Below, one piece after another: positions 1-64,000 of a DNA stretch of 64,000 nt. The stretch covers positions 33,438,527 to 33,502,526 of the forward strand of contig OX485808.1 in the NCBI GenBank assembly GCA_950295325.1, read 5' to 3'. The position numbers and the translations under genes are program-made. The notes under the pieces are model-generated. The model had not been told where the DNA came from. It saw nothing but the letters and a program-made list of their open reading frames with translations, and did not search any database. Numbering within the stretch: position 1 is the stretch's first letter; each line of letters starts with the position of its first letter. This DNA comes from Polytrichum commune (lineage: Eukaryota; Streptophyta; Polytrichopsida; Polytrichales; Polytrichaceae).

Positions 1-264
1 TAAAAATTATAAATGGACTTAAGAGTAATATAGGGTATCAAAAATGGCATTGAACGTCTTTAAAGTACTATAGGGTATGGAATAATAGGTAATTTGGAAT
101 TATAAGTAATGCAAGCCATTTTTTTATTAACCCAAAGTAGAAATTTACATAATGATAGCATGTGAAAAAAAAGAAGAGAATTGAAAGTAATACCCCCTAT
201 AAATTAGTGGTTGTTCGCACCTATATCCTTAACTTTTTAACACACTCCCCCCCCCCCCCCCGAG
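1..264 (+). mobile_element. 348-bp hAT-like MITE, copy 1 (5' truncated by window)
   Basis: This is nearly identical to the inner and right parts of the copies at 769 and 6114. It ends in a run of 15 C followed by GAG at 264. The base after it starts copia gag sequence, with ACGAAGAG as the expected right target duplication. The left part, with the G run, lies outside the window. It has no coding capacity. Confidence 0.85.
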
Positions 265-768
265 ACGAAGAGATTCGAGGAGAAGTGCGAAATTCAAAGC
301 GAGAAGGCGAGGTCCTGCTTGTGCAAACCAAGAACAAGGGGTATCAGCCTCGCAAGTACAGTGGTGGAAATCATCAGTGTCCCCGCAAACCGAGCATTGC
401 ACCCAAGGAAATGGGTGCCTGTCACTTCTGTGGAGGCAAGGATGTTCTCTGATGCCTCGGAGGTTCTGGAGGCACAAATTGCTAGCATGGATTTTGGTAA
501 AGGGAAGTGGTATTTAGACAGTGGTGCAACCAAGCATGTGACACCTGATAAGAGAGTTTTTGAGAAATTAGAAGTTGTAGAAGGTTCTTCCATTCAAACT
601 GCAGGAGGACAATCTCTCTTTGTTAAGGGCAAGGACCTGTGAGTGCAAATGGAATAAAGTTCGGTGAAGTTTTGTATATGCCAGGCTTGATTAAAAGCCT
701 ACTTTATGTAGGGTCAATAGCAGATGATGGGTACAAATTGCTCTTTGATTATGACCAAATGCATATAC
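265..768 (+). pseudogene. copia gag nucleocapsid and protease fragment
   Basis: From about 300 the frame reads as a basic nucleocapsid region leading into CHFCGGK, the first half of a CCHC zinc knuckle (about 420-440). The second half is damaged and a stop and frame change follow near 450. The protease then appears in another frame with the active-site DSGATKHV at about 520-545. A further stop and frame change fall at about 640, after which the protease-to-integrase linker continues until a 348-bp MITE interrupts it at 769. The coding frame picks up again directly after the MITE's right target duplication, as expected if the MITE is a later insertion. Confidence 0.8.
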
Positions 769-1116
769 CTCGGGGGGGGGGGGGGGTAGTCATTGGCTGG
801 AGTAGCAATATACGTGCGAACAAATGATAGGGTATTTTAAAAACATGGGGGCAAAAAATTATAAATGGACTTAAGAGTAATATAGGGTATCAAAAATGGC
901 ACTGGACATCTTTAAAGTACTATAGGGTATGGAATAATAGGTAATTTGGAATTATAAGTAATGCAAGCCATTTTTCTATTAACCCAAAGTAGAAATTTAC
1001 ATAATGATAGCATGTGAAAAAAAAAAGAATTGAAAGTAATACCCCCCTATAAAATAGTGGTTGTTCACACCTATATCCTTAACTTTTTAACACACTGCCC
1101 CCCCCCCCCCCCCGAG
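769..1116 (+). mobile_element. 348-bp hAT-like MITE, copy 2
   Basis: The element begins CTC plus a run of 15 G and ends with 16 C plus GAG, so the terminal inverted repeat is CTCGGGGG extended by the homopolymer. It is flanked by a perfect 8-bp duplication GCATATAC (761-768 and 1117-1124). An 8-bp duplication is the hallmark of hAT transposition. It sits inside the copia coding frame, which is continuous when the element and one duplication are ignored. It encodes no transposase and must be mobilised in trans. Confidence 0.92.
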
Positions 1117-1124
1117 GCATATAC

Positions 1125-2741
1125 TCAAGGATTTTAATCTAGCGGATACTAGTTGTATAGTAGCATCTAGCAGTAGAGATAATCACAATGGTCTTTACTT
1201 ATTGGGCTCTCCACAAGATGAATGCCTCAATCTGTCCGATTCCTCATACAAGCCAATGGTGCGTCTGTCGGGAGCCATCAAGCCGGATCAATTGTGGCAC
1301 TGTCGCCTAGGCCGCTTGAATCCACAGAATCTGGAATTTATGATTCGCACTGGCAAAGTTCAAGGGCTACCTAAACTGGAGGTCTCCAAGCACATGTGTG
1401 AAGCATGTCAACGAGGGAAGCAGTGCCGAGAGCGGAAACCAAAAGGCGAGGCACGAAGAATGAAGAAAGTTTTCGACCTTCTACACACAGACTTGTGTGG
1501 CCCACTCCCTGTCTCATATGCCTCGGGTACGAAGTATATCCTAACCTTTACATATGATTTTACTCGTTATACTTGGGTGTTTTTCTCAAAAAGAACAGTG
1601 AAACCTTGTCCAAGTTTAGAATATTCCACAAACAAATAGAATTACAATTCGGAAAACAAATCAAAATGTTGAGATCAGATGGGGGTGGGGAATATATCTC
1701 GAAGTCGTTTGTTGATTTCATGCATGAAAAGGGCATGATTCACCAAAAAACTCAACCCCACACACCACACCAAAATGGTGTGGTTGAGAGAAAAAACATA
1801 ACTATTCTTGAAAAGGCTAGATCATTGGCTATTTGATGTCATCTTCCTATAGCACTTTGGACTGAAGCAGTAAACACAACTGTTTATTTGCTTAACCGCT
1901 CCTCAACTCGTGCAAATCAGGGCACCACACCATATGAGCGACTTTTCCAATGTATCCCAAGTGTAGATCACCTGAGAATCTTTGGTTGTTTAATGTACAC
2001 TCTTGTGACAACTAATACCCGCAAGAAATGGGATGACAAAACAATTAAATGTGTGTTGTTTGGTTACGATGAAACCACTAAGGGGTTTCGGGTTTACAAC
2101 CCCATGACCAAACGTACCTGGACTTCTAAGGATGTTCATTTTGATAAAACGTGCTTAACTTTTGCACTGTCCAAAGTCACTTCAAACCATGAACTTGACT
2201 CGGAGGCAGTCGCATGGCCTGGGGATTATCTTCCAAAACCTCATGAGCCTTCATCAAATCCCTCGATTTTCACTCAGCTTAATGACAATTCAGTAGATGA
2301 CCCCACTGAGAATTCAAATTCTCACTTTCCACCTCACGCATCTAAGCTAAATGAACAGGTCCAAGAATCAAGAGATTCACCTCATCTTGAAGGCTCTACA
2401 TATCAATCTATTCCAAACAGCCAATGTAACGTTCGGATTCCCATTTATCAGGAAGACACTCCTCCTGCTTGCTCCCCCATTCTTCGTACTTATCACATAA
2501 TGCCTTGACCAACAAACTTATCATCAAACCTAAGATCAGTTCCTAGCTTTAGAACCAGAAGTGGACGTGTTAGTATTCCACCTCCTCGGCTTGCAGATTA
2601 TGAGGTGGGGGTAATTACAATTGCTCCATCCTCCAATGTCCTGGTCTCATCAGCCCTTCTCTCTTCCCCGAAGCTATGTTCTGATGTTCCTATTTCACTT
2701 GATTCAGTTCATGAACCTCAAAACTTTCTCGAGGCTACTAT
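1125..2741 (+). pseudogene. copia integrase region
   Basis: An integrase follows a short linker. The zinc-binding part is near 1290-1425: LWHCRLGRLN, in which the second histidine of the HHCC motif appears as arginine, then CEACQRGK. The catalytic core shows HTDLCGP (first Asp, about 1490), RSDGGGEY (second Asp, about 1675) and VVERKN (Glu, about 1785). A one-base frameshift falls near 1575-1600 and a stop near 1835. The C-terminal GKR-like region runs to about 2170 and is followed by a variable linker with a stop near 2508. The frame is cut at 2741 by a solo LTR. Confidence 0.85.
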
Positions 2742-3713
2742 TGTCGCAACCCTTGCTAGTCCCCTTAAAAATCTTGCCAATTTCCATTTCTAGCAAAAGT
2801 TACGAGTGCTAACCCTTCGCATTCCGCCATGCTAATGGTTAGCTCCTCCTACCCCAGACCATATAGTTCATAGGAGGGAACCAACCCTCCTACTTTGCTT
2901 TCGGGACTCACCACTTAATCCGTAACCCATTTTAACATTTGGACTTCCATCCATGAAAGTCCAATCCTATGTTGATCATCGCATTGCCGGAGCAACACTA
3001 CAACAACCCGAAGCATACTAGGCAACTATGGCCTCGCAATGGGCCAAAGCCCATGGAGGCCGTGCCGTTCGGCCTCGGGTGGTTGAGGCCACACCACCTC
3101 ACCCATATAAGCCTCTAGGACTTCACGCGGGGCCCCTACCCCACTGTCAACCAACCTCTTGTCTCTCTACCAAGAGTTGGGGCCAAGTGGACATTTTCCT
3201 TTAGCTGCTGGGCCTAGAACCCCCCCAGCAGCTTCAGACCATCATAACTTCCTTGTATGATGTCTGATCATAACAACCAACCACTCCATCTTCATCTACG
3301 CTTCACGGAGATGCCGATGGACTCCTCACTTTCCCCATTCGGGCAAGTCTTGAGGAAGTTATGCCTGTTTGAACCTTGGCAGTCCCAGGAATCACTCCCA
3401 GGCACTGTGTACCAGGGCGCTGTCCCGGGACACCGCCCCACTCAAATGGCCAGAACTCCTAGCTCACACCTCCGCTCGAGGTGATCTTGAGCATTCTAGA
3501 ATCACCACGCCATGAGCTACGCATAGCTCATGGCCTTATCCTCATGCCTCCTAGTTTCTGTGGGTGGGAGGCGTTCCCAACGCCCAGGGCCCTCACCCAC
3601 ACTAGGATCACTTGGGCCCTCTCACCAAGGGCGCCACAAGTCCCGGGTGTCACTCCGGGGTCCCCCTTATGCCCATGGTGTTTCGGGCACTCCTCATGTA
3701 GAGGTGCGCAACA
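2742..3713 (+). mobile_element. solo LTR (probably Ty3/gypsy) nested in the copia element
   Basis: This 972-bp block starts TGTCGCAACC and ends GCGCAACA, the TG...CA ends of an LTR. The flanks are ACTAT (2737-2741) and ACTGT (3714-3718), a 5-bp target duplication with one mismatch. The copia frame is continuous across the junction if the block and one duplication are ignored. A TATA-like CCATATAAGCC near 3103-3113 would fit an LTR promoter. It is GC-rich compared with its host and has no convincing coding frame. The TGTCRCAACC-type start is common in plant gypsy LTRs, so that class is likely but not proven. Confidence 0.8.
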
Positions 3714-3718
3714 ACTGT

Positions 3719-5225
3719 TCATCCAGGGTGGCAAGCAGTTATGGACCGGGAAATGCAATCAATTTATGACAATCATACATGGGATTTAGTTTCTTTGCCT
3801 CCAGGACGTACTCCTATTACGACCAAATGGGTGTATAAGGTGAAGGGGGATCATGCACGTAATATTGCAAAATTGAAGGCCCGACTTGTAGCTAGAGGAT
3901 TCTAGCAAAAAGAAGGGGATGATTTTGAAGAAACTTTTGCACCAGTTGTTAAATGGAACACTCTACGTACATTAGTGGCTCTAGCTGCTCACAGGGGCTA
4001 GAAATTTTTTCATCTGGATGCAGTGACTGCATTTCTCAACGGAGACATTATTCAAGATCTCTACATTGAGCAACCAGAGGGGTATGTAGTACCAGAGAAA
4101 GAAGAATTTGCATGCAAGCTTCTTAAAGCTCTTTATGGGCTTAAGCAAGCCCCTACAGCATGGTATAGTAAGATAGACTCATTTTTTAGTGAGAAATGAT
4201 TGCTAAAATCAGATGATGACTACAATCTCTATTACTTTGAGGAAGGAGGAAGAATAGATATACTTATTTTGTATGTAGATGATCTCTACATGACTGGTGA
4301 TCATGTAGAGAAGATCAATTGGTTGCGAGAAGAAATCAAGAAACAATTCTCCATGACCGACCTAGGAATTCTTACTCACTCACTAGGAATTGAGTTCATA
4401 TTTCATGAGCATGGAATCACTATGACTCAGAGGAGGTACATAACAACTACATTGGAGGAATTTGGACTCATTGATTGCAATTCTTCCTCCACTCCTATGC
4501 TGGAAGGGACTAAGCTTAAAACAGATATGGAGCAACCCTATGTTGATGCAAAATTGTATCAAAGAATGTTAGGGAAACTTATCTATTTAACTTAGTCTAG
4601 ACCTGACATAACGTACTCAGTCAGCATCATCAGTAGATACATGAACCAACCTCAAGTACCTCATATGCTAGCAGTTAAACACATTTTTAGATATCTAAAG
4701 GGGACTAAGAACTTGGGTTTGTGCTATAAACAAGGAGATTCAGATATCTTAAATGGATACGCAGATGCAGATTGGGCATGAGATTTACAGGATAGAAAAT
4801 CTACTACTTGATATATTTTTAGGTTAGGAGAGACACTCATTACGTGGAATAGCAAAAAACAAACTACAGTAGCACTTTCTTCAACTGAAGCTGAGTATAT
4901 GGCACTTACAGAAGGCACAAAGGAGGCCATATGGTTACGCATACTACTCCAAGAAGTTCAAGTACTTCAAGATACAACTCCAACAATGATTTTTGGGGAC
5001 AATCAAGGAAGTTTAAAGTTAGCTCACAACCCAGTTTTTCACTCTCGGACAAAACACGTGGACGTCCAACACCACTTCATTCGAGAAAAAGTAGAGTCGG
5101 GCCAAGTTACCCTAGATTATATTTCCACTAGAGACCAATTGGTCGACATCCTTACTAAGCCGTTGGGCAAAATTACATTCGAAAGATTGAGAGCTCAACT
5201 TGGATTAGAATGGATCACAAAATGA
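3719..5225 (+). pseudogene. copia reverse transcriptase and RNase H
   Basis: After the solo LTR the reverse transcriptase frame resumes with WQAVMDREM. It contains the typical plant copia blocks KWVYKVK, LKARLVARGF, LDAVTAFLNGD and LYGLKQAP, and the catalytic LYVDDLYMTG near 4270. RNase H follows with WNSKKQTTVALSSTEAEYMAL (about 4845-4905) and TKHVDVQHHFIREK near 5055. In-frame stops lie near 3903, 4000, 4197, 4594, 4780 and 4809, so it is dead. The final stop is at 5223-5225. Most stops are single-base changes rather than rearrangements, which fits an old copy drifting neutrally. Confidence 0.9.
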
Positions 5226-5574
5226 ATTTATTCATAAGAAAACATTGACTCCTTCTATAGACCATAGAAATTTGGACAAGACACTGGATTGGAAGGAGAC
5301 TCAGTATTTGCAACATAGATAGGTAGCTTGATGATGATGGAAAGGCTTAATTCCATTACAACCCTGTCCATGACCACTTAGATGATTTCCAAACAAACAA
5401 TGGTTCATTATATACAAGTGAGCCCGGCCATGAGCTTGACTAGCCTACCTAGAAGATTGTTTCTACTTATGAGCTTGACTAACTAATCTAGAAGATTGTT
5501 CCTAATTATGCCCACTTAGGATGAGCGGCTAACACTAACTTACACAGTTTCTATCCTAGACTTGTGTTTCTTCA
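5226..5574 (+). other. copia 3' untranslated region and 3' LTR remnant
   Basis: There is no coding sequence. The right end reads TTCTTCA and then the duplicated flank GAATC. A canonical LTR should start with TG after a purine tract; candidates are near 5260 and 5330 but none is convincing, so I give only the outer edge. The edge rests on the sister segment beginning at 23309, which lacks the copia. Confidence 0.5.
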
Positions 5575-6842
5575 GAATCATGATCAGTGGCATTGAGTAT
5601 CATGATCTTAGTATGAATGGAATACTCTGACAGTGAATTGCAAGGTATGTACTTACGTGCAAAGTTTGGCCACATAGTTCTTTCACATCAAATAAGAGAG
5701 TAGATAAACTTGTTCCTGCCAGTTCAGAGATTGTATCGTTTACAAACATATTGCAAAGCTTTCAAAGAGATAAGTATTTGGGATCACTACCTCTCTATTC
5801 TGAAACCAGAAATTGACTGAACACTGAGCATATTATAATTGACCTGCATAAACTTGTTGGTATGTCTTTGAGATTGTTGTATTTACACTTTATCATATTA
5901 TGCTTAGAATAAAAGATTCCTTGAAACTTTCATATGAGAATCAGTGAGCATTCGATTTTCATCTGATTCCCACCACAGCATTAAGTTCTTTGATTTGCAT
6001 AAGCTGGAAGTTTCAAGAGTGAGATAATATTATCCACATGAAGGTGTGAAAGTGAGTATCTGATCTGAAATCAAGTTTTTCACCGTTTTCTTCTCATGTA
6101 TGGTTCCAGCATCCTCGGGGAGGGGGGGGGGGGTAGTCATTGATTGGAGTAGTAATACACGTGCAAACAAATGATAGGGTATTTTAAAAACATGGGAGCA
6201 AGAAATTATAATTGGGCTTAAGAGTAATATAGGGTATCAAAAATGGCACTGGACATCTTTAAAGTACTATAGGGTATGGAATAATAGGTAACTTGGAATC
6301 ATAAGTAATGCAAGCCATTTTTCTATTAACCCAAAGTAGAAATTTACATAATGATAGCATGTGAAAAAAAGAAGAGAATTGAAAGTAATATCCCCTATAA
6401 AATAGTGGTTGTTCGCACCTATATCCTTAACTTTTTAACACATTGCCCCCCCCCCCCCCCGCTAGCATCAAAGACACTTCACGAAGTGAATCACCAGAAT
6501 ATGACCTGCAGAGCACCTCCCAACAACCTCTATGGAAATTGAAATTCTCAAAGTCAGTAAGATGACAATCGGTGCAAACTTACAACACGACCTTCGCTTT
6601 GCTACTGGTTAACATGGTTGCAATGATCATACAATGGGCAAACAGTTATTGCCAACCTTTTTCCATACTTTTATAGATATTCTTGCGTTGCAGATTTGAA
6701 TCTCTAATGACGTGCGCAAGGCTCAATCTCAGGTGGATTCATAGGTGCTCTTGGTACCATGTAAATGCTTGTCATTCAGGAGACACTCTTTAGGTCAAGT
6801 CAAATGGAATATATTGGAGGGAGCACTTGAACAACAAGTGTA
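5575..6842 (+). repeat. segmental duplicate of 23309-24217, carrying a MITE
   Basis: Apart from the MITE at 6114-6461, this stretch matches 23309-24217 in order and orientation with few differences. The match begins at GAATCATGATCAG and ends at CAACAAGTGTA. The left boundary coincides with the copia end, so the copia inserted into this copy after the duplication. No intact gene is visible; the part from about 6560 also exists as inverted copies elsewhere. Confidence 0.9.
6114..6461 (+). mobile_element. 348-bp hAT-like MITE, copy 3
   Basis: It has the same length and orientation as copy 2. The left end is CTCGGGG, an A, then a G run; the right end is 15 C then G, with the last two bases of the inverted repeat lost. 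The target duplication is CCAGCATC (6106-6113) against CTAGCATC (6462-6469), one mismatch. The homologous segment at 23309-24217 has the uninterrupted target CCAGCATC at 23837-23844, so this window holds both filled and empty sites. Confidence 0.92.
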
Positions 6843-7849
6843 ATGGCCCTGGGCGTTATCAACTATGATGGATGAAGGAGACCAATTATAAGGTAGAGGG
6901 TGCTTAAACCAACACTTTAAGCTATTGCACATACATATGGCTATGTGGTTGATATATAAAATATATATTCATATTAGCCTTTGGGCTAAACATAGGTATC
7001 AAGAAAGAAAAAATATTTTTAGTCTCAATTGAATATTTGATGAATATTCAAAGTCAAAACTATTAGCTTCCTTATACCAACCATTGGCCCGGTGTATGGC
7101 AACCTCGCATATGATGAGGACCCCCACCGTCATTGCCTAGAACCAACACAACATAGTTGGGTACTAGACCCAAACTACATCAAAGCCTAATTAGTAATGG
7201 TATGCAAAGCCACACGGGTACCTCCATGATCCGTCCCGGTTCGCTTGCAAAACCATCACCTTGCATCCCGGGAACCGACCCCCTTGCATCCCGGGAAATG
7301 ACCCTTTTGTGCTTTGTGGGCCTACCTCCTTGGCGTTGTGAATAGAATGACTAGAATAGGCATTGACAAGCCACCCTAATCCCACCTTGAACCAACCCGA
7401 GATAGAGTGGAGCCCGTTACATACCCTACATGAAGGTCATGGAGGCCGCTATGAGGTGGCACCACTAATGGCACCTAAAACCGTCACTCCGTGGGCCCAT
7501 ACACTCCTACACCGTTCAAGGTACGGTTCAAGGTTGTAGAGTGTTGGGAATTGGGAGGCGTTTATAGGTGTTGGTTTTGAATGGGTGTTGGTTTTAGCAC
7601 CCTCTACCTTATTGGATTTTGGCAACTCTATTGTGAAGCGCTTTAAGAACATGTATGAGGTCATGTTCGCGAGTATGTGAAGAAAACCACATGTATGTCA
7701 TTCCTCCAATCGTCAAGAACCATAACCGTGCATAGGCGGATATTGTTACAAACAAGTATATCACCTTATAAAACCAACAAACACAATAATAGAATGTTAT
7801 AAAAAAGAATGACATTGGGGGACATTGAAGGACATGCATATAATGTGAA
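6843..7849. other. noncoding stretch, no gene supported
   Basis: I see no coding frame longer than chance here. There is a short direct repeat, CCTTGCATCCCGGGAA, at about 7258 and 7281. GC content rises between 7080 and 7500, which may mark an old LTR. The sequence differs from the sister segment from 6843 onward, so this is probably inserted or rearranged DNA. Confidence 0.4.
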
Positions 7850-9233
7850 GGTTATAGAGAAAAACGTTGAAATTGTGTTTGGGTAGTCCCAAATGTTGCC
7901 TCAATTGAGAGTACGTTATTGTGACCAAATTTTACTATCATTTCCAGTTGCCATTCAGTTTGGATTCCAATGGTGAAGGGTGCATCACTTTGAGTAGAAG
8001 AATTTAAGTCTATAAGTAGGGCTCTTGAGAGTAGAAGACACTGTTAGGATTTTCTAGCGTCCACATATGAACACTAATAAGATCGAAAGGGTGTTTCATC
8101 CACAATTCTTCTGCATGCTTGCAACATATATTTCTAACATCTGTGGGCAACATGAATGTATCGAGAGTGACAGGGCCATTAGCTAAAACCAACTCCCTGA
8201 CCTCTTTGGTGTGTTGTTGCATTATTGGTGTAGGTGATAGCCCCAAAGCGTACATTTTAGCAATTTTATATTTCATATCTTCTAAGATGCCAACACCTAA
8301 CGCATACCGGAAGCCACTAACCATTGATTTATGATAATGTTTACTGGTGCGTTGAAATGCATGGTGTTCTTGTAAACCAACATGTACAAGGAGGGATCGA
8401 GATATAGTTTTTCCGCCACAAAACAATGTAGGTATCTTCTCTTAATGGAAAAAATACCAACAATTTTTGCCCATGCACTTAACCTTGGCAACAATTGATT
8501 TGTTTACAAGGAATGCGTCATAATTAGGTATGACATTCTTCATATTTTATTTCCTTTGGCTTGTATCTTTTTAATCCTTCATTTCTAGGTGGATTTGAGG
8601 AAGGCTTGCATGTCCTCTGGCACGACATCATACTTGTCCTCCGGCCTAAAATTGCATCGGTGTCTACTAGTTACACAACCCCACAATGAAAAGTGGGCCA
8701 CAAACCTTGACTGACATAGAAGAACATTGATCGGAGTATGAATGACATACAAAGGACAGTGAAAGACACTATGAAATACGTGGATCACTAAATGGAAGAC
8801 AAAATGGTGCACTATGGCGGATAATTGTCATGAACCACGGACAATAGAGGAGGAAAGAGGAGCAAATCAAACCTCACTACAAGTTCCGGACTGTGTGCAC
8901 GGGGTGATCTGAGCGAGTTAGGCAAGTTTTACCTAATGACCTCTACTTTGAATCTGCATGGGTAGAGAGGGTGAGTTGCTCGCTTGAGATTAAATCGTCT
9001 AACCTATCCCATAAAATCACAACCAATCTTGAACCCTTCCCATTGGTGACATGGTTTGTCCACACTAAATCCTCAAGGCTAAACTCACTAGGAGGAGGAT
9101 TTTGAACTCTTTCTCGTAGAGCCATAATAATATCAACTTGTTGTGCCCGCAATACTGGCAGATTAGTATGCTCCAAGTCATCATGTGGTAACGGCGATCC
9201 TCCAACCACAATATGTTGCGATGTTGAAGCCAT
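7850..9233 (-). pseudogene. Mutator-like (MULE) transposase remnant
   Basis: Reading on the minus strand, an N-terminal frame (about 9233-8946) begins MASTSQHIVVGG. After a decayed stretch the block RRYLHCFVAEKLYLDPS appears at about 8450, then a frame of about 130 codons (8426-8010) with LSPTPIMQQHTKEV and DVRNICCKHAEELW. Beyond it, about 8010-7860, the frame can be followed through stops into GIQTEWQLEM and EATFGTTQT. That last motif corresponds to the DATFGTN block holding the first catalytic Asp of MULE transposases, here replaced by Glu. Family assignment comes from recognising the conserved blocks, not from a search. The element is broken by frameshifts and stops; its terminal repeats were not found. 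Confidence 0.6.
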
Positions 9234-9251
9234 TGCTACTTTAGAGTGCAT

Positions 9252-10585
9252 TGTTGTGGGAACCCTAAACCCTATACCTCTATCAACCCTTCACTAGCAA
9301 ACATGTCCAAACTGCTCTAAACCAATAGCGCCTATGTGCATTGTGTATGTTGCATTGTGCATTGTGCATCACGGATATACCAAAAAACAACACGAAAATA
9401 ACAAACTCGCCGCAGGTGAACCCTAATCATTCAAATATGAGATCCGCTTTTTGCAGCATGACAAGTTATAAGACATGTATTGAATGACATAAAGTTGAAT
9501 GACGTGAGCTGAGTGTGTAGGGCTTTTGATGGTAATCCTGCATCATTCATGCGACGGACGGAACAATGGCCCTAAACTCCGTCGATGTTGCCAGCTCTGT
9601 CGACGGGCATGCATGGTTTTTTCGCTAGATCTATCCCCTACAAGTTTGTAGGGGGTACTTTAACGTCCGCCATTGAAGATAACTCCAGAGAGACAATGTC
9701 TGACAGAAAGATTACAGGCCAATGTGTTACCGATCTATATATATACATAGAATTAATTTGTAGTTTAATCCCATATCCAACAGTGAGATTGCGGGCCAGA
9801 AGTTAAGAATTCATGAAAGCCTAAAGCACACTATGTCTGAATCCATTTCCACATTTTTCTGTCTAGCATTCTCTTTGAACGTTTTCAAGTCACTCTACGT
9901 GAACACAGTCACAAGCACCCCTTACTGCCAGTACAAACAGTCGCCTGCTAATGCACACCCCGGATAAGTCAACGGGCTCCCACGAAATTGTTTGCAAAGA
10001 AGAACAGGAGACCCCTAATGCAGTACCGACACGATTGGCAGGATCCCAATACCAAGGCCGAGGGTGCAGTGCCATTGCCTGTAAAGTCCACACCCCAACA
10101 TATTTCCCTCACATTTATGAGATAGAGACGAGGCGGACAGCAAAGTAACATTAACAAATTGCAGGGACGCACAATCAACCCGAAGGGCAACCGCCCTCCT
10201 CCCACTTCACGATCCCAAGAATCTGTTTACGAACACAAGGCAATGGAGCGTGGGAATGATCAACTAGAGCCAAACAACACCCATATGGGTTGCATCGTAA
10301 GCGTAGAGCGTGATCATAGTGCCTAGTTTGGGCCTTTACAGACAGCTGGGTGGTGTAGCGACTGCCTGTAGCCCAAGTGGGAGCAGGAAGGTGTGGGAAT
10401 GGGGTGCCGGTTGTGGGCCGTGGGCTGCGTGTGGATGGCCTGTCCACTCCAAACCTTGAGTCACCGGCGATGTTTGGCCGGAGGGTTGGGCGTTGTGGGC
10501 GTTAGAGAGGAGGGCACCGCGTGAGGCGGGAAACCGAGCAATGCAAACTTCCCACTTTGGGTAGTGGAGGGATAACGGGCTTGAA
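9252..10585. other. noncoding stretch, no gene supported
   Basis: Short frames on both strands have no recognisable domain and biased composition typical of chance. A GC-rich patch spans about 10370-10560. Nothing else stands out. Confidence 0.4.
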
Positions 10586-11296
10586 TGTTGGTCTGCAATT
10601 ACCCTACCTGGGATGCTCCCGTGAACCACCTTCCTTTTTGTATATTATACGATTATTTATTTTTTGGCCAATAAAGGTTGAATGGATATTGAACATCTTT
10701 ACTTGGTAAGAATTTATATTAATCGTTTAAAACCATGGCATTGTGTAACTCCCAAATAGTAAGTGACACTCTAAATACAATATTTAGTGGATTGAGTGTA
10801 GAATAGGTCACACATTTTGAGCACATAGTCCAATCTCATTTCAACACATGTCTTGGACCCAACGAACAAGAGGAGGGAGCTGAAGAATGGTGGTGACGGT
10901 ACAAGGTTGTCAAGATCACAAGTTGTCGGCAATCACCCTATCTAGCATGTTCCCATGAACCACCTTCCCTTTTGTATATTACACAATTATTTATTATATA
11001 TCCTTTTATTTTTCCAATAAAGGTTAAATTGGGTGTTTGGATATTACAGAACACGAACATCTATTTGGTTAAGAAAACACATTATTAGTAAAAACAAACA
11101 TGGCTTTGTGCAACTCCAAGTAGTAAGTGACACTAAATACATTGTTTAGTGGATTGAGTGTAGAATAGTTAACACATTTTGAGCACATAGTCCAACCTCA
11201 TTTCAACACATGTCTTGGGACCAATGAACAAGAGGAGAGAGAGAGTTGAAGAATGTTGTGTGACGTACATGGGTGTCAAGATCACAAGTTGTTGAC
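10586..11296 (+). repeat. two ~355-bp tandem repeat units
   Basis: Unit 1 (10586-10928) and unit 2 (10929-11296) share the order: a CACCTTCC...TTTTGTATATTA block, CCAATAAAGGTT, AAGTGACACT...AAATAC, TTTAGTGGATTGAGTGTAGAATA, GAGCACATAGTCCAA and AAGATCACAAGTTGT. Parts recur elsewhere (35390-35560, and inverted near 47330-47440), so the unit belongs to a dispersed family. Confidence 0.75.
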
Positions 11297-11499
11297 AAGA
11301 GAAGGTAGGGTTTTGGCCAATGGATGAGCTCATCCATCATCCATGACAATATTTTGTTCATTTGTTGGCTCTGTCTGTAGGACAGAGGCTATGCATCAAC
11401 TTCTTCGTTTCAAGAGCAATTTTCCTAACCACTTTGCGTTCACACTTGGACGTTACTTGTTCTTGTTATTTTTGGTCTACTTTATTTAATGTGGATGTT

Positions 11500-11582
11500 A
11501 ACTATAATTATATATGTATATGTATGTATATATATATATATAATTTATATAATTTATATAATTTATATGTATATGTATATAT
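11500..11582. repeat. AT-rich microsatellite (TATA/TATG and AATTTAT repeats)
   Basis: Alternating TA and TATG units are followed by three copies of ATAATTT and more TATATG. No other feature is seen from 11583 to 12939 apart from short TTTAGTGTCA-type motifs near 11880-11930. Confidence 0.8.
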
Positions 11583-13097
11583 AGAACTATAGTTGCTCCC
11601 TAAAATGCATTGAAAGAAATCTAGTTAACTATAGTTATTTCGGCAGTTCTTGATTATTTATTCTAAAAAATTCGGGTGATATCAAAATCCTTGACATGCA
11701 TTTGAGAAGAAGGTGCACAAAATCCAAGAAAGGTTTGGTATAGTAAATAGCCATGGATTGGCATGAGCAAAGTGGACAACTATAATTGTAGTCTTTCATA
11801 GTAAAGGACAGAGCCTCACGGTTCTACCGTTTTCTTGTTCATAAGAAGTGTCATCCAAAAAATTACCATAGTGACATTAAATACCATATGACACTAAATA
11901 TCATATTTAGTGTCATTTTCTAGTCAAGGTGGAATTAATGTGGGTCTTTCCCTAAGTCTTCATGAAGACTTCCGACCAACACATTGAATGTTAGTTTTAG
12001 GACAAGGGTAGCCCCAAATGAAAACAATCACTCACATTATTTTTTTTTCTAGAAAATTAGTTGATGTGGTCCACACTAATTAGTTGATGTGGCCCACAAT
12101 TATTTTCATTGTGAGAGTTAGCATGGGCTCTAAAAAAATATTGTGGCCCACAATAATAAGACTATATAGCGTATATAAAGGATAACTTCAATAGGCTTTT
12201 TACTTACACGTGTTCTAGTATGTGCAACCCATTACAAGAAACATAGCCGAGAAGACTCTCTTAGTTGTTACATTTTCCATCACTGGGTGAAGGTTTTGGG
12301 AACATCCCTATGGCAATATAGCAACAAATTGCTTCATAGTTGCAAATTATTTGCAGCTATTTTAAGACCATCAAACCGGTCGGACAATTCACCACAAGAC
12401 AACCATGGTCAGGAGAAAAAATACCCTCACAAACTCATTTACTGTCCATTACTCTAGAGGAAGGGATTCAAAAGGGTCTTTGAGCAACTAAATCAAAGAA
12501 ATCATCGGTAGCAACAACAAAGTTCCAAAATTTGACAAGTGCCCATGGGAAAACCTCATTTCGACGTCACGGGCATTTCAGTGAGCGATTTTGGACATTA
12601 GATTTCATTTGGGACTCATCAAAATAGCTTTCATGCAATTTTGAGGCATATCCGAGGGGTTAACAATTTATAGCCCCACGTACTTGAAATGTTGTTTATA
12701 TTGTACCAAGGCCACGAAGATTTGATAGGTAAATGCGAAACCGGATCGCGAAGTTTGTTAAAAACACTATGGAAAATTTCTTTGGCCAAATTCGCCGACA
12801 TTTTTCATGTTGCCGATTCAGTAAAAAATTCGAACCACTTGTGTATTCACAAACTTGTTGTTCATTCTATATTGGTCCTTTACATGTATGGTATGCATGT
12901 ATGGTATGCATGTGGGTGTTGATTTGGTTACGTTTCTTAATTTGACATCGATTATTTGATCGGTGTGTGGTTTAGGTGAGGATCGAAGAACAAAGACCAT
13001 AACCGACGCATTGCTAAAACAGATTGGACTACAACTTCAAATTTCATCAGCTGCTCCCCTCTCAATAGTCAACACAATTGGGAGCACCTATGTATTA

Positions 13098-13175
13098 GGT
13101 AATCGTTTGATTGGAACCGGTTATCGGTGCAGAACCGGTTCTGCACCGATAACCGGTTCCAATCAAACGATTACC
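13098..13175. repeat. perfect 78-bp palindrome without spacer
   Basis: The arms are 39 bp each and meet at the centre of GGTTCTGCAG-type sequence around 13136/13137 with no loop. AACCGGTT occurs at the centre and again in each arm as GGAACCGGTTATCGG and its complement. Every base pairs. Such a structure extrudes easily and is usually unstable, so it is either recent or maintained. Confidence 0.95.
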
Positions 13176-13178
13176 GGA

Positions 13179-13359
13179 CGTAACCGGTTGGCCGCATTGT
13201 GAGCCGCGCAGGTGACCTAAACAGCGGGTCACCTGTCACCATAACCGATTTAGATGATCATAACCGGCTGGGATGTCGAGGTTATCGTCTGCAAACCTGT
13301 GTGCTCAGAGCCAATCGTGTAGTGCCACCTCGGCGAAACAAAGCGGCCAACCGGTTACG
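13179..13359. mobile_element. 181-bp MITE with CGTAACCGGTTGGCCGC ends
   Basis: The left end CGTAACCGGTTGGCCGCATTGT (positions 13179-13200) is matched by the inverted right end at 13338-13359 with one mismatch. An internal inverted repeat, CAGGTGACC and GGTCACCTG, lies at 13208-13236. It sits next to the palindrome, within DNA absent from the sister repeat at 16410. No coding capacity. Confidence 0.75.
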
Positions 13360-13643
13360 TATTTAGGTAAAGGAACCAACAAACGTGCACCTATGATAAC
13401 CATAACTACAAATGAAGGGAGGGCCGATTTTCAATCCGGTCTTTTTGTGTGGACGCTTCATTGTAGATTTGCTAGTGCGACATAAGATTTCGTTGTGTAG
13501 ATCATGTAATCGGTATGAAGTTGGAGAACATGAGAAAACAACCCGCATAACACCCAATATATCTTGTGCACTTTGACATGGTTGATTATTTGGTTTTGAC
13601 CCTTGGGCCACAATCACAAAAGCAAACACAAGGAGGCTCCAGT

Positions 13644-13873
13644 CAATGAACGGGGAGAACTGGCTGCTAGTTACAGATGAACCGGTCGAGTTTGAGGAAT
13701 AACCGGTTGATGTTCAAGACTTTGGGAAAATTATGGATCGTTTGAGAGGAATTTAGAGAATATACTGCAATTCAACAAAGAAAGCCGAAAGATGTCAACA
13801 TGTAACCGAATGGACTTGGAAACACGACGGTCTCAACCGATTATGCCCTAAAATCTCCACGGACACTGGCTCC
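13644..13873 (-). repeat. AACCGG-rich dispersed repeat, copy a (inverted)
   Basis: On the minus strand it reads GTGTCC, then an ATAATCGGTTGAGA block, a CCAAGTCCATTCGG block, ATTC...AATTCCTCTCAAA, TCTTGAACATCAACCGG, CCTCAAACTCGACCGG and the GTTCTCCCCGTTCATTG end. The same order is seen in the copies at 39405, 39625, 40393, 44273, 59065 and 63471. Confidence 0.75.
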
Positions 13874-14721
13874 AGTGAAGAAAAATAATATTAGCAGCAA
13901 GAAAGTTTGACCTCAATTTTGTTCCTCACAGAGTTGTAATTTACAACTGCTCTGCGCTTTAGTTCCATCCCTCGATCCATCCTTCTTATTCGTCTCCTCG
14001 GAACACTGCCAAAAAGCAGAAGGTCTTTTCATGTGCCTTGTTTTTCTCGTTCTCCATCTTCCAGAGGTCAGCTTTACCTCTCGAAGTTTTTGCTCCCTTA
14101 GCAAAAAAGTATGATGAAACATCATCAACAAAGATTGAAAACGATCTCTCGTTATTTAGTTACGGTTATTGGAAGTGCATGTAAGTTGGCATCTTGAAAT
14201 GAATGCATAGATCCTCCCAATTGTGTTGACCGATTAGTTGTATTAAACTTGTTAATAAAAGTTTTATGAAAATGTGGTCCAATCTCTTTTAAGCATGTAT
14301 CTTTATGGTGTCCATTCTTAGATCCATACCTAACCACACCATTCAAATATAGGTGTGAGGTTAAGAGAAGTAAGCGAATGACACCCGCAAACCTTAATCT
14401 AATCATTTAGATTGTCCAAAGCTTTTGAAAAAGAAAAGGTTGAAAGGAAAGCATTCCGAGAGGTATAGAGAGTGATTGAGACGTTCTTGAGGACATCGTT
14501 GAATCTCCGCACAAATGACCTGCAATTGCAATAGATTTTCTCGTGGTTGAGTTATTTTGGAAACTTGCAAGTTTCTTGGTAAAGAAATTGCAATAGATTT
14601 TCTAATGGTGGAGTTGTTTTGAAAACTTGCAAATTACTTGGTATTCGAACATTCATCAGATTCCTTGAGCACATTCACATGGCTGATTCATAATTCTAAC
14701 TTCTCAACATCAAGACTGGTG

Positions 14722-14751
14722 CCCTAGGGTTTAGGGTTTAGGGTTTAGGGT
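14722..14751 (+). repeat. interstitial telomere-like (TTTAGGG) repeat
   Basis: About four units of the plant telomere repeat GGTTTAG are preceded by CCCTA. Short telo-boxes of this kind are often near plant promoters or mark old end-joining. No adjacent gene is apparent. Confidence 0.9.
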
Positions 14752-14911
14752 CTAGCAATTGCAGAAGTAGGTGCTAAGGCAGTTCAATTACCCATATATA
14801 AACATTTTGGCAACCAACAGTAAGGGCAATTGGAGGCACTGACACTGTCACCCATTCCAAGTTCCAAAATGGCTGGCCGTTGGCACCAGCATTTTGTGCA
14901 CATAATGTTCT

Positions 14912-15021
14912 CCCTCTTTAGTATGACACGTTTGGGAAACACAAAAAAAAATGTCGTATTATCAAGGTGTTGTCTTCTCATTAATATGACAAATGGTGTA
15001 AAGTTGTCGTATTATTGAGGG
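14912..15021. mobile_element. 110-bp MITE with CCCTCTTTAGTATGACA ends
   Basis: The left end CCCTCTTTAGTATGACA is matched by an inverted right end TGTCGTATTATTGAGGG, with mismatches. An internal TGTCGTATTATCAAGG suggests tandem or nested ends. A clear target duplication was not seen. Confidence 0.6.
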
Positions 15022-15471
15022 AATACGAAAACATAAGTAATGTGAGCTTCAAAATATACAACGAGTTTAAGCAATACAGATGGTATGAAATAATAACTTA
15101 TAACTCCAAACAAATACAAATAATTTTCAAGAACTCCTGAAATAGGAGTCCAAAGATCTTTGGTGTTGCCTAACCAAGTTAGCAACTATCATCTTATCTA
15201 AATTTCCTACTAATTTTTGAAAACTAATGATTTCATTAACATCAAAATATAAAAAGTTCTCTTATAAGAAACTAGACAACAATGATGCATGACATTTAGG
15301 AACATACTAGGTAGGAGGCCACTCTAACCCTAACCATGTCCATTCTACACTAGTAACCCTAATTATCATTAAGTTCCCAATGATAAGTGAAGTTCCCAAG
15401 TAGTTCCCAAGTGAAAATGGATGTATTTTAGATGTACATAACATAGATGAAAGGAGTTTTAGTATTAACTA

Positions 15472-15624
15472 CCTCTTTAATATGACAAATCATAGATTTT
15501 GAATGTCGCATTATCGAGTGTCGTAATTGTATAAAAGAGGGAGGTTTGAACTAAAAAGTTTGGTCTCGCAAAAATGTGTCATAATATCGAGGGTGTCGTA
15601 TAAACAAGTGTCGTATTAACTAGG
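15472..15624. mobile_element. 153-bp MITE of the same family as 14912
   Basis: The left end CCTCTTTAATATGACA pairs with the right end TGTCGTATTAACTAGG. Further TGTCGNATTATCGAG motifs lie inside at about 15515 and 15590. The shared ends mark a family with the element at 14912-15021. Confidence 0.6.
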
Positions 15625-16712
15625 TTAGATTGTAGTTTGTGTTTGTATGTGCAGGTGCAATGGATTGCGACACCATGAAGCCAAGCTAGTGGGTAGTTTA
15701 CATTCATGGAATTTTCATATTCCCCATCGAGAATATCGGCAAATTCTAAAATTCAACAAATTGGCCTATTGTCACTTGGAATTATTGAACTAGGTAATGA
15801 ATGCGAGGAGCCTCACCATAGGTTGTACTAGGCATCTGGCTGACAATGGTTATGTACGCATTGGGTGGATGCATATCATAGATGATGGCATAGTGACATG
15901 TATCCATTGTTAGATGCAATGGTCAGGCTAGGGCAATGCACAACCATTCATTATAGGTGGTAATGTGCCAAAATCCTCATATCCAATCATGAATGAACAA
16001 ACACATCAACAAAATCGCTTATTTTGACCTCCACCAACGAGGTAATGGATGCGAGGAGCCTTGCCATGGGCTATAGTAGGCACCCAACCTACAAACGTTG
16101 TAATGGCTCCATATTTAGCAGGTGCGTACTACAACCAATGCCACGGCGACATGTGTCCATTTCTAGGCGTAGTGGCCAAGCCAAAGCAAGGTCATCCGTT
16201 ACAGGTTATAAAGTAGATGGGTCTTAAGTGGCTCGTTTTCTTAATTGGACTTGTATATTTGGTTGGTATGTGATTTGGCAAGGATCAAATTGTAAACCTC
16301 ATAAAGACACATGTTTAAGAGAGATTAGACTGCATCTTGAAATATTAATAACATTTCTGCACCTGAAAGTGAACACAATTGGGAGGACCCATGTATCCGG
16401 CTAAGAAACCAACAAACGTGCACTTGTGATAACCATAACTAAATCATGGGAGGTCCGATTTTCAATCCGGTTTTTGCAAACGTTTCATTATAGGTTTGCT
16501 CATGCAACACGAGTTTTGTTGAGTAAACCTAATCGGTAGAAGTTAGAGAACTTGAAGAACGAACCAAGTAACACCCACATACCTTAATGTGGTTCCTCGC
16601 ATCCAATCAGGAATACTAGACAAACAAACATCAGCAAAAATGCTTGACCTGACTCCTACTCCAATGACACAAAACATGTTTGAATGAAGTGAATCCTGCA
16701 AATGCTAGTTGA

Positions 16713-18016
16713 TCATGACTGTAAACCTAATGTCCTCTTCCCAGTGTTGAGCAACTGAACCAGAAAGTGGGAGGGCTGAATGAGAGTGAAGCGCAGAAGA
16801 TCGCCTATTTGAAGGTTATTGTCGTCGCAGAAGGATCTCCAGCCAACACCAAACGTCAGTCTCTTCCTCCCTGTTTCACGAACAACGCCACGGTCCACCA
16901 AGGTCACTTGCGCATTTTGAAATTCCAGTTTGATCCTCTTGTGGATCTGGTCTTCGTAATCTCGCACAAATTTCTGAGGAATCTCCTGCCATCGGTGGTG
17001 TACAACTGCATCAGTAAGAATGCGCTTCAATTCCCTTCCTCGGTTCCAGTTATGCAACAACTTGGCATCATCACAAGTGGTATGGGTGTCAAGTGTTTAC
17101 CATGTTCGTCGGAGAACTGCATCAGTAAGAATTCAAATCAATTCTCTTTCTTAGTTCCAGTTATGCAACAATTTGGCATCATTTGGAATACTATGGATGT
17201 CAAGTGCTTACTATTTTGGTCGGAGTAAGATTGCATCAGTAAGAATGCACTTACAATCTTCTTTATCAGTTTCCGTCATGGAACAGTTTGGCATCATTAC
17301 AAGTGGTATAGGCGTCAAGTGGTTACCATTTTGGCGCCGTAATATGGAGATCGCGGGTGTCCTTCGACGTGAGTAGGGCACAAAATCTTCACAAATCCGG
17401 GTCCACGCTTGGAGGATGGACTCGAATAGAAATAATGTTCACGGATTTGAGAATTTCGTGCATCGAAATCCTTAACCTGAGGTTGAGAAATCTTCCCCTG
17501 CTTCGGATGCTCCACCGATCTCCGACGTGGCTTAAATCTTGCAGACTCCCTTGGAGACTCATCCTCATCAAATTGGTCATGGTGATCACAGAGCAAATCC
17601 TCAATTGGTTTGAGTAAATAGTCCAACACGTCTGCCCTCTTCCACCGAGAAACCTGATCACAATTGAAAGCCGACTCAAAGCAGCTGCAAGCATTTGAAG
17701 ACTGTTGGACTGTTGTGAATGACAAATTTCGGGAGTCGTGGATTGCATCGACATCGGGGTTCACGTGCACCACGAACCTCGACATTGAAACTAAATTGAA
17801 CAGTAGGATGTCGCCTCTGTTGATTCGATTCGCAATAATAAACTTCTGCCAATCAGATTGTCTGCTATACACTCGAACTCCCCCCCTTTCTCTGCGCTTT
17901 ATTTTGAGCGCCACTAGCCATGTTTCATCACCATAACCATATCTCTCGAGGATGATCTTCTTACAAAACTTGTCACCATGCTCGCGTACAAATGCAGCTG
18001 GAATATCCTGCAACAT
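16713..18016 (-). CDS. B3-domain (REM-like) DNA-binding protein, copy 1
   Basis: Two minus-strand blocks each encode a plant B3 DNA-binding domain. The first (18016-17315, 233 codons) starts MLQDIPAAFVREHGDKF and carries DWQKFIIANRINRGDILLF, the second half of a B3 fold, within residues 1 to about 83. A charged Ser/Arg/Pro linker follows. The second block (17060-16713) has RWQEIPQKFVRDY and GWRSFCDDNNLQIGDLLRF. An intron must join them, and a GT donor sits right after CAAAATG near 17328. Tandem B3 domains are typical of the REM class of nuclear regulators. An in-frame ATG at 18100 precedes a TAG before residue 1, so I start at 18016. Whether the gene is functional is uncertain. Confidence 0.65.
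17005..17347 (-). repeat. ~115-bp tandem repeat between the two B3 exons
   Basis: Three units share TTTGGCATCAT, a GGTATRGGYGTCAAGTG block, TTACCAT and TGCATCAGTAAGAAT (plus-strand view), with a period near 115 bp. On the coding strand each unit ends in CTGATGCAG or a variant and starts near ATG|GTAA, so it resembles a duplicated splice-site region of the second B3 exon. Confidence 0.75.
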
Positions 18017-18564
18017 TTCGAGCTACACTTCAGGCTCGGTAATCAAGCAGCCCAGAGATAATTTTGCAGAAACCCTAACCTTGCACTTGAGTTCTTCCAT
18101 CGAACTCGACACAATTGCAAGACAGCAGATAGGATTGCGTGAAGAGAATCGTGGTGATTCTCGTTAAGAAATATATTGGCGGAGTCTTACCAGTGGAGGG
18201 TTTACAAGTTTCACCATGTTGGTCGTCGAAGTCTTGGTGAAGTAGATGATGGATTGCGAGCTCGTTTGACTGCATATCTGCAGTTCTCTGGGCCTTTACC
18301 CCACCTTCAACTATTTTTCCGGACACTGCAAACATTGCAGGTGACAACTAACGTATCGGCGGTGCACATAAGGACCATTATTTCGATGTTCAGAAACGAT
18401 TGACTCGGACATAGGCTCACAATTCGTACAGAGAATTGACTTGCAGCATGGTGATATAGGGGTTCTGTGATATAGAGGTCATCATTGTCCTGCACTCTCA
18501 TCCATTGTAAAGTCAGACGTCAAGCCCGCACATGTTTATTCACATTCGTGGGAGGTAAATAAGG

Positions 18565-19662
18565 TAGGGACTTTTGATGATGTGATTTGACATATTCCAG
18601 AAAAGAAATTTACAATTTCTCATGAAATTGCACTGAACTTTGTGTTCGACAAAGGTCCATATTTCAACACTCATGGTCATGTGCACATTGCACAAGCATC
18701 ATCAGCTAATTCTGCTTGTGAGGAGGGCGTTCCAGGTGCATGAGTAGTGAAACATGATCGATGATTAACATCGTTTCATTCCAGATGAGGACTGTGACAA
18801 TCTCTGATGTATACGCAGATTGCTCAATGTGGTTTCAGTCCTTGAGGCCACTTTCTATTTCTTAACTTGGCACCTGTTTACATAATCTGGTCCTTGAGAT
18901 TTAATTCCCTCTTCTCTGTAGCCGTGGTTTAATTCCACATGGAAAACTTTCAATTGGTCGGTCTATGCATTAGAAGACGTCCCTCACACACATTGCCAAT
19001 TGTCAATTTGAGAATTGCTAATTTGCGTGAAATGTGAGTTGTCAACATCCAGAAACCTTAAGTGGACTGTCTCTTCCCATGCAAAAAAAACCATGAGTTC
19101 ACCCTCGGTTCATCACAAAGTTTTCACCGTCCAGGATGAAAAGAGCTCTCTCCGCGAATGAAGAAGCTGCAGTAGGGATGAGAAGTACTTCACGTTTGTT
19201 TTGCAAACTGACATGTGATGTTGTGATGCTTCGTAGGTAGCTTACGTCTATTCTCATCAAATTTAGCTGCGCACAATTTGAGGATATTGATGAAGGTTTA
19301 GGATTTAACTAAGTTTGTCATCATGTGAGTTGTGATCATTTGTCCTACATAACAGTTGCAAAAGGATCTTCAAGTAGATAAATCGTGCTCTCTACTTAAC
19401 TTCTCTTCTGCTTCACCCAGATGTGGGCCGTGCATTTGTAGCAAAATTTCTGAAACTCTCGTGATCTGTGTGACGACGCTTGGATCTTTTCCTAGTACAA
19501 AGTTCGCTAAATGTAAAGTATCTCATAGCTTCCTTTACCCGACTGAGTATCTGAGAACCTACAGACCACCTTCTGGACGAGAATTTGAGAAAGGAGTTCT
19601 AATAAATTTGGTGATTGACGTTGAGAGAACACATAAGTTTTAGCTTCAAGGAAGAATTGGCC
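18565..19662. other. noncoding stretch, no gene supported
   Basis: I find no domain-bearing frame. The last 100 bases share GATTTGGTGATTGA-type sequence with the upstream region of the intact PhzF gene, so they are probably an old promoter. An Alu-like or MITE structure was not seen. Confidence 0.4.
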
Positions 19663-20587
19663 ATGGCAGGATGCGTATTCCCTGTTTCTGAAGCCATCCA
19701 AGCTCACCATGGGCCGAATTCGTGCGCAAGGATGGTGGACTTCGCCCTGGTTGACGTATTCACGGATGTGGCCTTGAATGAAAACCCGGCTGCCGTGTGT
19801 CTACTGCCGAGTTTCAGTGATGAGAAGTGGATGCAGAATGTTGCCACCAAATTTAGCGCCCCAATGGCAGCATTTCTTGTCAAGCGAGAGTCGTTTGGCA
19901 ATCATGAAAACGGCATCTCGGAGGAGGCAAATGCAAATGGTGCAATTAAACGTGAGTGTCTCCACCATATCCTTGATCAGGGAGTCCACTGTGTTCCTGA
20001 TGATTAAGGCATTGATGGCTCTGGATGAAGGCATTCATAATACTTGCAGGCAATGTAAACCATTCAGTTGCCAATTTACTTTATCAGATTACGCTTATAT
20101 ACGCTATTAATGAATTCAGAAACGTAGTTCACTGCACTGCTGAGTCACAAGGTCTGCATTCTTGATCAGGAATCCGGCGGCCACTCGCTGGCTTTGTCAA
20201 TTTGCACCTGCATCTACTACTCTGTCCTAGATGCCTTCAAAAATTGTGTTCAATTATGCGATGAATTGTTGCGAGGTCTTGAGATAGGTCTCCTGTCTGT
20301 ATGTGTTCTAATTCGTACTTGCAATATGATGCAGCTGGAGAGAAAGCGAGTCATTACGACATAAGGTGGTTCACGGTCCACAAAGAATGTCCATTATGCG
20401 GGCACGTAATTTTAGCATCTGCTTATCTTCTGTTCAAATGAGGCCAAGCTCCTGGCTCCACCATTTACTTCCACACATAGTCGTCAGGATTGATGTCTGC
20501 ACGCAAGATCTTTGGCGATGAAAAAGCCATCGCCGAAGAGGAATGGCACGGGGTAGTAGAGCTCTGTTTCCCCAGCCTCAAAGTCCC
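19663..20587 (+). pseudogene. PhzF-family protein, truncated second copy
   Basis: Exon 1 (19663-19951) has exactly the length of exon 1 in the intact gene at 24550-25920 and keeps the GT donor. It contains VDVFTDVALNENPAAVCLL, where the usual GNPAAV has Glu-Asn for Lys-Gly. Exon 2 starts at 20335 after a GATGCAG acceptor and keeps YDIRWFTV, but the CGHAT motif reads CGHVI. In-frame stops follow at about 20440 and 20478. The match ends near 20587 in EWHGVVELCFPSLK, where a different repeat is joined. The catalytic C-terminal half with the GSAH motif is missing, so this is a dead partial copy. Confidence 0.85.
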
Positions 20588-20765
20588 ACTTTCGACACCG
20601 CATGTTTTTAGGTTTGATCCAGCTTGTCATCTTGTCATCATGCTGTGTAACCGCTCATTCTAGTTTCTAGTTACATTTGTTGTTCAAGTGCTCTCTCGTA
20701 TATATTCCATTTTGACTTGAGCTAAAGAGAGTCGTCTGAATGATTTACGGTTCCATACGTATCAG
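20588..20765 (+). repeat. low-copy repeat R1, copy 1
   Basis: It begins CGACACCGCATGTTTTTAGG and contains CTTGTCATCATGCTG, AAGTGCTCTC and CATTTTGACTTGAGCTAAAG. It matches 22795-22990 in the same orientation and 24130-24300 inverted. It abuts the truncated PhzF copy directly. Confidence 0.75.
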
Positions 20766-20914
20766 GTGCGTACTACAAGCAAAGGCAGGCGACATGTGTC
20801 CATTTGTAGACGACATCAGCAAAATTCTTAACATGACCACTCCAATGAACACAATGTTTGAATGAAGTGTATCGTGTTAATGCTAATTGATCATGACAGT
20901 AAACCTAATGTCCT

Positions 20915-22057
20915 CTACCCATTAAGTAACCGAACAAAAAAGTGTGAGGGCCGAACGAGAGTGAACTGAAGAAGATCGCCTGTTTGAAGGTTATTGTCAT
21001 TGCAGAAGGATCCCCAGCCAACACCAAACGTAAGTCTGTCTCTCTTACTCCCTGCTTCACGAATAACGCCACGGTTCACCCAGGTCACTTGCGAATTTTG
21101 GGATTCCAATTTAATCATCTCGTGGATCTGGTCTCCGTAATCTCGCACAAATTTATAAGGAATCTCCTGCCATCGGTGTAAAATTGCATCAGAATAAGTG
21201 CGCTTCAATCTCCTTTTTTAGTTCCAGTTATGCAACACTTTGGCATCATCACAAGTGGTACAGGTGAGAAGTGCTTACCATTTGGGTCGGAGTAAAGTTG
21301 CATCAGAAAGATTAAACTTCAATTTCCAGCTATGCAACAATTTGGCATCTCCACAATTTTGGTGAGTGCTTACCATTCTGGCGCTGTAATGTCGCGGGTG
21401 GCCTTCGACGTGAGTAGGGCACAAAATCTTCACAAATCCGGGTCCACGCTTGGAGGATGGACTCGGATAGAAATGATGTTCACGGATTTGAGAATTTCGT
21501 GCATCGAAATCCTTAACCTGAGGTTGAGAAATCTTCCCCTGCTTCGGATGCTCCACCGATCTCCGACGTGGCTTAAATCTTGCAGACTCCCTTGGAGACT
21601 CATCCTCATCAAATTGGTCATGGTGATCACAGAGCAAATCCTCAATTGGTTTGAGTAAATAGTCCAACACGTCTGCCCTCTTCCACCGAGAAACCTGATC
21701 ACAATTGAAAGCCGACTCAAAGCAGCTGCAAGCATTTGAAGAATGTTGGACTATTGTGAATGACAAATTTCGAGAGTCGTGGATTGCATCGACATCGGGG
21801 TTCACGTGCACCACGAACCTCGACATTGAAACTAAACTGAACAGTAGGATGTCGCCTCTGTTGATTCGATTCGCAATAATAAACTTCTGCCAATCAGATT
21901 GTCTGCTATACACTTGAACTCCCCCCCTCTTTCTGTGCTGTATTGTGAGTGCCACTAGCCATGTTTCATCACCATAACCATATCTCTCGAGGATGATCTT
22001 CTTACAAAACTTGTCACCATGCTCGCGCACAAACGCAGCTGGAATATCCTGCAACAT
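20915..22057 (-). CDS. B3-domain (REM-like) DNA-binding protein, copy 2
   Basis: The first block (22057-21275) opens MLQDIPAAFVREHGDKF and matches copy 1 for more than 220 codons, with scattered substitutions such as TIQHRKRGGVQ. The second block (21208-20915) has HRWQEIPYKFVRDYGDQI and GWGSFCNDNNLQTGDLLQF and ends FFVRLLNG. The linking intron region holds two units of the repeat seen three times in copy 1. The in-frame ATG at 22141 is followed by the same TAG seen in copy 1, so that stop predates the duplication or the true start is at 22057. Two B3 domains suggest a nuclear DNA-binding regulator; targets are unknown. Confidence 0.65.
21180..21400 (-). repeat. two units of the B3 intron repeat
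   Basis: Two copies of the TTTGGCATC...CAAGTGCTTACCATT...TTGCATCAG unit lie between the B3 exons of copy 2, against three in copy 1. The array therefore changed length after the gene duplicated. Confidence 0.65.
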
Positions 22058-22794
22058 TTCGAGCTACACTTCAGGCTCGGTAATCAAGCAGCCCAGAGAT
22101 AATTTTGCAGAAACCCTAACCTTGCACTTGAGTTCTTCCATCGAACTCGACACAATTGCAAGACGACAGATAGGATTGCGTGAAGAGAATCGTGGTGATT
22201 CTCGTTAACAAACATATTGGCGGAGTCTTACCAGTCGAGGGTTTACAAGTTTCACCATGTTTGTCGTCGAAGTCTTGGTGAAGTAGATGATGGATTGCGA
22301 GCTCGTTTGACTGCATATCTGCAGGTCTCTGGGCATTTACCCCACCTTCAACTATTTTTCCGGACACTGCAAACATTACAGGTGACAATTAACGTATCGG
22401 CTGTGCACATAAGGATCACTACTTCGACGTTCGGAAACGATCCACTCGAATACCTCCCACAATTCGTACGGAAAATTGCCTTGCAGTCAAGGTGATGTAC
22501 GGATGCTGCGATACAGAGGTCATCATTGTCCTGCACTCTCATCCATCACAAAATCAGATATCAAGCCCCCACATGCTTATTACAATCGTGGGAGAGAGAT
22601 GTGGTGGAGTTTTTGTAGGCTTTCAAGTATACCGGACGTATCCTTTAACGTTTCTGTCTGTGTTTTGTACAATTGCTTATTAATAGAATTAATATGTATT
22701 CATGGACCGGTGTTTTTCATAAAGAAATTGGTGTTGTCATGAGTTGGTGCTTGAGCCACAGTTGAGATCTTGGAGCTGGTCTTGTTTGAAAAGT

Positions 22795-23126
22795 TACCAC
22801 AGCACCGCATGTGGTGAGTTTTTTATCCAACTTGTCATCATCATTTCATGCGTGTAACCACTCGTTCTATCTACTTACATTTGTTTCTGAATTGCTCTCT
22901 CGTGTATATTCATTCCATTTGACTTGAGCTGAAGAGTGTCTCGTGAATCACAAGGATTATCAGGAGCACGTAGAATCCACCTAAGATTAAAGCTTTGCAT
23001 ACTTCGCTTGAGATACAAATCTGCAACATGAGATGAGAAAGTATTCAAAAGGTACTGGCAATAACTGTTCGCCCATTTCATAATCATTGCCATCATGTTA
23101 ACCGGTAGGAGTACACTGTTTCTCAT
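22795..23126 (+). repeat. low-copy repeat R1, copy 2 (inverted relative to 23930-24305)
   Basis: Its reverse complement aligns with 23930-24305: GTTAACATG.TGGCAATGAT, GGGC.AACAGTTATTGCCA, TTGCAGATTTG and GACACTCTT..GCTCAAGTC are shared. The two arms form a long imperfect inverted repeat with about 800 bp between them. Confidence 0.75.
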
Positions 23127-23308
23127 CTCAAATATGTCATGAAACCATCTTGAAGTTCATCTCAAGGCACTTGTGAACTTGCATTAAGAAGTGACAAAGA
23201 AAATGTACACAAAAAAACCTGGACTTGAGTATTTTGAACTGAATTGTGCTGAGGTGTGGACAATTCATGCTGATCACGAGAAAAATTCCCCATACACAAA
23301 TGACACCT

Positions 23309-24217
23309 GAATCATGATCAGCGGCATTGAGTATCATGATCTTAGTATGAATGGAATACTCTGACAGTGAATTGCAAGGTATGTACTTACGTGCAAAGCT
23401 TGGCCACATAGTTCTTTCACATCAAATAAGAGAGTAGATAAACTTGTTCCTGCCAGTTCAGAGATTGTATCGTTTACAACATATTGCAAAGCTTTCAAAG
23501 AGATAAGTATTTGGGATCACTACCTCTATTCTGAAACCAGAAATTGACTGAACACTGAGCATATTATAATTGACCTGCATAAACTTCTTGGTATGTCTTT
23601 GAGATTGTTGTATTTACACTTTATCATATTATGCTTAGAATAAAAGATTCCTTGAAACTTTCATATGAGAATCAGTGAGCATTCGATTTTCATCTGATTC
23701 CCACCACAGCATTAAGTTCTTTGATTTGCATAAGCTGGAAGTTTCAAGAGTGAGATAATATTATCCACATGAAGGTGTGAAAGTGAGTATCTGATCTGAA
23801 ATCAAGTTTTTCACCGTTTTCTTCTCATGTATGGTTCCAGCATCAAAGACACTTCACGAAGTGAATCACCAGAATATGACCTGCAGAGCACCTCCCAACA
23901 ACCTTTATGGAAATTGAAATTCTCAAAGTCAGTAAGATGGCAATCGGTGCAAACTTACAACACAACCTTCGCTTTGCTACTGGTTAACATGGTTGCAATG
24001 ATCATACAATGGGCAAACAGTTATTGCCAACCTTTTTCCATACTTTTGTAGATATACTCGGGTTGCAGATTTGAATCTCTAATGACGTGCGCAAGGCTCA
24101 ATCTCAGGTGGATTCATAGGTGCTCTTGGAATCATGTAAATCCTTGTCATTCAGGAGACACTCTTTAGCTCAAGTCAAATGGAATATATTGGAGGGAGCA
24201 CTTGAACAACAAGTGTA
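23309..24217 (+). repeat. empty-site sister of 5575-6842
   Basis: This copy lacks both the copia and the MITE present in the 5.5-kb copy. The intact MITE target CCAGCATC is at 23837-23844. The copia target GAATC is at 23309-23313. Confidence 0.9.
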
Positions 24218-24549
24218 AGTAGGTACTACAATGAGCTGTTAAACAGCATGATGACAAGATGATGACAAGGTGGATCAAACCTAAAAACATGCGGTGTCGG
24301 AAATGGGACAGAAAGTAATTGTGAAGGAGATGTCCGGTGCACTTTGTAATCCTCCAAAAACTCCACACCAGACTTGTTTGTTTCTCCGAACACTTGCAAC
24401 ACCACTGAGAACAAGAACAAGAATCATTTCCAGCAGAAGTGATTGTAAGTTGATACTCTCCTCACCGCTTGCGGTATTCGAGGTGAACTTTGTCTGCAGC
24501 AATTTTCTTAGGTTGCTCTTCGTCGAGGTTGTGTGATGCATTGGCAATT

Positions 24550-25920
24550 TCAATTGAGGAGGATTCCTGCAGTGACAATCACCGCAGTGCCTTGAAGAAA
24601 AACCCGTCCTGCGGTATCATCCACCCGCAAGTCCAGCACCCCTCCTCGTTTCGACGCCTGGTACGCCAACAGCCTCTTCTTCCCGAGCTTGCCGGCCCAG
24701 TAAGGCGCGAGGGCGCAATGCGCGCTTCCGCAAACCGGGTCTTCCGGAATGCCATACTTGGGGATGAAAAACCGCGAAACGCAATCATACGGCGATTCTG
24801 CATCACCGCGTGCAGTTATGATCAACCCCCTCGCATCGAAAGTCATCAGCTCTTCAGTGTGCGTCTCGAGAGTCGCGACCTCCTCCGCGCTTCCGAGCTC
24901 CAAGAGCAAGTTGTCCTCTTCGTCTTTGAAAAACGCGATGACCGTGCTGCTTTTCAAAGTTCGCGGCAATGATGTCGAGGCGTCCTTCAGAGCGTAGGGT
25001 GTCACTTTGAGACTGGGGAAGCAGAGCTCTACTACCCCGTGCCATTCCTCGTCGTCGTTGCCTTCTTCTTTGACAAAGACCTTGCGTGCAGACATTAGAC
25101 CTGAGTACATTGTGTGGAAGTAAATGGTGGAGCCAGGAGCTTGGCCTGATTTGAACAGAAGGTAAGCAGATGCTAAAGTTGCGTGCCCGCATAATCGACA
25201 TTCCTTTTGGACCGTAAACCACTTTATGTCGTAATGACTCGCCTTCTCTCCAGCTGCATCAAATTGCAAGTGCGAGTTAGAACACATACAGACAGCAGAA
25301 CCATCTCAAGTTCTCACAGCGATTCACTGAGTAATTGAACACCAATATGAAGGCATCCGGGACAGAGTAGTAGATAAAGGTGCAAATTCGCAAAGCCTGT
25401 GAGTGGCCACCGAATTGCTGGTCAAGAATTCCTACCTTTCTAAAATTCATCCAAAGTGGCAACTGGAATTGGTGAATCTGCAAGGATAATGAAACCTTCA
25501 TTTAGAGCCACATGGAGTGCAATCTTGGCACAGGCAGGGAGCAGATTGCAGTGTGCACACTCAATTTTGTATTTGTTGATTAAGAAAGTAATATGGAACT
25601 CCCTGATCAATGATATGGCGGAAACACTCACATTTGATTGCGCCATTTGCATTTGCCTCCTCCGAGATGCCATTTTCATGATTGCTAAAGGCCTCTCGCT
25701 TGACCAGAAACGCTGTCATTGGGGCGCTAAATTCAGCGGCAACATTTTGCATCCACTTCTCATCACTGAAACGCGGCAGTAGACACACGGCAGCCGGGTT
25801 TCCTTTGAACGCCACATCCGTGAATGCGTCAACCAGGGCGTAGTCCACGATCTTTGTGCACGAATTCGGCCCATGGTGAGATCGGATGGCTTCAGAAACA
25901 GGGAACACGCATCCTGCCAT
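24550..25920 (-). CDS. PhzF-family (phenazine-biosynthesis-like) isomerase-fold protein
   Basis: Two exons, 25920-25632 and 25253-24550, join in frame to 330 residues, the usual length for the family. Donor is T|GTGAGT and acceptor GATGCAG|C. Exon 1 starts MAGCVFPVSEA and holds VDAFTDVAFKGNPAAVCLL (about residues 30-48). Exon 2 has the family motifs CRLCGHATLASA and EDPVCGSAHCALAPYW. PhzF proteins are two-domain epimerase-fold enzymes; bacterial PhzF isomerises DHHA, while plant homologues have no settled substrate. An in-frame TTG lies two codons upstream, but the ATG at 25920 is preferred because the second copy conserves it. The plus-strand relative at 19663 is a broken duplicate. No targeting peptide is obvious. 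Confidence 0.88.
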
Positions 25921-25926
25921 GGCCAA

Positions 25927-27166
25927 TTCTCAATCTCAATCACCAAATGTACCCTAATCTCGTCCAGAAAGCGGATTCTCACAATCCGAAACCAGCTGAA
26001 AGGAAGTTGTGAGATAGTTTACAATCGGCGAATCTCGAACGAGGAATAGGTTCAAGGTGTCGTCATATACCTAGATCATGAGAGTGCTAGAATCTCTGCT
26101 AAAGTATACGCCTACACCCGGGTGAAGCAGCAGAGATGTTCAAGTAGAGAGCAAGTTTTCTACATATTGGTCGAGCAAAGATGCTCAATTTGGTAACCCT
26201 CACATGATGACAAACTAAACAAATTGTCGAGAACACCGGGATGAAACTTAACCCTCAAGACCATCGGGCCCTAGAATTGAGCCTCACCACTTTACATGTG
26301 ACAAGGTTGGGCCCCAAAAAAGTTCATAAAGTGGGGCCGGATTGAGGGCTTAATCGGGCCGGTGCTCCGGCCGGAGGCAGGCCGTGTATAAGGCCGCCCT
26401 AAGTAGAAACTGACAAACTGAATCTTCTTTCTGCTAAAAAAATTCACACAAGTGGAACCTTACATACTTCCAGGTAAGATGTTTCAGTCAATCTGCTTGG
26501 CCAATTGCATAACCTGCCTTAACTTATGTCATGTGAAGGTCACTAACCCCACCACGGTAACCCCTCATGCCCGTGATACACCCGTCTATACCCTGATAGA
26601 CACCCTGGGAATTCCATCTTGTCATCAGAACCACATGCTTGGGGAAGAAATTCCACATTTCATGTCCTCAACAATCTAATTAGTGAGCCTTGCGTGGCGG
26701 GACCAGAAGTGGCGGGAGCAAAAGTGGCGAAAACAAACAGACCAAGATTGCAGTGCCAACACATTCACACATAAAGCGCCAGTAACTTCAACTTTGCTGA
26801 TGAAAAGCACAATCCACTCAGATGAATGTGGCCGTGGCCCGTGATGAAGAAGAAAGCCGTTAATCCTGAGGTTCTGTCATCAAGTGTCATCTCAAACTTT
26901 TTTGCTTAACCTCAAAGCTGATGATCATACTCACAGTTTAATTTGTAAGTACACATCCTGAGGTCGGTGTTCTCCAAATTACTCAGTCCAGAACTTTCTC
27001 TCTCGTTCTGGAACATCCTGCTACCTACCTATGCTTCACTGAATTCACTTTTGGTCGCACCTGGCCGCTCTCCAGCTTCTCGATTATCATCGTCTCACTT
27101 TTTGCTCACCGCAATTGTGGCACCGACGCTTCCAGAAGTGGGGCCTAAACCCTCGACAGCTTCAAG
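25927..27166. other. intergenic region between divergent PhzF and SDR genes
   Basis: I see no coding sequence. A GC-rich patch with GGGCCGG motifs spans about 26290-26400. The region probably contains the promoters of both flanking genes, which are transcribed away from each other. Confidence 0.45.
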
Positions 27167-28080
<914 letters not shown>

Positions 28081-28357
28081 GTGAGCTTTGTGTATGTAGC
28101 TATGGAGGTTTGTGAATTCTGTGTAGAGAGTTAGGGGTGCATTGTGCAATTTACCCTGTGAATTTGTTCCCTACTTGTAACCAATCCAAATTTCAGTACA
28201 TTTTTGTGAACTTCAATTCGAAAGTTGTTGACGGTTTCTATCAACTGCTTATACTGAAATCAATTGTATGCAATGCTTTCATGGTTGATGGGAGCCTTTC
28301 TGAAGTGGTGTGTTGCGACAACTGCGGTGTAAGTCTTAGATTAGGTAGAGCACCTTT

Positions 28358-28640
28358 AAGAACACGGCTTTTGATGTTGCTTCCAAGCCCGAAGGTCTGC
28401 GTACACCTACCACCGATTTCTCTTCTCTCCCAAGTGACTGCGACTTTTTGAGTGAGCTTGTGTATGTGGGTATACTTTGGAAGGAAGTGAATTCATGAAG
28501 GTTTGTGAATTCTGTGTATTTTGCCCTGTGATATTGTTTCCTAATTGAAACCGTTACAAATTTCAATGTATTTGTATACCCAGTACGAAAGTTGTTGATG
28601 ATTTCTATACATCACTGGTACAGAGAACTTGCTATCAATG
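28358..28640 (+). pseudogene. tandem remnant of the SDR gene 3' end
   Basis: It contains TTTGATGTTGCTTCCAAGCC, then a decayed match to the last codons of the SDR, the TTTTGAGTGAGCTTGTGTATG stop region and 3' flank similar to 27990-28260. Only about 30 codons and the 3' untranslated region are copied. No promoter or N-terminal part is present. Confidence 0.85.
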
Positions 28641-29481
28641 AAGTGTCGCCTGTTCGCATGAAAGCAGAAAGTGATTATTGTTGCTCCAAGGTCTTGTTGA
28701 TGAATTCTATCAACTTATTCTACTGGCTTATTCATCGTGGAACAATTTTTGACAAAGGTTCGATGATTTATATAAGCTTCTTGAAGGAGTGATATTTTGC
28801 AACAAACTGTAATGTCAAGTAAATGGGTCTTACTGTAAGTGGTAACTCGACCAAAGAGCCCACATCTCTGAGAATATAAAACACACGATAAGTACAAAGA
28901 TGGTTACTAGCACAGTGAGGCCATAGCCACTTTTCTAATGCTTTTTGGAGCTCATATGAATATCTTATTCACTATCAAATGAAGATCCTCGTGCTCATTA
29001 AATGGTCATGTAGGTCCCTTTACTTATGTTGGGTATTGAGCCTAGAATGGTTATCTTATTTTAAGCACACAATCCAATCTCTTTAAAGCACATCTTTTTT
29101 GGTATCCATTCTTGGAGCCCGACCAAACCACATACCACTCAAATATACATAACCAAATAAGGATTGTCTACCTTAAATCTCAAATTGGAGCACATTTGCC
29201 ACTTCGATATAAGCTCAACCAGTCAAAAATTTGTAAGAAAGAGCAAACAATTCATGTCCAAACCAAACGTCGCATGTTAATGTGTGCACAGAATGTGATG
29301 AGTATCAAAGTTTGCACAAGGTATCAGTAAACTTCATTTCGTTACTTTGCATCTAAACTGATAATGTAGCCTCGCCCACCACACGTATTGTGCACTGATT
29401 CATCTCTCTCCTCAAGTTTTTACAAAAAAAAACCTATTCAAATGGACTAGCTACTCTAGTGTAAGTTACATAGAGAGAGAA
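28641..29481. other. intergenic region with a family-B repeat
   Basis: It holds a dispersed repeat at about 29034-29160 (see the family-B entry). It otherwise separates the convergent SDR and heme-oxygenase-like genes. Confidence 0.4.
29034..29160 (+). repeat. family-B dispersed repeat
   Basis: It contains TTGAGCCTAGAATGGTTATC, ATTTTAAGCACACAATCCAA, CCATTCTTGGAGCC and CCACTCAAATATACA, in the same order as the copy at 30262. Confidence 0.7.
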
Positions 29482-32400
29482 TCAATTCTTCTTGGGCTCC
29501 TCCTCTACAGCAAGAACTGATAACAACAAACTTGTACGTTGGATGGCCTTTGGTAGCTCCTGCATCACCTGCGTGACCATTCCAACATTATCCAATCAAA
29601 ATTAGCATGATATTCTTCAGGATATACACAGATAGCTTCAAATTTCAAACACTGAGAACCCCATTGCAGGAACAAATAACTTAATATGCTTAATGTTGTT
29701 GTACACCCAATGATCAAATCTAATCACTTTCGCACATCTATTGTCAAGCATCACAACTAGAAAATAAACTTCATCTGATTGCTTTGCTACAACAAAACAA
29801 AACAAAACAAAAAACGTAATTCAATCCCAGTGCCAAGCGTTAAAATAAAAATCTAGTCACCTTGTGAACATTGCACAAACTAGAGATGTGATATTCCTGA
29901 GGAGCTCCAAAAGAGAAACACTACACTTTGAAGCTTCATAAAAACTTCTCCAACAGGGATAAAATTTGGTGGGAAATGGAATTTGCTGCTGTCAGCTCCA
30001 GTTTCATCATTTGGATAGTTGTCTCTCACTAACATAAAGTTTCTCTTTAAGGTAGATGGGTCTAAATGGTTACTTTTTCTGACCAGCCCACTTCTCCTAG
30101 GATATGATACACATGATTAGTGCAAGATGGTTAGCAAATCCAAATTGAGACCGTAGCCACTTCCCTCATAATTTTTGGAGATCGTCTGAACATGTTATAC
30201 ATTATCAAAGTGAAGATTCTCTTGCTCATAAAATGGTCATATAGGTTTCCCCTATTATGTTGACTATTGAGCTTAGAATGGTTATGATATTTTAAGCACA
30301 TAGTCCAATATCTATTAAACAAATGTCTTTTTGGTATTTGTTCTTGGAGCTACACCTGACCACTCAAATATAGGTGTCCAATTAAGATCAGTAACCAAAT
30401 TAGGCACGTCTATCTTAGTTGTAGTCAATGGATGAATGCATATGCAAATAAGGATTTGTAATACCTGTTCATGCTCATCTGGAAGAATGAGGTTGCCTGC
30501 CATGTTGAGAGCCGTAATTAAAACTCTTAATGGATCCCGTGCTTGCTGCACCCATACAACAATAAACATCACTTGAGAATATATACCTGCTTTCCTTTTC
30601 AAGAGAAAATATACCTGCTGCCCCTATCATGACTAAAACAAGATGAAGCCTTGACGAAATAAACATAAAAAGAGATGAAGTTGAGTAGAGTCAGGTAAAT
30701 ACTTGTGGATAGTCACGGTAAAACCCAACAGCACGAGCCTCTTTCAATAAAGACAAGCATTCCACTGCCTTTGCCCCTACTCTCATCCCTGTTGATCCAA
30801 ACACTTCATATATAAATGTCCTGAAATTGCAAAAAAAGTTATCTTTGCAAGTCTCAGACGAATCTAGGAAACCCCCATGGAAAGGTTAATGTGTGTATCA
30901 AAAGAAGCAAAGTGAAGTAGAGGATATTGACCTGTGGTAAGATGAGCTACATGAATCGCAAAAATATGTGCCAAGAGTTGAAGACACCCGTCTGTTGTGT
31001 CCTTCTCTACTGATGTAGCAGAGTTCCCAACTTGCTGTAAATACTGTGGCATACAAAATAAAAACCCATGAGATCCCTACGCAGGAAATTCAATCAATGG
31101 CATCCACTGAAGAAGTAGAGTGTTCTCAGAAATTCTACAGTGGAGGTCATGTTGAAATTCCAAGTCTGCCTAATAGACACATAAAATATCATACAGGCAC
31201 AATCATATGCATCAGAGTTTCTATCTAGATTAGGGTAAGCTATACCTTCACATATGCAATCGTTTGCGTTGTAGCAGCCGGTATTTGTAAAGACACGCCA
31301 TTTTCTAGAGTTGCTTGACCTAAAGCTGCAATGTCTGATGCAAGCTCCTATACTTTCCAGGGACAATTCACCATTCAGTACAAGGTATAAAGCAGTGTTG
31401 GACTGGTATATAGGTGCATCCATGCTACCGATAATCAACATTAATATGGCATCAAAGAACCTACCCATGGGTGTCAAAATTGTAATATCAGTGGTATTAC
31501 AATATTGGTATTTGGTGGGTATGTCAAGGTGAGAGAATCTCTGTGTACCCAAGTTATTATTTGGGTCAATACCATTCTATACCATGTTAATATTATATAG
31601 GGCAATTTTATCTAGATATGAAGGTCCTTGCATGGTATTTAAACCCGAATGGTATTGAAAACAAAATACCGTCCAATACATACCATACTGGTATCAAAAA
31701 ATGTGAAATCCTCATTGTAGATACCTGAATGCTATCAAAAGAAGACAATACCAGACCAACACTGGTATAAAGTGTGTCACATGTCTGCATGTCTGTTAGT
31801 TGCTCCTAAGAGAAATGTATTTTGTATTCCCTTCGATATGGATATTACATACAATATTTACAAGAGACAAAGTTTGTTGCTATACTGTCAAATCTTGACA
31901 TGCACAATACTTACTATGCATTGTGTAACAATGTGTCACACTCAACCTAAAAAAAATGTTCTATCTTGTCAGACAACATAATGATTTCTGTGAATTATAA
32001 ACCTCACAAAGCTGTCCCAAAAGAATTCATGATTGAGATGCACAAGATAGGCTAACCTCATGGCGGTCGAGACCAAGACCAGAGCTGAATATCGAGATGG
32101 CCCTGGCAGCTCTACGACTAGAGTCTCCATCAAGGTTGGAGATGATTGCATCAGATTTGTTGCCACTTGAATTATTCACAGCTGCAATGACATCCTTTAG
32201 TGTGCTGTACACTGCAAGCTATGCCACAAAGACAAGTGGACCACATTGAAGATGGTCACAGTGTCTGACAGTGCAGAAGAAGATCAAATTCAGATTAACT
32301 TAAAACAACATGAAAGCCCATGGCAACAAAAACTAATTGTAAGATACAAATTAGCAGTTTAGGAACAGTCAATGAAGAAATCATGCAACATTTGTGAACC

Positions 32401-35111
32401 TTTCAAATATCTCAAGCAGTATTATACTGAGCAGGTACGAGGGAAGCACCTGGTCCTGTAGAAACTGCATGTACCGCACTTCTCCGAAACTCCAACGTTC
32501 AAAAGGCGGCATAGGACGCCCTCGTGCGACTGCTATCTCGCCCTGCTCGTTCAGTAAATTGCAGAACTGTTAGTGGTGAAATTTAAGGTGAAAGAAATCT
32601 TACCAAGGTACAGAATGTGAAAGAAGAGAAATATTTTTAAGATATTATTTTTAAAAATAAATAAATTTTAAATTTTAAAAATAAATAAATAACTACTCTA
32701 ATGTTGCCAACAGCATGATTTATGGTGTGGCTTCATTTTCGAGTTGGTCAAGTCTATATGTAACCCCGAAATGGGCATTACAAGAATTAGAGGGGCCCCT
32801 GAGGACTACTGCCTCCTTTCCAAGGTCAACACCTTCAACGGGTGCGAACAAGCTCGCCGGTACCTAATCCCCCAAGGGCAAGCCCCTAGGTTCCCACATG
32901 GTTGGCTGAAAATACCCAGTTCATCCATATATCCCCACTATGATCGGGTAGACCATAGGTGGTAGGATGCACTGGAAATGAAGAGCTAGGAAGGTCACCC
33001 ATCCGAGTACTATTCCGGCCTTAGGCAGCTTAACCTCAGAGTTCCCATGGGATCCAGGTTAAGGACTTGGGTTTAAGCCACCCTCAGAATGTGAATAATC
33101 AAAAGGAAGGTGCTTGCTGCTGTGTTAATTGTTACTCTAGGTTAGGACATAATAAGCAATGTGGAATATATGCTAGATTCATACACAAGACGTATCAACA
33201 GTCATGTGAATGTAATGTGGAGAACAGTGATCCAATTTTCACTGAGCTTCAATTGCCGTAAGAATACCTGAGGTATACTACGCACCTTGGATTCCAATAG
33301 TTGAAGGCGGCGGACGAGCTGTTCGTAGAAGGGGATACTATCTTCTTCTGCACTGAATGCTGGGCTAAAACTCTTGAGCTTGAGATTCTCAAGCTCAGCT
33401 TCAGTGCCTTCAGCTCCCCAGGCCTCCACTCGAACAAAATCCACCTTCCCTTTCGCCGCTGCGTCAGGGTCTATCCCCAGCTTCTTGGCTTGCTCGGCTG
33501 CAGTTTCCTGTTTCCCACATTTATAAGTTGTATCCAAGGCGTAGAAGTTAAACCCTAAACCCTTCCAGGTTTCAGGCTACCATTGCATGATCTATGTGAC
33601 AATTTATACAAGGCCCCAACAAGTAGTAAAGCCAAATGTCACTTGATCCATGAGATTAGAACTTGATTTAACAAAACATATTACAAAGAGGATGTGAAAA
33701 TATGGTTGTATGTGACAATGGTGATTACATGCCTGAATCTCTCTACACTTGCTTTTAATACATGTATTGGTCCAATTGAGAGAATGCAATCGATGATCGA
33801 ATATTGTTAGATGGGGGTTTTGACATCCCCAGTGTGAATTAATAGTATGTAACTTTAAACACCTCCATACAACACCGTCAGGCCCCGAATGGGTATTTAG
33901 GACTTTTCAAGGTTAGTATTATGTGTGTGCCCTAGCCTTACACATTTAATTAGGACAAGCAGTTTCAGGAATGCCATTGCCACTCTCCCAATATTCAGAC
34001 AGAGAACACAGTCATACTCAGGAAAACCACAAACTAGGTTACAGGAATTAGGATGGATGTCCAATGCACTTTGATCACATTCCACTTTCAATCATGCTAT
34101 ATTTTTGTTCTGAAATCCACAACATATTCCTTGTTCTGTCACTGGCATTGGAGACCCAAGTGAGCACAGGTTTGTTTCACACAATAACAATCCAAAACAA
34201 TCCCTCTGTAAAATATGACAGAACCTCAAAAGATTACTAAATTTAACAAGAATTCAGAGCATCCTCAACGGTTGAAGATGATTCAATTACTGACCCAAAC
34301 ACATTCACAAGGAGCTCTTCTTGCGAATTCTTAACCCAAAATCCACAACATATTCCTGGTTCATGTTTTTTCAAACAACACAGTCTTATACAAAACCTTT
34401 GCAAAATGGAACAGAATCTCAACGAAGTACAAAAAGATCAAGGAAATTTCATTGCATCCCCAACTGTTAAACAATGACCCAATTACGGACCTAAAAACAT
34501 TCACAAACAGATCTTCCTGAAATCGCTTAACCCAAAATGCACACCACTTTCCTTGTTCATGTTTGTTTCACACAACACAGTCTTATACAAAACCTCTGCA
34601 AAATGGGGCAGAATCTCAAAGGAGCACAAAAATTTCAAGGAAATTTCAAAGCATCCCAACTGTTAAAGGACGACCCAATTATTGACCAACCACATTCACA
34701 AGCAGCTCTTCCTTGAACTCCCGTACTCCAAAATTCACAACAATTCTCTTGGTCAAGTTTGTTTCACACAACACAGTCTCAAAGGAGTACATTACTGACC
34801 CCAACCACATTCATAAGGAGCCCTTCCTGCACTGCAAATTCCTGAAACCCAAAACCCCCAAACTCTGATAACAGCAAACTTACTCTGTCCACGCTCCGGA
34901 GCACATTGTTGAGCTGTTTGGAGCCCTCTTTGACAGCCACAGCCCGCTTCCCTCCTCGCTTCGCGCCCACTTGCGGCTTCGCTTGCTTCTTCGCCTGCTG
35001 CTTCTTGTCCTCGCCTCCTCCGAATCCTCCAAATCCCTTCTTCCCCTCCGCCTGGCACATCACCAGTAGCTTTACCCTGGGCATCCCGCCCAGAATAACG
35101 CCCAAATTCAT
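29482..35111 (-). CDS. heme-oxygenase-fold plastid protein, nine exons
   Basis: Exons on the minus strand: about 35111-34884, 33507-33286, 32542-32450, 32218-32057, 31344-31246, 31043-30932, 30788-30703, 30545-30465 and 29568-29482. All junctions have GT-AG ends and agree in phase. The product has a plastid-like N terminus (MPRVKLLVMCQAEGKKGFGG), a Lys/Gln-rich linker, then a helical domain. FGEVRYMQFLQDQLAVYSTL and LLAHIFAIHVAHLTTGMRVG correspond to the substrate-pocket helices of heme oxygenases. The segment that should carry the haem-ligand histidine shows none, so catalysis is doubtful. The start is uncertain: the frame stays open to about 35213, where a TGA closes it, without a further ATG. 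It may be a relative of plastid assembly factors with this fold; I cannot name it. Confidence 0.75.
30262..30400 (+). repeat. family-B dispersed repeat, in intron 8 of the heme-oxygenase-like gene
   Basis: It shares TTGAGC.TAGAATGGTTAT, TTTTAAGCACA.AGTCCAAT, TTCTTGGAGC and CACTCAAATATAGGTGTCCA with copies near 10800, 11155, 14262, 29034, 35842 and 59660. Copies are 70-140 bp and well separated. Confidence 0.7.
31393..31764. mobile_element. 372-bp hAT MITE in intron 4 of the heme-oxygenase-like gene
   Basis: The ends are CAGTGTTGGACTGGTAT and its inverse with one mismatch. A perfect 8-bp duplication, GTATAAAG, flanks it at 31385-31392 and 31765-31772. Internal GGTAT motifs recur. The size, ends and duplication are those of a non-autonomous hAT element. 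It does not touch the splice sites. Confidence 0.93.
32759..33100 (+). mobile_element. Cassandra-type TRIM LTR in intron 2 of the heme-oxygenase-like gene
   Basis: The block starts TGTAACCCC at 32759 and contains an antisense 5S-like domain, the structure known for Cassandra LTRs, which carry a 5S-derived pol III promoter. The size of about 340 bp fits. The right end is approximate because a clear CA end and target duplication were not identified. No second LTR or primer-binding site is nearby, so it is probably a solo LTR or fragment. Confidence 0.7.
32990..33057 (-). ncRNA. 5S rRNA-derived domain inside the Cassandra LTR
   Basis: On the minus strand it reads GGATCCCATGGGAACTCTGA, GGTTAAGC, a diverged middle, then TCGGATGGGTGACCTT. 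These correspond to positions of 5S rRNA that include the internal A box and C box. It lacks the first and last parts of 5S rRNA and has many substitutions, so it is not a ribosomal gene. Confidence 0.75.
34112..34830. repeat. ~210-bp tandem array in intron 1 of the heme-oxygenase-like gene
   Basis: Three full units and a partial fourth share CCACAACATATTCC-like starts, TTGTTTCACACAACACAGTC, GCAAAATG..ACAGAATCTCAA, CAAGGAAATTTCA, CATCCCCAACTGTTAAA and GACCCAATTA. The last unit runs to the edge of exon 1. Confidence 0.85.
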
Positions 35112-35213
35112 CCTTACCAAATTTCTTAGAGTTCCTGGGAAGACGAATTTCCGTCTCCGCTTCGTGGCTATGGAGATTTCCCCCACTTCGGTTGCTGCAT
35201 TTGCCACTCTGCT

Positions 35214-36708
35214 TCATCCAGTTGAAATACCCGGATATGCCCGGTTATATACCCGGTTACATACCCGCCTGTGACATCTGTGATACCCGGTAGTTGACAA
35301 GCGTATAACCGCCAGATGTATCTGAGATAGAATTGGCATTAAGATTTCTCTACACTGATTATCCCAATTAGTGTGTGTTACTATTCAGAGTTACGAAGTG
35401 CAATAACATCTTATGCAGGTATTCAATTTTTACTAATAAAAGTTTAATAGGTTTTTTGGACATTATAGAATGTAAATGGCTTTGCTTGGTAAAATATTAC
35501 ATTCTCGTTAAATAGTTATAGCATTGCGTAACTCCGAATAACTTAGTAACACGCACTAATTGGGGTAATGAGTGTAGTGTCCTTCAAGTTCTTCCAATGT
35601 GGATTTTAGGTTTGTAAGGTATGTGGGTGTTATTCAACTAGTTTTTCATGTTCTCCAACTTGTACCGATCGGATTTATGTAAAAAACCTTGCGTTGCATT
35701 ATGAAATCTATGATGAAGCATCAGTAAAAAATGGATTGAAAATTGGACCTATCTTGATTTAGGTATGATGATCCAACGTGTAACAGTTTGTGTGTTCATT
35801 CTTCGAATGAATATTGTAGTTAGGTCTCCTCAAATTTATTGACTAGAGTCTAGAATGGTTCATGAATTCTAAACATGTTGGCAAATCTCTTTCAAACACA
35901 TGAGTTATTAGGCTCCGTTCTTAGAACTAACCTTTTCACACACCACTCAAATATAGGTGTGCAATTAAGATAAATATTCAAATAAGGCCAGCACACCTTA
36001 CGTATTTGAAGAGTGCAATCACAAACATCATGGTCACACAAATAAAAGAAAATAGGGTGAAAAGCAACAATGGATGAGCTTACCATCAAAATTGGCAACA
36101 ATGGATATGCTTACCATCAAATTTGGGGTTTAGTGTTTACGCGGCCAAGTTTATGTCCTATCAAATTGGGGAAAATATAACATATCCATCACATATTTTT
36201 GCAAAGGATGTCTTGCTATATTCAACACACATAAAATTTGTCAAAATGACCACAATAATTCAACATGAAATCAAAAGTCACTTTCACCCCCTAAGTATGG
36301 GTGAGATAACTGACATTGTCACTGAAGTGTGCTTAGATTTACCCATCCTTTGTGCACTTGTGAAACTTATACCCATCTCCAAACCCCCACCCTTTGCAAA
36401 TTAGCTTTTGCCAAGCGCAATGTTGCTTGCTAGACAAAGTAGTCTATCTTCTCCCTTCATGAGGAATTTAAGGAGCACAACTTCTTCAATAGTTCCCATT
36501 TCCTAGAGGTTTTCAGCATCAACTCTGACCCATATGCGCATGTCACTCAAGCCTAGTAGCATCTAAGGCACCACATGCTCCAACACTAGATCCTCCGGCA
36601 AAAAATAGCCAAGATCTATGTGAGCCTAAAAGTAGTGCCCACATATGTCATTAACCTTTAAACACTATTGGGACCTCCATCTTGAGGTTGCTTATGTATT
36701 CAATGTTG
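35214..36708. other. upstream region of the heme-oxygenase-like gene, no other gene
   Basis: Next to the gene are four ACCCGG-type units (35228-35290), TACCCGGTTAYATACCCGG being typical. Beyond them are dispersed repeats and A/T-rich sequence. No further coding frame is supported. Confidence 0.45.
35842..35985 (+). repeat. family-B dispersed repeat
   Basis: It contains TTGACTAGAGTCTAGAATGG, CTCTTTCAAACACATG, CCGTTCTTAGA and CACTCAAATATAGGTGTGCA. The DNA just before it (35390-35560) matches the tandem unit at 10665. Confidence 0.65.
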
Positions 36709-36732
36709 AAAAAAAAAAAAAAAAAAAAAAAA
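36709..36732 (+). repeat. A24 homopolymer
   Basis: An uninterrupted run of 24 A. It could be the tail of an old retroposon, but no element body or target duplication was recognised on its left. Confidence 0.8.
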
Positions 36733-36999
36733 CATTTGATTTTCAATTAGGCTTAAGTTAAAATTGTTATTGTGCTAGGTTTATGGGTTGAATGAAAATT
36801 AGACTTAGAATTCAGTCACAAGGATTTCTCAGTCATGCAGAATTGACACTAAACGTGGGTTAGTGGCTGGGCACGTTGTGGTTCGGAATTTTATTTAGGT
36901 TAGTGAGTCGAGCGTGGTTGGATTGAGATTTGAATTAAGACTAGGTCAAGTTATGTTAGTCTTAGGTCAATGTTAGCTGGGTTAGATGTGTGGGGGTGT

Positions 37000-37860
37000 T
37001 CGTTTAAGCCCAGTTCAGTTGCAATTAAGGAGGAGGCCTTTAGCACATGGATAAGCTGGACCCTGGAGATCTGGAACTCCGAACAGGGGGTCCCCTGTTT
37101 CGACCAGGGGCTCTCACGCCGTCACTCTCTCTCTGCTGCTCGTTCGAAGAATGGGCGGACAACACTTCAGAGAACCAAAGCCCGACGGGGCAGCTAATCA
37201 GTGCTAGGAGCAGTTAGATGGAGGCAAATGTAGGTGAAGGGCCAGGGTACGTATTTGGGGAAAGGCTACAGATTGTGCAGCAGGCGGTCTTCACCGAAGT
37301 TCGGTGGTTGCAGAGAGGGGATGCAAAAGGAGATGGCATTCTCCGCTGCGGTGGAGGCTGCTGGAATCCCGTGCGGAGGTGAATGCAGGTTGGGGATTCG
37401 GTGAATGTGCAAGGAACTCAGGGCTAAGGGTGAACCAGACTTAGATTCTAATCAGAAGGGGCCCAGAAGGAGATCTTCGAACCGCTATCGCACTGCGAAG
37501 GGAGGAGTTAAAATTTGAATGTAAGGGCGGGGCGTTCGGCCACAGAGCTACTGTAAAGATCCAGCCTAAATCCTGGTGTAAAGGGAGGAGGAATCGGTAA
37601 GGAGGCAACGCTCAACTGCCTCAACTGCCAGCCTCGGCCGCCGGCAGCTGGGTGAGCAGAGGTTGGTCTCGGGCGAGTCAAGGACCGGGGGCGAAGCCGG
37701 GTAGGGTCTCAGCCAGGTATGAAAGCTAGCCACTAGGCTGTTGGGGGTAATGGCCAGGTTTACAGTAGCAAGCCGAAGGACCAGCAGACTTGGCAGTGAG
37801 CCGGGAAGGAGGTGAACGATATGGGCAACAGTAGGGCAGGATTATACTAGAGAAAGAAAA
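37000..37860. other. GC-rich block of unknown origin
   Basis: This stretch is much richer in G and C than its surroundings and purine-biased (many GGAGG and GGGG motifs). It has no long frame and no recognised domain. It may be the remnant of an LTR or untranslated region of a larger element. Confidence 0.4.
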
Positions 37861-38608
37861 AAAGGTGGGGGACGGAGATTAAGTGAGTAAGTAGGGGTTA
37901 ACCATTTAGATTAGTTTTGGCATTGTTTAGGTAGGATTAGGATTTAGATAGTGATTGGGAACGGAAAGAGTATTTGTTAATACTCTGAAGTGTTGTGGGA
38001 GAATTGAGATAATAATAAAAAGAGTGGTGTGTTTAAGATCCATTGTGCAAGATGGAAGTACAACTGGCTTAAGAGAGAAGTGGATCACTCAAAGGCATGT
38101 GTGCCCTGAACTCTCACCTGGATTACGACGCATAAGGGTGGGAGTTTAGGCCTCACAATCTACCAACCTCCCCAACCCTTGACAATCCTAACCCTTGTCT
38201 ATCGTCTCGCAGGTCAATACCCCCACTTGAAGCAAATGACAAACAAAACCTTGACAAAAAAGATTCCAAGCAATTGAAATTCCATCAAACAACAAACTTG
38301 AGAAAAGCAATGTGAATGGGATGAATCAAAAGGGATTCCATTTAGCTGGAGCGATGTCAACCAATTATTGTAAATAACAAGGCCAATTCCAACCAGCATA
38401 ATTAAGCAAGTACGAGTAGGTGAAGCAAAAACAATGACAACATGAAGCCACAATAACAAAGACTAACAATAGAAAAGGAGTTTGGTGCATACTTGCACAA
38501 CCTTGAGGGGAGAAAATTGCTAGGATTTAATTTGGTGACGAACTGTGAGTAGATAAATGCAAAAGGATTTTGATTAATCCATGTAAGCCCATGGATTGTT
38601 AGACAATA

Positions 38609-38661
38609 CATAATGCTTTATTACAAATGAAATGGATTTCATTTGTAATAAAGGCATTACA
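38609..38661. repeat. near-perfect hairpin with 2-base loop
   Basis: TTTATTACAAATGAAAT pairs with ATTTCATTTGTAATAAA around GG, and the outer TAATGC and GCATTA also pair with one bulged base. It stands at the edge of a repeat that recurs near 62330. Confidence 0.85.
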
Positions 38662-38900
38662 TATGGGTTATAATTCATGATATATAATTTGTATATGTAG
38701 TGGAGGCATTTATTATATTAAATTGAAAAGGTTTGTATAAACACATAAGTTCATTTCCTACCATGATGTTAGTACACATACACTAATTTTTCTTTATAAA
38801 CTTCTCATATATAAGGGGGTTTAATTTCATAGCAACCCATGCACGTCATTCATGTTTCCAATGAAATGTCCACACCCTAGGTCCTTTAACTTGGGAATAG
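38660..38900 (+). repeat. dispersed repeat, pair of 62340-62590
   Basis: It shares TTGTATATGTAGTGGAGGCA, AAATTGAAAAG, AAGTTCATTT, TTTCTTTATAAA, CTCATATATAAGG, CCATGCACGTCATT and CACACCCTAGG with 62340-62590, in the same order. Confidence 0.7.
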
Positions 38901-39404
38901 TCTTGGATTGACAATAATCTGTCAAATGTGGAGCTACAATCTTCCAAAGAATCTTCATCTTGTTAAGGTTAATGTCTTATTCCTTAATTAGGATGATCAT
39001 TTAAGACCATCAATCATAAACCAAATTACACTAATACCTAAGGCAAAATCTTGGGCATTTTTGTCCAATTCAAAACAAATATATGAATAAGCCCGTGTAC
39101 CTTAGGTAATTTTCAATAGGATTTTGGGCACTGAGTGAAATAACAAGCATAATTAGTTTGGTTCTTTGCGTGTTTGGGAGTGATGTTAGGGTTCAGTAGG
39201 CTATTGAAGTAGTGTTTACCAACATGTTCCTTGGTTGTTGCTTGTTGGGTTTCAATCAAGTTAAATATTTATGAAGATTCCTAGATCTGATAGTGGGTTC
39301 TGGTGGGGGTGGTGCTTACAAATTAAAGAAAAAACCCAAATCACCTGACATTTAATATAAGTTGACAGGAAAAAGCTCTTTGCAAAACTAGCTCGTCAAC
39401 TCCA

Positions 39405-39630
39405 TCACCAGTGTCCAGGAAGATCTTTGGCCATAATTGATGAAAACCCTAATGTTTCCAAGTCCAACCAGTTACACGTTGTGATCTTTCCGTTTTTTCC
39501 TTTTATCGATTTGAGGCATATTCCATAGATTCCTCTAAATTGATCGATAAATTTTCCGAAGTCTTGAACTTCAACCGGTTATTTCTCAAACTCAACTGGT
39601 TCATTTTCAACTAGCAATCGGATCCAGTGT
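39405..39630 (+). repeat. AACCGG-rich dispersed repeat, copy b
   Basis: It has GTGTCCAGGAAGA, TTTCCAAGTCCAACCAGTTA, GGCATATTCCATAGATTCC and CTTGAACTTCAACCGGTTAT in order. It is directly followed by copy c, so the two are in tandem. Confidence 0.8.
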
Positions 39631-39860
39631 CCAGGGAAATTTTTGGGCATAATCGGTCTAGATCCTCGTGTTTCCAAGTCCAACCAGTTACATGTTGTGG
39701 TATTCTGGTTCTTCTTTATTAATTCGAGAAATATTCCATAGATTCCTCTAAACTGATGAGTTATTTTCCTGAAGTCTTGAACTTCTTCAACCGGTTATTT
39801 CACAAACTCAACCAGTTCATCTGTAACTAGCGGTCGGGTCTCCCCATTCAATGGCCATCG
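39625..39860 (+). repeat. AACCGG-rich dispersed repeat, copy c
   Basis: It has GTGTCCAGGGAAATTTTTGG, CATAATCGGTCTAGATCC, CCAAGTCCAACCAGTTACAT, ATATTCCATAGATTCC, CAACCGGTTATTTCACAAAC and CTCCCCATTCAATGGC. Confidence 0.8.
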
Positions 39861-40392
39861 TGGGTGAAATAAGCATTGAAATTGTAGGGTACATGGAAAT
39901 TGCAACCTCATCTTCATGGTCATTGCACCCAAGATTCTTCAGGAACCACATAATGAAATAGGTGAATGCCATGAGCATTCAACTCCAGGCATTATTATTG
40001 AGAGGGCTCCCTTCCTTTTACGACAAGATGTAGGGACATGTGTTTGTTCTAAATGAAGCTTATATAAGTTCACAACGTATGCCAATCACACGTTTTGTAC
40101 ATTTGTTTTGTCAAGTGCAGTCAACAGTATTAGTGTTATTCTTCATTTCAACTGAAGTTTAGGTGGCAAGTCGGTTGTTTTGCACATAAAGCTGTCCATG
40201 TTCGATGAAGTGTTTGGTGCATTCTTGGAGTTGGTGCAAAGGTTTGAAAGAAGAACATTCTATATCGGTTCATTGGAGGCCAAACTTACTTTTGCACCTT
40301 TTGGCATGCCAAATTGAGTTTGGCCCTCGATGAACCAATATCTCAGTTGACTTGGACTCGACTAATTCAGGGTCTTTTCAAGCTCATTCCAG

Positions 40393-40620
40393 CAATGAAC
40401 AGGGAGAACTGACCGCTTATGTTATATTAATCGGTTTGAATTCAAGACTTTAAAAAATTACCGATCAATTTAGAAGAACCTATTAAAAAAATCCTCAAGT
40501 CAAACATCCAACACCATGATTCTGGAACGCAAACCACCAATGCGTCAACAAAGTGCAAAACTGAAAGATATCAAGATGTAACTTGTTGGATCTGGATCTC
40601 GACCGATTACTTAGTAGGTC
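40393..40620 (-). repeat. AACCGG-rich dispersed repeat, copy d (inverted, diverged)
   Basis: It reads CAATGAACAGGGAGAACTG, TTAATCGGTTTGAA, TTCAAGACTT, GATATCAAGATGTAAC and TCTCGACCGATTA, the inverse order of copies b and c, with an insertion in its middle. Confidence 0.65.
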
Positions 40621-41063
40621 ATATCAACTATAAAAGAGATGATTTCGGGCTGCATACTATTTCAGGGGTTTTATGTTGGATGAATGAGAGGTAAGAAATT
40701 AAGACCTCTGAAGGACATCGGCCTTCAGAAATTTACAAATGCATATATATCACTCATTATTTGTCCCAAGAGTGTCTATACATCCTGCTGAAGTTTTTGT
40801 GTGATAGATATGCAGCATGTTTACAGAGTCAAAATGCAGGTTTAGTTGCCAGATACAAGAATATGCTCAAGCAGATGACCTGAATATCTTCAAGCTTACA
40901 TCACAAAAGGAAAACCTCGACATACATAGGTGATGTTTGTGCTGAGAGGAAAGCAAGTTTTTATAGTGTTGGACAATAGAATTTCTTTTGGAAAAATGAG
41001 GTATTCATAATTGAATGCCCAGATGCATAAATAAACATGTCGGAAGATGGGAACTGTCTTCCC

Positions 41064-43196
41064 TTAGCTCTCTGTAGCAGCAGCTGAAGAAGAAGGCCAA
41101 TGCTGATTGTCGAGGTAACATATCCGTTCGGTATCATCCCACCTCCCATTTCTATCAAAGCCACTTTTGATCCTATTTTTGCTGTCAAGTGTGACCTTCA
41201 TCAAATTTGCACTCGTCTCTAAATGCTCAATCCTGGTGGCCAAGTTATGAATAATGTCATTTTGTTGCTTCCCCCATTGTAGAACCTCGGCTATGACAGC
41301 CTTGAGTTTCCGATTCTCGTCAATAATCTGTTGCATTGTCTGTTGGTCCGTCATCGGCAGACCATCATCTCCAGATCCTGACGGTTCCGCTTGGCTTGTA
41401 ACTTGATACAAATTTCTACCTAGTCGATCGAGAGTACAACACTCCAAAAGAGCGGATGATGCTCCTCCAACTATTGCCGTGTTGGCAGCCATTTTGCCTT
41501 CCTCCTGATCGTCTCGAAATGGTGTTGTAAGAACATCAGGCTGTTCTTGTTCTTGTAATTCCTGCGAATGGTCTGGCAATGTTATTGTGGACGTGTCACG
41601 CTCCATTAAAGACATCGCCCTATCTTCGACCTCTCTGGGTTGTCTGCTGATCTTCTCGAGCTCTCCCTCTACCACAACTTGCTCCATCATATTTTCCATG
41701 AATGGGATCTCACCTCCTTCGATGACGAGGTCTGTCGTCCTCACACGATCCTCCTCAATTCCTCCCATGGCACCTTCTACACTGCTTAAAATCGCAGCAG
41801 ACAATCCTTCATCCTCCAACTTATGAGCAGCGTCATCCTGCCCTGAACATGTAAGCACTTCGCCATCAGGATTGTTATATTGCGGGCGAAGTTCGTTTCG
41901 CTCGTTTGGCTCAAGAAGCTCAAACTTTCCTTCCTCTGTAATCACTTCTGCTCGCTCCTCTTCAGACTCCGGAGAACTTAGTGGAAATTGCGAGCAATCC
42001 TTGTGTTCGACTTCCACCGGCAAATGATCCAGTTTACAGACGTCTTCCAAGTCAAGTTTCGATGTGTCGGGAGACATTGCACCGTTTGCAATGAGGTGAG
42101 GTGAAGTGCTCAGGGACGCACTTGGTTCAAGCTGTTCGTCAGGAGATTTTAACTCCCTCGATTCATCCTGAGGAATGCTGACATTCTTAGTGGCTTCGGG
42201 ATCATTAACAGTATCACAAACATCACCAATAGAAACAACCAGACCTTCGTCTACGATTTTAGAATACTCCAGGGAGTTTGAAGGCAATGAGACGGAGTTC
42301 TTTATACACAAGTCGTCATGAATTTCTTCCGGCCGCACTTCGTTGTTCGACAACTCTTCTTCAGTCATCACACGCGATGCTAAGACCGGAGCGTCTAGCT
42401 TAATTCTGATCTCGTGGACTTTGTTCTCCCCATCGCTCCTTAAAGGCATTTCTCCTTTAGTCTCTGATCGGTTTCCATTGCTTTCCTTCACTTTGATCTT
42501 GTGATGAATATGGCGGTCGTCCGCGGTGGAGTCGAGAATTTCCTGCAAGTGAATCAACTCCTTCGCAACCGATTTCCGAACCTCGCGTACATCAGGATGC
42601 GCACCTTGAATAGAATCCAACCTCAACAAAAGCGCCATAACACCTTCGGTCCATTTCAGTCGCTCCTGTGCATCGTTACATAGCTTCTCAAACTGCTCTA
42701 TCTCAATCATCTTGCGCACCAGCTCTTTCAGTTCTTCCCGCACCTTGTGGATGATCCGCAAGTGCTTCAAAGGAGTGCACTTCCTCACACAGTAGCCTCG
42801 AAATGCAGATTGAATTCTCGTTGCCGCAGTCATTTTCAAATTTTCAACTCTACGAATTAGAGAGACTACTCGAGGAGATGTTTTACTATTGTGATGAAGA
42901 GAGTCGCGGACACGGATACCATCGCTAACTGGAATCGACTTTGTCTTTGATTTCACAACTGGAACGCGATCCGTCTCTTTTCCCGCGCCTCTTGCTCTGT
43001 AATTCGATGCCGGAGCACTTGTATGCGGTCTTTGCTGTCTCCCGGGCTTTACATAACGAGTACTATATCCTGGTTCACGAAACGCGCCAGATCCGTGGCC
43101 AACAGGTCGACGCCACGGATATCCATCGTTCGACTGCCCGTGCGAAGGGTCGTAAAACTCGAACGGGAATAGATTCTCAAACATTCCTCCTCCCAT
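41064..43196 (-). CDS. BAG-domain co-chaperone with IQ motif (BAG5/6-like)
   Basis: An uninterrupted 710-residue frame begins MGGGMFENLFPFEF. An IQ calmodulin-binding motif, AATRIQSAFRGYCVRK, lies at about residues 124-140. It is followed directly by a BAG domain to about residue 223, with EELKELVRKMIEIEQFEKL and a later KELIHLQEIL. This IQ-plus-BAG order defines the plant calmodulin-binding BAG group, which bind Hsp70 and act in stress and programmed cell death. The middle is long, acidic and low in order. The C terminus has a coiled coil (IIDENRKLKAVIAEVLQW, then IIHNLATRIEHLE). No intron is seen. Upstream is a tandemly duplicated AT/CT-rich leader region. Confidence 0.9.
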   Translation of the reverse strand: MGGGMFENLFPFEFYDPSHGQSNDGYPWRRPVGHGSGAFREPGYSTRYVKPGRQQRPHTSAPASNYRARGAGKETDRVPVVKSKTKSIPVSDGIRVRDSLHHNSKTSPRVVSLIRRVENLKMTAATRIQSAFRGYCVRKCTPLKHLRIIHKVREELKELVRKMIEIEQFEKLCNDAQERLKWTEGVMALLLRLDSIQGAHPDVREVRKSVAKELIHLQEILDSTADDRHIHHKIKVKESNGNRSETKGEMPLRSDGENKVHEIRIKLDAPVLASRVMTEEELSNNEVRPEEIHDDLCIKNSVSLPSNSLEYSKIVDEGLVVSIGDVCDTVNDPEATKNVSIPQDESRELKSPDEQLEPSASLSTSPHLIANGAMSPDTSKLDLEDVCKLDHLPVEVEHKDCSQFPLSSPESEEERAEVITEEGKFELLEPNERNELRPQYNNPDGEVLTCSGQDDAAHKLEDEGLSAAILSSVEGAMGGIEEDRVRTTDLVIEGGEIPFMENMMEQVVVEGELEKISRQPREVEDRAMSLMERDTSTITLPDHSQELQEQEQPDVLTTPFRDDQEEGKMAANTAIVGGASSALLECCTLDRLGRNLYQVTSQAEPSGSGDDGLPMTDQQTMQQIIDENRKLKAVIAEVLQWGKQQNDIIHNLATRIEHLETSANLMKVTLDSKNRIKSGFDRNGRWDDTERICYLDNQHWPSSSAAATES

Positions 43197-43235
43197 TTCA
43201 AACTAACTCCACGAAACCGCAACAACAAATAATTT

Positions 43236-43745
43236 AAATTAAAAATCAAGAGCCTCTACAACAGCGCCTTCCAATTTCAAATCGCCGATCTCCTCTTTCT
43301 TCCCGTTCAACCAACTAACTAACCAACCGCTTCCTTATGTTAGCAAGCCTCCGGAACCTCAGATCAACTCAACCGATCATTCCCTTCACATTACAAATTG
43401 ACCGTCAACAAGAGGCATCAATATTTAATTATACTCAGAGAGTGAAGAGCAAGTAGAAACCTCTATATTCCGGACGATGGATTGTCGCCACTCCACAGGC
43501 AAATAAGCATAATAATAAAATAAAAATCAAGAACCGGGCTCTACCATACACACCGCCTTCCAATAACCAGTCACTGATCTCCTCTTGCTTCACTGCCAAC
43601 AAACCGAACCGCTTAATCCTCTTTCAATCGGCTTCCGGAACCGCCTTCTCAAATCATCCAACTGCTACTCTTCAGATTTGTTCCAGAACAAGATCCATCA
43701 ATGCTCCATAGCGAGAGAGTGAAGATTAAGTAGAAAACTATATAT
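43236..43745 (-). repeat. tandem duplication upstream of the BAG gene
   Basis: Units at about 43236-43480 and 43500-43745 share AAAAATCAAGA, CGCCTTCCAAT, GATCTCCTCT, AACCGCTT, GGAAC, and GAGAGTGAAGA near the right edge. A weaker third unit may run to about 43925. The array lies where the promoter and 5' leader should be. A (TA)n run sits at 43739-43752. Confidence 0.7.
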
Positions 43746-44272
43746 ATATATATGTGTACCGGGCCACAGAGGGTCACCACGACCTCGCCCCCTCACACCG
43801 TGACCTGCACTCGAACCTGAACCAAATTCTTTACCGTAAATTTCCTCTATGCCAGGGAGAAGAAAATCGGTGCAATGAATTTAGGGGAGAGAGTGAAGAG
43901 CAAGGAAGGAATCGTTTTCAAGAAGGGGAGAGGAAGTCGGAGCAGACGCCATAGCCCTGTGTAACTGCAGCGGCGCTCGCTGGAGGCTCCCAGAACAATC
44001 TGGAGACGATGACCCGGCGTTTCGTCGGGTGGTGTTCGAACGAGGCTGGGGGATGTGGCCCGGTGGAGAGGCGGGTGGCCCGAAGAGAGGCCGGGTGGGA
44101 ACAAGAAACCGGGCGTGGAAGGGAAGCACGGGAAAGGGAGGGTAGTTTCGAAGGTGCCCGCCCTTCTGATGAAGGAATTTGGGATCTCGGTTGAGGAGAT
44201 TCTAGAATCTTCACGAACATATTGTATTTCTATTAATTGCAAAGTGTCACAACTTCATATGTGTCATTACCA

Positions 44273-44477
44273 ATGTCTGGGGAGATTTTTGGACATAACC
44301 GGTCGAGATCCTAGTGTTTCTAAAGTCCAACAAGTTACATGTTGACACCTTCGGTTTTTCTTTAGTGAATTGAGGTATATTCTATAGATTCTTTTAAAAT
44401 GATCGGTAATTTTCTTGAAGTCTTGAACTTCAACCAGTTTATCTATAACTAGCGATCGATTCTCCCCGTTCATTGTG
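44273..44477 (+). repeat. AACCGG-rich dispersed repeat, copy e
   Basis: It has AATGTCTGGGGAGATTTTTGG, ACATAACCGGTCGAGATCC, TTTCTAAAGTCCAACAAGTT, GAGGTATATTCTATAGATTC, CTTGAAGTCTTGAACTTCAA and TTCTCCCCGTTCATTG. Confidence 0.8.
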
Positions 44478-44515
44478 TCATACTTAAGTGTCATGTTTTC
44501 ATCCACAACGTTATG

Positions 44516-44640
44516 GACCACTAAACATTGTGTTTAGTGTCATATCGTATATTGTGTAATTGTGGTTAGTTTTCTAAATGACACTTTTGATAAATAAGTT
44601 TAAAGTATTGTCATCCCTCCTTACTTTTAGTTCATCCACT
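44516..44640 (+). repeat. dispersed repeat, pair of 46610-46742
   Basis: It shares TTTAGTGTCATAT, TTGTGGT, TTTCTAATGACAC (with variants), ATAAGTTT, GTCATCCC and TTACTTTTAGTTCATCCACT with 46610-46742. Confidence 0.75.
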
Positions 44641-44767
44641 GCCCGAAACTCTACTTGTTTTGTGGGGTTGTTGATGTGCATCTATATGCTTACCCTTGCT
44701 CGTCTACTCTTTTGTGGCATAATGCATGAGAATCCATGCCAATTATGGAAACAAAGCTAGGTAAATT

Positions 44768-45487
44768 CTCGGGGGGTGCACCTTTCATTAAAACCTACAA
44801 TCACGTGCGTTCACTGCATACTCTAAAAACCCCCTGTATACAAGTTATTTTTTGTGAAATGAAGTAATACACGTACAATTGCAACAATAAATATACAAGT
44901 GGCAATATGTATACACAAAAAAACATCCATTCATATATAGTCTTTAACATAAGTATACAAATATACTTTTGAACAATAATCAACCCCTATAATATGTATA
45001 ACAAAATATCCTAGCTTTCATCAGCAAAGTCGTTGAAAACTTTTTCATCTCCCGGATGTAACTCATAAACATTTGATTCACCAATATATGTCATTGTAGC
45101 CAATGCAATTATTGTCTCTAAGTCTACCATCAAATGATCAGTAAGATCATATGTCCACTTGTTGTTAGCCCCTTTTTGATACCAACATATGTAAACCAAT
45201 CTCCACGTTTGATGGACGGTCCATCAAGTCAATTGGATCCCTATACTCCACCCAACGATTACAAAACTTCCTCCGCATCCAATATAAAAACTTATGATAT
45301 GTAGTATAGTAACAGTACCATACAAGTACAATTATTGTATACTTTTTAAAGGCCTTCCATATATGTATGTAACTATAAATTATAACATGTATACCATATG
45401 TATACGTAATACGGCAAGGTCCAAATCAATACCCCTCCTGTGCACTCACGTATACTCGTACATGTTTAGTACAGTGCACCCCCCGAG
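44768..45487. mobile_element. 720-bp hAT-like element with CTCGGGGGGTGCAC ends
   Basis: The 14-bp ends CTCGGGGGGTGCAC are perfectly inverted. A perfect 8-bp duplication GGTAAATT flanks the element (44760-44767 and 45488-45495). The first nine bases of the ends are the same as in the 348-bp MITEs at 769 and 6114, so they probably share a transposase. A minus-strand frame (45199-45011) of 62 codons, with WTYDLTDHLMVDLETI, has no known domain and may be a remnant or captured sequence. No transposase is present. Confidence 0.92.
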
Positions 45488-45589
45488 GGTAAATTATGCA
45501 TTCTAAAACTTAAACATGTAATGAAAACATTGTCATGGATGATTGAGATTTGGATGAAGAATCACTTAATAAGCGGCAGATAATTGCAA

Positions 45590-45745
45590 CATTGTAAATC
45601 TATAATGCCCAAGAGAAATGTACAAGGAATGACAAATAACGTTAGGTTTACATTTAGTGTTGATGACAGTTTACGGGCGGTTTACAATTAGTACTGAGCA
45701 AGATAAAAAGAATTGGTGACACTAAACACAAATATTTAATGTAGA
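45590..45745 (+). repeat. dispersed repeat, pair of 63780-63935
   Basis: It shares ACAAGGAATGACAAAT, TAGGTTTACATTTAGTGTTG, GTGACACTAAA and AAATAT-type sequence with 63780-63935, in the same order. Confidence 0.7.
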
Positions 45746-45921
45746 TAACCAACGAGAGGAGATTGGATGACAAGTCACAGGAGCAACAAACCTTCCACCT
45801 ACTCAAGTTGGCTATCGGTCATAGCCAATCACCTCATGGATAGACTGTGTGAAGTGTGGACGATACCGCACCTCCCTGATATCCCTTCCGCTTTTGGATT
45901 TGCGATCAATTATGTGGTAAG

Positions 45922-46197
45922 GAAGAAAGAAATAAATAAATAAATAACCAAGGTCATGCAATCCAACGTGAATTTGAGTCTGTTGGCCCTACCCTACTCA
46001 AGAATCCTCTTGGTGCAGGATGGGGTTTACTTCTTATCTTGCGGTGGGTGGGCTGGCTTTTGGCTTCCTACCTACCTTACTAGTTTTTCCGTCAAGTAGA
46101 GAGAAGATTTCACAACGGGAATCGAACCACCAACCACTCCATTCGAAAATGGGCACCTCTCCACTATAACCTGGTAGTTAAGGTTCATCTCAGACTC
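45922..46197 (-). mobile_element. tRNA-derived SINE
   Basis: On the minus strand the head contains an A-box-like TAGTGGAGAGG and a perfect B box GGTTCGATTCC, the internal pol III promoter of a tRNA-derived SINE. The tail is TTATTTATTTATTT. An 11-bp duplication TATGTGGTAAG flanks it at 45911-45921 and 46198-46208, as expected from LINE-mediated retroposition. The cloverleaf cannot be completed, so it is not a functional tRNA gene. Confidence 0.92.
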
Positions 46198-46609
46198 TAT
46201 GTGGTAAGATATATGAGGCCCAAGCACAATGGGCACATTGTGTGAATAAAGGGCCCGCCCAAATGCTGCCCTTTATTTGCACAATGCATCCTCCCAAGGA
46301 TCTTCTCTCGTGTAAAACCCTCACATGGAGATTGGGCCGTTAGATTCAAAGTAGATCGACGGCTAAGCATGCATAAAGTTATGTTGTGTTCCATGGCAGG
46401 CAATTTCACCATATAAGGCACCTTGCCTCTTCCATAGGAAAGGGAGTGTTAGAAAACACATCCACTAGATCCCTCTTCACACCTATCAAGTTCTTTATTC
46501 ACAAGTAGCACACGTAAATGTCCACCAACATTGCGACCTAAGATGTTACACCAATTTTGCTCTTGTGACAAGTTTGTTTACGCAAACAACTTAATTTTAG
46601 GGTTTGTAA

Positions 46610-46742
46610 ATTGTCCACATTAAATGTTGTATTTAGTGTCATATGGTATTTTATGTCATTGTGGTAACGTTTCTAATGACACCTCTTAGAATAAGTTTGC
46701 AAGTAATGTCATCCCAACTTACTTTTAGTTCATCCACTGGAA
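46610..46742 (+). repeat. dispersed repeat, pair of 44516-44640
   Basis: It contains TGTTGTATTTAGTGTCATAT, TTCTAATGACACCTC, ATAAGTTTGCAAGT and TTACTTTTAGTTCATCCACT. Both copies are followed by other members of the TTTAGTGTCA group. Confidence 0.75.
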
Positions 46743-47825
46743 GTTTGGTGTATTCTACATTCTAACATTTTTGTGATGAAACATTATCATGAATGATTAA
46801 ATTTTGGATGAAGAATCACTTACTAAGTGACAATATTTGCAACATTGAAAATCTACTAGTGATGGCCTACGCCGGACATGCTAGCTCGTTGACTATATCA
46901 TTTGACAAAAACATATTGAATTTTCTTTTTAAAGTACAATGGATTCGTCATTTTACATTAATGATTGTCAATGATATTCTATATGTCTTCTTAAGAATGA
47001 AGCTCATGTGAAGATAAATCTTAAAACACTTCAATTGTGCTATTCTTGATGTTGATTGTGTTAGGTTCATCCACGAACCTCACTTGACCCTTTCAAGTGA
47101 CATAGGCCCCCTCAAAATGGACAGTGGTGATCGTTAACATTTTGTCTTCAGTAACCAATGAATTACATTTGCAATCTTTAGAATAATACAACTAGTGTTC
47201 TTGTTGAAGTACATAGTTGCCCACCTTGGAGGAAAGTTGGTGTTGGAAGTGGGCGCTTCTACCTTATGTATTGTGAACCCTTACCCCCAAAACTTTGTGA
47301 TGTAGTTGAATACTATGAGGCTACACCATTCATGGTGTTTAGTGTCACTTACTATTTGAAGATACACAATACTACAACTTTTTACTAAGAAGGCAAGTTT
47401 TTACCAAGTAAAAGTCATTTATGTTATATAATGTACATACACCATATTGAGTTTTTGTAGATACACAAAGAAACCTATCATAAGAAGTTACAATGTTGAA
47501 TAATCCCAAATACAACGTGACACTAAATACCATAAACGATGCGGCCGTAAGTTCTGAGTGTAACTCAACATTGGGTTTCAAAACACTGTAGATGTTGGTA
47601 GTAATTCTAATCAAGTCTCAATTTATCTAGTCGAGAAGAAGTCTATGGGCGATGAAAGCAGCTTCTGGCTTCTGGTGAGGCCACGTCACCTGTGCTTTCT
47701 CGACCGTCGGATCTGACCCTCTCCCCTAATCTCCTCCGTCCACTGCTTGTGCAGACAGACAGAGAGAGAAGACAGACAGACAAACACTCACTCTCTTCAC
47801 TTTCCCGATTCCGATTCTCGTCTAT

Positions 47826-48345
47826 TCGGAGTGACGAGTGAGGAGTGCTTGGGGATATATATTTCGTGTCAGGGACAATGTATTTTGTGGGTTCTTGATG
47901 TTTCTCAGATTCTGTAGTTTTGGGTTAAGGGAGACAGGGTTCGGTGGCTTGCGATTACGCATTGTCTGTTCGGAGTGACGAGTGAGGAGTGCTTGGGAAT
48001 GATGTATATATTTCGTGTCAGAGACGATGTATTTCGTGGGTTCTTGATGTTTTTCAGATTCTGCAGTTTTGGGTTAAGGGAGACAGGGTTCGGTGGCTTG
48101 ATGGAAACAAAGAAGGAAACATTGAATCAGAAAATTCTCAGGAAGTGCGAACTGCAATACCCATCCGGAGTGCTTGGGGATGATGTATATTTCGTGTCAG
48201 GGACGATGTATTTCGTGGGTTCTTGATGTTTTTCAGATTCTGTAGTTTTGGGTTAAGGGAGACAGGGTTCGGTGGCTTGAAGGAAACATAGAAGGAAACA
48301 TTGAATCAGAAAATTCTCAAGAAGTGCGAACTGCAATACCTCTGG
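47826..48345 (+). repeat. three ~180-bp tandem units
   Basis: Each unit has GAGTGCTTGGGRATGATGTAT-type sequence, TTTCGTGTCAGRGAC, TGTATTTYGTGGGTTCTTGA, CAGATTCTG.AGTTTTGGG and GGGAGACAGGGTTCGGTGGC. Units 2 and 3 also carry GAAGGAAACATTGAATCAGA. They may be the leader of a transcribed region, but no start codon of a known protein follows. Confidence 0.8.
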
Positions 48346-48941
48346 ACACTTCCAAACACCAATGGCCTTACTCCTGATAATTCTCATTTTGGTTCATCTG
48401 GTGAGTCAATGATGCATTTTTAAGGGGCAAGGGCCGAAATAGGCTACACCAAAATCAATTTGAACTGCCTGAAGGCTTCTTTGGGCGATGACATGAAATT
48501 TTGCTAATCAATATGGAGCAGGTTATGCAGAGGTAATTAGCAAATCCCTGCTTCCCAGCATGTGAAGAAGATAGAAGAAGATACCTAATTGCAGAGGTGT
48601 TTGTTTGTGCTTTGGACAAAAACCTGCGCTGTGATTTCTTCTTCTGAACAGATTTCTAGGTGGGACTCGAACATATCATAACTATCTCCTTTGTAAATCT
48701 TCACACCAAATCCTCTCTTTAAAAATATCTATTGAGTAATTTGCCTCTGGAGTACGTCAATTTTGGTTTTGTCAATGTGTGACTTCACCATACATACGGA
48801 CCACAATTTCTATTCCTTTTTTCAACAAGGTACACATTTATATTATGACAATAGGTAGCAAGGTCTTTCAGTCGGATGATATCACTCTTTCCCCTGAAAG
48901 GTGCTCATTTGAACAATTGGGTTTTTGGGTTGGGGTTTCAG

Positions 48942-49064
48942 CTGAAGATAGAAATGCTCAGCATGCATGGAGACGATGATGGTTCAACGGAGAATATCCT
49001 CAATCTTAGTGAAGCTGAACTTGCCATTCGTAAAGTTGACATGGTTGACATTGCATTTGATGAT
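48942..49064 (+). other. possible exon of unknown gene
   Basis: An open stretch with splice-like edges (TTTCAG before it, GTGAGT after) encodes MHGDDDGSTENILNLSEAE and RKVDMVDIAFDD. The acidic composition is unlike the surrounding noncoding DNA. No family was recognised. A further possible piece, VPKRDYKLELDPKLYSSKK, lies at about 49165-49220. I give it as a candidate only. Confidence 0.3.
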
Positions 49065-49695
49065 GTGAGTGATCAAGTCATTTTTCCTGGAAAATGATTT
49101 TTATTTTTTCAGAGTAATTACTGGGGTATATGACCCTGCACTGTTAAATTGACAGTTTAGTGCTTGTACAAGTTCCTAAGCGAGATTATAAGCTAGAACT
49201 TGATCCGAAGCTCTATAGCTCCAAGAAGTTGTGGTTTGGTGCAGTTCTTGTGCCAAACTGCTAGTACTATCAAGCTTACTACAGTCCCCAAGCAGTATGT
49301 GCATTTCTCATGTTACCACCGAGTTTTGGATACCGAAATTGGAGTTTGTGAAATTCTTGCTTCAGAATCGTTAGTTGCTTAGCATCCGCTAGTTTTTGCA
49401 CTCTACAGCGTCTTGCATAATTCAAGTGTAATTTTGTAACATGAATGTGTTGTGTTGAAAAAAAATTCATTGAATTTGTTGGTTCCTTGTTCTAGGAATC
49501 ACCACTGCTAAATTGTCAGTGAAGCATCATGCAGGTATTAATTCCTCTTTATCATCTTTTAACTCTATGAATTACCTCCCAACATTCGTTAAGAGTTCTT
49601 TCACCTTAGTGTAAAGCAGGAGACAAGCACGGTCTGAGCGAGAGGACCAGATTTTCTAATCCACACATGGAATTGTGCTCTCACATGGCAGGCCA

Positions 49696-49770
49696 GTAAA
49701 CATCAACAGTCAACTTGAGCATCTACAGGCGAAGTATGTTGGAACTGGGCATGCTCATGTCAATCACTTG
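49696..49770 (+). pseudogene. SF3B5 (SF3b10) splicing-factor fragment
   Basis: Twenty-five codons read VNINSQLEHLQAKYVGTGHA and then HVNHL before a stop. This is the highly conserved N-terminal block of SF3B5, the 10-kDa subunit of the U2 snRNP SF3b complex, normally about 86 residues. The rest of the protein was not found downstream, and GTAAG follows immediately, so it may be a captured exon. Not functional alone. Confidence 0.8.
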
Positions 49771-49904
49771 TAAGTGTACACATGTCCTTGGACTGGACAT
49801 TCCTGTTTTCATTGTGCAGGCCTTATATACTTATATACTTATGGAGTTCAGGTACATATGTAGAACCTCTTTCTCAAAATCAGCCTTTCGTGCATTCAGA
49901 ATCA

Positions 49905-50030
49905 GCCCTTTGCCTCCAGCTTGAATAGCTGCATCTCGTCGCTGCAGACACAGGCTGCTCTGGATTGATGTGGGTAGGATGAGGAATGCCCACATCCCAT
50001 TTTACTCCGCAATGTGATGAGTTTAATTGC
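49905..50030 (+). repeat. duplicated segment, pair of 50900-51015
   Basis: It shares TTTGCCTC.AGCTTG, AGCTGC, TGCAG, TTGATGTGG, TAGGAT.AGGAA and CAATGTGATGAG with 50900-51015. The two lie 1 kb apart in direct orientation. Confidence 0.65.
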
Positions 50031-51644
50031 GCACCTTATAATTGTACATTTCCCAATTCTTCTGTTGATCCGAACCTAGAAGCTGCATTTGGGAGGAGAT
50101 TGGGCAATGGACTGAATTGCTGAGAGTCACATCGCTTTGAGGTTACATAAAATTAAAATTTGTACGCCCATTCCCAGCAGTTTATGTATGGATTCCTTTT
50201 GTCTCTTGAATTTTTTCACGAACTGGATCCTCGCAGACCAATTCAAAAAGACCTCGGAGTCTGAGAGAGGTAAACTTGCAAGACAACTTGCATGTATGCA
50301 AATGTGGCAACAAAATCATCTGCAATGATGATACAGTAGTGCCAACCAGTAGTTTGCTTTTGTAACTTATATGAGTTTCACGGAATGTGGCCTGCCAATT
50401 CGAGTTGCAAACAGCTGTAATGACTCTGATTAAAACCAGCTAGAACCAGCTGATTAAGAAGTTATTTATATTCCATCAGTGAGTGATTTCGTAAATACAC
50501 ATATCGGAATTGATCTCTTGAGAAGGCTGCGATCATTGGTCAACATGTTTGTTGCACATCAACACCTCGCCTTGTGCTAAAAGAAGGCAGAAACCTCAAT
50601 ATTCGATTTGAACGGCAGGTAGTGTAGCTTGGGTCTTTTGAAGTCAAAGTATGGAGGGTAGCAATTGCGAGCCCAAACCCATCTGATTCCTTTACTTCTG
50701 ACAAAGGGAAGAGTGTAGCCAATCTTCTTGAAAGGAGGAGCGATCGGAGGGTGCACTTAGCGTTAGCGTTGTAGATTCTAAAAGTTTCTATCTAGGTTTA
50801 GAAAGGGTCATTATTGAAACCTTTGGAAGAATTCGTTAGAAAAGAGTTTGGGTTGTTCAAGTTTCAGCCAGACCAAGTTGGTTTCTTTCCTGGATCTGCC
50901 TCATTTGCCTCTAGCTTGTGAAGCTGCTGCATCTTGCCCCCTGCAGAGGCTACATTGATGTGGTTAGGATAAGGAACGACCATCTCAATTCCCTTCACAA
51001 TGTGATGAGATTGAGTCTGTTCTTTTTCAACTATTTACATAGCTTGAGAGTTGTAACCTCTTTAAGGTTAGATATTGATGAATCTCAGGAACGTACTCTG
51101 CTTTCTGTGGCAATCAAATACAAGTGTTCAACTTACTTTGGAGCATTGAATTTCACTTGCATATATAATAAAGCTTAGATATTGTTGTGATGTTGTCGTG
51201 ATCTGTATGTGAGAATTTGTTCCATTTCCATTAAACTAGTCTTCAAACGCAGGTGTAGGGATCTTCGACATACTGGTGATCTCCCCTGACAAATTGACGG
51301 TACTTGTATTGTCCTTAGGAGCTGATTGGCTATGACCATTGCTGACCCTTTCTGAAATGTTGGCCGGCTAGGATGTGTTGGTCAGCTTCATTCTTATTCT
51401 CTTATGATTAATCGTTTACAGAAGCATACATAGTGAGTTGCAGCCTTGTGGCTTCTGTACGTAGGTTAATAGCAGCTGGGTTGGAGGATGCACTTGAGGA
51501 ATCCTGGTCATGTACTGCATCCTCTTAGGTGTATTTCGTGTTGCTCTGTTATCGAGCATAGTAGCTTACTAGTCTTTAAAAGCCCTCGATTTTCGAAAAG
51601 TAGTCAAGAAAATGTACTGGTTGTTGTTGTTGTGGTGGTGGCAG

Positions 51645-51882
51645 GGTTCCAACTTCTGCAACGGCATCGGATATCAAGGAGGCCTATTACAAATGATCGC
51701 TTAAACAATATGTGATATTGTGCACCATAGTGCATTTGACCTGTTACACGCCAATTTTACATGAAAGATTGATATGTGGCATTTGTACTTACACGTTGTA
51801 TTGCAACCCATCCAGATGAAATTCTGATCCAGAGACCAAGGAGAACTTTCAAAAAATTGCTATTGCTATTGAGGTACTCAAG
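51645..51882 (+). pseudogene. DnaJ (J-domain) fragment
   Basis: Piece one (51645-51693) follows a GGCAG acceptor and reads VPTSATASDIKEAYYK, helix I-II of a J domain. Piece two (51800-51882) has the signature HPD at 51809-51817, then in a shifted frame SDPETKENFQKIAIAIEVLK, helix III. Only the J domain is represented and a frameshift separates HPD from helix III, so it is dead. The parent would be an Hsp40 co-chaperone. Confidence 0.8.
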
Positions 51883-52029
51883 CGCAATTGTCATCCTTCT
51901 TCCTGGATTCTTCATTTGTGCTCCAAATTAGCATCATTGAAGGCTTATGCTGGGCAGCTTGCATAATTGGTGGCAGTCCAAATGTTTGAGGTTATACATG
52001 ACACAAATAGGAAAGGTAGCAGCGCCCAC

Positions 52030-53143
52030 GTCTGATCACCAGCTCCTTCCATGTTACTCAAAATGCCATGTATCATAACAGCATCTCCTTCTTCAACATC
52101 AATAGACCAACTTGACTAGCAACAGCTTTCAACCACAGGAGATTTGGTTTTTCAGGAATTGATTTTGGAGCATGCTTTGAAAAATCTGTCAAGAGGGAGA
52201 ATAAAAGAGGAGTATTGGTCCTCAAGACCTGGACTGTGGCCTCGGCTAGGAGAGCACGCATGCTAAGCATGTGACCAATACACAATGTGTTTGACATCAA
52301 AGTTCCCAACTCTTACAACTCCTGCAACATATTCTCTCGGTGCAGTTGACTCTATGTTCCCAGCTAATGATTCCAGCACCTCTTTCTTTAAGCGTAAGAA
52401 AGTATCAAGAGTGTCTGTAAGTGCTGTGAGTTGTGCCACCAAGCTATCGCACAGCTTATCAACACCATAAGGACCAAAGATCCTCACAAATGCCTTCAGC
52501 TCCGCTAAATCTGCAACCGACTCTGCAACCACACGTCCAATAGGCCTTGTGCTTCTAAAACACTTATCCAAGGGAGAGAATATGACTCCTGAAGCTTTTC
52601 CATCTTTTAGCAAGTTCTCCACATACCAATCTGTGATTGTGCACACAGCATCACCACCTGCTCCAACTTCTCAATCATCAGGGTGCAAGTCTTGCATATG
52701 ACGTGCAAAGGACTCAGTTAGGAGAACCTCCCACACACCTCGTGTTAGGTCCAACTGTACATGTTGTTCCACAAGATGCACAATGCTCATGTGTCGCTGC
52801 AGCCTCCACTACAGATGGTCGTTGAAGATCACCATCCACCATAATTATACTAGCTAACCGTGTCCGAAAGTTTTTCACAACTCGATCCCTCAAGTACTGC
52901 ATCCACATCAAGGGAACCAGAATGCACAAATTATACAAATGATTTCAAAACTATTTAAGCACTCAGCAGTTGCAACTTCAGCTGCCTGTCTAGTGAATTT
53001 CCCTGTACCACATAAAACATATCACCCAGGTCATCAGAAACATGTACCTCCTGTGGTACAAACATGTGGTTGAGGACATGCAAAGGCTCCATCTCATTAA
53101 GCACTAAACAAAGACTAGTTAGTCTCTGGACTGCTGCCCCCAA
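52030..53143 (-). pseudogene. NAP1 (Nck-associated protein 1, SCAR/WAVE complex) fragment
   Basis: Minus-strand pieces match the central to C-terminal part of plant NAP1 in order: RLTSLCLVLNEMEPLHVLNH (53143-53048), an intron (53047-52897, GT-AG), YLRDRVVKNFRTRL and DLQRPSV, then in a shifted frame MSIVHLVEQHVQLDLTRG, a stop, WYVENLLKDGKASGVIF, FVRIFGPYGVDKL, and after another shift LLAEATVQVL and IPEK. NAP1 is a roughly 1400-residue subunit of the complex that activates ARP2/3 actin nucleation. Only about 330 codons remain, with at least two frameshifts and one stop. Confidence 0.85.
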
Positions 53144-53402
53144 CCTGCATTCACAAGAGCAATTTTATTCTAGCAGTGAGACAGCAGGATAAAATATTGG
53201 AAATAAACATTCATATGTGCTTCTCGACCTGCTTGGCCAGATTATATTCCACATCAGCATCGCGGCATTTGGCGCGTCCTGCTTTAGCCAATTTTTTGGA
53301 CTCTGCTATATAATACTGGATGTCTTACATGGTCTTTTTGGATGAGGTCAGGTGGTAAAGATCTCAATGAATTTTCTTGCAAGTATTTTATGTATGTGAC
53401 AG

Positions 53403-53901
53403 GCCTTCAGAGGATTGGAAGGGTGGTAGAGGACATATCAATAAGGATGTCCTTTTGAAAGCACTACCTTCTCCATGCAATGATTCACTTATCCAGGTAT
53501 GTATGTAGCACTTATTGTAATGATTCACTTATCCTGGTATGTATGTAGCACTTATTGTGATGATTCTCTTCTTTACATTCCTCATCTTTGGCATGTGATT
53601 GTTCAATTGTTCCATATGTTTTTTTAAATTTTATTACTGGTTTGATTAAATGGTAGCACCTTGCATTTAGATGTAGATATTCAGATTTGGAAAACCTTCA
53701 GTGTGATTTGTTAGTATTACAGGAATTTGGAGTATATGGTGGAACAAGCTAGGCCATTTGTCCAGCCATTGTGAGGATGTTCATTGTAAGTAATTTATTT
53801 CATTTTGCTGATGTTGTGATCTACTACAACAGGGTTGTGGACCTCCTGGGCTAATGAATTTTATTTCTGGAGACAAGGCCCCAGACAAATCTCAAGGACC
53901 G
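53403..53901 (+). pseudogene. NADH-cytochrome b5 reductase fragment
   Basis: Two exons remain. The first (53403-53496) reads PSEDWKGGRGHINKDVLL and ends NDSLIQ; the second (53833-53901) reads GCGPPGLMNFISGDKAPDK and ends SQGP. They join in phase at GT-AG sites. CGPPGLM is the NAD-binding motif of the ferredoxin-reductase fold, and the surrounding residues match the plant mitochondrial form. The FAD domain and the last exon were not found. A direct repeat of about 42 bp duplicates the donor site of the first exon (53480-53561). Confidence 0.8.
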
Positions 53902-54493
53902 GTATGACTAGTTCTTGGTTTTCACAAAGAAGTGTTCAACATACTATTTGTCCTTGATTAGTGGTGATTTCTAGTGGTTTAGGGTTCAGGCTGAAGCCAT
54001 TGAATTGTTTAATTATACAAGTGAGAGGGTGGTCTAAACGTCTATACTTTCAGGCATTTTCTTAAGAATGGGTCTGATTATTTGCCACTGTGACGAACAA
54101 TACTCATGTAAGTTTAATTTAGTCTGTACACTTTAAGAGCGCTTAGCATGTCACATTTTATGACTTATCTACAATGCTGCAAGCATTCTTTACGTTGGAA
54201 GCCAGAACCATGATAATATAGTGGTGTTGGACGCATGGTTGATCTTTTCAAAATGTACTTCATTCTTTTTTGGAAGTTGATGTGGAAAATTTAGGGTTCA
54301 GTGGCCATGTGAATTTTATTTATTTTTAATTGCTCTATGTAGGGATTTTCATCAAACTAAACACTTCCAGTTGACATAGACAACGAAAATGTGGATGGAC
54401 TTGCTCAGAACTATGGCATTGTAATATACTGACAAATTTTCATATATTTTCAAAAAACTTCTTGTAGTTTTTTTTAGGTCAAGAGCTCATATT

Positions 54494-56950
54494 ATGGTAG
54501 ACGGTCCTAATATTGCGCAGTGTTGACATTGACAAGACATATCAGGCAAAAAAAACTAGAATTTTTTAATTTTTTTTTTGGGAATATCAAGTGGGATGAA
54601 GCGTGATTTGGATGGAAGAAAAATTATTTCAAAATGGATGAAATCCAAACAAACAATCTTGTCCGATTACCAAGGGGGTGGATATTTTAGAATTTAAAAA
54701 TGCCGCCCTAATACTGCGCAGATAATTGCGTGCGCAATGAACTGCGCAATATTAGGGCACACTTAAATCTCTTTCTGGGCATACAACTTTTTTCGTATGA
54801 GCTGATTTATTGCAATCTCCTACCCTGAAAATGGATGGACTTATAGATTTGGTGATCCCTCTTTGGAAGGATCAGGTAGGCCAAACTGTCAGTTCATACA
54901 AGTTAAGACATGTGGATGTAGAGCATTTGATTTCATAACCAAAGAAAATATCAATACCTCCTGTTGACAGGGAAAAACGGCTGATAGTCGAGAAATGATG
55001 TCACACTCTTTCATGGCATCCGTATTCTCTTTGAATATGCTTAATTTCTTCAAGAAGGACATTGTTATGTTAATCCCAACAAATTGATCGCATGACCTCT
55101 CTTTGAACTTCAAGATTTACTAGCCATAAGCAGCTCTAATTGTTTCACAAACTTCTTAACAGAAAAATGGGAATTGGTCAAGTACTGTGAAATCAGATTA
55201 AAAAGAGATTTTGACAATATTGAACTATGAGATCAGTTTCAAATCCTGTGTGGACAATCTGTGTACCACTGCAAGCCTTCTTCCAACAAAGTTGGTCATT
55301 CTAGGAAGGTCACTAAATTTGAGATCATTTTTATGTTTTGCAAAGGCCAACAATGGTACCACATAGAGAAGTAGAATCTTCATGAGGTTTAAAAATCAAA
55401 GAAGTTTAGGATTCCAGTCAGCAAATCAGATATGGGACTCACATGGTGAGCAAGGCAACGTTTTTCTAGCTCAATAGCTTGCACAATGTGTCCTGTTCCA
55501 AATGCAGACCAGGAATCCTTCTTGTCATAACAAACGAAATATCTCCAAAAAGTGTCAGTATTATGAAACTGAGCAGCAGAATTATGCATTGATTAAACTC
55601 AAAACCCTAAACCCTTGCACTTCCAAGATAAGACCTGATGAATGCACCCACAAGAAATGTTATCAATAGTCCTGTGACATCTTCAATCGGCAGGGAACAG
55701 GATCCTGTTTTAATGGACCAGGTAACTTCAAAACGTTCAGACATGAGAATTCTTAATTTCCTTGCTTTGGTCTTTCTCATGACAATGCAGTGTGGAATTC
55801 TACTATATTAAAAAAAACTTGCATGATCTTCAACGTCCAAGACCCCATGCCCTTGCAATCAAAGAAGAACTCTTGCGTATGGCACAACTAGCAACAGAAT
55901 TCTGCTGCTCATGCATGTCATGCTTGCTTTGCAGAAGAATCCACGAAGTGCAAAGGCATGAAGAGGACAAGCATATAACCATTCCAAACACAACCTCCTA
56001 CATACAACATCTCATGGAATCGGAGTTTGGGAAATTGCCATACTTCACGTAGCTGCAACTCAGTGCATTGGATCTCTAGAGTCAGCAGGTTCAGAGTAGT
56101 CTTCCCAATCTTCTGTTCTAATAGGAACTGCAGTCATACCAAATTAATCATCAAATGCCCGGGCCTCAGGACTTAGCATCGTGAACAAAGGAGACTGTAA
56201 TAAGGTATGAATGACAGTAGACATACCGCATGGAAATTCCGGAACAATGACAACATGTAGAATGTTGAAACGATGTTTAACCGCAAATTGAAGCACTTCC
56301 TGCCTTCCTTGCGCAATACTCTCGCCAATGCACCCTACGCCTTGCCCAATGCCCAATGGCTTCTTTCGATGAGCCAGTCCAAAATTTAGCCATCACTTTC
56401 GGTGCTACATCCTTTGTGTCCTCGTAGACATGTCGGTTTCAGGATCAAAATCTTGATGCACATCACGATAGATGACCTTGCCTCGCATGCAACACCGTTC
56501 TTGCAATTCTGGGCTTTCGACTGAAACCCTAATTTTCAGAAATGGCGAGTCACATATCATGGCAACGCCATCAATCGAGATGTTCACAGGATTGGTGATT
56601 CTTACATTGTTTCTGGGCCAGCCTCCCTGTGTGTGACCTCCTCCGCCTCCCTGCAATACAAAGCCCATACTTCTTGCTCAAAGAAGAAAGAAATACACAA
56701 GAAATAGATACACCGCCGGAAGCTTCGAATTGAGCTCCTGCTCAGCTCTGCTCTGCGCCGCTCCAACCCCGCTCCCAATTTCTATCCCCAACTTTGCAGC
56801 ATTGTGCACCACACAAACAAACCCCACGACATGGAGCTCCTCAAGTCGCCACAGAATGCTCAGAATGCCACAGCAATTGCTAATGAGCAATTGCTGCGCA
56901 ACATAAGGGCAGCATGAACATTGCTGCGCAATATTAGGACCGGTTACCAT
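54494..56950. mobile_element. 2.46-kb DNA element with GGTCCTAATATTGCGCAG ends
   Basis: The left end ATGGTAGACGGTCC...GCGCAG and the inverted right end ATGGTAACCGGTCC...GCGCAG match over 27 bp with two mismatches. The core CCTAATATTGCGCAG or variants recurs inside at 54705, 54741 and 56891, a subterminal-repeat layout. A target duplication was not clear, so the superfamily is open. Several short frames inside have no recognised transposase domain: minus-strand 55589-55389 (FHNTDTFWRYFVCYDKKDSW), 56668-56405 and 56356-56144, and plus-strand 55792-56052. They may be captured gene pieces. Confidence 0.7.
54705..54758. repeat. imperfect hairpin built from element-end sequences
   Basis: GCCCTAATACTGCGCAG faces CTGCGCAATATTAGGGC, with ATTGCG and CGCAAT pairing nearer the centre. 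Both arms are copies of the outer end core of the enclosing element. Confidence 0.8.
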
Positions 56951-57799
56951 ATAAGCCAGAACTGTTTTACTATGTTTTTGTGAGGTTAAGTTTATGGCGG
57001 ATGTCGACTTTGTAAATTATGCCGAGTTTGGACTCATCAGCTTTGGGTGCTTCCGAGCATGGAGGCCAACATTGTTTCGTTGATTTGTGGGGAAGATGGG
57101 GTTGACTCCATCGTCGCTCCTCTCTGCAAGTTTATTTTGTAGTACAAACTTTTTCAAAAGCTCATGCTAATTGTTGTTGTTGCTGCATTTTGTTTCTCAA
57201 ACATTCAAAGAGGCAATTTGGTGGTTCTTGGCAATGTCTCTGTTTTTGAAATTAACGTAACTTCAATCTGTGATAGATTCTGCACTCACAGTTACGTTTG
57301 TGGATCTATGGAGAAGATATCTCCTGTGATCTACAATGTACTTTCAAAACTTTTCAGACGAAAGAAATGCAACACATACATTCAACGCACATTCCATCTC
57401 AACCTCACAACTCCAGTTCTCCTTCACTAAAATTTCAATACATTATATAAAACTCTCTTGCAAGAGCAATTCAATTTGACTTATTAGTATACAAGGGAGC
57501 CTATCATGACATCCTCATATTCCTAAAGCACTTCATCTAGAAAACTACTTTTGTGCACTGACCAGGGAGATGTTTCAGAATAATCGGTTATGTTTCATCT
57601 CTGCGAATAATCAAGAGATTTGAAACAAAGAGAATACAAAGGCCAAATCTAAATACCTATAAAGGAACGGGAAAGTTGGTGAGGTCTTAAAAGTAGTTGC
57701 ATTTTTTGGAAAAGTGTCCCGACACCCACATTGGAAACGTCTTTGATACCTTTTTGAAGCTTTTATTTTTGATTTATTATCAATTCATTCACCCTTGCT

Positions 57800-58085
57800 T
57801 TGCAAATTTTTCCATGTTGTTGAGGTAATATTACGGGTACTCAAAGGATAACTTGCTAGCATTGCTACTTAATGTAATGTGGAGGTCAATGATGTTAAAA
57901 CAACATTTCATTGATTCACCTTGTCGGGCTCTTTGCAAGAAGACAAAATTTATTGGAAGAATAAGTTTATGTAAGGAAAATAACCATGATATAATTAAAA
58001 ATAAATTGCTTATTAGAAATGCCGAGTTCCTCCCCCACCCCTCGTTAGGGCAATGAAGCTACATGATTTTCAAAGCACTAGAAAA
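57800..58085 (+). repeat. dispersed repeat, pair of 63120-63350
   Basis: It shares CTTGT.GGGCTCTTTGCAAG, AAGACAAAATT.ATTGGAAG, GGAAAATAACCATGATATAA, CCCCCACCCCTC and TGATTTTCAAAGCACTAGAA with 63120-63350. Confidence 0.8.
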
Positions 58086-59064
58086 TGAAATATGGTTACT
58101 AACTTCACGCCACTAGGTAGCTATTTCATTTCAAAGCACCAAAGTACATCAAGCAAATCACACCATAATCTCAAAAAACTATCAAGCTTTACATACATGT
58201 TCCACTTGCCCTGGCTTTTTGTTACGACAATGAGCATATCACAACAACCCATCATGTCAATCCCCATCCTTTCATCAATCCCTCCGTTTGCAACATGTAA
58301 CCTTCCTTTTCAACAATCTGCAAATAAATCTAGAAACAATCTCAAGTACATGACCACATGGGAAGGGGGGGGGGTAACCGGCATTCCACTAGAAAACACA
58401 ATTTGATAAAAAGATAGGGTCTAAATTATTGTTTCTAGTAAGCAATATAAAAGCATTAAAAACAAGGGTTCAATTTGACATTAAAATTAGGTTCAAAGAT
58501 CTTGAATTTGTCAAGGCAAAGTCATTTGAGATGAATCAAACAAAAATGTGTAAGGGATGAAGGATGTTATGTTGGATGGATGTCGCATGCAACACTTCCC
58601 TCTCGTATTGCTTGCAAGCTTCACAGGGATGGATTGGAATGAACAATTGGTTGAGGGAGTTGTTTTTGTTGTTTTTTTCTTTAATTAGTTTTTTTATATT
58701 GTAGGGTGGGTTGGTCTATTTGACATTAGATTTATCTTGGAAGATCTTACATCTTTTAAAGACCAAGTCATTGAGACGAATGAACCATAAACCTAGGGGG
58801 GGTAAAGTTTTTACAATGGATAGAGAAGAGGTATACCGTAGGTTGATAGCAAGTTGGGCAAAAAAATTCCGAATAATTAATTAATTTCAAGAAATTGGTT
58901 GAGGCAAACTGTAGAAACATTTACATAAAATTGGGCAAATATGTCTATGTCTATGTCTATGCAAATATGTCATTTTAATTGAGATGAATCAGCCACAAAG
59001 TGATTTCATGTCGGATGCCCGACGAGAGGATGCTACATTCGAATGTGGAGATTCACGGGGCTGG

Positions 59065-59285
59065 AGTGGACCAGAGATTTTTGGGCATTCATAATCGGTT
59101 GAGATCCTTAGTGTTTGCAAGCCCAACCGATCACATGTTGACATCCTCTGGTTTTCCTATATTGTTAATTTCAGGCATATTCTATAAATTCCTCATAAAA
59201 TGATGGATCATTTTGCCACAGTCTTCAACTCCAACCCGTTATTCCTCAAACTTATTCCGGTTATTCCTCAGACTCAATGCTCCTA
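59065..59285 (+). repeat. AACCGG-rich dispersed repeat, copy f
   Basis: It has AGAGATTTTTGGGCATTCAT, AATCGGTTGAGATCC, CAAGCCCAACCGATCACATG, AGGCATATTCTATAAATTCC, CTTCAACTCCAACCC and CCTCAAACTTATTCCGG. Confidence 0.75.
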
Positions 59286-59659
59286 CACTTCACTGCCGAT
59301 CCCAACAGAATGAGTCCAGCAATGGATGGATGCGTTTGTGGATATAAGTATGGAGCGATTATCATCCATCTCCACTGCAGCTTCATGCGTCCTTCCTCTA
59401 TGACTAAATCTTTCTCGAGCTCGTATTTTGTTACACGCTTAAGTCATGTTGGTGAGCGGGTCTTAAGCACACACTTTTCTCTCTTGCACCCACTTCTTGG
59501 AGGGATGAAAACCCGCAATTAGTGGGAGATATTCAGCAAATTCAAATTGTGTCTGTACCCATTATCCTCATGAGATACTGAGCTCATATGACCATCTTTT
59601 TCATTGTCAAGTGAGGATTGTTTTGCTCATTGGATGATCATATGGGTTTCTCCACTTAT

Positions 59660-59805
59660 GTTCTCTATTGAACTAAGAATGGTGAACAACTTTTGAGCAC
59701 GTACTCCAATTTTGTTGAGACACATGTTTTTTTTTATATCCGTTCTTAGATCCACACATTATCATATGTCACTCAAACATAGGTGTCCATTTACGAGGAT
59801 AGTTT
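59660..59805 (+). repeat. family-B dispersed repeat
   Basis: It has TATTGAACTAAGAATGG, TTTTGAGCACGTACTCCAAT, CGTTCTTAGATCC and CACTCAAACATAGGTGTCCA, as in the other family-B copies. Confidence 0.65.
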
Positions 59806-62339
59806 AGTTATACCCACTTATCTTAGTAAATATTTGAAGGTTTTGGTCTACACTAAATGTCCCAAGTAGTGAAGGTGGGCTAATAGTGAGGGGTGGGAAA
59901 TAGTCAAGGTGATGCTAAATTTCTTTACGCTATGATACCACTAGTGCCACCAATTTCAAGTGCAACAATGTGCTCAACAACAACCAGAATATGTCGAAAT
60001 TATGAAACACATCTATTTTGGCACATTGTGATTGTGCATTGGAAGAATTCATGGCGCCTAGGAGTTATGAAATTGAACGACCCAAACTAGTCTTGGTGAT
60101 TGTTGCCCAATATAGACCATAATGAAGAACTATATAGCGCTAAAGACTTGGGTATTGTAGGGGTGATTATTGGGGAGAGGTGCAACCGGTGCCTTCACTA
60201 TTACGTTACGGTTTTGCTTGGTCAATAAGAGCATTTGGCAACAAACCTCAAAGCGGCCAAAAGCCCACACCATGACATTGCCGAAAGCCACTCCCACTCC
60301 GTGCTCCCATCTTGCAACCCATGGGGCCCATATAAGCTTGGTTGACACTCAAGTGTCTTTCCTTCAAGTTTCTCTTTAGGTGAACCTAATATAATCTCAA
60401 TATTGCCAATTGAAAGGATATATTGTCAATGCTTTTGCCATTCAAGTGACCTTGACAATAAAGAAAACAATAGCTGAGATCAAGTTGTTCATTACTTTCG
60501 CAAAGGCCACATCAATAAATGTGCTCGGCAACCAAGAAGGCTAGTGTGCCAACAAGGAGTGTACAAAGTCTACCCAACCACAATTTGGTAGCTAAAGCGG
60601 ATGCTCATGACATGATTTCTACTCATATTCAAGAGTTTGGACTTTGTTGTCAAAGAATGCTTAGCTTCTAAATATTTGGATAGAAGATGATCGGTGCAAT
60701 AATTAATTAGTTCAAAGTTATAAGGCCCACACTAAGAGAAGAAAGAGAGTAAGGTAAGTAGGCTTCACGACTAGGATGCACTCTTCATGCCATGTACAAA
60801 CTACCGTGAGTGTAGAAAAGGGTTTCCCTTGAGGCATTGGAGAACATAATACATGACGGGGACATAATATTTCATTGTAGTCTCTAGAAATAAAATGCTA
60901 CTGAGATTTTAAAAGTAGAGGTAGAGGTATAAAAGGTGGTCCAAAAGTTTGGAGAAAAAATTGACGATAAATGTATTGTTTGTGTTTGATGGAATGGAGA
61001 GGGAGGTGGAGGCAACGTCTTCATTGCCCTCCATGACAATTATGATGCTTTGGGGGCGCACTTAGTCTTTAGTTTTGAACTCCACAAGTCCAAAGATACA
61101 ACACCATAAATCCACCATCATGTAAGATTTGGTAGTATCTGTAATAGATTTTGTCAAAATATACATACCTTGAACTATGGATTTATATCGTGAATGAATT
61201 ATAGGGAAAAAAATATGGATAGGTGTCTTGGGCAATATGTAGGTAAAATACATGGTTCTCCATGAAATTGGATACGAGGCCAATAATGTTGTTAAATTGC
61301 GTAAGTCTTGTAGAAGAGGGTGTGAACGGGTATGGATATTGGCGATACAGGCTTATTCCCTTGAATCCACAAATTGTATGGTTTGTATGCCTTCCTCTTT
61401 GCACTTGGAATTGCTAACATTATAGCTCCATGTTAGGGTTTTGAACAGTTGGTATTGACAAAAACTATTGTTTAGAGGGAGATTTGTTTGAGTTAGTTGG
61501 TTGTTACATGTTTTGCGCGCCAAAAACGTGAACATCTAAAAATGCTATTATATTTAATGAAGCAAAGGTAGATATCCAAAAAGGGGCCCTAAAGTTGAGA
61601 GACAATATTAAATATAGACATGTAAGTTTCATCAACTTCACATTTTCATCCATTGTTTTCATATGGGCATAGTCCTCAATGACTGCCATGCATCTTGTTG
61701 TTAGGTTAGATTTGGGTTCTAGGCTTTTATAAACCAAAGGCTCTTGGAGCTCTCATGGGTTTCCTTTAGTTATGCTCTTTAGATTGTGGCTAAGTTAGGG
61801 TGGGTTTCCATGTAGGCCGTCGCCCACTAGATTCTGGATAATAGTTGGTCAGAGGTGTTCACTTGTAGTTAAGCACAAGCCGCAATCCAACCACATTCGG
61901 GCAATTTGCTAGAATGTGGAGGGCTATTGACGCAAGCCGCTAGACTGTCATGTTAAGCCCACTAAAGAATCTTTCAACCTACAAGTGTCGGTCGCTAAAG
62001 AATTAAGACCAATTGATGACTCGAGAGAACCAATGATAGTCTAGAACTCCATCCTTGGTAACCGGGAGGAGGAGGTTTGTAGGCGTGCCAAATTTGAGAA
62101 TATGGGAGTAGCAAGTTGGTACATATGAACCCTACCCCACCAGGTTCCATTTGCATATGGTCGTGTTTGTTCTTATTCACACTAGAATCAGGTGGGCGAG
62201 CGGCCTACTTAAAAACTCACCCTTATTGTGTGTGCTCTTGTCTTTGTTTGTTTGGTACAATCATTGAGTTACATGCTATGAATGAAAAACATTCAACAAC
62301 TTTCTCTTTGGAAAAGTGAAAGTGGATTTTGTATATATT
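59806..62339. other. noncoding stretch, no gene supported
   Basis: Short frames on both strands show no domain. A patch near 60500 reads FRKGHINKC, faintly like a retroelement zinc finger, but too short to call. Confidence 0.4.
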
Positions 62340-62590
62340 AAAGGATCATTTAAGTCATGATGTATAGTTTGTATATGTAATAGAGGCATTTCTCACATGA
62401 AATTGAAAAGCTTAGTATAAATACATGAGTTCATTTTTCACATGTTTTTAGCATGTTTACATACGTTTTCCTCTATAAATTTCTCGTATATAGGGGTTTA
62501 AATTGAACAACGAGCCATGCACGTCATTTAAGGTTCCCATGAAGAGTCCACCCCCTAGGTACATTGGACATTCCCATATTTCCAGTAAAG
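62340..62590 (+). repeat. dispersed repeat, pair of 38660-38900
   Basis: It shares the blocks listed for 38660-38900, including GAGTTCATTTTTC, CTCTATAAATTTCTCGTATA and CCATGCACGTCATTTAAGG. Confidence 0.7.
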
Positions 62591-63119
62591 AGTGGGTCAC
62601 ATCAAACAACCCACCTTGAGAAATTACATAAGTATAGCCCTCATCTTGAACACTGAAAGCAAAACAATAAGCTACATTTAATTCTTGGTTGCACACACAC
62701 AGTCATAAAATTTTACACCAAGTGCACCTCTTGAGTTCCAGTGGGGAATTAGGAATTCAATTGCCATGCCGTTTTCTTCGCCCATATATATATATATATG
62801 TACGATTTCATAAAATGTATTAAGGCATGTTTTGCTTATTTAGGGAACTTAAAATTGAAGAATCCCGTATGGTTGTTCGATAAATTCACCCTGCTAATAG
62901 GTTTGAATGGGAAAGATATTACATATATGGATTTTTAAAAGCCCTCATAACTCATAATAAGTTCATAATAAAGCATGAAATTGTTACAAGAAAATTATCT
63001 TATGTAAAAATAAGGTACAACAAAATGTAGTTAGGCATATTTTTATTGTTTTTTATAGTTATTTAATTATATCTTTTGACCCTTGCATAATAAATTTCCT
63101 CTTTATTCCTTCATTATCC

Positions 63120-63350
63120 TTTGTGGTGAATATGGAGGTCAACCATGTTAAGAAAAAACATATAATTAGACTCATCTTGTTGGGCTCTTTGCAAGAAGAC
63201 AAAATTCATTGGAAGAATAAGATTTATGAAAGGAAAATAACCATGATATAACAAAAAATAAATCTCTTATTATAAAAGCCGGGTTTCTCCCCCACCCCTC
63301 ATTAGGATATTGACGCTGCATGATTTTCAAAGCACTAGAAGAAGAAATAT
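63120..63350 (+). repeat. dispersed repeat, pair of 57800-58085
   Basis: See the paired copy. The match ends at CAAAGCACTAGAAGAAGAAA, where the two copies part. Confidence 0.8.
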
Positions 63351-63470
63351 GCCAACGTCGTCCTTCCGGACTTCTTCTCCCACCAGCGGTGGGCCTTTGG
63401 CCCCGAGTGGCTCGTTAAGTCTCAATCAATATAGAAGTTCACATTCATTTAAGATATTCATTTGTCCCAT

Positions 63471-63690
63471 ATCCAATGTCTAGGGAGATATTTGGGCATG
63501 CATAATCAATCAAGATCCCAGTGTTGTTTCCAAGGCCAACCGGTCACATGTTCTGTTCTTCGAAGGTATATTCTATAGAGTCCTCTAAAAAGGTCGGTGA
63601 ATATCCTAAAGTCTTTAGCTTCAAAAGGTTATTTCTCAAACTCAACCGGTTCGTCTATAATTACAGGTCGGCTCTTCCCATTCATTGCCC
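63471..63690 (+). repeat. AACCGG-rich dispersed repeat, copy g
   Basis: It has ATCCAATGTCTAGGGAGATA, CATAATCAATCAAGATCCCA, CCAAGGCCAACCGGTCACAT, GTATATTCTATAGAGTCC, CTCAAACTCAACCGGTTCG and CTTCCCATTCATTGC. A family-paired block (63780-63935) follows. Confidence 0.8.
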
Positions 63691-64000
63691 GCATGCATGG
63701 AAGGGGCGAACTCTTTTCCCACAACTAGTACCATCTCCCAGTCACAAACAAAAAAACCATCACCCCTCCATGTATAATAGATAACGCCCAAAACATCTTA
63801 CAAGGAATGACAAATTAATAATGCTAGGTTTACATTTAGTGTTGGTGACACTACAAGGGCAGTTCACAAACACTATGGAGCAAAGACACTAAATAGAAGT
63901 GGTGACACTAAATACGATATTTCTTGTAGTACTAAGCATGTGTAATATTTAACAGGTACGGTTACCTCACATACTTTCGGTTTCTAACTCTTGTGGAGTA

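Follow-up and report, generated by a model that had tools for sequence, protein, structure and literature searches.

The 348-bp MITE at positions 769-1116 of the window is a member of a clan that comprises five or more related MITE families, several of which carry a G/C homopolymer inside their terminal inverted repeats (TIRs). We hold it reasonably probable, at roughly two in three (0.66), that these MITEs are moved by a transposase which makes 8-bp target duplications, most likely a hAT, and that the homopolymer is a derived state of the TIR, grown by slippage.

The three copies in the window

The window, which is the whole stretch of 64,000 nucleotides analysed, corresponds to G000:C6:33438527-33502526 in a genome of 408 Mb. 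On the plastid contig, psaB is closest to the PDB chains 8htu_B, 6l35_B and 7ksq_B, which are of Physcomitrium photosystem I. Seven large contigs make up about 406 of the 408 Mb, and a seven-chromosome moss is the natural reading. The features of the three copies of the element (family 1) are as follows.

1-264, + strand: copy 1, cut at the window start (BLAST and the whole element fetched as L109, G000:C6:33438327-33438827)
247-261 and 262-264, + strand: right end of copy 1, C15 and GAG, respectively (from sequence)
265-272, + strand: right 8-bp target duplication of copy 1, ACGAAGAG (from sequence; present as a single copy at the empty sites in L161 and L162)
761-768, + strand: left 8-bp target duplication of copy 2, GCATATAC (from sequence)
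769-1116, + strand: copy 2, the 348-bp MITE under study (sequence, BLAST and empty sites)
769-786, + strand: left end of copy 2, CTC (769-771) and G15 (772-786) (from sequence)
812-820, + strand: subterminal ACGTGCGAA of copy 2, part of a motif common to the ends of related families (alignment of 14 ends)
827-835, + strand: first of three subterminal copies of ATAGGGTAT in copy 2 (read from sequence)
882-890, + strand: second subterminal copy of ATAGGGTAT (read from sequence)
922-930, + strand: third subterminal copy of ATAGGGTAT (read from sequence)
1098-1116, + strand: right end of copy 2, C16 (1098-1113) and GAG (1114-1116) (from sequence)
1117-1124, + strand: right 8-bp target duplication of copy 2, GCATATAC, exact (from sequence)
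6106-6113, + strand: left target duplication of copy 3, CCAGCATC (from sequence)
6114-6461, + strand: copy 3, with CTC and G4-A-G12 on the left, a tract interrupted by A (sequence and BLAST)
6446-6460, + strand: C15 of the right end of copy 3, followed by G, with the last two letters of GAG gone (from sequence)
6462-6469, + strand: right target duplication of copy 3, CTAGCATC, matching CCAGCATC at 7 of 8 positions (from sequence)

Copy 2 is exactly the MITE of the original prediction, with CTC and a G tract at one end, a C tract and GAG at the other, and an 8-bp duplication on both sides. The same description had been extended to all three copies, with 12-15 G on the left and 15-16 C on the right, and there it held only in part: the left end of copy 1, which lies outside the window in the fetched element, has only 8 G, and copy 3 departs from it in the interrupted left tract, the truncated GAG and the imperfect duplication. 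The left duplication of copy 1, ACGAAGAG, is likewise beyond the window edge, within L109. To call the copies near-identical was generous, copies 1 and 3 being 95% and 94% identical to copy 2 by BLAST. The subterminal ATAGGGTAT, present three times in copy 2, is a possible transposase-binding repeat. A BLAST search of the whole window with families 2-6 (see below) revealed no further members of the clan, and a G10 tract at position 58365 was rejected as a clan end, as no CTC stands beside it.

A 240-base query made by joining the flanks of copy 2 gave six matches: three other loci in one piece (96, 88 and 88% identity), the window's own two halves, and one partial match at 76%. At two of these three loci, L161 and L162, which are related Copia copies, the site of copy 1 and the site of copy 2 are both empty, and at each site the flank alignments overlap by exactly 8 bases, equal to one target copy. 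The MITEs of copies 1 and 2 thus entered one Copia retrotransposon independently of each other, by separate insertions. Between the two sites, L161 has about 124 extra bases in comparison with window positions 443-446. By eye, the coding region of the Copia element is apparently broken at window positions 2760-3720 by about 1 kb of GC-richer sequence.

Family 1 across the genome

The pattern CTC+G9 with TAGTCATTG further inward occurs at 825 genome places (426 and 399 on the two strands) and never in the reversed control, while CTC+G9 alone occurs at 2519 places against 453 reversed. A pattern with a longer inner anchor and a minimum of 5 G gave 993 left ends genome-wide (517 and 476; control 0). 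These controls reject a chance origin of the CTC+G ends, and the family is widespread. Target duplications were scored in 42 copies, namely the first 40 places of the pattern with TAGTCATTG plus copies 2 and 3 of the window. Exact 8-bp duplications stood directly outside CTC and GAG in 37 of the 42, with one mismatch in 4 and two mismatches in 1, which excludes the possibility, named at the outset, that most copies lack them. Of the 37, 35 were seen in the stretches first fetched and two (L001 and L017) in the longer stretches L061 and L062, the last being a rearranged double copy. The base past the 8 bp (position -9 compared with the last element base) agreed in 10 of 35 copies, which is the chance level.

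The 35 complete copies are 335-356 bp long and have CTC(G)n at both ends; their cores differ by a mean of 2.3% from the consensus and by 4.0% from each other. The family hence combines the hallmarks of MITEs: short elements with TIRs, target duplications with empty sites, and a high copy number of homogeneous members. At 348 bp, the element is too short to encode a transposase.

From the three neighbouring copies, recent local activity had been proposed. The spacing of left ends on contig C1 (the first 100 of the 993) fits a random distribution (KS p = 0.79); there are 3 gaps under 10 kb where 2.4 are expected, and the strand is shared by 45 of 99 neighbours. A local burst was rejected on account of this random spacing.

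A clan of families with related ends

Further families were found among the CTC+G9 places on contig C1. An alignment of fourteen ends from five or six families separates a left type from a right type and shows subterminal letters in common, and exact 8-bp duplications are also present in families 2, 3, 5 and 6. The relatives with no homopolymer have 15-bp TIRs, CTCGGGGAGGTCACT, CTCGGGGGGTTCACT and CACGGGTAGGTCACT, with a G-rich spacer of 7 nt, their common form being CWC, 7 G-rich letters and TCACT. The exact pattern CWC+7+TCACTCCCTCTTRTRTT matched 457 ends (186 and 271; control 0), and in 100 of them the spacer was GGGGGGT in 73, GGGGAGG in 6, AGGGGGT in 5, AGGGGGG in 3, and AGGGAGG and GGGGGGG in 1 each, the rest being other variants.

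Family 2 elements are about 820 and 1308 bp long, with 176 left ends (control 0) and exact duplications in L063, L110, L111 and L114. Family 3 elements measure about 600-640 bp; copy L182 is flanked by an exact duplication and bears CTCGGGGAGGTCACT at both ends, a perfect 15-bp TIR. The two ends of copy L170 are unlike, one being CTC+AGGGGGG and the other carrying a 14-letter tract. On C6, seven family 3 ends with tracts of 9 to 15 G lie in one orientation within 0.73 Mb (G000:C6:30008125 to 30738840), possibly one insertion copied in a repeated block, for which the flanks of L102, L118 and L119 were compared. Ends of a putative further family, family 4, were seen in L101 and L080. Family 5, with the ends CACGGGTAGGTCACT, comprises a 560-bp form and longer ones (691 ends; control 0), and family 6, with the ends CTCGGGGGGTTCACT, is 245-311 bp long. 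A longer family 5 form of 2103 bp with exact 8-bp duplications was seen in L106 (G000:C1:7170773-7173075) and L107; its interior is about 97% alike in three copies, and the 560-bp form looks like an internal deletion of it. In families 1 and 2 both ends have long tracts, as do some ends of family 3.

Which transposase moves the clan

The hAT-type assignment made originally is plausible from the 8-bp duplication, which together with the short TIRs makes a kinship of the clan with hAT likely; we settle on the term hAT-like and stop short of an assignment to hAT itself. The hAT tip consensus is YARNG, with A at position 2 and G at position 5. The tip CTCGG of families 1, 2, 3 and 6 has the G at position 5 but neither A at 2 nor a purine at 3, and the tip CACGG of family 5 has both A2 and G5 but no purine at 3. 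The search for an autonomous partner covered genes with the hAT domain (PF05699) and widely spaced pairs of clan ends. Genome-wide, 150 PF05699 matches were scored out of 1060 candidates, and the 3' flanks of 80 of these 150 (1.6-2.5 kb each) ended in a clan TIR in no case, so the autonomous hAT with clan ends that the original prediction had suggested looking for was not found at the 80 genes. Two of the 80 flanks (L060 and L099) hold a separate clan end that faces away from the gene.

Several larger candidates were discarded. The pair of ends at C1:41914368-41919148 (L101) has no matching duplication and encloses separate short elements. The family 5 elements L104 (4248 bp) and L105 (6081 bp) have exact duplications but are nested, and their coding interior is retrotransposon-like. 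The longer forms L106 (2103 bp) and L107 showed no transposase-like frame by eye. The interior of L076 matches the flanks of two hAT genes, the common stretch starting at the same point in each, and looks like another repeat. That repeat begins with GTGAGGCCAAA and has the same start point inside the clan end L076 (G000:C1:4849503-4850103) and downstream of the two hAT genes (L137 and L148). The retrotransposon-like frames lie at 860-3271 of L104 and 1718-5134 of L105 (G000:C1:35138697-35143144 and C1:58399479-58405759) and match RNase_H and PCIF1_WW, the latter at E 5.8e-10 in L104 and 5.7e-8 in L105; a PCIF1-type domain is unexpected in such an element. The C-terminal part of these frames had 98 scored matches out of 6111 candidates genome-wide, with open frames of up to 2638 aa.

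That the mobilising transposase is not a hAT but another enzyme making 8-bp duplications is somewhat unlikely, although several observations lean towards it: the departure of CTCGG from the consensus, the 80 hAT genes with no clan ends, and the duplicated targets, in which the preference nTnnnnAn is absent (21 of 65 have T at position 2, and 19 of 65 have A at position 7). Against it stand the 8-bp duplication and short TIRs, which fit hAT, the A at position 2 in the tip of sister family 5, and the abundance of hAT domain matches in this genome.

Tract length and its change after insertion

In 100 of the 993 family 1 left ends, 93 tracts were uninterrupted: 23 were 6-8 long, 6 were 9-10 long and 64 were 11-19 long, with 70 of the 93 at least 9 long. 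The right tracts of the 35 complete copies vary from 6 to 19 and are exactly 8 long in 11. For family 2 (100 of 176 left ends), the range is from 7, the lower limit of the pattern, to 22, with exactly 8 in 18 of 85 uninterrupted tracts. Lengths at the two ends of a family 1 copy are uncorrelated (Spearman 0.01, n = 35), and tract length shows no relation to the number of private changes (all p > 0.59). Tracts of G10-17 and C8-19 are already present in the nine least diverged copies, those with 0-1 private changes, and in 4 of the 9 the right end has exactly 8 C. Inheritance of these 8-C ends within a subfamily was not borne out, as the agreement between nearest neighbours was 9 of 35 with 17 expected. 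Sequence distance was weakly correlated with the difference in right C length (Mantel 0.11; 49 of 1000 permutations as high); for the left tract of the 35 copies, no Mantel correlation with sequence distance was found.

Some insertions were themselves duplicated with their surroundings. One, with the target duplication ATATTGAG and left flanks 95-100% identical, is present in four copies (G000:C1:543113, 599516, 746223 and 848964) with tracts of G16, G12, G11 and G11, a set useful for measuring tract mutation. L069 and L070 have 0 differences in 260 aligned bases and identical tracts, while L061 and L069 have 9 differences in 260 and tracts 5 G apart. L102 and L118 have a common flank (96%, 4 differences in 100) with G15 and G9, respectively; L119 has only the nearest part of this flank in common with them. 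Since one and the same insertion occurs with different tract lengths, the length changes after insertion. The original expectation that the tracts would be prone to slippage agrees with this behaviour.

Six-G ends are stable by comparison. All 14 family 6 copies had a right spacer of 7 nt, with a mean pairwise difference of 8.2%, so that the family's six-G ends are constant at twice the divergence of family 1 (8.2% vs 4.0%), with the reservation that family 6 mixes length variants (245-311 bp), and that its divergence is therefore not purely age. The 14 copies come from the first 20 of 100 places, and the sampling was conditional on a left spacer of 7 nt. The other six places divide into L182, L170 and L168, which differ in length but have exact duplications, and L164, L166 and L169, where a search for a convincing partner end found none. 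In all 70 places with at least 7 G before TCACTCCC, 14 ends have the extra T of family 6, and 8 of them have exactly 7 G; these compare with some 330 unexpanded ends of the family 6 type, a rough count extrapolated from the CWC+7+TCACTCCCTCTTRTRTT set.

Origin of the homopolymer

An unexpanded homopolymer has 7 G before TCACT in family 3 and 8 before CACT, CAGT or TAGT in families 1 and 2, which is the length of the interrupted spacers of the relatives. The simplest reading of this equality is a change of the interrupting A to G, followed by growth of the tract. The starting TIR would have had the interrupted spacer GGGGAGG; replacement of the interrupting A by G would have left 7 or 8 uninterrupted G, a tract beyond the slippage threshold, and replication slippage would then have lengthened and varied it to 9-22 at each end separately. 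The direction from A to G is suggested by the forms common to the relatives and not by a rooted tree, and slippage is apparently the cause of the growth. Recognition by the transposase would have to depend on the CTC tip and on the subterminal repeats, and not on an exact tract. As the least diverged copies already have long tracts, the long-tract elements have probably transposed, too. Two observations count against slippage-driven growth: tract length does not rise with age, so a simple growth from 8 G after insertion is not seen, and the 8-C class is unclustered on sequence despite the weak Mantel signal. With no age trend, tract lengths may differ among source copies or may be altered at transposition as well.

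A more far-reaching version is speculative: the clan's transposase might accept a distance between tip and subterminal sites that ranges over a dozen bases, cutting at CTC and ignoring the tract, whose length would be re-drawn for each end at each move. Such ends would carry a built-in mutable spacer, and the enzyme would possibly be a non-standard hAT transposase.

It is improbable that the tract lengths, above all the peak at 7-8, are an artefact of sequencing or assembly and that the true tracts are perhaps of one length. A read-level error would produce lengths that, as here, follow neither relatedness nor age nor the other end. Nevertheless, some 1000 copies repeat the homopolymer ends, and their CTC polarity is fixed, the same-insertion copies L069 and L070 agree in their tracts, and the short peak has the length of the relatives' interrupted TIRs. 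Moreover, a length of exactly 8 does not stand out among uninterrupted G/C runs outside the clan (1 of the 20 runs with at least 8, vs 11 of 33 right ends of the clan; Fisher p = 0.02), and A/T runs fall smoothly through this length.

Still more doubtful is a reset of tract length during transposition by end processing, fill-in or gap repair, each end independently receiving a short state of 7-8 or a long one. The two peaks with a trough at 9-10, the presence of both states in the least diverged copies, and the lack of a tie to relatedness except for the weak Mantel signal are in line with such a reset. Yet copies of the same insertion differ, so change does occur with no transposition, and two peaks could also arise from a random walk with a threshold, or be artefactual.

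Selection for a long homopolymer that aids transposition, e.g., as a G-quadruplex or a docking tract for the transposase, and is hence kept at both ends, would fit the long tracts at both ends of families 1 and 2, at family 3 ends and in the least diverged copies, but it is very unlikely given the 8-C ends in 4 of the 9 least diverged copies, the large numbers of families with no long tracts (691 ends in family 5 and 457 of the 7-nt type), the uncorrelated lengths of the two ends, and the 23 of 93 uninterrupted left tracts of 6-8 G, too short for a three-layer intramolecular quadruplex. An advantage from the G-quadruplex formation raised in the original prediction found no support.

Significance and comparison with known systems

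Models of transposase-DNA complexes treat TIR length and the distance from tip to subterminal repeat as fixed. The slippage-grown TIRs proposed here come as about a thousand natural ends, graded in length between 6 and 19 G at the family 1 left end alone, and the sister families supply an interrupted TIR or a six-G tract for comparison. If the assembled lengths are right, this series is a direct test of the spacing tolerance of a transposase; it would also show a mononucleotide tract passing from stable (6) to unstable (8 and more), with insertions and duplicates as controls. For MITE annotation, it is a warning that such ends may be masked as low complexity. Among the best-ranked matches in the open-licence literature, no report of MITEs with G/C-homopolymer TIRs was found.

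The Ac element of maize has 11-bp TIRs, which are not homopolymers. Ac/Ds, in the available portion of PMC3260210, resembles the clan in having non-autonomous elements with common short TIRs and subterminal repeats around very different interiors; unlike in the clan, the autonomous partner is known. Active hAT MITEs are represented by nDart1, dTok and nDaiZ of rice, which, as far as the consulted part of the source describes them, are, like the clan, short, non-coding and present in many copies, with short TIRs and 8-bp target duplications (PMC12595863). The clan differs from them in the G/C homopolymer of variable length in the TIR, the tip CTCGG, and the absence of a hAT partner at the 80 hAT genes.

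Hermes, a hAT of the house fly with 8-bp duplications, 17-bp TIRs and subterminal repeats bound by BED domains, could serve as a model of clan end recognition (PMC10368747, in the sections used here). Its first subterminal repeat is close to the tip and bound by the same protomer as the TIR, whereas the corresponding distance in the clan varies by a dozen bases (PMC10368747). Hermes also prefers nTnnnnAn targets, a preference which is not universal and which the clan targets do not follow (PMC10368747, PMC2803484, in the passages on target choice).

The nearest precedent, judging from the consulted part of PMC8449440, is the Ac-mMITEs of pineapple, in which (GA)n and (TC)n beside the MITE ends (the elements begin with GA and end with TC) are ascribed to replication slippage after insertion. 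Unlike the clan, these elements are Mutator-like, have 9/10-bp duplications and carry dinucleotide repeats at the outer border (PMC8449440). In the clan, the homopolymer lies three letters from the tip, within the TIR itself, and displaces the subterminal sequence inward. Overall, MITEs and microsatellite slippage are both known; what is new is that they come together within a TIR, in a length series accompanied by stable sister ends.
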